From: a virus
Reading direction: 5' to 3' (one strand)
DNA length: 31,493 bases
Virus record (IMG/VR): IMGVR_UViG_3300033148_006747
Span: 1 to 31,493 of that record
Positions within the stretch are counted from its first letter, which is position 1; every line of letters begins with the position of its first letter. The position numbers and the translations under genes were made by a program. The notes beneath the pieces were generated by a model. It was given only the letters and a program-made list of their open reading frames with translations. It was not told the DNA's origin and ran no database searches. This document shows positions 1-31,493 of the stretch, one piece after another.

Positions 1-279
1 GATAATGGCATCAGGAGCACGGGCAGGGGTTACGCTCGTTCCACCATCTTCAAAATTAGTTCCGTCTGTTCGGGCAATAAGCCAGATGTAGATAGCTGGA
101 TTCGTAGAAGAGGATAGATCAACTGAAGCCAGATAAACCTCAATGTCAACGAATAGCTTTTTATTGGAACTGTTATCTATGGCAGAACTTATAGCCAGCC
201 CATCATCTGCCAAGCTATCAAGGCCAGAGCTAATAGCTGTAGTCCACGTTCCATAACTGGTCCAGGTTACTTCACCCAT
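1..279 (-). CDS. Phage distal structural protein, partial (runs off left edge)
   Basis: The reading frame opens at an ATG (277-279) preceded by a near-perfect GGAGG ribosome site at short spacing, and stays open to base 1, giving 93 codons. The visible part is rich in Ser, Thr, Asp and Asn. It has alternating hydrophobic stretches (around LFVDIEVYLASVDL and AIYIWLIARTDG) that look like beta structure. Small proteins of this look, with an opening of the type WTSYGTWTTAISSGLDSL, occur among tail-fibre and virion genes of siphophages. The gene is last in the minus-strand tail operon, 10 bases after its upstream neighbour. The family assignment is from general resemblance only, and the C-terminus is not visible. 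Confidence 0.7.
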   Translation of the reverse strand, partial: MGEVTWTSYGTWTTAISSGLDSLADDGLAISSAIDNSSNKKLFVDIEVYLASVDLSSSTNPAIYIWLIARTDGTNFEDGGTSVTPARAPDAII

Positions 280-289
280 CTCTTACCTC

Positions 290-562
290 CTAAAGCTTGC
301 TGTAATCAATTTCTGCAAGCACTGTATCAACTTTTGATTTTACTGTTGCCAAGGCTTCCTGCTTCTGTTTGTACCTTTGTATCTCCTTGGTGAACTTTTC
401 CTGCAACACTGTGTCCTTGTCTTTGGGATTGTGTATCACAGAGAATGTCTGATAGATCGGATCTCCTTTCTCATCTGTTCCGATCTGGAGAGATGTTTCT
501 TCTGCCGTTATGATGTAAGTGCCGTTGTCTCGTTTTGAGATATGCTTAGTTTTGAGCGCCAT
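290..562 (-). CDS. Small phage protein of unknown function, 90 aa
   Basis: A 90-residue, lysine- and glutamate-rich soluble protein. The N-terminal half looks like a small beta domain (GTYIITAEETSLQIGTDEKG). The C-terminal half, from about residue 45, is predicted helical and may be a coiled coil (EKFTKEIQRYKQKQEALATV). It sits between the secreted FnIII-like gene and the partial left-edge gene in the distal tail block, with short spacings that suggest one transcript. I do not recognise a family. A tail-fibre accessory or chaperone role would fit the position but is not shown by the sequence. Confidence 0.65.
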   Translation of the reverse strand: MALKTKHISKRDNGTYIITAEETSLQIGTDEKGDPIYQTFSVIHNPKDKDTVLQEKFTKEIQRYKQKQEALATVKSKVDTVLAEIDYSKL

Positions 563-574
563 TGTCCATTCTCC

Positions 575-1003
575 TTACTCAATAGTTATTCCGCCTTGTG
601 GTGGTGCAGTTTTAAAATAAACCCTAAATGGCTTACCAATTTGTGTCTTTTCTGGGTCAATGCTTTCACTCCAATCACTGCATCCTGCTTCATTACAAGC
701 TCTCACCCTGAAATAGAAATGCCCAGTCCTCGGCTTCATAATCTCCATTTGGGTATCCGAGGTCTGCCCAAGATCGTAGATCACAGGGCCGCTTGTCGGG
801 TCTATCCATAGAGCTTGGACCTCGTAATAGTCTGCCCCCTGGCTTGGATCCCAGGCGAAGGTGATCTTGTCTTGGGCTACGTACATTAACCCGTCCCACT
901 GGGCAATAACCCCAGCAACTGCAATCGGCACAGTCAGCAAGACAAGAATCACCGTTATAAAAAGAATATGTTTTGACCATTTTTGGATAGTTGACCAAAT
1001 CAT
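575..1003 (-). CDS. Membrane-anchored or secreted fibronectin type III-like phage protein
   Basis: This 142-residue protein begins with a short basic segment followed by a strongly hydrophobic helix (about residues 12-32, HILFITVILVLLTVPIAVAG). That is a signal peptide or N-terminal anchor. The rest resembles one fibronectin type III domain. Evidence is the WDPSQGADYYEVQ strand, the later FYFRVRACNEAGCSDWSE strand with the usual Tyr/Phe-x-x-Arg-V-x-A pattern, and two closely spaced Cys. The start at 1003 is preferred because the hydrophobic helix then lies at the N-terminus. It follows another FnIII-like gene by 11 bases. A Sec-targeted protein is odd inside a tail-fibre operon. It could be a host-surface factor expressed from the prophage, or an adhesin used at the envelope. 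Function is not established. Confidence 0.65.
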   Translation of the reverse strand: MIWSTIQKWSKHILFITVILVLLTVPIAVAGVIAQWDGLMYVAQDKITFAWDPSQGADYYEVQALWIDPTSGPVIYDLGQTSDTQMEIMKPRTGHFYFRVRACNEAGCSDWSESIDPEKTQIGKPFRVYFKTAPPQGGITIE

Positions 1004-1014
1004 CTTGAGCCATC

Positions 1015-1320
1015 TTATAAAACCTCCAAGCCACTCGGTGGCAAAGGGGGGACGAAATCAAACTCCGCTACTGTCTGAATCGTGTCGCTCTCATTGCCCA
1101 TGTCATCAATTGCAGCTACTTGGACGACATACTTGCCTTCCTGGTCAAACGTCCCATCGGGAAAGTCATCAGGAACCTTTACTTCTGTGCCTGTCACATT
1201 TATGGCTGTCCCTTCATAGGGTTGTGCTGTTTCACCAAACAGCACATAGACGTTATAGCCAGCAACATCGCTGTCTGGTGAAGGGTTCCAATGGATTGTC
1301 TTTGTTTTTATACGTGCCAT
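1015..1320 (-). CDS. Fibronectin type III-like phage tail protein, 101 aa
   Basis: A single small domain with the FnIII signature: an early Trp in IHWNPSPDSDVAGYNVY, and a late KYVVQVAAIDDMGNES strand matching the usual Y-x-V-x-A-x-D-x-x-G-N-E-S ending. There is no signal peptide, unlike the next gene downstream, which carries a similar domain behind a hydrophobic leader. FnIII-type domains are common as decorations on tail-tip and fibre proteins, where they help bind carbohydrate or extend the fibre. The start ATG lies just past the stop of the upstream gene, suggesting translational coupling. The domain call is good. The role on the virion is inferred from position. Confidence 0.65.
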   Translation of the reverse strand: MARIKTKTIHWNPSPDSDVAGYNVYVLFGETAQPYEGTAINVTGTEVKVPDDFPDGTFDQEGKYVVQVAAIDDMGNESDTIQTVAEFDFVPPLPPSGLEVL

Positions 1321-1321
1321 G

Positions 1322-1777
1322 TCATTCCTCCAAACGTTTAGCTATTGACTGCAATTTCTCCGTCGGTATTGACACCGTTGTTGATATGATATTAGTCGCC
1401 TTGAGCAAATGAACCAAGGCAACTCTAATATCATCGAGTGAGAGCTTTGAGAGCTTAGCCTTCAGCTCTTCTTCCTTTGCCTCAGCCTCGATCTCTGCGG
1501 CTGTTTTGAGCCTGATTTTATCTCCGTCTTTGGTCAACCTTTTCCGATCTGCATATTTCATCTTCACAAGCTGGCTCCCTGGAACTTCGACCGCATGAAG
1601 AATGAAAACCCCGTTTCTACACTCAACCCAGATCTTATCCAAGTCTGCTAGATCAACGATCTTGGAACCGTCCCATCGCAGCCGCTCCAGCCCGACGCCC
1701 TTGGGCAAACGGCCGATCTCGGTATCGCCTCGCTCTGTGATGTGAATGATTAGGTCTTGATCAACCACTGCTCTCAT
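1322..1777 (-). CDS. Phage distal tail-region protein of unknown function, 151 aa
   Basis: The N-terminal ~75 residues look like a small beta-rich domain (MRAVVDQDLIIHITERGDTE, then GVFILHAVEVPGSQLVKMKY). Residues about 85-151 are highly charged and helical (KTAAEIEAEAKEEELKAKLS), ending in an amphipathic helix. Its start overlaps the end of the upstream coiled-coil gene by 17 bases, so the two are probably translated together and may act together. I do not recognise a family. Genes of this kind beside collar/fibre genes are often fibre-assembly chaperones or small fibre subunits, but nothing catalytic is visible. Confidence 0.65.
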   Translation of the reverse strand: MRAVVDQDLIIHITERGDTEIGRLPKGVGLERLRWDGSKIVDLADLDKIWVECRNGVFILHAVEVPGSQLVKMKYADRKRLTKDGDKIRLKTAAEIEAEAKEEELKAKLSKLSLDDIRVALVHLLKATNIISTTVSIPTEKLQSIAKRLEE

Positions 1778-2165
1778 TTTTCAAAACCTCATGACCCATT
1801 TGATAACCAGGAATCTGAAGTAACCGCTGTCGCTCGGCAATCATATCCGATAAGAGGGCGACTTTCTTTGCCGCCTTCTCCATGCCAAGCAACGTCTGGG
1901 CAACTGCCTCAAGCTTCCGGTTATAGGTCTCGACTTTGTTCTTTGTATGATCCAAATCTTCTTGCATACCTCTCATAGCTGCTTCGATCCGCGGCAGGTA
2001 GGCAGCCAAGAAGTCCAGCACATTCCACTCTTCTTCCTTGATGACTTTTTCAGGATCTCCCTGCTTTCGCGGGCCTCGTTCGATTGTGATCTTACGGAAA
2101 AGGGCTGCCTTCAGCTCTTCTTGGATCATTTGCCTGATTTCTTCTTTGTCTTTTTTGCTAAGCAT
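1761..2165 (-). CDS. Coiled-coil phage protein, 134 aa, downstream of fibre gene
   Basis: A mostly helical, charged protein. The opening MLSKKDKEEIRQMIQEELKA and a long central helix (about residues 55-115, through MRGMQEDLDHTKNKVETYN) show heptad-like spacing of Leu, Ile, Val and Met, so oligomerisation through a coiled coil is likely. There are no membrane segments or catalytic motifs. It starts 8 bases after the collar/fibre gene and overlaps the next gene by 17 bases. A fibre trimerisation or assembly helper is a reasonable guess from position and shape, but the family is not recognised. Confidence 0.65.
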   Translation of the reverse strand: MLSKKDKEEIRQMIQEELKAALFRKITIERGPRKQGDPEKVIKEEEWNVLDFLAAYLPRIEAAMRGMQEDLDHTKNKVETYNRKLEAVAQTLLGMEKAAKKVALLSDMIAERQRLLQIPGYQMGHEVLKNESSG

Positions 2166-2173
2166 ATCGTCTC

Positions 2174-2878
2174 CTACAGATCAAGATATTGCAATGTGCC
2201 CACCGCTGCTGCTGGGCGCCAAGTTGCGTTAGAGGATATGGACGCATTTCCTGTGCCAGAGGTACCAGATAAACCAGGAGAAGCGTTATTTGTATAGAGG
2301 TCTTGGGGATAGTAGTCAGTAGTGCTGTCGCTTACAATAAGATGATTACGACTACTCGATTTCGGTCCGTATTTCTGGATTCCTTGTGCATCGCCAGCAC
2401 TGTTGTAGGAGTCATCCCAACCGTTATTCCCTTTTTCATTATACCATTGATGGTTGTGGGCATTGACCGTATATGATCCTGCTCCATGTGTGTGTCCATT
2501 ATCACTCAAACCTGTTATAGACCAGTTTCCAGCCGTAGCACCTCCTGATGTGTAAGTTGAACCTCCTTTAATTGCCAGCACTAGATCAGTTATAGATGAA
2601 TCTACCGCCCATCCATCCATAGCACTATCACGGTAAACCCATACCTTTTGATTTGTATCGCCGTGCATTAGGCCGAGCCAGGCAGCATTTGCGCTGTCGC
2701 GGTATTTGAGGACTTTCTGCGTAGTATCGAACCAGGGCATGCCCGCAATGGTGTTGGATGGGGCCGAGCCCCCCGAGAACATAGATTTAAGACAAGCAAA
2801 ATTATTCTCCATGTTTTGAAGATCCGTCTGGCCAACGTGTCCACCCGCAAAAACATCATCTGCCCAGTTTTGTGCCAT
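2174..2878 (-). CDS. Tail fibre / collar-type receptor-binding protein
   Basis: This 234-residue protein has features of short tail fibre and collar proteins. The N-terminal ~95 residues contain a repeated Y-R-D-S-A unit (KYRDSANAAWLGL at about 59-71 and VYRDSAMDGWAVD at about 81-93), typical of virion-attachment segments. Histidine pairs HTH (129-131) and HNH (141-143) resemble the metal-binding His-x-His strands of T4 gp12-type receptor-binding tips. The C-terminus ends with a WRPAAAVGTLQYL-type motif seen at fibre tips. The stretch from 105 to 225 is rich in Gly, Ser, Asn and Thr, as in a beta-structured fibre. It follows the J-like tip gene by 10 bases. It probably sets host range; the receptor is unknown. 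Confidence 0.8.
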   Translation of the reverse strand: MAQNWADDVFAGGHVGQTDLQNMENNFACLKSMFSGGSAPSNTIAGMPWFDTTQKVLKYRDSANAAWLGLMHGDTNQKVWVYRDSAMDGWAVDSSITDLVLAIKGGSTYTSGGATAGNWSITGLSDNGHTHGAGSYTVNAHNHQWYNEKGNNGWDDSYNSAGDAQGIQKYGPKSSSRNHLIVSDSTTDYYPQDLYTNNASPGLSGTSGTGNASISSNATWRPAAAVGTLQYLDL

Positions 2879-2888
2879 ATGATGTCTC

Positions 2889-5342
2889 CTATTGACAGAA
2901 TTTCAGGGTGAAATGCTCAACTAGAACATTTACCGCATCGCTCGGATCGGTAATCTCAATCTCTACCTGGAAATACCTGCCGGTCACTATGGCTGACAAG
3001 ATTTCCATCTTCTCAACTTCATTGGTGGGCGGGTTTGTCTCACCATATTTAAGTTTTATCTTTACCTGCGGCCCAGCGTTCAGCTCAAAGATTTCGTTCC
3101 AGGTTTTACTGGAGATTCCTATTTCATCCCATGTTGTACCAGGTGGAATCACGTCATTCCATGTTGTGCCCGCCCCAGTAACTACTATGTCTACCAGCAC
3201 ATAGACCATGTACCTGCCCGAAGATCCGAGATCGTAAACCGGAGATGTATAGGTTCCTGTCAGATTACCACTGCTATGTGAACACTTGAGATAATATTCG
3301 CTGTTGTATGTAGTCTGCTCAGTATTATTGTGAGTACCACTGGAATAATCACAGGCCTCAGTGTGCTGCACAGTCCATCCATCGGGAGGATCTTGCAGAG
3401 ACGCAGATGCTTGTTTTGGTGTATCTCCATATTCTCCATTGTTGGCTAAAGTATTGGCAAAAAAAGTATATTCTCCTGGTTTTACTCCATATAGGCTCAA
3501 GTTCGGGGCTCTTAATGCCGCCAGGAATATCGCACCTGACCACGATGGGCCAAGCCGAAATTCGTAAAGCTCGACATCAGGATCGCTGACTTTCTCAGCA
3601 TACAAATTGATAGTATTGGCGTTCACAATCGCATGCAGAGCCGAAAGCGATGTCGGTGCATCTGTTTTTCCCTGAATAGTGCGTGAGATCTTGTAAGCAT
3701 TGCTCATGCTCTGCTTTGTGCCCCAGATAGAGACAGTACGGAGTTTGACGTAATGTGTTTCACCTTCTTCGACCGGATCAATTGCAAAGTCATTGGTGGT
3801 ATCAAACAGGTGTTTATAGTTGGAATCATCTGTGCTCCACCATACTTCCACGTGGCTAAACCAGGGGTAATTGGCAGGCTCGTCAAAGCTGATCTTCCAG
3901 CGGGTGAAGGATCTCAAGCGGTAGTAGTAAACTTCCTCACTTTGGGTCACATTGCCAACAGATGGCGGTTCATCAGTTGGATCAGGTAGGGTAGTAGTAT
4001 AGGTTTCTTCGGTGTTAATGTTATACTCATCATCATACAGATCATCAGACTCATATTGCAGCTTGAGGTCAATAAATCCATCGGGCCTGATATTAGCCTC
4101 TGCAACTCTCATTAGTTGGTTTGAGACCGAGATCGCAGATGATGTTAGTGTGACTAAGTCATGTGGCTCTAGCTTTACCGCATCGTCTCTTACAGTCAAC
4201 GAGATAGTGCGATCTAGCTGCCAGCGCTCCAACCAGTATGTGGCAAGTTGCCCCGCTGTCTCCCTATCTGTGAAGCCTGTGAGCCGCAAATCCTTGATAT
4301 TGCCAGTTTCCTCACCGACAAAGAAAGAATCCTCTACATATTCGTCATTGTCGGCTTTAATATAATAAACCCTGAGCCCATCTGGCCGGTCCCACATGGA
4401 ATCTTGATCAACTGAGATCATCGCCTTGCCGTCTGGACCTTGGACGATGTGCTCATCGGTGATGTCCATGACTGTGGATTCGCTAGTGGTATCAGCATAG
4501 TAGAGATAATACTTGCCATCATATTGAGTAATAGTGAGCCTTGCATGAAGCAGGATAGTTTTGAGAATATCCCAACCAGATGATTGAGCATTGGACACTG
4601 CTAGATTAAGTTTCCATCCTTTCGTGTCACAGTAATTGGCCGCGGCAGTCCAGGAGTCAGTATCTATTTGCGATGCACTTTTCCCCAAACCATACCGACT
4701 GTTGGTGAGCCAGTCATATGCAATTAACACGGGATTTTGCGACCATGCCGTGGTACTGTCACGGAAATCATATAGTTTGCGGCCCTTCAATATGACCGTG
4801 CGTTGCGGCAGGTTTTGAAAATAATCCCTGTCATAAGTGAGATGCCACACAATATAACAGGTATAGCGCAAATTGTCTGTCCAACGGGAATCTGCTGTAT
4901 GAAGATTGGTATCATAAGTTTGGGATGAAGAGCCCGAATGGAACCAATATTCAGCGTTTCCCCCATATTCACTGTAAAGCTTATCGCCTAAATAGGCGGC
5001 TGTAATAGAATCACACTCTCCTTCGCTTAAAGTCTGTACAATCCACAGATCTTTGAGATCATCACCTGTGGAATGGATATATATGTCATTGCCGCCAACT
5101 CGCAATTGCCCATAAACTATCTTCAAGGGTTCGCTGGTAGAGCGGGTATTGAGTTTGAGCCCAGCAGATCCGCGGGTGAGCAAATCAGTAGCATCTAGCT
5201 TTGGAGACTCAATATCGGACCTAGAGACAAGCCCTCCCACAATCCCACTACCAAAAGCAATAGCAAAACCGAGAGGTCCGCCGACAACAATGCCAGCGAC
5301 TGCCCCAGCTATTCCTATTATTTGCCCTGCTTCTTTGCCCAT
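2889..5342 (-). CDS. Tail tip / central fibre protein, lambda gpJ-like
   Basis: An 817-residue protein in the position and with the organisation of lambda J. A Gly/Ala-rich hydrophobic segment (residues 6-41) opens it, followed by a tip-hub region with patterns such as EPLKIVYGQLRVGGND and VQTLSEGECD. The middle (about 200-430) carries the tail-hub core, including LMRVAEANIRPDGFIDLKL. After a Pro-rich linker near 455, FnIII-like beta domains run to about 650, and the end looks like a carbohydrate-binding or fibre-like domain (about 660-817). It is slightly shorter than lambda gpJ. It would form the host-contacting tip of the tail. The start overlaps the NlpC/P60 gene by 25 bases, as in other tip operons where hydrolase, assembly factor and J are adjacent. 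No separate gpI gene is seen; the Gly-rich N-terminus may take that role, but this is only an inference. Confidence 0.85.
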   Translation of the reverse strand: MGKEAGQIIGIAGAVAGIVVGGPLGFAIAFGSGIVGGLVSRSDIESPKLDATDLLTRGSAGLKLNTRSTSEPLKIVYGQLRVGGNDIYIHSTGDDLKDLWIVQTLSEGECDSITAAYLGDKLYSEYGGNAEYWFHSGSSSQTYDTNLHTADSRWTDNLRYTCYIVWHLTYDRDYFQNLPQRTVILKGRKLYDFRDSTTAWSQNPVLIAYDWLTNSRYGLGKSASQIDTDSWTAAANYCDTKGWKLNLAVSNAQSSGWDILKTILLHARLTITQYDGKYYLYYADTTSESTVMDITDEHIVQGPDGKAMISVDQDSMWDRPDGLRVYYIKADNDEYVEDSFFVGEETGNIKDLRLTGFTDRETAGQLATYWLERWQLDRTISLTVRDDAVKLEPHDLVTLTSSAISVSNQLMRVAEANIRPDGFIDLKLQYESDDLYDDEYNINTEETYTTTLPDPTDEPPSVGNVTQSEEVYYYRLRSFTRWKISFDEPANYPWFSHVEVWWSTDDSNYKHLFDTTNDFAIDPVEEGETHYVKLRTVSIWGTKQSMSNAYKISRTIQGKTDAPTSLSALHAIVNANTINLYAEKVSDPDVELYEFRLGPSWSGAIFLAALRAPNLSLYGVKPGEYTFFANTLANNGEYGDTPKQASASLQDPPDGWTVQHTEACDYSSGTHNNTEQTTYNSEYYLKCSHSSGNLTGTYTSPVYDLGSSGRYMVYVLVDIVVTGAGTTWNDVIPPGTTWDEIGISSKTWNEIFELNAGPQVKIKLKYGETNPPTNEVEKMEILSAIVTGRYFQVEIEITDPSDAVNVLVEHFTLKFCQ

Positions 5343-5773
5343 CTATAAGCCTTCTCTATCTCGAAAAGTCTTAGACTAACTAGCTCAACACCCTTGTCTT
5401 CAAGTGCTGTCAATACAAGAGTTTGCCCTGCATGAATGCCAAAAACCTTTTCCCCACTTGCTTTTGCCCTAAGTTCTAGGATGTCTCCCGCCAAAGCTCT
5501 TTCAGGCGGTATTTCATCGCCTAACTCCCTTAAAAATTCTGAAAAGATAGCTTCAGCTTTTGCCTGATCCTCAATCCACAACTGAGGATAGCTTTCTTTT
5601 GTGATATCTTTAAACACGATTGGTGGATTAACCCCGATATGCTCACCTGCACACATGATCAGGCTAAGGCAGTCAAAGCCTTCTTTTCTGTTCCACCCTC
5701 CAAGCTTGTAGGGTGCTCCCCTGAATTTATCTGTCAGAAGCCTGATGTTCATGACTTTGGCTGCCTCCCCCAC
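5318..5773 (-). CDS. NlpC/P60-family tail tip peptidoglycan hydrolase
   Basis: A 151-residue protein with the NlpC/P60 cysteine peptidase layout. The nucleophile is Cys35 in GFDCLSLI, preceded by PYKLGGWN, a variant of the usual Y-x-W/L-G-G motif. The likely catalytic His is His114 in FGIHAGQ, next to a small beta barrel. These enzymes cut peptide links in the cell wall. In lambda-like phages the gpK equivalent sits just before J and is thought to help the tail tip pass the peptidoglycan. The gene overlaps both neighbours (25 bases each side), consistent with coupled translation. A start at Met8 is equally possible. The third catalytic polar residue is not certain by eye. Confidence 0.85.
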   Translation of the reverse strand: MGEAAKVMNIRLLTDKFRGAPYKLGGWNRKEGFDCLSLIMCAGEHIGVNPPIVFKDITKESYPQLWIEDQAKAEAIFSEFLRELGDEIPPERALAGDILELRAKASGEKVFGIHAGQTLVLTALEDKGVELVSLRLFEIEKAYRWAKKQGK

Positions 5774-7029
5774 CAGATTTCTTTATCCATTATAGATGGC
5801 AGCCACCGGAAGCCGCCGAAATTCGCAGTATTGCCGAGGGCTGAACATCGAGCATAACTGCGATCGCACCAGGTTTCAGATCCTGTATAACCGCATTCTG
5901 GCCCTTTAAATACGCGCCACCTGCACGATGCGGGATGACGGGAAAGTGGCTTACGAGCCCACTGAACATTCATATCCGCAATTGTCATCACCAATTGAGC
6001 CTCGTCTAATGACCACCTGTCAATCTGCCCATTAAACAATGTTATAGCCCCCGCTGACATGTCCTGGCCTGGGTTGTTGTAGAGATAACTTATTTCTGCA
6101 TCTGAAAGTTTTCTGTTATAAATTCTTAGTTCATCAACCTTTCCATCAAAGTATTGTGAACCCCATCTAGCTATTCTAATATCTTGATCTGGTATTTGTA
6201 TCTTGCCAGAGAAAGATTGGCTGCCTGTATGAGAGCCATTATGGTATGCTTTGATTGTCGTTTCGCCTGAGCCACTGTTGTATTCCCAGATACAACAAAA
6301 ATGTATCCACTCATCAAGAGATAACTCATCCGTAAGCATCACGGAATAGGTTGTATCACCATTCCCAACTATCCAAAAAAGACCGTTCGTACTTGAATAG
6401 TAGTATGTTCTAAACTCATAGTTTCCAGCACTGCTATGCTCGCTGCAAAATATACGAACATTATTTGTTGTTGAGTCAACATATACAAAGGCAGACCATG
6501 TACCAGCATCTTGGTTTAAAATAGAAGTAGGAACCGAAACATAATCATCCGTCCCATCAAAATCTAAAGCATACCCACTTTTTCCAGTAACCCAATCGGG
6601 GCCACCATATATGGTACCATCATTCCCGTTTCCGCTTCTGTCATGCAGCGTTGTTCCAGATCCTTCGTCAAAGTCATAAGCAGCCACCAAGCCCCAAGGT
6701 TGGCCTAAAATGTGCCAATCATTATCCATTAACATCTGTCTCAATATGACTGGCGACCCTTGCGGTGTACCACCGACAAAGATTGACGTAAAAACAGAGT
6801 TGAGGTTGTCCAGGGTAATATCGAATCCGTCCACCATGCCTGTAGAGTTATACCTAATAGAGCCGATCCGCATACCTAAAGGCTCGTAAGTGTTGCCATT
6901 ATAGTTGATCGGAACGTCGCAGTTCGTATATCTGTATGTTGTGCCGTCAATAGTCATTTCCAAGAGAAGAAATGGCCTTAATTCCTCGGCAGCTAATGCA
7001 CTCAGCACATCTGTGTTTATGTTACGCAT
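5749..7029 (-). CDS. Minor tail protein L-like with an inserted LamG/concanavalin-like domain
   Basis: Residues 1-110 (VLSALAAEELRPFLLLEMTI onward) and 321-426 read as a split minor tail protein of the DUF2163/lambda gpL type. The C-terminal part keeps four cysteines in CxxxxxxxxxC, then 8 and 6 residues between Cys (Cys369, 379, 388, 395) and a following NFGGFRW, the pattern of the gpL iron-sulfur site. Between them, residues about 111-320 form a complete LamG-type lectin domain: opening WGLVAAYDFDEGSGTTLHD, GYALDFDGTDDYVSVP in the middle, and closing DGKVDELRIYNRKLSDAEI. LamG folds bind sugars or proteins. The DNA for this part is more AT-rich than its flanks, suggesting later insertion. 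The protein belongs to the tail tip, between the DUF2460-like and NlpC/P60 genes. Confidence 0.85.
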   Translation of the reverse strand: MRNINTDVLSALAAEELRPFLLLEMTIDGTTYRYTNCDVPINYNGNTYEPLGMRIGSIRYNSTGMVDGFDITLDNLNSVFTSIFVGGTPQGSPVILRQMLMDNDWHILGQPWGLVAAYDFDEGSGTTLHDRSGNGNDGTIYGGPDWVTGKSGYALDFDGTDDYVSVPTSILNQDAGTWSAFVYVDSTTNNVRIFCSEHSSAGNYEFRTYYYSSTNGLFWIVGNGDTTYSVMLTDELSLDEWIHFCCIWEYNSGSGETTIKAYHNGSHTGSQSFSGKIQIPDQDIRIARWGSQYFDGKVDELRIYNRKLSDAEISYLYNNPGQDMSAGAITLFNGQIDRWSLDEAQLVMTIADMNVQWARKPLSRHPASCRWRVFKGPECGYTGSETWCDRSYARCSALGNTANFGGFRWLPSIMDKEIWWGRQPKS

Positions 7030-7600
7030 TTAATAATCCCTGAAGTTTCAACCCTGTTCTGTAAAGTGTGGTCACAAAGTTTTCGAAACTCATTATGTCT
7101 TCTGCGAACCTACATCTGACTTTCAAATACCCTGAGAAATCAAATGTTATCCTCTGGCCAGAGTTAGGAGCCGTAGTAAACTCGCACTTGTCAGCTCCAT
7201 CTGCCCCACCCTCTGAGGTGAACGTCCAATTAGTACCCTCTGTTTGCGACACCCCATCTATGTAAAGTGTCCTGGAAGTTGCACTCTTTGATGGCAGGTT
7301 GAAAACCGTTGTAGACCCATCCCCTGTTCCTACATACTCGCCCTCATATGTATTCGAGTAGGGATGAAACCAGTTGAATGCTTCATAAGAACCGCTTCGA
7401 TCCAAGTAAAATTGCCATAGAGTACGAATGTCAGACTGACTAAGTCCGTTGAACCTGAGCGTGATTATCCTGCGGGGATACAACCACTTGCGCTTACGCT
7501 GCTCTTCGCCTAAATTGTCGAAATTGCTTATCAGCGTCTTAAATGCTATCTCCTCAATAAGAGGATAAACAGCGCTGATTGTATCAGGAAACTTAGCCAC
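7022..7600 (-). CDS. Tail tip-proximal protein, DUF2460-like
   Basis: A 192-residue beta-rich protein directly after the tape measure and before the L-like protein, the place of the distal tail/minor tail M-type protein. Visible segments are an N-terminal KWLYPRRIITLRFNGLSQSD followed by an aromatic-rich FYLDRSGSYEAFNWFHPYS. A central segment, VGTGDGSTTVFNLPSKSATS with TLYIDGVSQTEGTNWTF, is a small beta insertion often seen in phage baseplate proteins. The end is KVRCRFAEDIMSFENFVTTL. The N- and C-terminal parts resemble the DUF2460/TIGR02217 family. It would form the ring joining tail tube to tip. The stop overlaps the next start by 8 bases. The family call is moderately certain. Confidence 0.7.
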   Translation of the reverse strand: MAKFPDTISAVYPLIEEIAFKTLISNFDNLGEEQRKRKWLYPRRIITLRFNGLSQSDIRTLWQFYLDRSGSYEAFNWFHPYSNTYEGEYVGTGDGSTTVFNLPSKSATSRTLYIDGVSQTEGTNWTFTSEGGADGADKCEFTTAPNSGQRITFDFSGYLKVRCRFAEDIMSFENFVTTLYRTGLKLQGLLNA

Positions 7601-9391
7601 TTAGAGCAACCCCCTTAAAATCTGCAGAAGCTGACCGTTCGAGCGCACGTCTTCAATAGATGCGCCCACCACGACGGCTCTATTCCTTCTTATAGCGTCG
7701 GCAAAACTTTGAGAATCAACTGCATATATCGTGATATTGGTGGTTTGAGCTGGTGCTACTCCTCTCGGAAGCACTGTCTCGCCTCTCTGAAGGATTGCCG
7801 GAAATTCATCAGGCCCGAGCCCCGAATGCAACTTAGGTGCATGAGCAAAAAGCGTGGTAGGTACTGGACGCACCGGGGGCGCTATTTCACCAACAATTCC
7901 ACCCTGATGAAAGAAAAGCCCGCCACCCATTAGCTTCCCGCCTAGCCACTCACCAGCAGCAGGTATTACTTGACGCACAAACATTTGACCCATCACATCC
8001 GCAATAGACCGCTGTATCGAAGTCAAAAATCCGCTCACATAATCGCCAAAATCCTTGAACTTTCCGCGCATAACATCAAAGAAAAAGTCACTGAAATTTT
8101 GCTCCATAGCTTCTGCTGTGCGCTGCGAAAGATCAGCCATATAATCAAAAGATTGCTCAGCAGTCGCATTTACGCTCTCAAGTGCCTCAGTTCCATGATA
8201 AGTATAGGCCTCCCATACCTCGTCAGAAATGCGCATCATCTCCGCATTGACTTCTTTCCATGTATCCAGGCCACGCTCGGCCGCCTCTATCTCAATGCGA
8301 ACTGCTGATTCCTTGGCATATTTCAGAGCTTCAAGGTCTGCCTGGTAGGCCTCCTTCGCCCTGGCAGCCATATCTTTATGGGCCTCGCGCCATTGCTGGT
8401 TGATTTCTTCTAAAACTTCGAAGGTACTGGCTTCGTATTGCCGGAGGGCTTGAGTGTGCTCAGATTGGTCAAGAGCTAAAGTAGGAAGGCTAACTTTACC
8501 TCTTCCTTTTCGCGGCCCATAAAGAGTCATGGCTAATTCCGCATCCAGGCCTTTCATTTCCATAGCTAAGCTCTCGGTGAATTTACGCCAAGATTCTACA
8601 TAGTCAGCCCACTTATCCGCCCAGCCAATTGGCGTATATTCATAGATAAAATCAGCGAATCCACTTGCCACCTCTGTGGAAAGCCAATTCCAGAAATTCT
8701 GCATATCTGTTTTTAGGCGTTGAATCTTATCGGCAGTGGTATCTGATTGATCCCCCAAGCGGCGCATCAGGTCCTCGCCTGCCTCAAGGGCTGCATTGAG
8801 AAACGCTTGCTTCTTCTCAGCGTCTGTGAGTTGACTGGCGGTTTTGCCAAGGGCCGCGGCATAACGTTCGTTAGCCTCTTTGACACGAATGATGATACCT
8901 AGATTATCCAGGATCATCTTGCTTTGCCGCGCAATACCAAGAGTAATGTCCTCAAATGCCTTAGTGACTTCCTGGCCTGTCATTTTGGCGGTGGCCCGCG
9001 CAATAGCCATAAGGCGGGTAAGTGCCTCGGGCTGGATACCCATCATCATAGCGGTTCCTGCCGCCTGGATCATAGAAGCAGTGTCAACAGTTTCACGTGA
9101 AACGCGCTTGAGGTCTGCAATAATCTGACTGGCCGAGGCATTGTAAGAAGCGGCTAGGCGTTCAAAGGTCCTGCGTTGCTGAGCGATACGAGCGCCATGC
9201 TCCACCATGTCCCATGCCTCGCGAATAGCATAGATGGAACCTGTCACCTTAGCAGCCACTGACATCATATCAGTAAAAGACCGCTGCATGCCCTGCATTC
9301 TAGCCTCGAGGCGGCTGGCTGCTTGATTGATTACGCGTGTAGCCCGATCTTGGGCCTCCAGCACTACTCTGAGTTTTTCATCACCCAGCAT
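7601..9391 (-). CDS. Tail tape measure protein
   Basis: A 596-residue, largely alpha-helical protein after the tail chaperones, the expected place of the tape measure. The N-terminal ~250 residues are amphipathic helix (VVLEAQDRATRVINQAASRL; FEDITLGIARQSKMILDNLG), with the N-L-G-I-x-I-x-V-K-E-A and K-x-A-F-L-N-A-A-L sequences usual in tape measure proteins. The C-terminal part has FKDFGDYVSGFLTSIQRSIA and a late FFHQGGIVGE segment, as in lambda-type tape measures. Length relates to tail length; at about 0.15 nm per residue it would specify roughly 90 nm, a shorter tail than lambda. It assembles with the G and G-T chaperones and is later ejected with the DNA. Confidence 0.88.
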   Translation of the reverse strand: MLGDEKLRVVLEAQDRATRVINQAASRLEARMQGMQRSFTDMMSVAAKVTGSIYAIREAWDMVEHGARIAQQRRTFERLAASYNASASQIIADLKRVSRETVDTASMIQAAGTAMMMGIQPEALTRLMAIARATAKMTGQEVTKAFEDITLGIARQSKMILDNLGIIIRVKEANERYAAALGKTASQLTDAEKKQAFLNAALEAGEDLMRRLGDQSDTTADKIQRLKTDMQNFWNWLSTEVASGFADFIYEYTPIGWADKWADYVESWRKFTESLAMEMKGLDAELAMTLYGPRKGRGKVSLPTLALDQSEHTQALRQYEASTFEVLEEINQQWREAHKDMAARAKEAYQADLEALKYAKESAVRIEIEAAERGLDTWKEVNAEMMRISDEVWEAYTYHGTEALESVNATAEQSFDYMADLSQRTAEAMEQNFSDFFFDVMRGKFKDFGDYVSGFLTSIQRSIADVMGQMFVRQVIPAAGEWLGGKLMGGGLFFHQGGIVGEIAPPVRPVPTTLFAHAPKLHSGLGPDEFPAILQRGETVLPRGVAPAQTTNITIYAVDSQSFADAIRRNRAVVVGASIEDVRSNGQLLQILRGLL

Positions 9392-9399
9392 TCTAGCTT

Positions 9400-10035
9400 C
9401 TAGATCCTTTCTCCTCTTAGTTTACGATGGAAATTGATTCTTATATTATCCCTCGCTTCACGTTCATGCACCTGCCAAAAAGGTTCTATGATGGGCCTGG
9501 CTGGCACCCGGAGCCTAGCGGTTCCCTTGCGCAGAAAAAAATATTTACGGTATTTAGACCGCTTGGACATAGACGCGCCCAAGCGCCGAAACATTCTGCG
9601 CATTTCATCAGTCACGTCCAGCATAAAACCTTCTTGCTGCATGCGGGCTATACGTTTCCAGCTTTTGGATACTTTCGGCCCCACCCAACCTACTTCCATG
9701 CGAAAGTTCGGAGCCTTATGGACTTGATAGCGTATCGCAGTGGCAAGCCTAGCCAGAGGCGTTTTCTTAGGGCGGTTTAGCAGGCCAACTCTGCCAAATT
9801 CCTTTATCTGCCTGGCCCCGCGTAGATTGCTAGCCTTAGTACGGGCACCTATTACGCTTAACGGCGCAAAGGGCCGACCACCCGGGGCGCCCTGGCGGAT
9901 TTCCTTAATGAGCTGGCGGCGCAGCCGGTAACCTTCAATCTTGATGGCCGTTTCAAGGGCCTTATTGGCCTTGGCCGCCTTGGCCTTGAGGTTTCGGTCT
10001 AGAGTTTTTAATCCCTTGATGGTGGCCTTGATCAT
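9400..10035 (-). CDS. Virion morphogenesis / tail completion-like protein (Mu gpG or HK97 gp10-like)
   Basis: A strongly basic 211-residue protein. The opening MIKATIKGLKTLDRNLKAKA and the late RVPARPIIEPFWQVHE motif match the general pattern of tail completion proteins, which end with a PARPF-like motif followed by a helix. It would cap or join the tail to the head. The start (10035) lies inside the frameshift extension of the chaperone gene, overlapping it by 74 bases in another frame. Its place between the chaperones and the tape measure is unusual, since completion proteins normally precede the tail tube. The assignment rests on motif resemblance only. Confidence 0.65.
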   Translation of the reverse strand: MIKATIKGLKTLDRNLKAKAAKANKALETAIKIEGYRLRRQLIKEIRQGAPGGRPFAPLSVIGARTKASNLRGARQIKEFGRVGLLNRPKKTPLARLATAIRYQVHKAPNFRMEVGWVGPKVSKSWKRIARMQQEGFMLDVTDEMRRMFRRLGASMSKRSKYRKYFFLRKGTARLRVPARPIIEPFWQVHEREARDNIRINFHRKLRGERI

Positions 10036-10348
10036 GGCTTTTTACCCAATGATCTAAAGTTTGTTTTTCAAGCGCTTGGATTTTTCCAAATACAGCAGGC
10101 GATAAATCAACCCCTAATAACCTTGCCACCTTCATCATTACACCATAATCTAAGCCAATAGGACCTGATGGGCCAGATCTCCATTGCGTTTGTACTGCCT
10201 GCCATAATTCCCATGCCTCTTGATTTTCAGGTCTGAGCTCTGGCTGCTTCCATTCACAGTTATTGCAATCTGCTTTTCCTGCCTTCTTACACGCCTTGCA
10301 ATATTCAATTCTCTGCTCATCTATGCACCAGGCCCAGACCTGTTCTAG
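9962..10348 (-). CDS. Tail assembly chaperone T-part, made as G-T fusion by -1 frameshift
   Basis: This frame has no start codon. It opens at the slippery heptamer at the end of gene G and runs 128 codons to a TAA at 9962-9964. The residues WELWQAVQTQWRSGPSGPIG followed by LDYGV match the DUF1799 pattern, the family of gpT-type tail chaperone extensions. Slippage would give a product of about 215 residues: the G part (87) plus this part. In lambda the G and G-T proteins load onto the tape measure and recruit tail tube subunits. Early in the extension is CKAC-x7-CNNC, which looks like a small zinc-binding knuckle. The last 74 bases overlap the next gene. This gene cannot be seen by a search for ORFs starting with ATG. 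Confidence 0.85.
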   Translation of the reverse strand, partial: LEQVWAWCIDEQRIEYCKACKKAGKADCNNCEWKQPELRPENQEAWELWQAVQTQWRSGPSGPIGLDYGVMMKVARLLGVDLSPAVFGKIQALEKQTLDHWVKSHDQGHHQGIKNSRPKPQGQGGQGQ

Positions 10349-10608
10349 TTTTTTATTTCGTCCGCCGCGGGATATGTTTCACGCAAAATGGCATCCCATA
10401 ATTTAAGGGCATCACGGTTATCCATTTCGTCTATGGCCGCAAGATCTTCAGGCCCAAAAACTATCTCAAAAGTGGCATCCTGCGCCGCATCCAAATCCTC
10501 GCCTTTTAAAGCTAATAAGACAAAGCCCTGTTCGCGCAGAGTCCTGATCTCCTTTCGTTTGAGGCCACGAACTTGAAACCTCCGACCGTTTATCTCTATT
10601 TCACGCAT
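10345..10608 (-). CDS. Tail assembly chaperone G-like protein
   Basis: An 87-residue acidic protein with the chaperone G layout: a short beta opening (MREIEINGRRFQVRGLKRKE), then helices ending in the acidic FGPEDLAAIDEMDNRDALK segment. I place the start at 10608, where ATG follows a GAGG site at good spacing. The longer frame from 10683 would run through a palindromic repeat and start with a Cys/Pro-rich peptide, so it is rejected. The gene follows the tail tube, as expected. Its last three codons are ATA AAA AAC before TAG, which contain the A_AAA_AAC slippery heptamer that gives a second, longer G-T product. Confidence 0.88.
   Translation of the reverse strand: MREIEINGRRFQVRGLKRKEIRTLREQGFVLLALKGEDLDAAQDATFEIVFGPEDLAAIDEMDNRDALKLWDAILRETYPAADEIKN
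10348..10354 (-). promoter_or_regulatory. -1 programmed ribosomal frameshift site A_AAA_AAC
   Basis: On the minus strand the end of the G gene reads, in frame, ATA AAA AAC TAG. The heptamer A AAA AAC fits X XXY YYZ exactly, and it lies directly against the stop codon. A -1 shift here continues into a 128-codon open frame with the sequence features of the T chaperone. This is the known arrangement of siphophage G/G-T genes, here with one of the most efficient bacterial slippery sequences. Whether a downstream stem-loop enhances it was not folded. Confidence 0.88.
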
Positions 10609-10643
10609 AATTACCTCGCTTTGCTCGGTGTTGTCCCTGTCTG

Positions 10644-10679
10644 ACGCCCGCCTGACCATCGGGCAGGGCAGGCAGGCGT
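10644..10679. repeat. GC-rich palindromic (REP-like) element
   Basis: ACGCCCGCCTG (10644-10654) and CAGGCAGGCGT (10669-10679) form an inverted repeat with one mismatch around a 14-base loop. It lies between the tail tube stop and the G start. It shares the CCTGCC/GGCAGG core with other palindromes near 17180 and 17700, so it seems to belong to a dispersed family in this genome. Confidence 0.6.
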
Positions 10680-10690
10680 TCACCGTTGAC

Positions 10691-10718
10691 CGTGAACTGT
10701 GAACCGTGAACTGTGAAC
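10691..10718. repeat. Two perfect tandem copies of a 14-bp unit
   Basis: CGTGAACTGTGAAC occurs twice in a row (10691-10704 and 10705-10718), preceded by degenerate copies in GTTCACCGTTGAC (10679-10691). The array abuts the tail tube stop codon. Inverted forms of the half unit (GTTCAC/GTGAAC) could pair. Its origin is unclear; short arrays of this kind occur between genes in many bacteria. Confidence 0.7.
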
Positions 10719-11666
10719 CTACAAGCTACTTAAACTATTCGTCACCCTTGCCACTATAGCGCTAGCCTCAGACCCATCATTATAATAGGCAGAAAAATCT
10801 AGATCTACCAAGAGCCCCTGGGGGCCATCAATACTAGGCATACGTTCCTGGAACTTTAGCTCCTGGATCTCCACCTCAAAAATACTGCTAGAAGATGCCT
10901 GGATAGTCACCTTAAGGCTAGTCTCAGTCTGATTTTTGGCTTTAGTGAGCAATGTGACATCTTTAAATAATCCCTTTATATTCCCAGTAACCGCTACTTG
11001 CCCTTCTGGCAGGCTACCTCTGGCTCCTTGGCTGTTGATGGGATATATATCTGGGTCTAGACCAAACTCCACGGCTATATCAAAACTGGTAAGATCGCCT
11101 GCCGCAGAGCCTCCCTCAGTCACAGTGGCTTGACTATTATATAGCCGTGTGAACGAAGGTTCTGTGGGTGTAGCATCGAAAGCTGATGTCTCAATGCTAT
11201 AATCTGCACCTAGCACGCCCAGGGTTGCCACAAGCTCGCCATCACCCCCCACAGACATGGAAAATCGGCTAACCTTGCATCCCACATAGCGGATGTACTC
11301 ATTGGTGGCTAAATCCTCAAACCCCTCTTCGAAAGTAAAGCTAGGCATGGTGTCGCCTATTTTATACTCATGAGTGTAAGGGTCTGTGCCAGTGGTGGTT
11401 GGATCGCCAAACATACACTTTAGCCAGTAGGCCATCATAGTGCTGTCTATAGGGATATTAATGTCGCCGCCAATATCTAGATTGCCGAAGAACGGTGTGA
11501 CAGGGTTACGGTTGCCTCGCAAAGTAGCTGGTTGTTGGGGCGGCCTATTAGGGCTGAGGGATACCGGCGGGTTAACATAAAGGGAATATCCATCAGTTGC
11601 CGCAGTCCCAAAGGTACTCTCAAAGCCCATCAAAATCTTTACATTTGAACCTTTTTGTTGGGCCAT
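10719..11666 (-). CDS. Major tail tube protein
   Basis: A 315-residue protein with the tail tube pattern: an opening GSNVKILMGFESTFGTAATD, an early SLSPNRPPQQPATLRGNRNP loop, and a two-part beta-rich body with GGDINIPIDSTMMAYWL and a later FDIAVEFGLDPDIYPINSQG segment. This resembles the tail tube family that stacks as hexamers around the tape measure to form the DNA channel. Its position fits, right after the tail terminator and before the chaperones. The length is greater than that of minimal tube proteins, so an added surface domain is likely. The start ATG (11666) follows a run of purines. Confidence 0.8.
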   Translation of the reverse strand: MAQQKGSNVKILMGFESTFGTAATDGYSLYVNPPVSLSPNRPPQQPATLRGNRNPVTPFFGNLDIGGDINIPIDSTMMAYWLKCMFGDPTTTGTDPYTHEYKIGDTMPSFTFEEGFEDLATNEYIRYVGCKVSRFSMSVGGDGELVATLGVLGADYSIETSAFDATPTEPSFTRLYNSQATVTEGGSAAGDLTSFDIAVEFGLDPDIYPINSQGARGSLPEGQVAVTGNIKGLFKDVTLLTKAKNQTETSLKVTIQASSSSIFEVEIQELKFQERMPSIDGPQGLLVDLDFSAYYNDGSEASAIVARVTNSLSSL

Positions 11667-11681
11667 TTTAAATGTCCCCCC

Positions 11682-12149
11682 TTAACCTAGAGTGTTATCT
11701 CCAATGGACAGATATTTGCGGAACCTGAACTCCAGAAACCCATAGACATCGGGCAATGAGCCTGTGGTATCACCCCGGAGTCTGTAGCTCATGACCATAT
11801 TGTCTGGCAGGGCATCTTCGATACAGTCCACTACCAGCTCACCAAAATCCAGGATCAGTTCCAGCCCCGAGGGCTCCTCCACATCATCGGCCCTTGTCTG
11901 TAAGGCGTTCTTAGTCAAGGCCAGGTCAATGCTTAGACCATAATCCTGGATCCTCTCTTCCATGCCCTTCATGATCTCCGGCGTGTGGATCAGGATATAT
12001 GGCATATCATCCTCGCCAGGTGGGCTCTGGGTCTGAAGGTCCGCAAATATGCTCACTGCTGAATCAAAATTCAACTGGCCCCAGGCCTGGATATCTTGAT
12101 CCTGGCCCAGGGCATCGATGAATGTTTTATAGAAATCATAGTTGTTCAT
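11682..12149 (-). CDS. Tail terminator-like protein
   Basis: A 155-residue alpha/beta protein directly before the tail tube gene, where the tail terminator (lambda gpU type) normally sits. The layout fits: an N-terminal helix (YDFYKTFIDALGQDQDIQAW), a central strand reading DDMPYILIHTPEIMKG, and a C-terminal helix then strand (LELILDFGELVVDCIEDAL; SYRLRGDTTGSLPDVYGFLE). Terminators form the ring that stops tail polymerisation and receives the head. No exact family was recognised; the call rests on position, size and predicted fold. Confidence 0.6.
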   Translation of the reverse strand: MNNYDFYKTFIDALGQDQDIQAWGQLNFDSAVSIFADLQTQSPPGEDDMPYILIHTPEIMKGMEERIQDYGLSIDLALTKNALQTRADDVEEPSGLELILDFGELVVDCIEDALPDNMVMSYRLRGDTTGSLPDVYGFLEFRFRKYLSIGDNTLG

Positions 12150-12160
12150 GATTTCAGCTT

Positions 12161-12382
12161 TCAGCCTTTCTTGCCCGCTATAAGAGCTGAGGCGCTCCTA
12201 GTGTTGAGACCTTCGACTAGCTCGCTATCGCGCTCTTGGGGTTTTTTTACCTTGGTACCTACCGGCACCGCCTTACCCATGGCAAGCAGAATCTTGGCAT
12301 CCTGTTCAGATAGATCATAAGTTCTGCCAGCCGCAAGGCCCTTACCGCTTGCCACTGTGTCACGAAGTATCTTAACCCTCAT
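12161..12382 (-). CDS. Small phage protein, 73 aa, head-tail joining region
   Basis: A 73-residue protein with the pattern MRVKILRDTVASGKGLAAGR-TYDLSEQDAKILLAMGKAVP. This resembles the short proteins often found just after the capsid genes of lambda-like prophages, with a small beta hairpin and one helix ending in a conserved-looking G-K-A. The C-terminal third is polar and likely flexible. It starts 8 bases after its upstream neighbour. Its function is unknown. Confidence 0.65.
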   Translation of the reverse strand: MRVKILRDTVASGKGLAAGRTYDLSEQDAKILLAMGKAVPVGTKVKKPQERDSELVEGLNTRSASALIAGKKG

Positions 12383-12390
12383 GGCGCCTC

Positions 12391-12828
12391 CTAATTGCTC
12401 ACAGGCAGCTCTTCAGCCCCATGGCGGATCGCCACAACGCCGATGGGCGTGCCGTTGCTGTGGGTGCCGGTAAAATTGAGCACTGGCCGCACATACCTGG
12501 CATTACCTCTGTAAGTGCAGAAATAAGCCTTTTGATCATCAGCAGCGCCATCAATTACACCAAAACATCCATCATTGGTGCCATCCACATAGTTTTGCAA
12601 TTCGCTGTCAGCTACATCGGTGAAGGTGCTATCGTCATCAGATTCCTCTACCTCTAGTTCTATCTTCACAGAACCAGAAAGGGTGTCTCCACTCTCGCCT
12701 ATTAGCGCTATAAAGGTGCAATAAGTATAGCCCTGCATGTCCACGCTAGAGCCATCGGTATCAGAAGTCTGGACAGCGGTCTCAATCACCTGGTCAATCT
12801 TGAGGTTGTTTATGACATCTCTGATCAT
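12391..12828 (-). CDS. Capsid decoration/stabilisation-like protein, 145 aa
   Basis: A 145-residue acidic, beta-rich protein immediately downstream of the major capsid gene. The segments MIRDVINNLKIDQVIETAVQ, VDMQGYTYCTFIALIGESGD and a late YRGNARYVRPVLNFTGTHSN match a pattern I associate with small head proteins next to HK97-type capsid genes. Decoration proteins bind the outside of the expanded shell. A clear GGAGG site lies just before the ATG. The hairpin at 12851-12873 separates it from the capsid gene and may set their relative expression. The role is inferred from position. Confidence 0.6.
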   Translation of the reverse strand: MIRDVINNLKIDQVIETAVQTSDTDGSSVDMQGYTYCTFIALIGESGDTLSGSVKIELEVEESDDDSTFTDVADSELQNYVDGTNDGCFGVIDGAADDQKAYFCTYRGNARYVRPVLNFTGTHSNGTPIGVVAIRHGAEELPVSN

Positions 12829-12850
12829 TTGTTGTTCCTCCCTTGTTGAA

Positions 12851-12873
12851 GGCCCCGGAGCGGATCCGGGGCC
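12851..12873 (-). terminator. Strong GC hairpin directly after the capsid gene
   Basis: GGCCCCGG and CCGGGGCC form a perfect 8-bp stem around a 7-base loop, 20 bases past the capsid stop codon in the direction of transcription. There is no T-run after it on the minus strand, so it is not a classical full terminator. A partial terminator or an mRNA-stabilising hairpin that protects the capsid message is as likely. Confidence 0.5.
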
Positions 12874-12893
12874 TAGGTTTTATTGGTTAAGAC

Positions 12894-14828
12894 TTACGAA
12901 GTGCTGGCATCCTTGATTACGGCAAAGCTCTCTGCATGCCGCACTGCAATGTCGCAGTCTTGGAGCGCAGTAATCGTGATCTTGCCACTTGCATCGTCGC
13001 TGTAAGGATTTACGATAATATCTACACCAGACCAAAATCCTATGATCAAATCAGCCCAGTTGCCGAAAAAGATAGCGCTGAGGTTACTGCCCGTGCCCTT
13101 GGTAAGATCACTGGCCACCTGGTTGGTCACATAGGCAGGATAACCATTCATTAATCCCACTCCACTTTTATTTCCATCTTTCCATACCGGGATCTCGCCG
13201 TAAGTGGCATTGGTGAAGGTCTGTTTTAGCTTGCCCCTGACTTTAGCATTGGTCATATAGGCCAAACGGCCAACATCTGCATTGTCAACGGCTACTTCCT
13301 TCTCCAAATTAATAATGTGCGCCCAAGTAGGGGCCCCACCATTCGTGCCTATAGCCACAACACCTATGCCGGTGGTATTTATTATTCCAGTAGGCTGGTT
13401 ACTGGTTCCCGAACCATGCAACGCAGCGTAATCCACCGCCGTGGCAATAGTCTTAATGAGGTCATTTTTGACCAAATTTTGAATATTTAGAGAGCTTTGA
13501 AGCAGCAATTTTCTTGTAATCTGCGTTCTGGACCCCACTGTCTTGGGGGCCATGGCTATTTGGCCAAAAGTTTGGTCGCTTTCAGTGACGCTGCCATCTT
13601 CAGCAACCCAATAAGCGGTTGCGCCTCCGGTTTGTTTAGGTATTGCCACGTCTCCTACCAAACCGGAAAATACAGTTGCGCCGGCTCGTAACACTACGAG
13701 CTTGTTTCTTAGCATCTCTACGAATTTATCAGCCAAGAGATCTGTGCTAACTAAGTACCCGCCGGCGGTGTCCGTACCTACGGAAAGATCACGAAACATG
13801 ACCTCGGTAGGGACGATTCTTCCATTACCAGTGGAACTTTTACCTATTTTCTTTTCAAAGGCCTCACATACTTCGAATTCAAATTTGGCCTCTTCTTGAG
13901 CTTTTCTATCTGTAGGACTGGCCAATGCTTTTATTAGATTAAAAAAACTGAATTGCTTAACTTCCTTGGCGGCAAGATCTAGTCTTCCATCATCAGGTTT
14001 GATTGGTTTAACCTTTTTACTCATTTCTTCCAGGATCTCTTTGCGGAAATCTTCGGCACTAATACCCCTCAAAAAAGCCATTTTTGCCTGTTCTTCAGGG
14101 ACCCTGGCCAATTCAGCATAGGCTTTGATTTTGGCCCAGCGCTCTTTTTCTGCTTTAGTGGCCCTTTCCTCTAATTTCTCCTCAATTTCGCTCACTTTTG
14201 TTTGAGGCTCTGAGGTCTTTGCCTCGATTTTTTCTTCTCTTTTCTCTTCTTTTTTTTCTTCTTTAGGCATTTGAGTTACCTCCTCTAATTCTTCGTTTCT
14301 GTTTTCAATGACCGTCTCGAACAGTTCACCATCTCCGGCACGGTCCACACCCACGCTGGTGTCTGCTGGAATGGAAACCAAGCTCACTTCAAGCGGTTCC
14401 CAATCCATGGCCCGGTAAATGGCACCATCGTCCTTTTCTTCTTCCAGCACCATGCGATGGATGCGGTAACCTACCGAGATGTTGCGCCGGATGCCATCAA
14501 GCACGTCCTGAAAGACCTCTTCGGCTAGGCCAGATCTGCCGAATCTGACGAGCGCCCGGCCCCTTCGGTCGCTCCCGATCCAGGCCTTTTCCACGACGCC
14601 TATCTGGTCACGCGGCAAATGCTCTAGTATGAGTGCGCCACCATTGTTGAGCCGGTCCAGGCGCACTGATTTGCGGCTGTGGTCCAGGATCTCCACCCCG
14701 AACCACCGTTCTACCGGCTCCTCTGACGAGAAGCTGATCTTTACCGTCCTTTCCTCTTCATTGATGTCCGCCCTGGTGATAGGCTGAGAGCGGAACATAA
14801 CGCCTGTTTTAATCGTTGCCTTGTTCAT
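12894..14828 (-). CDS. Fused prohead protease (S78-like) and HK97-type major capsid protein
   Basis: A 644-residue protein joins two head functions. Residues 1-~180 are the HK97 prohead protease type: His70 in LILEHLPRDQIGVV and Ser118 in RRNISVGYRI are the likely catalytic pair. Residues ~187-290 are a Lys/Glu-rich coiled coil like the delta scaffolding domain, and ~330-644 form the HK97-fold capsid (VPTEVMFRDLSVGTDTAGGY; AALHGSGTSNQPTGI; late GFWSGVDIIVNPYS). The start at 14828 is preferred, with AAGGAG six bases before the ATG; a TTG start at 14924 in the same frame would add 32 residues. Met187 has its own perfect AGGAGG site, so free capsid protein may also be made from here. Upstream, an in-frame extension appears broken by a 1-base shift. 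Confidence 0.9.
   Translation of the reverse strand: MNKATIKTGVMFRSQPITRADINEEERTVKISFSSEEPVERWFGVEILDHSRKSVRLDRLNNGGALILEHLPRDQIGVVEKAWIGSDRRGRALVRFGRSGLAEEVFQDVLDGIRRNISVGYRIHRMVLEEEKDDGAIYRAMDWEPLEVSLVSIPADTSVGVDRAGDGELFETVIENRNEELEEVTQMPKEEKKEEKREEKIEAKTSEPQTKVSEIEEKLEERATKAEKERWAKIKAYAELARVPEEQAKMAFLRGISAEDFRKEILEEMSKKVKPIKPDDGRLDLAAKEVKQFSFFNLIKALASPTDRKAQEEAKFEFEVCEAFEKKIGKSSTGNGRIVPTEVMFRDLSVGTDTAGGYLVSTDLLADKFVEMLRNKLVVLRAGATVFSGLVGDVAIPKQTGGATAYWVAEDGSVTESDQTFGQIAMAPKTVGSRTQITRKLLLQSSLNIQNLVKNDLIKTIATAVDYAALHGSGTSNQPTGIINTTGIGVVAIGTNGGAPTWAHIINLEKEVAVDNADVGRLAYMTNAKVRGKLKQTFTNATYGEIPVWKDGNKSGVGLMNGYPAYVTNQVASDLTKGTGSNLSAIFFGNWADLIIGFWSGVDIIVNPYSDDASGKITITALQDCDIAVRHAESFAVIKDASTS
14270..14284 (-). 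promoter_or_regulatory. Internal ribosome binding site and ATG for separate capsid protein
   Basis: Inside the protease-capsid gene, AGGAGG (14279-14284) stands 8 bases before an in-frame ATG (14268-14270) coding Met187. Initiation here would give a 458-residue protein made of the scaffold-like coiled coil plus capsid, without the protease. That is a plausible length for an unprocessed HK97-type capsid subunit. The arrangement recalls the nested starts in lambda's C/Nu3 genes. Confidence 0.65.
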
Positions 14829-15058
14829 GCCTTTCTCCTTTGCAGCAGCTTCAAATGTTCCTCCACGCTTCTGGCAGTCTTTGCGGGCGGCCTCTGCGGT
14901 CCAGGTCTTTTTTGGATAACGCAAGGCCTGTACCTCGCTCTTGCCGTTCTTGATTCCAAAGATGTAATCAACACATTTGCCATCGTGTTTCTTGTAGCAA
15001 TTCTTCCGCGCAAACCGCTCATACTGAGCAGGATCCTTCAGCCTTCATGCATGCTCAT
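14829..15058 (-). pseudogene. Frameshifted N-terminal module of the protease-capsid gene
   Basis: An ATG (15056-15058) overlaps the portal stop as TAATG but gives only MSMHEG before a TGA. One base away in frame, an open stretch from 15044 leads uninterrupted into the protease. It reads KDPAQYERFARKNCYKKHDG, then KCVDYIFGIKNGKSEVQALR, then YPKKTWTAEAARKDCQKRGG. This looks like the small GIK-G-K-S-E-x-Q-x-x-R-Y module that opens many prohead proteases. Adding one base near 15040 would restore a continuous gene from the TAATG overlap. A true mutation, a sequencing error or low-level slippage are all possible. Downstream starts (TTG 14924, ATG 14828) can still give the protease. Confidence 0.5.
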
Positions 15059-16557
15059 TAGGGTAAGGCCTTTCCGCCTGACTGGCGGACAGGTGTAATT
15101 CCAAGGAATCCATTGCTTTTTACTCCTTGGGTTTGGGGTTTTTTAGCCTCTAGGTCCAGGCCTAATTCCTGGGCTTTTTCCTTTTCTCTTGCCAGCTCTT
15201 CGATTATATCATCGAAATCATGGCCTTGTTCGCTGGCAATGCGCGTGCGGCTGTTGATGCCCATAGCTATGGCTGTTTCAGAAGCTTTAACATCCTTAAG
15301 TGGGTCTATCCATGACCAGCGCCTTGGCTGCCAAATCGGTGAATTCCAACGTTCATAGGCCTCAGCAGGTAAATTGAGAACTTTTTTCAATAGGACCATT
15401 CTCAACCATTCTTCAAAAATGGGATTAATAAAATTTTCAATAAACCAGCGCTGAAGTGACATCCAGTGATCACGTTCTTCAAGTGTGGCATGTCGGGTAG
15501 AGCTATAATTAGCGTCAGCCATGTCATTTGCCAGACTTGCATAAGATACATTGAGCCCGGCTGCTGCTCCCTTGAGTATAGCCTTTATAAAATCCTCAAA
15601 CGCCGTTGTGGGATGGTCCACATCAAAGGCCTTGAAATCCCAGCCTGCAGGGAGTTGCTCGAATTTGCCGGGGCTCACTTCGGTGACTACATTGCCCAGG
15701 CTATCAGTGTCATCGCCGGGGTAAAGGGAGCCATCAGGGTTGATGAAAAAACCCATCTTGGCCGCAGCGATGCGGGATGCCACTAGCTCGCTTTCTTCAT
15801 AATTGCCCAACATATGAAGGCGTTTAAGCGCTGTAATAGGCCAGGGGACCCCTCGGCTTTGGCCTGGGTGTTCTATAATATATAAGTGAATGATCTCTTC
15901 AGCGGGTAGGATTTCGTGGTCATAGACTATACTCTCATAATAACCATCAACTGCGTCCTGAGACACTATATAATAATTTATAGGGCGCCCCCATTCATCT
16001 TTCTGAACTCCAAGAGTGATGTTTTGTCGGTTATCATTCTTATCTTCGTCTAATCTTGCTGGATCTAATATCTGAATAGCAAAACCAAATTCATTAGGAA
16101 AATTGCGAACAATTCTTATTAACGCTTCGCCATCCCGGCCGGCTGTCTTGATAATCAACTTTTGAACATCTACAAAACCTAACTGGCCGTCTACGGTGCA
16201 ATTGCCTTTTTTGCACCACTTACGCCAGGCTCTCTCGATTTGTTCATTGGCAGGACCATCAAGCACTACCTTACCTCGCGAATTGGGCGGGCGGTAAACT
16301 TTACTCTGAAGTCTAATGCCATTTGGACCAACTACATTGGTGGCAAGAAGATTTAGAAACTTGCGGCCATAATCGTTATTTTGGCAAAGGTCGCGGGACC
16401 GGGCCCGCAGTATTTTGAGCACACCGTTTTTGAGATCTTGGTCAATAGATTTGGAGGTGGTGACCCAATCATTGAGCAGGCGGTTGATGGCAGCGGCATC
16501 AAATCCGCGAAAGCCTTTGTGTTTCTTCTTGCGCTGCCAGAATTTCCAGTTAGGCAT
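15058..16557 (-). CDS. Portal protein, lambda gpB-like
   Basis: A 499-residue protein of the lambda-type portal family. It has the early RARSRDLCQNNDYGRKFLNL segment followed by NVVGPNGIRLQSK, the wing-like AGRDGEALIRIVRN, the EEIIHLYIIEHPGQSRGVPW motif and PITALKRLHMLGNYEESELV, which are characteristic. The dodecameric portal is the packaging entry and DNA exit of the head. It lies between the gpW-like connector and the protease-capsid gene. The start overlaps the connector stop by 8 bases. The last ~15 residues (GITPVRQSGGKALP) are encoded by a palindromic repeat (15073-15089), so the natural C-terminus may have been replaced by repeat-derived sequence. Confidence 0.93.
   Translation of the reverse strand: MPNWKFWQRKKKHKGFRGFDAAAINRLLNDWVTTSKSIDQDLKNGVLKILRARSRDLCQNNDYGRKFLNLLATNVVGPNGIRLQSKVYRPPNSRGKVVLDGPANEQIERAWRKWCKKGNCTVDGQLGFVDVQKLIIKTAGRDGEALIRIVRNFPNEFGFAIQILDPARLDEDKNDNRQNITLGVQKDEWGRPINYYIVSQDAVDGYYESIVYDHEILPAEEIIHLYIIEHPGQSRGVPWPITALKRLHMLGNYEESELVASRIAAAKMGFFINPDGSLYPGDDTDSLGNVVTEVSPGKFEQLPAGWDFKAFDVDHPTTAFEDFIKAILKGAAAGLNVSYASLANDMADANYSSTRHATLEERDHWMSLQRWFIENFINPIFEEWLRMVLLKKVLNLPAEAYERWNSPIWQPRRWSWIDPLKDVKASETAIAMGINSRTRIASEQGHDFDDIIEELAREKEKAQELGLDLEAKKPQTQGVKSNGFLGITPVRQSGGKALP
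15073..15089. repeat. Palindromic (REP-like) element inside the 3' end of the portal gene
   Basis: TCCGCC and GGCGGA form a perfect 6-bp inverted repeat around TGACT, with an adjoining second pairing CCTG/CAGG. It encodes the portal C-terminus (PVRQSGG). It belongs with the other GC-rich palindromes of this window. Confidence 0.6.
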
Positions 16558-17143
16558 CAGTGAACCTCACGTAAATGTTGCCCGGGTGGCCCAGGCCATT
16601 GTTTATGCGCTCCTGTCGCTTTTCCATTTCCCAGATGGCCTTGTATTTGTCGCGGAGTTCCAGTAGGCGGGGGAGTGGAAAGGAGGAAAGCACTTCCCCG
16701 CCCACTAGCATTTCCGCTTGGCCTTTGGTGGCTTTGTTCAGAAGGAGGGCTTCGCAGGCTTCATAGATTTTCTGGGCATCGGAGCGATCATCATAACCGC
16801 TGGTTTGTGTTGCATAGTTGGGTAAGATTTCTATAGTGCCGGAATCTATGGTATAACGTTCATCATCCTTAGTGACATATGCCTGCCATTTATAGATACC
16901 AGGGGAGTAATTTGCTGTGGTGGAGGGGGAAAGCTCTACGAGATAATCATCACCATCTGCTGTAGCATCAAATGTGATCTGGCCAGAGGAATTGACCAAG
17001 GCATAGGAGAGGGTCCAGCCGTCAGAGGCCTTTAGCTCATTGCCCTCCAGGTCGGTCACTTCCTCATATTCTTTCAGCCATGAGACAAAATCCCCGGCTG
17101 TAAATTTCTCGGGTTCCCGGGTTGGAAGATCGGTATCTGCCAT
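16550..17143 (-). CDS. Head-tail connector protein, gpW-like C-terminus with N-terminal Ig-like domain
   Basis: A 197-residue protein with two parts. Residues about 8-110 form a beta-sandwich-like domain (FTAGDFVSWLKEYEEVTDLE; WQAYVTKDDERYTIDSGTIE). Residues about 118-197 match the lambda gpW pattern: KIYEACEALLLNKA, then a hairpin, then PLPRLLELRDKYKAIWEME and the ending NNGLGHPGNIYVRF. gpW stabilises the filled head under the portal. I place the start at 17143, where GGGAG precedes the ATG. The frame continues upstream to 17263, but that stretch is a palindrome-rich repeat and codes an unlikely leader. It overlaps the portal start by 8 bases. Confidence 0.75.
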   Translation of the reverse strand: MADTDLPTREPEKFTAGDFVSWLKEYEEVTDLEGNELKASDGWTLSYALVNSSGQITFDATADGDDYLVELSPSTTANYSPGIYKWQAYVTKDDERYTIDSGTIEILPNYATQTSGYDDRSDAQKIYEACEALLLNKATKGQAEMLVGGEVLSSFPLPRLLELRDKYKAIWEMEKRQERINNGLGHPGNIYVRFTDA

Positions 17144-17149
17144 AAGCAC

Positions 17150-17275
17150 TCCCACTAAAAAACCGGCCAGCGCGACCCTGCCTAAGGCAGGTAAAGTGTG
17201 CGCCTGCCTGCCATCTCGAATGTGTGCGGCCATTCGATCTGGCTGCAGGCAGGGCCGCCGCACCGGCCGGAACAG
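17150..17275. repeat. Cluster of palindromic (REP-like) sequences upstream of the connector gene
   Basis: CCTGCC-TAA-GGCAGG (17177-17191) is a perfect hairpin. Further CGCCTGCCTGCC and GCAGGCAGGGC units (17200-17254) can pair with it or with each other. ACCGGCC and GGCCGG (near 17162 and 17263) form an outer pair. The stretch lies between the HTH gene and the connector. Confidence 0.6.
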
Positions 17276-17289
17276 AAAGGAGGTTGAGG

Positions 17290-17394
17290 ATGCGCCTATT
17301 AGACTACATCCAGTGTTGCGAGAAATTATGGCCTACAATATGTGGTATGTCTAGGAAGTGTTTTCACGAAATGGCCGAAACAGGCAGGTTTTAA
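17290..17394 (+). CDS. Possible small antisense-oriented protein, 34 aa
   Basis: On the plus strand, against the operon direction, an ATG follows AAAGGAGGTTGAGG, a full-strength ribosome site at good spacing. The frame gives 34 residues, MRLLDYIQCCEKLWPTICGM and 14 more, with four Cys and a basic segment, then TAA. Nothing like it is recognised. It lies in the 142-base gap between the HTH gene and the connector's palindromes, so it is not a shadow of a gene. Chance is possible; only the site strength argues for it. Confidence 0.3.
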   Translation: MRLLDYIQCCEKLWPTICGMSRKCFHEMAETGRF

Positions 17395-17405
17395 GGAAGG
17401 TTTAG

Positions 17406-17669
17406 TTAGATTTGGTTCATAAGTTTCATGAGGGCGCTGTGGCGGATCCGGAGGTACCCGCCTGGGAGGCGGAAATAATCCTCCGGGCCCAAGACATCTG
17501 TTTCAATCCATTTAAACACTGTGTTGCGATTGACTTTCAATATGTTCGCAATTTCCTTTACAGTGTAGACAACTTCTGGCTCGGGGGCCTTTTTAGGCTT
17601 TAATTGCCGCCTTCGCCTGGATTCACCTAATCCCTCAAGCCAATTGTCTGTTTTTTCGATCCAGCTCAT
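17406..17669 (-). CDS. Helix-turn-helix (excisionase/MerR-type) DNA-binding protein
   Basis: An 87-residue protein. The N-terminal 30 residues are basic (SRRRRQLKPKKAP), and residues about 34-80 form a winged helix: VYTVKEIANILKVNRNTVFK followed by WIETDVLGPEDYFRLPGGYL and RIRHSALMKLM. That is the excisionase/MerR N-terminal pattern, with helix-turn-helix, wing and a final recognition segment. Such small proteins bend DNA, act as recombination directionality factors or serve as regulators. It sits in the middle of the packaging/head genes, between the terminase and connector, which is not where excisionase normally lies. It may act on packaging or on late transcription. The DNA-binding call is good; the role is open. 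Confidence 0.75.
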   Translation of the reverse strand: MSWIEKTDNWLEGLGESRRRRQLKPKKAPEPEVVYTVKEIANILKVNRNTVFKWIETDVLGPEDYFRLPGGYLRIRHSALMKLMNQI

Positions 17670-17677
17670 TTAAGCTA

Positions 17678-17983
17678 TCAGCCCTCAGCCCTGCCTGCTG
17701 GTAAGCAGGTATCAGTAGCCAGCTTTTTTATTTCCAGAATGATTTTACCTCGTTTATTAGTTCCGATTACTAGGATATCATAAAGTGGAGCTTTGAAGCC
17801 TTTGGGGACAGGTTCAAAAAATTCTGAAATGCCTATATATTCATATTTATCCAGATCAAAATGATATAAAATATCAACTGGTACAAACTTTAATTCTGCA
17901 AATACTGCCGCTACCTCATCCGTCCGATTCTCAATAAGAATTCGATCCACAAGAAACCTTCCTAATTTTCTTTTTTCTTGCAT
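17678..17983 (-). CDS. Phage protein of unknown function, 101 aa, C-terminus from a repeat
   Basis: A 101-residue alpha/beta protein (FLVDRILIENRTDEVAAVFA; VDILYHFDLDKYEYIGISEF; YDILVIGTNKRGKIILEIKK). No family is recognised. The last residues, TDTCLPAGRAEG, come from the palindromic element at 17690-17709, so the original end was probably near residue 88. It starts one base past the stop of its upstream neighbour and is probably coupled with it. The two small genes lie between the large terminase and the HTH gene, where packaging accessories can occur. Confidence 0.6.
   Translation of the reverse strand: MQEKRKLGRFLVDRILIENRTDEVAAVFAELKFVPVDILYHFDLDKYEYIGISEFFEPVPKGFKAPLYDILVIGTNKRGKIILEIKKLATDTCLPAGRAEG
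17690..17709. repeat. Palindromic (REP-like) element in the 3' end of a phage gene
   Basis: CCTGC and GCAGG pair around TGGTAA, in the context CCTGCCTGCTGG. In frame it codes CLPAGR on the minus strand, a peptide often seen where such repeats enter genes. It is a member of the dispersed family also seen at 10644, 15073 and 17177. Confidence 0.6.
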
Positions 17984-17984
17984 G

Positions 17985-18290
17985 TTATTCCTCCTTCTTT
18001 AAACCCAAAAAGCCTGGCGGTATTTCCTGCTCAAAAAATTTCTTCAAGTCCTGATAGGCCTGGTAGGCCAGTTGTTGGTCTACGAAGTGACCGTTGAATT
18101 TGATCTGGCACTCCTCAAAATCCACTTCCACATCGTGGATCACGCTTGTCAATATGGCCCTGGGCATTGATCCGACTCCTATTCTGATTTCCACATCGTT
18201 CAAAATGTGGTCTAACCTTCTGTGATCCAGGTAAACTTCTGCCTTAAACGGATCCCCGTCTTTACAGACTATTTTCAAGGCTGTCTTCAT
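17985..18290 (-). CDS. Phage protein of unknown function, 101 aa
   Basis: A 101-residue protein with an N-terminal beta region (ALKIVCKDGDPFKAEVYLDH, followed by RIGVGSMPRAILTSVIHDVE and VDFEECQIKFNG) and a helical end (QQLAYQAYQDLKKFFEQEIP). The repeated I-x-V/E-x strands suggest a compact beta fold. No motif or family is recognised. GGAGG lies just before the ATG. It follows the large terminase by 56 bases; that gap holds only a short GCGCCTTGCGCCTTGC direct repeat. Confidence 0.65.
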   Translation of the reverse strand: MKTALKIVCKDGDPFKAEVYLDHRRLDHILNDVEIRIGVGSMPRAILTSVIHDVEVDFEECQIKFNGHFVDQQLAYQAYQDLKKFFEQEIPPGFLGLKKEE

Positions 18291-18346
18291 GATTCCTCCC
18301 CTCCTTTCTCCTTATACCTTGCGCCTTGCGCCTTGCACCTAATGCC

Positions 18347-20338
18347 TCAAATCCACTTCCCCGGCCTTTCCACCCACCCCTTGCGTGACCTTTGCCTGGG
18401 CCTGCGGGCGGTGGGGAGAGAAGTCTTTTGCCTTTCGGCCTTTTGCTCCTTTTGGCCTGGTTTCTTCCAGTATTTCACGCCCAAGTAGTCGGCCGCCACC
18501 AGGTTGTAAACCGAGCAATCCCAGGCGTGGTTTGCACGGCCCTGGGGGTTCTCCCATAGGCCTTTGTCATTGATATACTCAGCACACATCTGGCGTGCCC
18601 ATTCCTCGGTGGTCTCGCTGTGGAGGTGCCAGGCCCCGGGGTCTGCCGGGGCAATCTCCAGCTTGTGGGCCAGGATGTTTTTGTAGAAATTGACATCTGC
18701 CCGAAGTAGGCGCAGGCCTCCGGGAATGGGCTTGCTGGTGCCAGGGTACACATCCAGCTTGCTGAGAGCCCAGGGCTGGCGCATGCGCTGCTCGCCCTTG
18801 AAGGGCAGAAGCCTTCCGCGGTGGAGCCGTGCAAAGTCATACACCTCGGCCGTGCGGTGGCCCATGGCATCATGCACCACAAAACGGACACGGTATTCAT
18901 TGCCATCAATATCGAAATATGCGTCCTCAAAAAGAACCTGGGCCAGGGCCTCAAAAGTGTCCACAAAGCCCTCGCGGATCTGCCAGCTCTCAAGCGCCAG
19001 GCCATAGCCCCATGCCCGGATCTCATACCAAAAACCATTGTCCTGGGTATCCACTCCGGCGGTGAGGCAGCTTATTATGCCGCCGGAAGGCACCAGCCCC
19101 CGGGGCCGATCATCGCGAAGGGCCAGGATTTTGTCCTCTTCTCGCTCCTGGGTATAGTCGAGCCATGGCAAGGCTTGGTGTTTGTTGCGAAAGTCCTTGA
19201 GCTTGGTCTTATCAGTGAGAGAGCGCAAAAAGGCGGCCGCCACCTCTGCAAGACCGACAAAATGAGAAAGCCACGATGGAATATGAAAGGCGATCTTCAA
19301 GGGCCGCTCGGCCTCCAGATAAGGCCAAAGGCCGCGATTACCCTCACGGGCTTGCCCGCTCGTTTCGTGGGGGCGGGTGCGCCATTCACCCTTTGCTACC
19401 GCCATATCACGCATATAGTCATCCCAACGGGCCTGACAATGTTTGCACTCATACCAGGCAAGGCCTAGCAGTTCGATCTTGCGGGGATCCCGCTCATCTT
19501 CAGGCCATTTGATCTGCTCAAATTCCATCACCTGGCGCTTGCCGCACTCCGGGCAGCGCACGTGGTAGTCGAATATCACCTGGGCTTCCTGGGTGAAGGC
19601 CTTCCAGATGGGGCCATCCTCAATGGTAGGCGTGCTGACCTTCCAGATCTTGCGGCCGGAATATTTATAAGTGGTGGTGCGGGCCTCACCAAGGGATATA
19701 GGATCAGCCTCGCGCTTGCCTGCGGTCTCAGGGTACTTATCTACCTCGTCAAAGATCACGTAGCGGATGGACTTGTTGCCCAGCTTTATGGCCGAATGCG
19801 CCCATGCCATATAGATCTGCATGTGCTGGAGATTGATGCGTTTGGCCGCTTCGTCATCAGCCGAGCCTGTAAGATAGGAGCGGAGCCGGGGCGAGGTATT
19901 GATCATGGGAATGATGCGGTCTTTGGCGTTTTCTTCTGCTGTGTCGCGGTCGGGGTACACATAGAGTACGGGCCCAGGGTCTCGGTCTATGATATAGCCC
20001 ACGCAGGTGTCCACGCATGCGCTTTTGCCCACCTGTGGGGCGGAGACCACGATGATGGTCTGGACCGATGGGAAGAACGAGGCGTCCATGATGCCGGCAA
20101 GATAGGGCGTGGTGGAATTGCGCCAGCGGGTGCCCTCAAGGGGCCCGCGGGTGACCACGCGGTGTGCCTCTGCCCAGCGGAAGACTGGAATCTTGCGCCG
20201 CCGGCGGAACCGCCTGCGCTCGGGCCCGGTAAAACGCAACACCCTGGATGCTCCAGCGGCCTGCCTTGCAGGTTCGGGCACCCATGGCCGGAATATTGGA
20301 ATGTGAATGGGTTCTATTTTAGTGGCTATGTTGAGCAT
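18347..20338 (-). CDS. Terminase large subunit, lambda gpA family
   Basis: A 663-residue DNA-packaging motor of the GpA family. The ATPase half shows the Walker A-like VSAPQVGKS (98-106) and Walker B YVIFDEVD (193-200). A zinc-binding pair follows (Cys262/265 and Cys298/301, in CPECGK and CKHCQ). The nuclease half has the RNase H-type acids: Asp430 in TAGVDTQDNG, Asp490 in VVHDAMGH and Asp607 in NHAWDCSVYN. This enzyme cuts concatemers (cos-type in lambda) and drives DNA through the portal. It lies after the TerS-containing fusion gene, as in lambda. The length matches the family. GpA types usually pair with a small subunit, here the C-terminal half of the fused gene. Confidence 0.95.
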   Translation of the reverse strand: MLNIATKIEPIHIPIFRPWVPEPARQAAGASRVLRFTGPERRRFRRRRKIPVFRWAEAHRVVTRGPLEGTRWRNSTTPYLAGIMDASFFPSVQTIIVVSAPQVGKSACVDTCVGYIIDRDPGPVLYVYPDRDTAEENAKDRIIPMINTSPRLRSYLTGSADDEAAKRINLQHMQIYMAWAHSAIKLGNKSIRYVIFDEVDKYPETAGKREADPISLGEARTTTYKYSGRKIWKVSTPTIEDGPIWKAFTQEAQVIFDYHVRCPECGKRQVMEFEQIKWPEDERDPRKIELLGLAWYECKHCQARWDDYMRDMAVAKGEWRTRPHETSGQAREGNRGLWPYLEAERPLKIAFHIPSWLSHFVGLAEVAAAFLRSLTDKTKLKDFRNKHQALPWLDYTQEREEDKILALRDDRPRGLVPSGGIISCLTAGVDTQDNGFWYEIRAWGYGLALESWQIREGFVDTFEALAQVLFEDAYFDIDGNEYRVRFVVHDAMGHRTAEVYDFARLHRGRLLPFKGEQRMRQPWALSKLDVYPGTSKPIPGGLRLLRADVNFYKNILAHKLEIAPADPGAWHLHSETTEEWARQMCAEYINDKGLWENPQGRANHAWDCSVYNLVAADYLGVKYWKKPGQKEQKAERQKTSLPTARRPRQRSRKGWVERPGKWI

Positions 20339-20341
20339 TAT

Positions 20342-20728
20342 TTAGCTTCTCTCTTGAATATCAAATCTAGGATCGCGGGCCTCAAAATATAATGGTTTCT
20401 TAGCGATTTCTTTTCGAATATATTCATCTGCAAATAAGGGACATTTCTTTTCAGCTCTTAATCTAAGCCTTCTCAACCGATTTTTTGCTTTTGCTTTACG
20501 TGACCACTTTTTTTTAGCAATATATTCCGGTTCCCATGTGACTACATAACCAGGATTAGCTGCAGCTATAATCTCTAACTCTTTTGGGGGCTTTTTTTCT
20601 TTATTAGCAGCCCAATTTTTTATCTCTACTGGCCCCGCTAGCCTTATAGGCATACCCTCAGGCGGCTTTGTGTACGGATTCAACCATGTGACCGACCAAA
20701 ATCCACTATAAGCGTCATTCTTACCCAT
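20342..20728 (-). CDS. Basic protein of unknown function between terminase subunits, 128 aa
   Basis: A 128-residue, strongly basic protein. The N-terminal half is aromatic (GFWSVTWLNPYTKPPEGMPI). A central run of Lys and Arg (KKKWSRKAKAKNRLRRLRLR, about 72-91) looks like a nucleic acid-binding helix. The tail ends in ARDPRFDIQERS. It overlaps the PRTase-TerS gene by 8 bases and ends 3 bases before TerL, so it is clearly part of the packaging operon. I do not recognise a family. A DNA-binding packaging helper would fit. Confidence 0.6.
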   Translation of the reverse strand: MGKNDAYSGFWSVTWLNPYTKPPEGMPIRLAGPVEIKNWAANKEKKPPKELEIIAAANPGYVVTWEPEYIAKKKWSRKAKAKNRLRRLRLRAEKKCPLFADEYIRKEIAKKPLYFEARDPRFDIQERS

Positions 20729-21824
20729 CAGTAAACATCACGTGAAATTCCCTGGTGGAGGCATACTCGTTCATCAGCTCGCCATAAGCGTCGTGTAAAA
20801 ACCTGATAAGGTTCGGAAGCTTTGATGTATCTCCTCCCACCAGTTCTATTATTTCTCCTGCCTTTTCGTGGATCATGGCCTCAAAACCTGCCATGAGCAC
20901 GCCAGCACGGGCGGCCAGCTCCAGCTCAAAATCTGCCCTGGGGATAAGAAGCCCTTCTTCACGTTGCCTTTTGAGTTTAGCAATTTTGACCTGCTCTTCT
21001 CTAAAGGCTAGCTCAAGCTTCTCGCGGGTGCGTCGCAACTCTTCGTCATCCAGCTTGAGAGTTAACTCCTTAGGCCTAAGCCATGTGCGAGCATATTTCT
21101 GCACTGCCTTTAGAGAGAAAGTGCCATCCTTTTCAGGGCGAAGCTTGCCTTCTTTCTTAACGTGATTGTATATCGTGCTCTTCGATACCTTCCACTCATT
21201 CTTGAGGTATTCGTAGACTTCAAGGGTGTTTTTAAATGTATCCTTCCCGGCAATGGAAGGCTCAGAATCTTTGTGATTGACCTTTAGTGTTATGTCCTCG
21301 GCTTCATTTGGTTCGAGCCTGTAGTAAAACGCCAGACATGCAGGCTTCACCTCAAAACCAAAAGATTCAAGTCTCTCTTTAAAGTGCACGATGGTCCGTC
21401 CAGTTGTGCATATGTCATCGACCAATAGGATTTTTTCTCCTTTTGTTATGCCAGTGATTATGTAACTGCCGCCATAATCATCCGGTAGGGGCTTGTTGTG
21501 GTTGTATTTGCGAGTTTCGACGTTTCTTATCCTTGAGATATTTGCCCCAAATAGTCTTTGTAGCTGATTCGGCTGGTCTGATGGCTTGCTGGGTGGAATA
21601 GCCACTATCTTATCGCAACTTAATTCAGCAGCCAAAGATTCACACAGCGCTTTTACCTCTGCTGCGTGCTTGCCTTTTTTCTTAAAATCAAACACCCATT
21701 GTGTCTCGGTCTTCAATTCGTCCGAGTGATCTAGCTGGCGCAATTTTCCCAGTGAAGGTAGATATAGTTTGAAACCATAAATACCCTTCCAGATTAAAAC
21801 TCTATGTTTGAGTTCCTGTGCCAT
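20721..21824 (-). CDS. Phosphoribosyltransferase fused to terminase small subunit
   Basis: One unbroken 367-residue frame holds two recognisable parts. Residues 1-~175 look like a type I phosphoribosyltransferase (ComF-like). The PRPP loop is LLVDDICTTGRT (133-144), with a flexible-loop region (YNHNKPLPDDYGG) before it. Residues ~195-367 look like a phage small terminase: an HTH (TLEVYEYLKNEW with KVSKSTIYNHVKKEGKLRP, 200-229), a charged helix (EELRRTREKLELAFREEQVK), and an ending IELVGGDTSKLPNLIRFL with NEYASTREFHVMF. TerS recognises packaging sites and works with the TerL gene just downstream. No Met lies at the junction. A PRTase on TerS is not an arrangement I know. The gene starts 4 bases after the SLOG gene. 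Confidence 0.85.
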   Translation of the reverse strand: MAQELKHRVLIWKGIYGFKLYLPSLGKLRQLDHSDELKTETQWVFDFKKKGKHAAEVKALCESLAAELSCDKIVAIPPSKPSDQPNQLQRLFGANISRIRNVETRKYNHNKPLPDDYGGSYIITGITKGEKILLVDDICTTGRTIVHFKERLESFGFEVKPACLAFYYRLEPNEAEDITLKVNHKDSEPSIAGKDTFKNTLEVYEYLKNEWKVSKSTIYNHVKKEGKLRPEKDGTFSLKAVQKYARTWLRPKELTLKLDDEELRRTREKLELAFREEQVKIAKLKRQREEGLLIPRADFELELAARAGVLMAGFEAMIHEKAGEIIELVGGDTSKLPNLIRFLHDAYGELMNEYASTREFHVMFTDG

Positions 21825-21828
21825 CCCT

Positions 21829-22212
21829 TTATCGTCTTTTTATGTATGGCCTTCTATCTCCGTTAACAATCTCAATGCGAAGCCCTTTCTTCTTCGCCTT
21901 TCTAATCATGTCTCTTGTCCCTTTTGACTTGGCTATGTCTTCATGAAAGGCTATCACCAAATCAATGTCGGGGTTTTCATCAAGCATTTGCTGATTCCTT
22001 ATTGGTCCTGCCCCCTTGCCATACGTGTCCCAGTTCGCTGGATACACCCTAGGCGTAGGTAAGCCTATTTTTCTTGCTATTTGGTCGGCCATTCTGTCTG
22101 CACCCCGGCAGCCACCATGAATTATCAAAGTATCATGTGGCAACCTGCTCAATCTGCTATTCATAAGCTTCCAGTTGCTCCAGTACCTACTTCCTGTGAT
22201 CAATACTTTCAT
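21829..22212 (-). CDS. SLOG-family (DUF2493/YspA-like) nucleotide-binding protein
   Basis: A 127-residue Rossmann-like protein with the SLOG pattern: KVLITGSRYW (2-11), the glycine loop IHGGCRGADRMAD (31-43), AGPIRNQQMLD (68-78), AFHEDIAKSKGTRDM (88-102) and basic end GDRRPYIKRR. SLOG domains (related to LOG, DprA and the TIR-like sensors) bind or process nucleotide-derived ligands. I choose the start at 22212, where GGGAAG precedes the ATG; the frame upstream reads into structured DNA. It lies 4 bases before the PRTase-TerS gene and they are probably cotranslated. Nucleotide-binding plus a PRPP-binding enzyme suggests a shared ligand. The actual substrate is unknown. Confidence 0.85.
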   Translation of the reverse strand: MKVLITGSRYWSNWKLMNSRLSRLPHDTLIIHGGCRGADRMADQIARKIGLPTPRVYPANWDTYGKGAGPIRNQQMLDENPDIDLVIAFHEDIAKSKGTRDMIRKAKKKGLRIEIVNGDRRPYIKRR

Positions 22213-22239
22213 TTTTCTTCCCTTTGTTGCCGCTTTCCC

Positions 22240-22279
22240 ATATCTTGTGCTTCCCGGAGGCCTCCGCAATACAAGATAT
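22240..22279. promoter_or_regulatory. Perfect double palindrome upstream of the SLOG gene
   Basis: ATATCTTGT (22240-22248) and ACAAGATAT (22271-22279) are exact inverted arms. Between them lies CGGAGGCCTCCG (22255-22266), itself a perfect 12-bp palindrome. The element ends 28 bases upstream of the SLOG start. In lambda the cos/TerS-binding site stands just before the terminase genes, so this could be a packaging site. A repressor operator or an RNA hairpin in the leader are alternatives. Confidence 0.5.
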
Positions 22280-22345
22280 TGTGGTTAGCCCGCCCTCACG
22301 CCAGAGCCCTCTATGGGGTTGGACTTGCATGGCCACCTCTTACCC

Positions 22346-22440
22346 GGCGAGAGGGAGGTGGCGGATCCGAATCGGCCAAGCGCAGAGGCCTAAGCCTCTG
22401 TTTCACGGTACTGTGGCAAGATTCCCGTCTGGCCCTCGCC
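22346..22440. other. 95-base structured non-coding stretch, tRNA-like outline
   Basis: The ends GGCGAGAGGG and CCCTCGCC can pair, and the middle holds a perfect 7-bp hairpin, CAGAGGC-CTAA-GCCTCTG (22383-22400). The plus-strand 5' part (GGTGGCGGA, later AAGCGC) resembles the D-arm region of leucine tRNAs, but there is no normal 7-base anticodon loop and no TTCRA T-loop. It may be a decayed tRNA, part of a packaging site or an RNA. It overlaps the small candidate gene at 22390-22548. Confidence 0.35.
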
Positions 22441-22548
22441 GCCTTTCGATCGCATGCTATTACGGGCGGGCATAACTCCATGAAATGTCGCTCCTTTCCC
22501 CTTTTTAAAGACTTCTAAAACAAGCTCCCTCAGACCGCTATAGTCCAT
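22390..22548 (-). CDS. Candidate small protein, 52 aa, overlapping the primase end
   Basis: The frame starts at an ATG within the last codons of the primase gene and gives MDYSGLRELVLEVFKKGKGA and 32 more residues, with a clear amphipathic helix at the start and a HGVMPARNSMRSKGGEGQ basic segment. The 19-base overlap is like coupled genes. The ribosome site is weak, and the stop TAG falls inside the 22383 hairpin. It fills part of a 317-base gap that would otherwise be non-coding. No family is recognised. Confidence 0.35.
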   Translation of the reverse strand: MDYSGLRELVLEVFKKGKGATFHGVMPARNSMRSKGGEGQTGILPQYRETEA

Positions 22549-23591
22549 GCTTCGGGCAATCCCGCAGCCACCCATGCCCGGATGTCCACGCCCGCCTTGT
22601 ACGCCTCGCCCAGGTCTTTACCTGTAGGCGGGGGCCAATCCTTGGCCTGAGGAAACTCCTTGAGCCACCATTCTGTATACTTAGTGCCAGCGCTATCGTA
22701 GTCCAGACTCACCAGGATCCTCGCACATGACTTGAGCACCTCATAAAGCCCCTTGTCCGGTTTTGCATTGGCTGAGCCCAGGGCTACGGCCCCGGCCATA
22801 TCAATGGCCTGCTGCTCAAGGAGCATTGCATCCAGCTCGGATTCCACGACTACGAAGGCCCTCTGCTTCAAGCCCCGGACAAAGGTGGCGGAACTGGATC
22901 CGGGCACCACATAATACCGGGGCTCACCCCTGGGCCGGCGTACGCGGATCCGCACATACTGGCCCTTCATCCGATAAGGGATCACGAGCCCCTGTGGGAT
23001 CCACAAGCGCTTTTTTTGGCCGTCAGACTTTTTCTCGGTGGGCAGGCCCCAGTTCTCCCGGGGCCTGAAGATATCCGCGGGACACCAGCCAAGGCGAAAC
23101 AGCTTGATGCCCACTTCGCTGATGCCACGCTCTGCTAGCCAGCCCTTGACCGGATCGTTTCGCATGAGGTTCTCAAATGCCCACTGGATCATCTTTTGTG
23201 CTTTGTGCTGCCATTGCTCGGGAGGCTCTGGCGCTGGCTCCGGGTGCCAGGGGATATCCTCCGAGGCCTGTTGCTTAGGCGCAGGTGTTTTCATGGGAAC
23301 CTGGCGGGGTGGGTCGATCTGAGCCAGTTCACATGCTTCCTTGAAGCTGCGGCCTTCGAGATCGCGAAGCGCTTGTATCACATCGCCAGATTTGCCACAC
23401 TGCCTGCACCAGTATGAGCCTCCCTTATCGCCCCATTCGGGCAATACGTGGAACCGGTCGGAGCTGCGACCTTTGCCGCCATCGCCGCACCAGGGACATG
23501 GGCCCTGATATTCCAGCCCACGTTTCTGCGTCCTGGTGCGAACATTATGTGCCCATCCATTCTGCCGAAACACATCCAGGACAGTCAGCAT
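22530..23591 (-). CDS. Zinc-finger/Toprim DNA primase-like protein
   Basis: A 353-residue primase. A CHC2-like zinc finger opens it: Cys32, Cys35 (PCPWCGD), Cys62 and Cys65 (YWCRQCG). A linker and helical region follows (125-165). The Toprim part has Glu250/Glu252 in AFVVVESELDAML and Asp297/Asp299 in RILVSLDYDSAG, the two acidic sites that bind metal. It would make RNA primers for phage replication. I put the start at 23591, before MLTVLDVFRQNGW, where the domain begins; the longer frame to 23651 adds an unlikely leader. It is separate from the SF3 helicase gene upstream, whereas in P4-type phages primase and helicase are fused. Confidence 0.88.
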   Translation of the reverse strand: MLTVLDVFRQNGWAHNVRTRTQKRGLEYQGPCPWCGDGGKGRSSDRFHVLPEWGDKGGSYWCRQCGKSGDVIQALRDLEGRSFKEACELAQIDPPRQVPMKTPAPKQQASEDIPWHPEPAPEPPEQWQHKAQKMIQWAFENLMRNDPVKGWLAERGISEVGIKLFRLGWCPADIFRPRENWGLPTEKKSDGQKKRLWIPQGLVIPYRMKGQYVRIRVRRPRGEPRYYVVPGSSSATFVRGLKQRAFVVVESELDAMLLEQQAIDMAGAVALGSANAKPDKGLYEVLKSCARILVSLDYDSAGTKYTEWWLKEFPQAKDWPPPTGKDLGEAYKAGVDIRAWVAAGLPEAWTIAV

Positions 23592-23804
23592 GATCCTATG
23601 GCCTTTATCCCTGTTTTGGGACCTTATGGACCTTAAAACCCCATGGTCCACCTAAGGTCCCTATTAATTTCTTTATTATTTTCAATAAGTTTTTTCTTAT
23701 TAGGGATGATTGGACCTTAAATGTATGTAATAAACTACTAGGAGTTAGTGCTTGCCCTGGAAAATTAATTATGTGCACTTTTCGTTCTATGGTCCCTTTC
23801 ATCC
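23592..23804. promoter_or_regulatory. AT-rich gap with repeated GGACCTTA octamers, candidate replication origin
   Basis: Between helicase stop and primase start, GGACCTTA occurs at 23619, 23628 and 23712, and its inverse TAAGGTCC at 23653. Partial GGTCC copies lie at 23645 and 23791. Between them is a very AT-rich run (about 23660-23700). Repeated sites plus an AT-rich block beside replication genes is the usual look of an iteron-type origin. It could instead be an operator region. A 65-codon frame on the minus strand here (23605-23802) looks like chance. Confidence 0.4.
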
Positions 23805-25433
23805 CTACAGACCCGATAGCAACCGCAGCCCGACATAATAAAAAGTACCAGATTTAACCTTTTCAAACCTATCTTTCATCAATTTTCCAAATTTTCTTTG
23901 GGAGGGGATGCTTTTCTTGCTAACGTGCCCTTCCCACCAGTCTTTGAACGCATCATATAGCTCAGATGCCTGCACCCGGGCCGTGGGATCGATATAACAG
24001 CATTCCTCAATAAACTTGCCGAGGTCATCTTCATCGCTGCGATACTCTTCTGTCTTCTCGCGTATTACCTCCGGAGGATCCAGCCCCCGTTCTTGCCACT
24101 TAATACAGCCGCGCACGAGCCAGGCCAGGATGCCAGAAGCCTCGCGCTGGAGCTTTTCTGGTAGCGTCTTATCGGCCCGCCGCTCATTGTTCTTCTGAGG
24201 TGTCCGGTCCACGAATGCCATCTCGAAAGGAATGCAATGCACGCGCTGCCAAAAGGCGAAATCATTCGGGTTCACTCTGGGCAAATTGTTTGTTAACAAG
24301 AACAGCGTGTGGGTCGGTCTAAATCGAATTTCATGTTTGTCATGGGGTAGCCGGCCCACCAGTGTGTCTCCGCCCACCAGCCATTTAACCCGAGCAGTGG
24401 AAAACCGCCGTCCCTCGTCTGTCTCGCTCGCAAATGCCAACCTCAACCCCCGTAGTGCCATCACATCAGGAGAGGGGCCTGCTGAGCTTCTCACACGCCC
24501 CTGGTCCAGAAGCATTTCGGATTGTATAGACCCAGCCAACGGTCCCAGTACATGGCAGATTGCCTCCACAATCGTGCCCTTGCCATTACGGCCCTTGCCG
24601 TAGAGTATAGGGAATACGTGCTCCCGCGTGAGTCCGGTGATGGCATAGCCAAATAGCCGCTGCAGATACTTGATAATGCTCTCGTCACCATCGAATATCT
24701 CGAACAAGGCCTGCTCCCAGGTCGGCGCTGGCCCGTTGATTCCTTTCCATTCCGTTGGTGCCGCCTTGAGCAGATAATCTTCCGGCCTCCCCGGCCTTAA
24801 CTCCCCTGTTCGCAAATCAATGACTCCATTCTTACAGGCCAGTAACCAGGGGTTTTGATCCAGCTCATCGCCTTTAATACTCAGGGATTTGACCGGGTTA
24901 CTATGGGCAAATTTGAGGCAACTATTGCGCCTGGTGTCAGCCCGCAACGAATACACCCTTTTATAGATCCACTTTTGGGTCTTCTCTAATTGAGCGATTT
25001 GCTGCTTGGCGTCTTGGTCACCCCCTTCGCTCGCCTTGGCTATCTTTTGTACAATATTCACCGCCTCGCGCAGGTACGCACGGCACACATCTTCAACAGC
25101 CGCCAAGGAGCTTTCCATCACGTCCAGCTCCCAGTGGTGTCCAGTCCATCTGAGCCACTCACGGCTGGATTTGTTGTATACGTACTTGCCTTCATTGAGG
25201 ACGCTGTAGAGAATCCCGTCGCCCAGCTCATTGGCATTGAGGCATTCCTCGATCAGGTTAGAGTCCACCTTGTCCGTACCAAATCCACCAGGCCCCTTAC
25301 TACTGCCGCCACCTAAGCCCTTGTCTTTGTCCACCTTGGCCTCTTGCTCCAGCTTGGCGGCCCTTTCTTTGGCCCTGGCCTCAACCGCCTGCCGAATCCT
25401 CTCTATTTTTTCTCTATCAGCACCGTTTTCCAT
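23805..25433 (-). CDS. Phage SF3 (D5/P4-type) replicative helicase
   Basis: A 542-residue protein. After a charged, Gly-rich leader (1-60), residues ~65-225 match the D5 N-terminal region (NELGDGILYSVLNEGKYVYN; LLACKNGVIDLRTGELRPG), and residues ~240-500 form the SF3 ATPase. This has Walker A GKGRNGKGT (279-287), an acidic Walker B in LAFASETDEG (332-341), and sensor TNNLPRVNPN (381-390). The C-terminus is a winged-helix-like domain (KSIPSQRKFGKLMKDRFEKV). These helicases load at the phage origin and unwind DNA. Normally they carry a primase half; here that is the next gene. It is the rightmost phage gene, 250 bases from the attachment site. The start follows GGAATGG. Confidence 0.9.
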   Translation of the reverse strand: MENGADREKIERIRQAVEARAKERAAKLEQEAKVDKDKGLGGGSSKGPGGFGTDKVDSNLIEECLNANELGDGILYSVLNEGKYVYNKSSREWLRWTGHHWELDVMESSLAAVEDVCRAYLREAVNIVQKIAKASEGGDQDAKQQIAQLEKTQKWIYKRVYSLRADTRRNSCLKFAHSNPVKSLSIKGDELDQNPWLLACKNGVIDLRTGELRPGRPEDYLLKAAPTEWKGINGPAPTWEQALFEIFDGDESIIKYLQRLFGYAITGLTREHVFPILYGKGRNGKGTIVEAICHVLGPLAGSIQSEMLLDQGRVRSSAGPSPDVMALRGLRLAFASETDEGRRFSTARVKWLVGGDTLVGRLPHDKHEIRFRPTHTLFLLTNNLPRVNPNDFAFWQRVHCIPFEMAFVDRTPQKNNERRADKTLPEKLQREASGILAWLVRGCIKWQERGLDPPEVIREKTEEYRSDEDDLGKFIEECCYIDPTARVQASELYDAFKDWWEGHVSKKSIPSQRKFGKLMKDRFEKVKSGTFYYVGLRLLSGL

Positions 25434-25684
25434 TTTTCCATTCCAAATAAAATCCTAAAAACGGCCGACCATCGTGCTGGTGGAAACTGTGTTCAAGGCC
25501 TTCAGGAAGAACCCAAAGGGATTGACTTTACATTTTGGACCTTGTATAGATAATAAAAAACTAAGTAGGGGAGTAGTGGGGGATTTGAGGGTAAAAGAAC
25601 TACATTTGAACCCTTTTCGGCTCACATTAACGCATGATTTAGCTAAAATGAACATGATTAACAAAAGATAGAGCCGTATTACTT
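25434..25684. other. Non-coding prophage end
   Basis: No credible gene is seen here. The minus-strand frames read through the tRNA fragment. One GGACCTTG copy (25537-25544) resembles the octamers in the helicase-primase gap. The stretch is AT-rich and must hold the promoter for the leftward replication genes, but no clear -35/-10 pair was recognised. It ends at the junction with the tRNA-Ser fragment. Confidence 0.5.
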
Positions 25685-25747
25685 CGCCTGCTAAGCGAGT
25701 GTGGGTCGAAAGATCCACCGAGGGTTCGAATCCCTCTCTCTCCGCCA
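25685..25747 (+). tRNA. 3' fragment of tRNA-Ser(GCT), prophage attachment-site scar
   Basis: From CGCCTGCTAAGCGAG this is the anticodon loop (GCT), the long variable arm, a normal GGTTCGAATCC T-arm, the acceptor CTCTCTCC, the G discriminator and CCA of a serine tRNA. The 5' half (acceptor, D-arm) is missing; the bases to the left are phage DNA. This is what integration into a tRNA gene leaves at the end opposite the restored gene. The break lies at the anticodon stem, a usual crossover point for tyrosine integrases. It is not a working tRNA by itself. Confidence 0.85.
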
Positions 25748-26134
25748 TTTTTTTGAATAATCTCGATCCAAAATCGAAATTTCCTTCTGGCCGTTATGGC
25801 CGTTATCAGAGCATTGATTCCAGGCGGTTCAGGTTTGCTGTGAAAACGGGGTTGTTTTTGTGGACCCAAGAACAGGGGGAACGGAATATTCCCTCCATTA
25901 ATTTCCCGCCTAAGGCGGACAAGCACTGCGGATTCTTGCCTGCAGCAAGCAGCTTTGCCCTTTCCGCTATCCTGCTCTAAGGCCAAAATACGCCGCTTCG
26001 GGAACACTCCGTTCCCCTTATTTGTCAAGATGGTGTATTTTTATAAATGAGCTGTTTTTCGGTGATGATCAGCAAAAGGCGGCAAGAAACAAAGGGTTAT
26101 GGTGGAAGTTGCCTTTAGTAGATAATAGGTGGTA
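25748..26134. other. Host intergenic region with REP-like repeats
   Basis: A T-run just after the tRNA fragment could end tRNA transcription. A direct repeat GGCCGTTAT occurs twice (near 25790). The stretch holds the 142-base inverted-repeat element described separately and a CCGCCTAAGGCGG palindrome near 25907. No gene is credible. The minus-strand frame through here runs across the tRNA fragment and is a known artefact type. Confidence 0.6.
25876..26017. repeat. 142-base element with 18-base inverted ends
   Basis: The left end GGGGAACGGAATATTCCC (25876-25893) and the reverse complement of the right end (26000-26017) match in 16 of 18 bases. Each end can also fold on its own. A REP-like CCGCCTAAGGCGG lies inside. 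This may be a small non-autonomous mobile element or a repeat typical of the host. No clear target duplication was seen. Confidence 0.5.
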
Positions 26135-27094
26135 ATGAGTCATTGGATCTCTATGATACGCGAACTGGGGAGAGCTGTGCCGGTCATCGGGCAATTGCTG
26201 ATGAAAAAGGTGGCGGCAGCGGCAATAGATATTACCCATCGGTGCAACCTACGCTGCAAGCATTGTTATTGGTGGGAGCAGGATCACCCCAATGAATTGG
26301 ATGATGTGCAAATGGTACGTTTTTTCCGGGCCTTGAGGGGGCAAGGACTACGTGCGGCTATATTGTACGGAGGGGAGCCGGCCCTGCGCCCCAGTATCTG
26401 CAAGGCAGCTAGTGAGGTATTTGATTTCACATTAATTTTTACCAATGGGACCCTTGGATTCCCTGAAATCCGAGGTGGTCAATGGATACTTTCTCTTGAC
26501 GGCCCTCGTCAAATAAATGATGCTATTCGAGGCTCTGGGGTCTTTGATCTTGCTGTAAAGAACCTCCAAAAGGCAACGCGGTCACCCATAGTTCATATTA
26601 CTATCACACAGTGGAATGAGCCTTATTTGGAAGAGTTTTCACAGGAAATGCTGGGCCTTCCCGTAAAAGGGATAGGCTTTTCTTTTTATACCCCTATGCA
26701 TACAAAGATCGACGACGAGCTTTTGATCCCGGTTTCCAAGAGGGAGGGAGTGATTAAGAGGCTCCTGGCACTGCGGGAGAAATACGGGGAGCAAATAGGG
26801 TTTACGGAGGCCATGGGAAGGCAGCTTTTGCCAACCGCCGGGTTTCATGCATGGAACAGCTATGAAAGGTGCCCTGTTTCCAAGGGCCTCAGGTGTTATA
26901 AGGCCAATGGGGAGCCCAAGGCCTGTACCTATGGTGATAACGCTGATTGTACCAGATGTGGATGCGCTGCAGTGGTGGCCTTCAGAGGAGCGTTTTATCC
27001 ACCCCATTATGAAACCATGCGCCTGATTTGGGGTTTGTTGTCACCAGGCTTTTCACCAAAAACCCGCAATGGCAAGGGAGACAATGGGAACTAA
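26135..27094 (+). CDS. Radical SAM protein
   Basis: A 319-residue radical SAM enzyme. The [4Fe-4S] site is CNLRCKHC (Cys37, 41, 44), followed by YGGEPALRPSI, the usual G-G-E-P motif for SAM binding. The C-terminal part has a Cys-rich run (about 245-285: RCPVSKGLRCYKANG, ACTYG, DCTRCGC), so an auxiliary iron-sulfur cluster is likely, as in SPASM-type enzymes. Such enzymes modify peptides or lipids through radical chemistry. The product here is unknown. I chose ATG at 26135, with AGGTGG just before; a GTG at 26129 is possible. The gene overlaps the next by 11 bases. Confidence 0.85.
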   Translation: MSHWISMIRELGRAVPVIGQLLMKKVAAAAIDITHRCNLRCKHCYWWEQDHPNELDDVQMVRFFRALRGQGLRAAILYGGEPALRPSICKAASEVFDFTLIFTNGTLGFPEIRGGQWILSLDGPRQINDAIRGSGVFDLAVKNLQKATRSPIVHITITQWNEPYLEEFSQEMLGLPVKGIGFSFYTPMHTKIDDELLIPVSKREGVIKRLLALREKYGEQIGFTEAMGRQLLPTAGFHAWNSYERCPVSKGLRCYKANGEPKACTYGDNADCTRCGCAAVVAFRGAFYPPHYETMRLIWGLLSPGFSPKTRNGKGDNGN

Positions 27095-27296
27095 GGAGGA
27101 TAAAGGCCCTGGGGAAGACCAAGGGCGATCTATTCGGTGTGCAGACTGCATGCATTTTTCCTTTTTTTACAATTCCAAGGGACACAATAGCCCTCAGGCC
27201 TTGGGCAAATGCCTGGCAACGTCCTGGGACGGCAATCGGGGCCAATGGCCACTACTGTCACACCCCTGTGCACACTTCAGAAAAAAATCAGAATAA
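27084..27296 (+). CDS. Small cysteine-rich protein coupled to the radical SAM gene, 70 aa
   Basis: A 70-residue protein with paired cysteines (RCADCMHF near residue 19), then GKCLATSWDGNRGQWPLLSH and PCAHF. The C-x-x-C ... W-D-G-N-x-G-Q-W-P ... H-P-C-x-x-F pattern resembles a family of small, probably metal-binding bacterial proteins, though I cannot name it. The start (27084) follows AGGGAG at good spacing and overlaps the radical SAM stop; an upstream ATG at 27069 lacks a site. Coupling suggests the two act together, as partner, substrate or regulator. Confidence 0.65.
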   Translation: MGTKEDKGPGEDQGRSIRCADCMHFSFFYNSKGHNSPQALGKCLATSWDGNRGQWPLLSHPCAHFRKKSE

Positions 27297-27299
27297 GGA

Positions 27300-27689
27300 C
27301 TAGCCAGAACTATTGGTCTTGGTGGATACAATGCCATGCAGACCTTGCAATTGATTGCGGATCTCTTGGAGGGTTGGTACCCACTCGTTTACCAAGTGAT
27401 CCCAAAAAAGGGTCTGGGCCAGGATAAAGCGGTTATGCGCGGATCCAGCGCTACGCATTCTCTGATCCCACCGCCGTTGCATGTCCCAAAGCCTTTTTCT
27501 CAGCTCCGGGTCTTGGGCGCTGTTTATCAGGTCTTCAATGGCCTTTTTCCTTTTCATTTCAAAGACAAATGGATTTTCCTTGTAAAGCTTGTGCAGCTCA
27601 TGGTGCTTTGCCAGGGCCTGTTCACGACTTCTTTCGCGCTCTTCCTGCCATTTTAAAGGTTTGTCTTTTTCCACCTCAGCCTCCCACAT
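27300..27689 (-). CDS. DUF3135-like protein, 129 aa
   Basis: A helical, charged 129-residue protein. The run LHKLYKENPFVFEMKRKKAI-EDLINS followed by LRKRLWDMQRRWDQRM fits the pattern of DUF3135 (a D/N-P-x-x-F-E-x-x-R start, then R-L-x-x-x-Q-x-x-x-D). No catalytic motif is seen. It converges with the small Cys-rich gene, leaving only 3 bases, and lies downstream of the cysteine synthase fusion. Function is unknown. Confidence 0.7.
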   Translation of the reverse strand: MWEAEVEKDKPLKWQEERERSREQALAKHHELHKLYKENPFVFEMKRKKAIEDLINSAQDPELRKRLWDMQRRWDQRMRSAGSAHNRFILAQTLFWDHLVNEWVPTLQEIRNQLQGLHGIVSTKTNSSG

Positions 27690-27765
27690 GAACCCCCAAT
27701 GGTTTGCAAGGTAAATAATGGGCCGATGACCGACCTCCTCCCCCCTTTGGATAAATTAAGGTAGT

Positions 27766-27785
27766 AAAAGGGTCGCACAAGACCC
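27766..27785 (-). terminator. Rho-independent terminator of the cysteine synthase fusion gene
   Basis: On the minus strand GGGTC-TTGTGC-GACCC is followed by TTTT, 27 bases past the stop codon of the fusion gene. Stem of five G/C-rich pairs, short T-run. This is a good position for ending that transcript. Confidence 0.65.
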
Positions 27786-27811
27786 AGAGACTCCGAAAGT
27801 ACTTAGGGCAG

Positions 27812-30190
27812 TCAGGTTTCGTCCAATTTGCGCCAGATGGTACCCTCAGGGGTATCCACAAGCTCAATGCCCATATCCCGAAGCTGATTACGTATAGTAT
27901 CAGCAGTATCCCAATCCTTTTTCTTTCGGGCGGTCTCTCTTTCTTTGATCAAGGCCATGATTTCCTCGCTTATTTGGTGTGGTTCCAGATGCATCACACC
28001 CAGGACGGTATTGATTCGCTCAAGTGCTTTGAGCGTTTTTGTTTTATCATCTTGGGAGAGGCCGTGGCGGTCCATTATACGATTAATCTGTCTCATAAAA
28101 TGGAAGAGAGAGGCAAGACCTGCGGCTATATTCATATCGTCGTCCATGGCCTCTGTGAACCCATGGCGCAGATCATAGATAAGCTGGTCAATTTCCTGAT
28201 TCGGGGGGGCTTCGGCACAGAAATGCAATTTTTGGACAAAGCTGTCTAAATGGGCCAAGGTGTTTTTGACTGAATCCAGTTTTGCCCAAGAAAATATGAG
28301 GGGCTTGCGATAGTGACGACTCATGAGGAAATAACGCACTTCTCTGCCTGTGTAGCCCTCTTTTAGAATATCTCTCAAAAGGAGTAAGTCAGGGGCTTGC
28401 GAGTCGGCCCCTTTATTGTTGTTCACCGTCACCAATTCATTATGCAGCCAAAATTGGGCTGGTGGGCTGCCACTTAAGGCCTTGTTGATGGCTATGGCAT
28501 TTTCATGGTGAGGAAATATAAGCTCCACGCCACTGGTATGTATATCATAGGTCTCACCAGCAAATTTCCGTGCAATGGCAGAACACTCTAGATGCCAGCT
28601 GGGTCTTACGTTGCCCCAAGGGGTCTGATAAAAGATCCCTTTTTTCAACTCATTTAAGGTAGACCTTTTTAGTAATGTGAAGTCCCTAGGATTGTCCTTC
28701 TCATATTGATCTAAATCTACGGTTTTACCCAGTTGAATCTTGTCAAGATCGATCTTTGAAAGGTTTCCATATCCCTTTGCACGAGATATGTCAAAATAGA
28801 TGGAGCGGAACTTTTCGTAAGCAAGGCCCTTTTCCACAAGCTTTTTAGTCAGGGAGATCATCTCGTCAACATGATCAGAGGCCTTTGGATAGTGGGTCGC
28901 CTTTTTGATGTTGAGTTTATCCAGGTCTTCCATGAAGGCCTTATAATAACCCTCTGTATACTCCTTTAGCGACATATCGGCCTTTTCTGCTCCCTCAATT
29001 GTGCGGTCGTCCAGGTCTGTGACATTCATAATATAAATGACCTTGAATCCCTTGAACTCCAGGTAGCGTCTCAATAGATCTGCAAACACAAACCTCCTGC
29101 ACTGCCCCAGGTTGATTAATTGGCAGAGGGTTGGGCCGCAGGAATAGATAGTCACCTGGTTTTCCTCCAGGGGTATAAATTCTTCTTTCTTGCGAGTGAG
29201 CGTGTTGTAAAAACGTATGCCGGAGGTCTTTTTTACAGTGAACAGGGGGGTACTCAGATATCGCTCGCCTCCGTCAGGCAAGACCACCACAATGCGGCCC
29301 TTGTCCATTTCAGCAGCAAGCCGCAACGCTGCTGCCATGGCTGCTCCGGAACTCATACCAACGAACACCCCCTCTTTTTTTGCCAGTTCCCTGGCCGTAT
29401 GAAAGGCCTCTTCATCATCAATATGAATTATTCGGTCCAGAAGCTCTCGCTGAAAAATCCCGGGTTGATAAGACTCTTTCATGTTTTTGAGGCCTTGAAT
29501 CTTATGGCCCAAGTAGGGTTCCACCCCTACCACCTGTATACGTGGGTTGAGTTCCTTAAGACGACGAGCAATCCCCATAAGCGTACCAGTGGTTCCCATG
29601 GTCGCCATGGCCACATCCAACTGCCCCTGAGTTTGCTTCCATATCTCCATGGCCGTCCCGTGGTAATGGGCCTTCCAATTGGCCTCATTGTTGAATTGAT
29701 CTGCCAGCCAATACCTATGAGGCTCTTCACGTACCAGTTTGTAAACATATTCAATGGCCCCGTCAGTGCTAAGCCGTGCAGGGGTGAAGCGAATTTCAGC
29801 GCCCATGGCCTTGAGGATCTTGACCCTTTCTTGGCTTACGGACTCGGACATGACCAGTAGGATCCGGTAGCCTTTGACTGCAGCCACCAGGGCAAGACCG
29901 ATACCAGTGTTTCCGCTTGTGGCCTCAAGGATGATTTTATCTTTAGTAAGCTCGCCTCTTTTTTCAGCTTCTTCGATCATATAAAGGGCAGGCCTGTCTT
30001 TTACCGATCCGCCCGGGTTGAAGCACTCCAATTTGGCCAGGATTTGCACTTGACTATTGGTAGCCAGCTTTTGAATCGGGACAAGAGGGGTATTCCCAAT
30101 CAGGTCCAAGATGTTGTCGAACTTTTTGGCCATGTAATGCAGCTCTCCGTCAAAGTTAAGCCTGTCACTATATCCAACCATTTGGTTCAT
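27812..30190 (-). CDS. Cysteine synthase fused to a degenerate cysteinyl-tRNA synthetase-like domain
   Basis: A 792-residue two-domain protein. Residues ~20-320 are cysteine synthase (O-acetylserine sulfhydrylase, PLP-dependent): IGNTPLV, the PLP lysine Lys64 in NPGGSVKDR, the phosphate loop MGTTGTLMG, and SSGAA near the end. Residues ~325-792 align with CysRS, for example YLEFKGFKVIYIMNVTDLDD and REVRYFLMSRHYRKPLIFS. But HIGH is INLGQCR, KMSKS is replaced by NNNKGADSQAPD, and the fourth zinc ligand in FPHHENE is Ala (FPHHENA). Cys351, Cys536 and His561 remain. The second part is probably not a working synthetase. Met20 (30133) is an alternative start closer to the usual CysK N-terminus. A normal cysS should exist elsewhere. 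Confidence 0.9.
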   Translation of the reverse strand: MNQMVGYSDRLNFDGELHYMAKKFDNILDLIGNTPLVPIQKLATNSQVQILAKLECFNPGGSVKDRPALYMIEEAEKRGELTKDKIILEATSGNTGIGLALVAAVKGYRILLVMSESVSQERVKILKAMGAEIRFTPARLSTDGAIEYVYKLVREEPHRYWLADQFNNEANWKAHYHGTAMEIWKQTQGQLDVAMATMGTTGTLMGIARRLKELNPRIQVVGVEPYLGHKIQGLKNMKESYQPGIFQRELLDRIIHIDDEEAFHTARELAKKEGVFVGMSSGAAMAAALRLAAEMDKGRIVVVLPDGGERYLSTPLFTVKKTSGIRFYNTLTRKKEEFIPLEENQVTIYSCGPTLCQLINLGQCRRFVFADLLRRYLEFKGFKVIYIMNVTDLDDRTIEGAEKADMSLKEYTEGYYKAFMEDLDKLNIKKATHYPKASDHVDEMISLTKKLVEKGLAYEKFRSIYFDISRAKGYGNLSKIDLDKIQLGKTVDLDQYEKDNPRDFTLLKRSTLNELKKGIFYQTPWGNVRPSWHLECSAIARKFAGETYDIHTSGVELIFPHHENAIAINKALSGSPPAQFWLHNELVTVNNNKGADSQAPDLLLLRDILKEGYTGREVRYFLMSRHYRKPLIFSWAKLDSVKNTLAHLDSFVQKLHFCAEAPPNQEIDQLIYDLRHGFTEAMDDDMNIAAGLASLFHFMRQINRIMDRHGLSQDDKTKTLKALERINTVLGVMHLEPHQISEEIMALIKERETARKKKDWDTADTIRNQLRDMGIELVDTPEGTIWRKLDET

Positions 30191-30285
30191 TTCAATTTAT
30201 TTTTCCCTTGTAGGTAGCCCACCTGAAAAGGGAATATTTTCTTAAGATAATACATGTCTTGCTTGCTTAAGGAAAAGACTGTTTG

Positions 30286-30314
30286 TTGACCGCAGGATGG
30301 AATCCTGTTAGGTT
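30286..30314 (+). promoter_or_regulatory. Possible promoter with overlapping palindrome upstream of the epimerase
   Basis: TTGACC (30286-30291) is a good -35 and TAGGTT (30309-30314) a weak -10, 17 bases apart. The spacer contains CAGGAT-GGA-ATCCTG, a perfect 6-bp inverted repeat that could be an operator. The fit of the -10 is poor, so this is tentative. Confidence 0.3.
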
Positions 30315-30340
30315 CGTATCAAAAACTGGGGAGGGAAGTT

Positions 30341-31303
30341 ATGAAAATTATGGTTACAGGTGGAGCGGGGTTTATTGGGTCAAATGTGGTAGATGGATAT
30401 ATTAAGGAAGGACATCAAGTCGTAGTTGTTGACAATCTGTCCAGTGGCACCAGAGAAAACGTACCCCCGGAAGCCACATTTTATGAGGTGGATATTCGCT
30501 CCTCTGAAATGCAGCGTATCTTTGAAAAGGAAAAACCAGACATTCTGAACCATCACGCTGCCCAGATCAGCGTCCCTGAGTCCGTGACCGATCCCCTGTT
30601 TGATGCAGATGTGAACATCAAAGGATTCCTTAACCTGCTTGAATGCTCTGTGGGCCATAGGGTTCGAAAGGTGATATTCATATCCTCGGGAGGCGCCATT
30701 TATGGGGAGGCCACGGAATATCCCACCTCAGAACATTACCCGCCCCAGCCCTTATCGCCTTATGCGGTAAGTAAGTTTTGCTCCGAAAAATACCTGGCAT
30801 ACTACAAACACCAGTATGGGATCGAATATACCACACTGCGGTATTCGAATATTTACGGGCCGAGGCAGATTAGGCATGGAGAGGCCGGTGTGGTGGCCAT
30901 TTTTATGGACAATTTAATAAATGAACAGCCATCGGTCCTTTACCACTTCCAAGACGACCCTGAGGGTATGGTCCGGGATTATTGCTATGTGGGCGATGTG
31001 GTGGAGGCCAATCTAAGGGCCTTAGAGGCAGGGGATGGAGATTATTTTAATATCGGGACAGGCGTTGAGACCAGAACCCTTGAGCTATATAAACTCATAT
31101 TTGGGACCTTCAAGAAATTTGGCAGAGATGTTCCGAATGAATTGGCCATACCCAAGCGAGAGCTGGCCCGGCCAGGGGACTTAACCAGGAGCTGCCTTCG
31201 GGTGGAAAAGGCAAAAGCCATATTGGGGTGGGAACCGAAAACCTCCCTTGGCAAGGGTCTTGAGAAAACCCTTGAATGGCGGTTGGGTATGGAAATGGGT
31301 TAA
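30341..31303 (+). CDS. NAD-dependent epimerase/dehydratase (UDP-glucose 4-epimerase-like)
   Basis: A 320-residue extended short-chain dehydrogenase. It has the NAD-binding TGGAGFIG (6-13), DNLSSG, the catalytic Ser in FISSGG (near 115) and the Y-x-x-x-K pair Tyr141/Lys145 in PYAVSK. LRYSNIYGPRQ and the later VRDYCYVGDV motif are those of GalE-like sugar epimerases. It would interconvert nucleotide sugars for the cell envelope. Exact substrate is not decided; galE is not claimed. GGGAGGG lies just before the ATG. It is transcribed away from the cysteine synthase fusion gene. Confidence 0.9.
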   Translation: MKIMVTGGAGFIGSNVVDGYIKEGHQVVVVDNLSSGTRENVPPEATFYEVDIRSSEMQRIFEKEKPDILNHHAAQISVPESVTDPLFDADVNIKGFLNLLECSVGHRVRKVIFISSGGAIYGEATEYPTSEHYPPQPLSPYAVSKFCSEKYLAYYKHQYGIEYTTLRYSNIYGPRQIRHGEAGVVAIFMDNLINEQPSVLYHFQDDPEGMVRDYCYVGDVVEANLRALEAGDGDYFNIGTGVETRTLELYKLIFGTFKKFGRDVPNELAIPKRELARPGDLTRSCLRVEKAKAILGWEPKTSLGKGLEKTLEWRLGMEMG

Positions 31304-31493
31304 AAAGGACGCTATATAACCGTGGATTCAGAGGGAGTGGGGCAGTGGGATGACGGCATGGGGTGAAAGTGGATTTCGGTTTTAATCTCTTAGGGTTGAA
31401 TTCCCCGCCGCTTGCGGCGTAAACTGAGGGTGTGAGTGAATATGTTCATAAGAGTCATAATGTAACAGTCCTGATCTATCATTTGGTTTTTCC
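31304..31493. other. Right-edge non-coding sequence with a GC hairpin
   Basis: No gene is seen. CGCCGC-TT-GCGGCG (31406-31419) is a perfect 6-bp hairpin preceded by GAATTCCC. It looks like a host REP-type element more than a terminator, since no T-run follows. Confidence 0.5.

Follow-up and report, generated by a model that had tools for sequence, protein, structure and literature searches.

The window analyzed here is the whole 31,493-nucleotide stretch of IMG/VR virus record IMGVR_UViG_3300033148_006747. Its minus strand carries structural genes for a gpA-type terminase, a lambda-family portal, capsid, tail tube, tape measure, the distal tail protein Dit, a hub, an NlpC/P60 peptidase, and J. 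The order Dit-hub-NlpC/P60-J, which marks the gpL/RcGTA hub family, is also that of RcGTA g12 to g15 (PMC7296036). Because the right end carries bacterial-type genes, including a sugar-nucleotide epimerase/dehydratase, the window is read as a prophage fragment. Positions 27812 to 30190 encode a 792-aa fusion of cysteine synthase and cysteinyl-tRNA synthetase, which lies on the host side and may help to place the host lineage. The N terminus of the fiber candidate (2174 to 2878) resembles that of its counterpart in contig L084, and the remainder is unrelated. The features of the tail-tip region are collected in Table 1.

Table 1. Tail-tip features of the window, with comparisons to the related contigs L003 and L004 and to the insert-free contigs L087 and L088.
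Feature	Coordinates	Strand	Hub residues	Remarks
Putative fiber protein	2174..2878	(-)		~70 N-terminal residues 53% similar to L004's contig; remainder not alignable by BLASTP
J/megatron-type central tail protein	2889..5342	(-)		83% identical in L004's contig
NlpC/P60 tail peptidase	5318..5773	(-)		Position of RcGTA g14; 90% identical in L004's contig
Tail-tip hub gene, gpL/RcGTA g13 type, with inserted LamG	5749..7029	(-)	1-426	426 aa
Last HDI strands (328-341, 345-351) and putative 4Fe-4S domain	5752..6048	(-)	328-426	
Inserted segment	6049..6702	(-)	~110-327	Empty-site alignment with L087/L088; AlphaFold2 LamG at 110-322; ambiguous by 1-2 residues
Variable LamG core	6124..6603	(-)	143-302	29% amino acid and 44% nucleotide identity to L003/L004
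HDI N-terminal part (attachment, tail-tube fold)	6703..7029	(-)	1-109	PF09931; AlphaFold2; structural matches of L088
Distal tail protein, Dit (DUF2460)	7022..7600	(-)		Weak Rcc01695-family match; 98% identical in L004's contig

The hub and its inserted LamG domain

The gene at the center of this study encodes a tail-tip hub of the gpL/RcGTA type. The Pfam family PF09931 (Baseplate hub protein, N-terminal attachment domain) matched residues 27 to 72 above its cutoff (E = 3.8e-7), which together with the tail-tube-fold matches described below identifies the HDI attachment domain of that family, and Phage_tail_L matched residues 353 to 386 below its cutoff. Between them lies Laminin_G_3 at residues 158 to 314 (E = 9.5e-27), complete from profile position 1 to 151 of 151. 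This bears out the claim of the first-pass annotation that a complete LamG domain sits inside a gpL-like protein. Its four downstream cysteines (369, 379, 388, and 395) and NFGGF motif were likewise found in place, the cysteines encoded at about 5925 to 5845 and the motif at residues 403 to 407. The equivalents of the four cysteines are invariant across 38 relatives and lie C-terminal to HDI. The region of the putative Fe-S domain was poorly modeled by AlphaFold2 (pLDDT of ~45 to 75), and the model of the insert-free L088 hub is also of low confidence there. Lambda gpL and Chi gp27 (Baseplate hub 1) likewise combine HDI with a Cys4 Fe-S domain, and both lack LamG; the cysteine spacing is 8/22/6 in gpL (Cys173, 182, 205, and 212) and 9/8/6 in the window.

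The borders of the insert could be set with the hubs of L087 (228 aa) and L088 (209 aa), two contigs that were reached via a Dit search (their Dit is 67% identical to that of the window) and whose hubs lack LamG. The L088 hub passes the cutoffs of both PF09931 and Phage_tail_L by itself. The alignment exposes an empty site, with "...VLG-PATVKIFEG..." in L088 and "...ILGQPWG...[LamG]...DMSAGAITLFNG..." in the window, and the insert is therefore taken as residues ~110 to 327. The location at 6070 to 6699 (residues 111 to 320) proposed earlier was thus correct, with borders that prove slightly wider. In the AlphaFold2 model of the window hub, the HDI strands extend to residue 101 and resume after LamG at 328 to 341; in that of L088, the equivalent strands (93 to 101 and 113 to 125) are linked by a short hairpin. 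Because the models with and without LamG have equal HDI strands, LamG stands in for the tip of one beta-hairpin; as modeled, it is inserted between strands 93 to 101 and 328 to 341, with the HDI fold intact.

A fold search with the L088 model retrieved the HDI of T5 pb3 (Z = 15.7, 3.2 Å over 142 residues), the RcGTA hub (Z = 14.3), lambda gpL (14.1), R4C (13.4), and the JBD30 gp50 and Chi hubs (Z = 13 to 14). The last five matches take in more residues, from both the HDI and the Fe-S region, but their root mean square deviation (rmsd) is about 10 Å; they are thus evidence for the domains, not for how the domains are placed relative to each other. A profile search with the hub reached Chi gp27 (E = 8e-8) and lambda gpL (E = 0.0015). 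The flanks of LamG therefore close into one gpL/HDI fold, as expected of an insertion.

The insert is also more AT rich than its surroundings, as the first-pass annotation had noted. The GC content of the LamG segment is 0.403, a value as low as which occurs in only 0.6% of 630-nt windows of the contig, and its GC3 of 0.319 is below all 465 sampled 210-codon windows from other phage genes. In each of five further LamG-bearing hubs that were checked, the GC3 of LamG is below that of the hub flanks. The LamG hub is not an assembly artifact, since a second contig is identical to the window over 9,278 bp and LamG occurs at the same hub position in relatives from other metagenomes. The insert is real and precisely delimited.

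Distribution of LamG among hubs

A set of 53 distinct hubs was assembled for tree building from a hub-based search, two further scans, and architecture mapping, with recruitment by motifs of the hub flanks and not by LamG. LamG was present at the window's site in seven of them (the window, L003, L117, L135, L140, L141, and L204) and absent from the site in the other 46. Neither observation named beforehand as refuting an insertion, a LamG shared by all relatives or flanks that do not join into one fold, was thus made. The seven are scattered on the hub tree, requiring five changes, three of which are forced by well-supported branches. A single origin of LamG on this tree gave a p-AU of 0.182 with six rows and of 0.044 with seven; one origin is thus borderline rejected, and independent gains are favored, short of proof. 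Two adjacent open reading frames in L056/L057 were considered as HDI-plus-LamG hubs and rejected, as there is no fusion. Scans of genome contigs with the hub alignment found no relative, and a close relative was absent from the cultured-phage collection, where the matches were HDI only (in Chi-like phages, at about 30 to 37% identity), LamG only, or obtained with the LamG-less hub (~30%, in Acinetobacter phage MD-2021a).

It is very improbable that LamG was ancestral to the hub family and was then lost repeatedly. The five label changes alone cannot separate gain from loss, and on the hub tree L117, which has LamG, is the well-supported sister of L087/L088, which do not; L117 resembles the window close to the insert ("DNDWHI(L/I)GQPWGLVAAYDFDEGSG") and L088 farther out, and the LamG ends of L117 and the window are near identical. 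Ancestry of LamG is nevertheless opposed by its absence from the site in most of the distinct hubs, by the ordinary hub size of the lambda gpL, RcGTA, and Chi homologs, by the presence of other domains in the same hairpin of L134 and L143, and by a LamG GC3 that is foreign to the remaining phage genes.

Exchange of the LamG core and its predicted function

The closest view of how LamG evolves comes from the comparison of the window with L003/L004. The hub flanks of these contigs are 94.5% and 97% identical to those of the window, and the ends of LamG are kept at 90 to 100%, whereas the core between them (Table 1) differs and contains indels. The left border of the core is abrupt, at residue 142/143, and the preceding 32 LamG residues are 100% identical in protein and 85% identical in DNA. 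Around the hub, J differs from that of L004 in one short stretch (around residues 726 to 750), and the fiber candidate is the other tail-tip protein with a differing body. Used as a query, the window core found LamGs of unrelated phage proteins and did not find that of L004 at E < 1e-6; the L004 core retrieved that of L117 at E = 8e-19, and these two pair in the LamG-core tree with support of 97/88. An approximately unbiased (AU) test against a clade of the window and L004 cores did not reach significance (P = 0.093). Phylogeny is thus insufficient by itself, and the contrast between flanks and core carries most weight. To judge from this one clean lineage pair, the LamG core has been exchanged between phages while its ends and the hub were conserved, a contrast that, in the alignments, matches the behavior of exchangeable receptor-binding modules. 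A diversity-generating retroelement was considered as the source of the variable core; block exchange fits better, because the cores differ over 160 residues, indels included.

The LamG model is closest to domain 4 of AbnA (PDB 5hon; Z = 25.0, 2.1 Å over 193 residues, 22% identity), which shares the ConA-like fold over the whole of LamG. That domain is an arabinan-binding module, solved with an arabino-oligosaccharide, and belongs to a secreted bacterial GH43 arabinanase rather than to a virion. A search of the LamG profile against the PDB gave the same AbnA module (E = 4.8e-16), an SAP-like pentraxin (E = 1.3e-13), and sialidase lectin domains. Clostridial neurotoxin chains also rank high in the fold search, as do sialidase chains, because all share the ConA-like jelly roll, and no relationship of LamG to toxins was drawn from them.

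In the first-pass annotation, a sugar-binding module here would place a receptor-binding function on an internal protein. That wording is misleading, because HDI belongs to the outermost ring of the tube and the homologous Fe-S domain of lambda is located at the outer surface of the tip (PMC10721106). An exposed position of the hairpin is further argued by its tolerance of inserts of varied size and origin and even of a break in the chain (in L133 and L136). The homologous HDIV domain of lambda gpJ has an OB domain on its beta5-beta6 loop (PMC11101478); in the order of secondary-structure elements, the LamG of the window likewise follows the first long strand past the helix. LamG most likely faces outward from the tail-tip ring and has host glycans as its ligands, as its position and its structural relatives suggest.

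The explanation that we prefer, with a probability of roughly 0.6, is that of a gpL-type hub with an outward, exchangeable LamG adhesin that binds host polysaccharide. The hub would be a trimer of the lambda gpL/RcGTA g13 kind, with a concanavalin A-like LamG module put into the HDI hairpin and the HDI fold kept. Each tip would display three LamG modules on the exterior of its ring; by binding a host-envelope polysaccharide, these would aid adsorption or orientation before J or the fiber commits. Recombination would swap the LamG core between phages, and since the core is exchanged while the ends and the hub stay conserved, LamG could be retargeted without disturbing tail assembly.

LamG and ConA folds can also bind proteins or merely stabilize. 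LamG might accordingly be a structural or stabilizing decoration with no specific receptor, as are many Ig-like domains of tails, making extra contacts between hub subunits or to Dit or J; its variability would then reflect drift, the module being exposed to solvent and under weak constraint. Glycan binding is predicted from likeness of fold, LamG-less hubs are common and presumably functional, and exposed decorations evolve rapidly, all of which would suit such a role. Drift does not readily account for well-kept LamG ends that meet a 29% identical core at an abrupt left border, for cores that group with other lineages and not with the sister phage, for a fold that is that of sugar-binding modules, or for the joint variation of LamG and the fiber tip, and we regard a decorative role as unlikely.

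A further alternative, which we consider quite improbable, is that LamG binds a protein or phage component, for example, as a socket that docks a fiber or depolymerase, its core covarying with the fiber. The body of the fiber candidate does differ between the window and L004's contig, and the upper baseplate protein of JBD30, a gpL homolog, helps in attachment of the tail fiber (PMC11445458). However, the N-terminal residues of the fiber candidate, likely its attachment part, are conserved while LamG differs, which is the opposite of coadapted docking, and the solved relatives of LamG are glycan-binding modules.

Hubs as carriers of inserted domains

Inserted sugar-binding modules in ring proteins of the tail tip are already known. 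In the evolved Dits of lactococcal and other siphophages, a carbohydrate-binding module (CBM) lies in a loop of a ring protein with the tail-tube fold, insert-bearing and insert-free forms coexist, and the type of insert tracks the exopolysaccharide (EPS) type of the host (PMC10688798, PMC9692632); in a laboratory test, adsorption to a host that produces EPS was regained once the insert was added (PMC10688798). The window hub resembles them in having an inserted module of the sugar-binding kind in a tail-tip ring protein. It differs in its carrier, which is the HDI of a gpL-type hub (a trimer in homologs) rather than the galectin domain of a Dit hexamer, the window's own Dit being free of LamG, and in its module, which is a LamG of predicted function rather than a BppA-like domain or CBM.

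The hubs of RcGTA (g13) and roseophage R4C share with the window the gene order and, as seen in the matches to the insert-free L088, the hub fold. The first-pass annotation took the LamG hub for a different way of changing host range. That the LamG core is exchanged between near-identical phages speaks for a role in changing host recognition; the route is not wholly new, since the RcGTA and R4C hubs have an inserted oligosaccharide-binding domain elsewhere, an OB-fold domain of about 80 aa (RcGTA 168 to 249) that interrupts the Fe-S domain (PMC7296036, PMC10276861). In the window, by contrast, it is HDI that is interrupted, by a LamG of ~215 aa, and the Fe-S domain is free of inserts, with Cys2 and Cys3 separated by only 8 residues. 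What is distinct here is the HDI of the hub as carrier, LamG as module, and the direct evidence, from sequence comparison, for core exchange among close relatives. A LamG-bearing baseplate hub of the window's type was not found described in the open literature searched, which is a weak indication that the architecture is novel.

Other hubs carry domains at three sites. At site A, after about residue 43, L128 has LamG plus ~400 other residues, and L110 has a domain of ~140 aa. At site B, the hairpin used in the window, L134 and L143 carry further domains. The unassigned inserted domains across hub sites span 120 to 240 aa. Among the side observations, the hub of L124 (670 to 2202) holds about 280 residues of nearly pure serine at site A, and that of L211 (2989 to 4011) has a 122-aa domain at site C, between Cys1 and Cys2 of the Fe-S domain. 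Neither Pfam nor PHROGs assigns a function to the inserts of L110, L134, L143, and L211 (that of L211 matches only PHROGs families of unknown function), and a carbohydrate-binding label was withheld from them for this reason.

Some hubs are unusual in other ways. L133 (790 to 1356 and 4929 to 5312) and L136 (961 to 1494 and 4959 to 5339), a sister pair in the hub tree, have a hub that is divided at site B into two open reading frames on the same strand. The halves lie about 3.5 kb apart, with several open reading frames between them that apparently have signal peptides; the N-terminal half ends in "WEYNETTGGIMPK"-like repeats, and the C-terminal half opens with a new ATG. Distant gpL-type Fe-S open reading frames in L160 (4692 to 7271), L161 (4500 to 7121), and L163 (4815 to 8126) have C-terminal extensions of 600 to 900 aa; that of L160 holds pectate-lyase-like beta-helix domains, making it a hub fused to a tailspike-like part. 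In L087 (3488 to 6265), NlpC/P60 and J apparently form one 925-aa open reading frame, which could be a real fusion or an assembly deletion; in L088 they are separate genes of 146 and 805 aa.

On the gpL-type hub, LamG most likely serves as a modular adhesin, with a role in binding that its fold predicts. More tentatively, and at somewhat less than even odds, the gpL-type hub may be a general adhesin chassis in a broad group of uncultured phages, in which sites A and B, the tips of two HDI hairpins, and site C, a loop of the Fe-S domain, would each accept unrelated ectodomains (LamG, unassigned domains, or a polyserine linker), site B could be split, and LamG cores would circulate by recombination within conserved ends. 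The plug-in sites reveal HDI hairpins that are tolerant of large inserts. The LamG hub would carry the idea of the evolved Dit over to the gpL-type hub, the ring beside the channel, in phages whose tail is lambda/GTA-like. The window and L003/L004 form a natural pair: they are nearly alike in the hub ring, in Dit, and in most of J and differ in the LamG core and fiber, and this makes host specificity of a ring protein, beyond that of fibers alone, testable. If the broader reading is true, the hub would be a receptor-switching device in the ring protein beside the channel.

Follow-up and report, generated by a model that had tools for sequence, protein, structure and literature searches.

We propose, at a probability of about 95%, that the DNA examined here encodes the G/G-T pair of tail assembly chaperones of a tailed prophage, and that the longer of the two proteins is made by a -1 frameshift of the ribosome at the heptamer A_AAA_AAC. 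The stretch of DNA under study, hereafter the window, covers positions 1 to 31,493 of the IMG/VR virus record IMGVR_UViG_3300033148_006747 (31,493 nucleotides; one strand, 5' to 3'), and it is tailed-phage (prophage) sequence. The heptamer, its phase, the relation of the two reading frames, the domain encoded behind the slip site and the conservation of this arrangement were all observed directly, and they carry the argument that we set out below.

Two overlapping frames and the identity of their products

The sequence-only reading had placed a slippery heptamer immediately ahead of the stop codon of G, and this is precisely what we found. On the minus strand, G ends with GAA ATA AAA AAC TAG; AAAAAAC occupies 10354-10348, is read in the phase A_AAA_AAC, and abuts the TAG codon. 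As had likewise been claimed, the -1 frame is open for 128 codons until it reaches the stop at 9964-9962, so that the 87-residue G would be extended to a fusion with a computed length of 215 amino acids, in keeping with the ~215-residue product expected. The assertion that T possesses no start codon, and that standard gene callers consequently miss it, also proved correct. ATG, GTG, TTG and CTG are all absent from the T frame before position 10138, which is already inside the DUF1799 domain, and for this reason none of the entries in the list of start-to-stop open reading frames covers T. The window thus presents the two hallmarks of a G/G-T pair, namely a second open reading frame in the -1 frame that lacks a start of its own and is situated between the genes for the major tail protein and the tape measure protein, and an in-phase X_XXY_YYZ heptamer within the overlap. 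By itself, AAAAAAC is not rare in the window (10 copies versus 6.9 expected); its significance derives from its phase, its position at the stop codon, the DUF1799 frame behind it and its conservation, and not from the heptamer alone. The coordinates of all relevant features are compiled in Table 1.

Table 1. Features of the G/T region of the window and of the genes next to it.
Feature	Coordinates	Strand	Basis or remark
G, named tail assembly chaperone by its position and the G-T arrangement	10345..10608	(-)	87 aa, ATG start
Stop codon TAG of G	10347-10345	(-)	read from sequence
Shine-Dalgarno-like GAGG	10614..10617	(-)	read from sequence; 5 nt ahead of the G start codon
Slippery heptamer A_AAA_AAC, X_XXY_YYZ phase of G, abutting TAG	10348..10354	(-)	frame analysis
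T extension, -1 frame, 128 codons plus stop at 9964-9962	9962..10348	(-)	G-T fusion of 215 aa
DUF1799 (PF08809) domain within T	10052..10246	(-)	Pfam match
Cys4 motif C-x2-C-x7-C-x2-C-E, T residues 17, 20, 28, 31	10256..10300	(-)	six-phage alignment
Tail tube protein (Phage_tube_2), just upstream of G	10719..11666	(-)	Pfam E 3e-51
Tail completion/Neck1-like protein	9400..10035	(-)	phrog_222 E 5.5e-8; shares 74 nt with the 3' end of T
Tape measure protein, on which G and G-T presumably act	7601..9391	(-)	phrog_3779 E 3e-8; position

The lack of any gpT/DUF1799 match in the -1 frame had been named beforehand as an outcome that would count against a frameshift. When the profile search was run, however, DUF1799 matched strongly, with an E-value of 3.9e-16 and a score of 59.5 bits against a curated cut-off of 26 (E 5.2e-18 in a six-frame search of the entire record). 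Among the PHROG families, T was assigned to phrog_680 (E 3e-20), and it also matched the C-terminal half of the 213-residue phrog_17368. The AlphaFold2 model of T reached a mean pLDDT of 87 and matched the tape measure chaperone of phage Solomon in the Foldseek viral library with a probability of 1.00; searches of the PDB with T, by profile and by fold, returned no match. The description of T as a gpT/DUF1799-type protein therefore stands with respect to DUF1799, but not with respect to a detectable homology to gpT of lambda. We rejected T as a lambda gpT homologue, as hhalign gave a probability of only 0.1% when an alignment of 48 T sequences was compared with lambda T, which falls into phrog_39/32165 and not, like T of the window, into phrog_680. 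DUF1799 is a positional counterpart of lambda gpT. G gave no match of its own in Pfam and PHROG, and a tblastn search of phage records with the window G found none. Pfam searches with G of the window and with that of the related contig L010 were both without a match, so that the Phage_TAC_4 type found in T1-like phages is not recognisable in these proteins.

Pfam and PHROG matches establish the gene order tail tube, G/T, neck and tape measure. The tail completion/Neck1 (gp10-like) gene (9400-10035 in the window) consequently follows the chaperone pair and precedes the tape measure gene, instead of lying upstream of the tail tube gene. A similar protein is encoded at the same place in the related contigs L010, L011 and L014, and Acinetobacter phage Loki shows the same placement with its gp14 (L154:3388-3825). 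Three observations concern other parts of the window. A 367-residue open reading frame beside the terminase genes (20721-21824, minus strand) has an N-terminal half with a phosphoribosyltransferase domain, followed by a further C-terminal part. The segment 25667-25744 is similar to the 3' portion of a serine-type tRNA, scores 27 bits with the tRNA-Sec model, which is below the cut-off, and yielded no whole tRNA with ARAGORN; as it adjoins the switch from phage to host-like genes, it is probably the prophage attachment site. In the host-like flank, a single 792-residue open reading frame (27812-30190, minus strand) joins a cysteine-synthase-like PLP enzyme (PALP) to a cysteinyl-tRNA synthetase.

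Conservation of the heptamer and alternatives to ribosomal slippage

Single-sequence protein scans of IMG/VR recovered the same phage only, and an alignment query was needed to reach its relatives. An alignment of the T part and three homologues from phages was therefore built, and genomes from IMG/VR and GTDB were searched for the T protein only, which kept the slip site out of the selection of loci. It yielded 145 usable loci, 91 of which were non-redundant (<85% nucleotide identity to each other) and stemmed from isolates, prophages and metagenomes. Although the heptamer pattern permitted any XXX-AAA/TTT-N in -1 relation to the upstream open reading frame, 87 of these 91 loci carried a heptamer that either abutted the G stop or lay 3 nt ahead of it, as compared with 6 of 1840 control ORF ends from the same loci, and all 87 were either AAAAAAC or GGGAAAC. 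Two loci, L011 and L014, carry AAAAAAC farther from the stop, which raises the number of loci with an in-phase heptamer to 89 of 91. AAAAAAC is represented 62 times and GGGAAAC 27 times among them, and the last position is C without exception (89/89). In 77 loci the heptamer touches the stop codon (0 nt), in 10 it is 3 nt away, and the two remaining loci have spacings of 39 and 108 nt. At the annotated shift of phage Sweeny (L004), the heptamer is truly absent; in L130, GGGAAAC is in place, but a stop codon breaks the T frame. In a second set of 12 further loci, a script scored 10 and inspection 11, the difference being L159 with its AAAAAAC before TGA. The twelfth, L164, does not possess the usual heptamer at its G-T junction (around 1340), and this DUF1799 locus may use a different slip site.

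These relatives bear directly on the alternatives to a programmed -1 frameshift. RNA polymerase stuttering on the six A residues would place G and T into one frame in a minority of the mRNAs, and the same fusion protein would result. A run of six A is indeed present, yet it is short for polymerase slippage. Moreover, GGGAAAC with its mere three A occupies this position in 27 of the 89 related loci, so that a long A run is not the conserved element; what is conserved is a heptamer of the form X_XXY_YYZ phased with the codons. The interchange of GGGAAAC and AAAAAAC across the family consequently points to the tandem re-pairing of two tRNAs as the conserved property, and the variants devoid of a long homopolymer favour ribosomal over transcriptional slippage, which we regard as very unlikely. 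T might also be synthesized as a protein of its own, either through re-initiation past the G stop (coupled translation) or from a rare start codon. T begins at the G stop, DUF1799 is often annotated as a separate gene, and 71 of 89 relatives contain some ATG, GTG or TTG in the T frame. However, such a start is preceded by a Shine-Dalgarno-like core in only 11 of the 89; the window T frame reaches the interior of DUF1799 before it offers any of the usual start codons, ATG, GTG and TTG are likewise missing there in L010, L011 and L013, and separate translation would not require that a heptamer is kept in sequence and phase. We consider this route slimmer still.

A more trivial explanation would be that G-T was a single in-frame gene, whose split goes back to a mistake in assembly or sequencing or to a mutation that disrupted the frame in a prophage undergoing decay. 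There is a homopolymer at the junction, and the only near-identical contig, L002, represents the same phage over 8.4 kb and hence provides no independent check. Yet the same break, the same phase and the same kind of heptamer recur in 89 of 91 non-redundant loci; the relatives refute an error or decay, whose probability we take to be negligible. Instead, the preservation of heptamer, phase and frame relation by independent relatives upholds the programmed -1 frameshift that had been proposed from the sequence.

Predicted products, strength of the slip site and the Cys4 linker

Most ribosomes would terminate at the TAG codon and thereby release the 87-residue G. A minority would slip back by one base on A_AAA_AAC, with Lys-tRNA and Asn-tRNA re-pairing together on AAA_AAA; the TAG would then go unread, and 128 more codons would be translated to give the 215-residue G-T fusion. 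If lambda is taken as a guide, the tape measure protein should be coated by G, and tail tube subunits should be brought to it by the DUF1799 portion of the fusion. In the clade of the window, the Cys4 linker between G and DUF1799 would probably bind a metal as well. We infer the occurrence of the shift, its low efficiency, the binding partners and the binding of metal from the arrangement described above.

The earlier designation of A_AAA_AAC as a strong slippery site was overstated, because in E. coli this heptamer provokes far fewer shifts than A_AAA_AAG (PMC5009743); by the E. coli measure, the site is modest. A modest AAC in place of the highly shift-prone AAG would suit a need for only a few percent of G-T, and the invariant C at the last position of all 89 heptamers fits such a tuning of efficiency. 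The stimulating stem-loop suspected at 10280-10345 was not borne out: the stretches downstream of the heptamer folded no better than shuffled sequences (z -0.28 and +1.4), and none of the four folds computed for the window was significant (z -1.04 being another). A consensus fold across the six-phage clade was not supported, with an unfavourable covariation term; Rfam found nothing in 9000-12000, and no AGGAGG-like site was seen upstream of the heptamer. Across the family, folding downstream of the heptamer had a mean z of -1.44 (80 nt) and -0.72 (50 nt), against -0.25 and -0.18 in 50-nt control windows, a weak tendency suggesting that some relatives may have a stimulator. Such an element is optional, as low-level shifts without one have been described for certain tailed phages (PMC5009743).

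The window and five phage contigs (L010-L014) form a clade of six phages. The T parts of these contigs are 37-48% identical to that of the window over nearly the whole length, and their G proteins are 29-40% identical to the window G, with KN at the slip site in all of them. A_AAA_AAC is invariant in the six phages; the G stop, in contrast, follows it at distances of 0 (window), 3, 3, 0, 39 and 108 nt. As the stop codon moves while the heptamer stays, the slip seems to be independent of a stop codon beside the heptamer. In all six phages, T opens with L...W.W together with the stretch YC-x2-C-x(n)-C-x2-CE, whose four cysteines, arranged in two CxxC pairs, are invariant; this motif occurs in none of the 83 other loci. 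We infer from it a probable zinc knuckle within the segment that links G to DUF1799. AlphaFold2 confidence at T residues 11-30 is only 64-67, in a model built without metal. Tentatively, and at somewhat less than even odds, these six phages may represent a subfamily of frameshift-made tail chaperones whose zinc-binding knuckle is translated only after the slip, so that the rare G-T form, and not G, would gain a metal-stabilised joint through which it starts the assembly of the tail tube.

Relation to known systems and meaning for the DUF1799 family

Frameshifted G/G-T chaperones are already well known from lambda, Solomon and Loki, the latter two of which show the same site as the window. In Klebsiella phage Solomon (MT701592, CPT_Solomon_015/016), A_AAA_AAC abuts the G stop and the -1 shift leads into a DUF1799-type T domain between tail tube and tape measure, and both the annotation and the genome paper give its tape measure chaperone as a programmed frameshift product (PMC8407766). 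Unlike the window, Solomon has a G of the Pfam family Phage_TAC_4, lacks the Cys4 motif, and has no neck gene separating T from the tape measure gene. In Acinetobacter phage Loki (gp12/gp13; LN890663), AAAAAAC immediately precedes the gp12 stop, with a -1 fusion, and a tail completion gene resembling HK97 gp10 separates the chaperone from the tape measure gene, as it does in the window (PMC5313236). An assignment of its T to DUF1799 had to be rejected, as this protein is Phage_TAC_18 (E 3e-24). gpG/gpGT of lambda follow the same two-product logic: ribosomes slip by -1 shortly before G ends, about 30 G are formed per G-T, and T recruits the tail tube to the tape measure (PMC5009743); the lambda heptamer, however, is G_GGA_AAG. 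Among the g-t genes of the haloarchaeal viruses HCTV-1/-2/-5, which have archaeal hosts, those of HCTV-1 and HCTV-2 use G_GGA_AAC and A_AAA_AAC (PMC5009743); at the level of the heptamer, both therefore match the pair of sites seen in the DUF1799 family.

In the literature that we searched, DUF1799 is named in a single paper, as a separate gene beside a tail assembly chaperone. Several phage records (L006, L007) list DUF1799 proteins as separate hypothetical genes despite the frameshift signal. In PHROGs, phrog_680 (DUF1799) and phrog_17368 bear the name 'tail length tape measure protein'; the latter has 213 positions, of which 1-107 correspond to Solomon G and 109-213 to Solomon T, and hence represents a G-T fusion as one protein. 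What our analysis adds to the known systems is a heptamer rule that applies to the entire DUF1799 family and the Cys4 linker of the window's clade. Collectively, these data indicate that the large and unnamed DUF1799 family constitutes, in practice, that half of the G-T tail chaperones which is reached by frameshifting. It is marked by a single, monotonous signal, (A/G)3-AAAC, which adjoins the G stop in almost every locus. Such a rule would permit the automatic re-annotation of these genes, and the DUF1799 loci would offer a natural series for the question of how phages tune the efficiency of a frameshift.

Follow-up and report, generated by a model that had tools for sequence, protein, structure and literature searches.

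Why should the small subunit of a phage terminase (TerS) carry a phosphoribosyltransferase (PRTase)? TerS is a small protein that initiates genome packaging, its DNA-binding and packaging assays are well established, and to our knowledge it is not known to be present in the virion. The question is raised by one gene of the window, by which we mean the whole stretch of viral DNA analysed here (31,493 nucleotides, IMG/VR record IMGVR_UViG_3300033148_006747). A first-pass annotation of the sequence had proposed that a single frame joins the two domains, and an open reading frame is present at exactly those positions (20721-21824, minus strand, 367 amino acids, stop codon inside the coordinates). 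Residues 1-180 form a PRTase domain similar in type to those of ComFC, ShosT and mobile elements (21285-21824), with its PRPP-binding loop at residues 132-144 (21393-21431); residues 181-195 form a linker of low AlphaFold confidence that has no internal start codon (21240-21284); and residues 196-364 form the TerS domain (20733-21239), comprising a winged helix-turn-helix (HTH) at residues 200-248 and three long helices at residues 260-355, all on the minus strand. The junction between the PRTase and TerS lies at about residues 180-196 (window ~21237-21287), in agreement with the earlier placement near 21250. We regard this anatomy, which is borne out by Pfam and PHROG matches and by an independent contig, as near certain; the mechanism discussed below is what we infer from it.

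A chimeric assembly or a frameshift error could in principle have joined two genes, and the confinement of the fusion to a single lineage would fit such an artefact. However, besides the window, IMG/VR holds two further carriers, 3300033141_006331 and 3300014911_000254 (L003), the latter encoding a fusion protein 97% identical to that of the window. Since 3300033141_006331 hardly differs from the window over 31 kb, the sequences represent effectively two independent genomes, rather than three, of a single lineage. Between the window and L003, 149 of 150 nucleotides are identical across the junction and the frame is unbroken, whereas the genes for the large subunit (TerL) share 90% DNA identity and the last third of TerS 67-92% per 60 nucleotides. 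As the same unbroken frame occurs in a diverged contig and in a second, near-identical one, and as TerS has no alternative start, we rejected a sequencing error or two-gene origin, and an artefact is extremely improbable; two separate genes, which the first-pass annotation had named as a finding that would count against it, were not seen among related phages. The only in-frame start-type codon between residues 150 and 225 is a GTG at residue 159, within the PRTase, so that internal initiation of a separate TerS, an option we considered and rejected, is very unlikely and the fusion is very probably the only form in which TerS is made. From the primase through the SLOG gene to the end of the PRTase part, L003 hardly departs from the window; identity then drops to 67-92%, which places a mosaic boundary inside TerS (20740-20990). 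In the PRTase the two differ at 1 nucleotide in 570, a distance at which dN/dS is uninformative.

How firmly can the N-terminal half be placed? The Pfam model PF00156 (Pribosyltran) matches residues 123-176 with E = 5.2e-8 (32.8 bits against a curated cut-off of 26.3), covering profile positions 81-133 of 158 only, that is, the PRPP-loop half; absence of any PRTase profile match had been the other finding named as counting against the claim. The 13-residue loop of type I PRTases is present, ILLVDDICTTGRT, and its acidic pair and TTG are intact, as had been claimed. Among defence-system models the best match was the PADLOC ShosT model PDLC03962 (3e-9, residues 55-156; a second ShosT model gave 0.033). 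When controls were scored on PDLC03962, two genuine ComFC proteins reached 8e-14 and 3e-12 and PyrE 0.012. Because genuine ComFC proteins score better on this model, 'ShosT-like' is not a specific description and we dropped the assignment of this half to ShosT; by sequence it groups with ComFC/ShosT/PsyrT-like PRTases, without a claim to the name ShosT itself. Among NCBIfam models, PyrE and Apt rank first, all far below their cut-offs. Compared with the signature of polyvalent-protein PRTases (Iyer et al., 2017), a catalytic DD motif and an arginine after strand 2 that ComFC also conserves, the DD pair is present and, in an alignment of low identity, the position of the conserved arginine is occupied by Q, with R90 three residues on. 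AlphaFold modelled this half from a shallow alignment with a pLDDT of 49; the models are unreliable, and two Foldseek searches returned no significant match.

The C-terminal half is on firmer ground. PHROG_57 (terminase small subunit) matches residues 213-355 with E = 2.2e-7 in the whole protein and 3.4e-8 when the C-terminal half is searched alone. A scan with the TerL of the window yielded 125 viral contigs, of which 80 were kept, and a profile yielded 26 genome contigs, mostly from Desulfobacterota; these TerL-matched contigs contain 82 non-fused homologs of the TerS half. In the AlphaFold2 model of this half, three long helices follow a winged HTH, and most blocks have a pLDDT above 80; structure prediction, which had been suggested for the protein, was thus confident for TerS and failed for the PRTase. 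By homology, the C-terminal half is a bona fide TerS, with a predicted DNA-binding winged HTH and predicted oligomerising helices.

What precedes the TerS domain differs between the window and its relatives. In the 82 non-fused homologs this part is 0-150 residues long (median 66.5) and mostly helical-looking; among TerL-matched contigs, the window lineage alone has 195 residues there, including the PRTase. Most TerS proteins of the clade, to which L101 1205-2230, L019 and L012 belong, carry a variable, helical-looking N-terminal extension of 60-80 residues, missing in others; the TerS of L101 seems to have two N-terminal extensions in tandem, and the region ahead of the HTH behaves as a modular slot. 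A TerS presumed to work in packaging would probably have gained the PRTase domain as a substitute for the short helical extension that is usual there. Might the PRTase fold then serve only as an oligomerisation or spacer domain, devoid of any ligand function? Variable extensions at the same position fit such a structural role, but neither an intact acidic pair and TTG in the PRPP loop nor an adjacent SLOG gene would be expected of an inert spacer, and we consider this reading improbable.

The SLOG gene (21829-22212, minus strand, 127 amino acids) lies directly upstream. The first-pass annotation, whose domain calls and fusion both stand, had overlooked it, as it had the known theme of PRTase fusions to which we return below. 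The gene product matches the YAcAr profile PF10686 above its cut-off (E = 1.5e-13) and PHROG_289 (E = 8e-29), contains the motif GGCRGAD (GGxRGAD) and does not match the ShosA and PsyrA profiles. Its TAA stop is followed by AGGG and then by the ATG of the fusion, a spacing of 4 nucleotides; because of this arrangement, the two genes are probably translationally coupled. On the same strand, a primase (CHC2 zinc finger and Toprim, 22530-23651) and a D5-like primase-helicase (23805-25433) lie further upstream, identified by profiles and, in locus comparison, common to the non-fused relatives. Downstream are a 128-residue ORF (20342-20728, minus strand; PHROG_27524, function not assigned), which overlaps the end of the fusion gene by 8 nucleotides, and a TerL of the gpA family (18347-20338, minus strand; PF05876, E = 5e-68; PHROG_15). 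Non-fused relatives (e.g. L011) encode the D5 helicase, primase, TerS and TerL without SLOG or PRTase. As neither the SLOG gene nor an ORF with the PRPP motif is present in any other TerL-matched locus, SLOG and PRTase occur together in the window lineage only among these loci.

Such a locus could also have arisen by capture of a cassette. In that case PRTase and SLOG would be a nucleotide-metabolism or counter-defence unit (for purine salvage, or for repair or removal of a nucleotide signal), fused to TerS only through adjacency, with the two domains acting independently on one chain. SLOG, PRTase and the 128-residue ORF are AT-rich (GC 0.40-0.45, with 0.395 for the ORF) between a primase and a TerL at 0.58, and non-fused relatives keep primase, TerS and TerL without any of the three, as would fit a captured cassette; in addition, YAcAr SLOG proteins and PRTases have been proposed to serve phages as nucleotide/NAD conflict modules (PMC7824862, PMC5512222). 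However, values of 0.46-0.50 occur in the portal, capsid and tail genes as well, which makes the compositional step weak evidence for capture; no precursor with separate genes was found, and two genomes that have diverged both retain the fusion. We regard a passenger enzyme as possible, though rather unlikely. The 128-residue ORF is absent from L003, where TerS and TerL overlap directly (L003 2268-2289); it seems to have been inserted recently between the two terminase genes, unless L003 has lost it. At the boundary between phage and host, positions 25640-25745 hold a degraded tRNA-like sequence that matches the tRNA-Sec model below its cut-off; an indel of about 40 bp between the window and 3300033141_006331 falls there, a possible remnant of an attachment site. 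A radical SAM protein (26129-27094) is encoded at the edge of the phage region, and in the host-like flank a single ORF of 792 amino acids (27812-30190) combines a cysteine synthase (PALP) domain with a complete cysteinyl-tRNA synthetase.

The search for the same fusion elsewhere, which had been suggested with the original claim, found none beyond the window lineage. No further fusion was detected in 395 Desulfobacterota genomes, in 50,697 phage records, among the other viral contigs or in the genome contigs, where the scan would have reached close relatives only, as holds for single-sequence scans of big collections. Scanning two classes with the PRTase half gave no further fusion either, and the two matches examined, from one class, were ComFC. 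The nearest TerL relatives, L010 and L088 (62-64%), end less than 500 bp upstream of TerL, before TerS, and the age of the fusion therefore cannot be bounded. Judging by the TerL relatives only, the carrier phages probably infect Desulfobacterota. The first-pass annotation knew of no described TerS with such an enzyme; likewise, we found no description of a TerS-PRTase fusion in the open-access papers searched.

The adjacent SLOG gene points to systems that pair SLOG or DprA proteins with PRTases (ShosTA, PsyrTA, RqlHI, ComFC/DprA) and not to plain nucleotide salvage. A DprA and PRTase pair encoded in a hotspot of P2-like phages confers protection against T7 and lambda, and DprA homologs act as antitoxins in shosTA, syrTA and rqlHI (PMC9122126). 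RqlH is a fusion of a PRTase to a helicase; its toxicity needs the PRTase, through which RqlI binds RqlH, and the RqlH PRTase alone is not toxic, which implies that the DNA-handling partner matters (PMC4670107). According to PMC12593503, citing Pu 2025, ShosT consists of a PRTase and a pyrophosphatase and disturbs purine pools. Pairs of SLOG and PRTase genes, separated by 0-1 nucleotides, also recur on Bacteroidales plasmids and other elements (L146 1326-2397, L147 2974-4156, L148, L149), where the pairing is conserved and some of the PRTases are annotated as ribonucleotide reductase or PRPP synthase; on a Segatella plasmid the PRTase adjoins a clear ShosA. These pairs are probably an uncharacterised conflict module. 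Their PRTases share with the window the N-terminal YLP...FK.G and P-x-S motifs, outside the loop, at about 20-28% identity, as well as the PRPP loop and the adjacent SLOG gene. In contrast to the window, they have no TerS, the PRTase precedes the SLOG gene and the SLOG is of the YpsA type rather than YAcAr; as gene order and SLOG subfamily differ, SLOG with PRTase is a recurrent association and not inherited synteny. Two large phage contigs (L153, L154) encode SLOG relatives that lack a neighbouring PRTase.

On this basis, our tentative preference is for a SLOG-PRTase effector or sensor pair, similar to RqlHI and ShosTA, whose PRTase now resides on TerS and is restrained or switched by SLOG. 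Gene order and the 4-nucleotide spacing show the fusion gene to be the second member of the pair. Its PRTase domain would bind PRPP or a nucleotide and act, perhaps toxically, on a pool of bases or nucleotides or directly on DNA. The TerS winged helix would hold it on phage DNA, comparable to the attachment of the RqlH PRTase to a helicase, and the SLOG protein would contact the PRTase to restrain or switch it. The likely benefit would be a nucleotide-dependent effector at the phage DNA end at the time of packaging, directed at competing DNA or at functions of the host and kept in check by the phage's own SLOG. The two domain profiles, the intact loop, the close spacing, the confinement of the pair to one lineage among TerL-matched loci, its recurrence on Bacteroidales elements and the stronger score on the ShosT model than that of PyrE all speak for a SLOG-PRTase pair, as does the literature cited above. 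Against it stand the small YAcAr SLOG, unlike DprA-type antitoxins and unmatched by the ShosA and PsyrA profiles; the better scores of genuine ComFC proteins on the ShosT model; the reversed order and YpsA-type SLOG of the Bacteroidales pairs; the lack of a reliable structure model for the PRTase half; and the cost to be expected if a protein essential for packaging carried an active toxin.

Together with the passenger enzyme, a close rival is a sensor that gates packaging: the PRTase would no longer be catalytic, as with PyrR, PurR and possibly ComFC. Each TerS subunit would contribute a pocket for PRPP or a nucleotide, the nucleotide pool would govern how the ring binds DNA or hands it over to TerL, and SLOG would make or sense the same ligand. 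In ComFC, the PRT domain has both PRPP and AMP as ligands and DNA transport depends on it, a regulatory role being left open by the authors (PMC9005727, where PurR and PyrR are cited as well); in the window the PRTase occupies the slot of the helical extension in other TerS of the clade; and fusion to TerS would provide one pocket per ring subunit. However, the intact PRPP loop gives no sequence sign of lost catalysis, no relative has an intermediate state, and the need for SLOG is left without explanation, so that ligand gating, although conceivable, seems to us rather doubtful. Of the three uses that the first-pass annotation had put forward for the domain, namely a tie between packaging and PRPP or nucleotide levels, a chemical mark on DNA or protein at the packaging site, and a counter-defence passenger, our results favour none decisively.

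If a SLOG-PRTase pair is indeed at work, the packaging initiator would carry a nucleotide-dependent switch or effector, either coupling packaging to a PRPP or nucleotide signal or delivering an RqlH-like, DNA-directed PRTase activity through TerS. We offer this with caution; if true, phages would have a novel means of controlling or arming the packaging of their genomes. PRTase domains elsewhere bind PRPP and have roles in DNA uptake, toxin-antitoxin and anti-phage systems. For the role of these domains in ComFC, RqlH, ShosT and polyvalent proteins of phages, a natural TerS fusion offers a direct test, since the effect of PRPP or nucleotides on DNA binding or packaging, or an action of the domain on DNA, can be assayed with it. 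Should SLOG prove to be the partner, the SLOG and PRTase theme of toxin-antitoxin and defence systems would extend to the phage packaging machine.

How does the fusion compare with the systems already known? With the PHROG_57 TerS proteins upstream of gpA-type TerL it shares homology over the whole length of its C-terminal half, the position before TerL and the winged HTH with helices, whereas none of the 82 non-fused homologs has a PRTase. ComFC, whose PRTase fold is linked to DNA transport, has a similar DDxxTTG loop and FK motif; the PRTase of the fusion, in contrast, lacks the zinc-finger N-terminus, is 19-20% identical over the domain and matches no ComF profile above cut-off. ShosTA and PsyrTA likewise place PRTase and SLOG-superfamily genes side by side, but the SLOG of the window is YAcAr rather than a DprA-type ShosA, and its PRTase is fused to TerS. 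RqlHI is formally like the fusion locus, in that a PRTase is fused to a DNA-handling protein beside a SLOG/DprA-type partner; there, as in PsyrTA, the PRTase is joined to a RecQ-family helicase and RqlI is DprA-like, whereas here the partner domain is TerS and the SLOG is a small YAcAr protein without an HTH. Finally, phage and plasmid polyvalent proteins carry PRTase domains on components of the packaging or entry apparatus, a theme described for MuF fusions (Iyer et al., 2017; PMC5512222). The simplest published fusion of this kind is to MuF, a virion protein, whereas in the window the PRTase is joined to the packaging initiator. PRTases on DNA-handling proteins of phages and mobile elements are thus already known from MuF fusions and RqlH, and TerS as the partner is a new variant of this theme rather than its first example.
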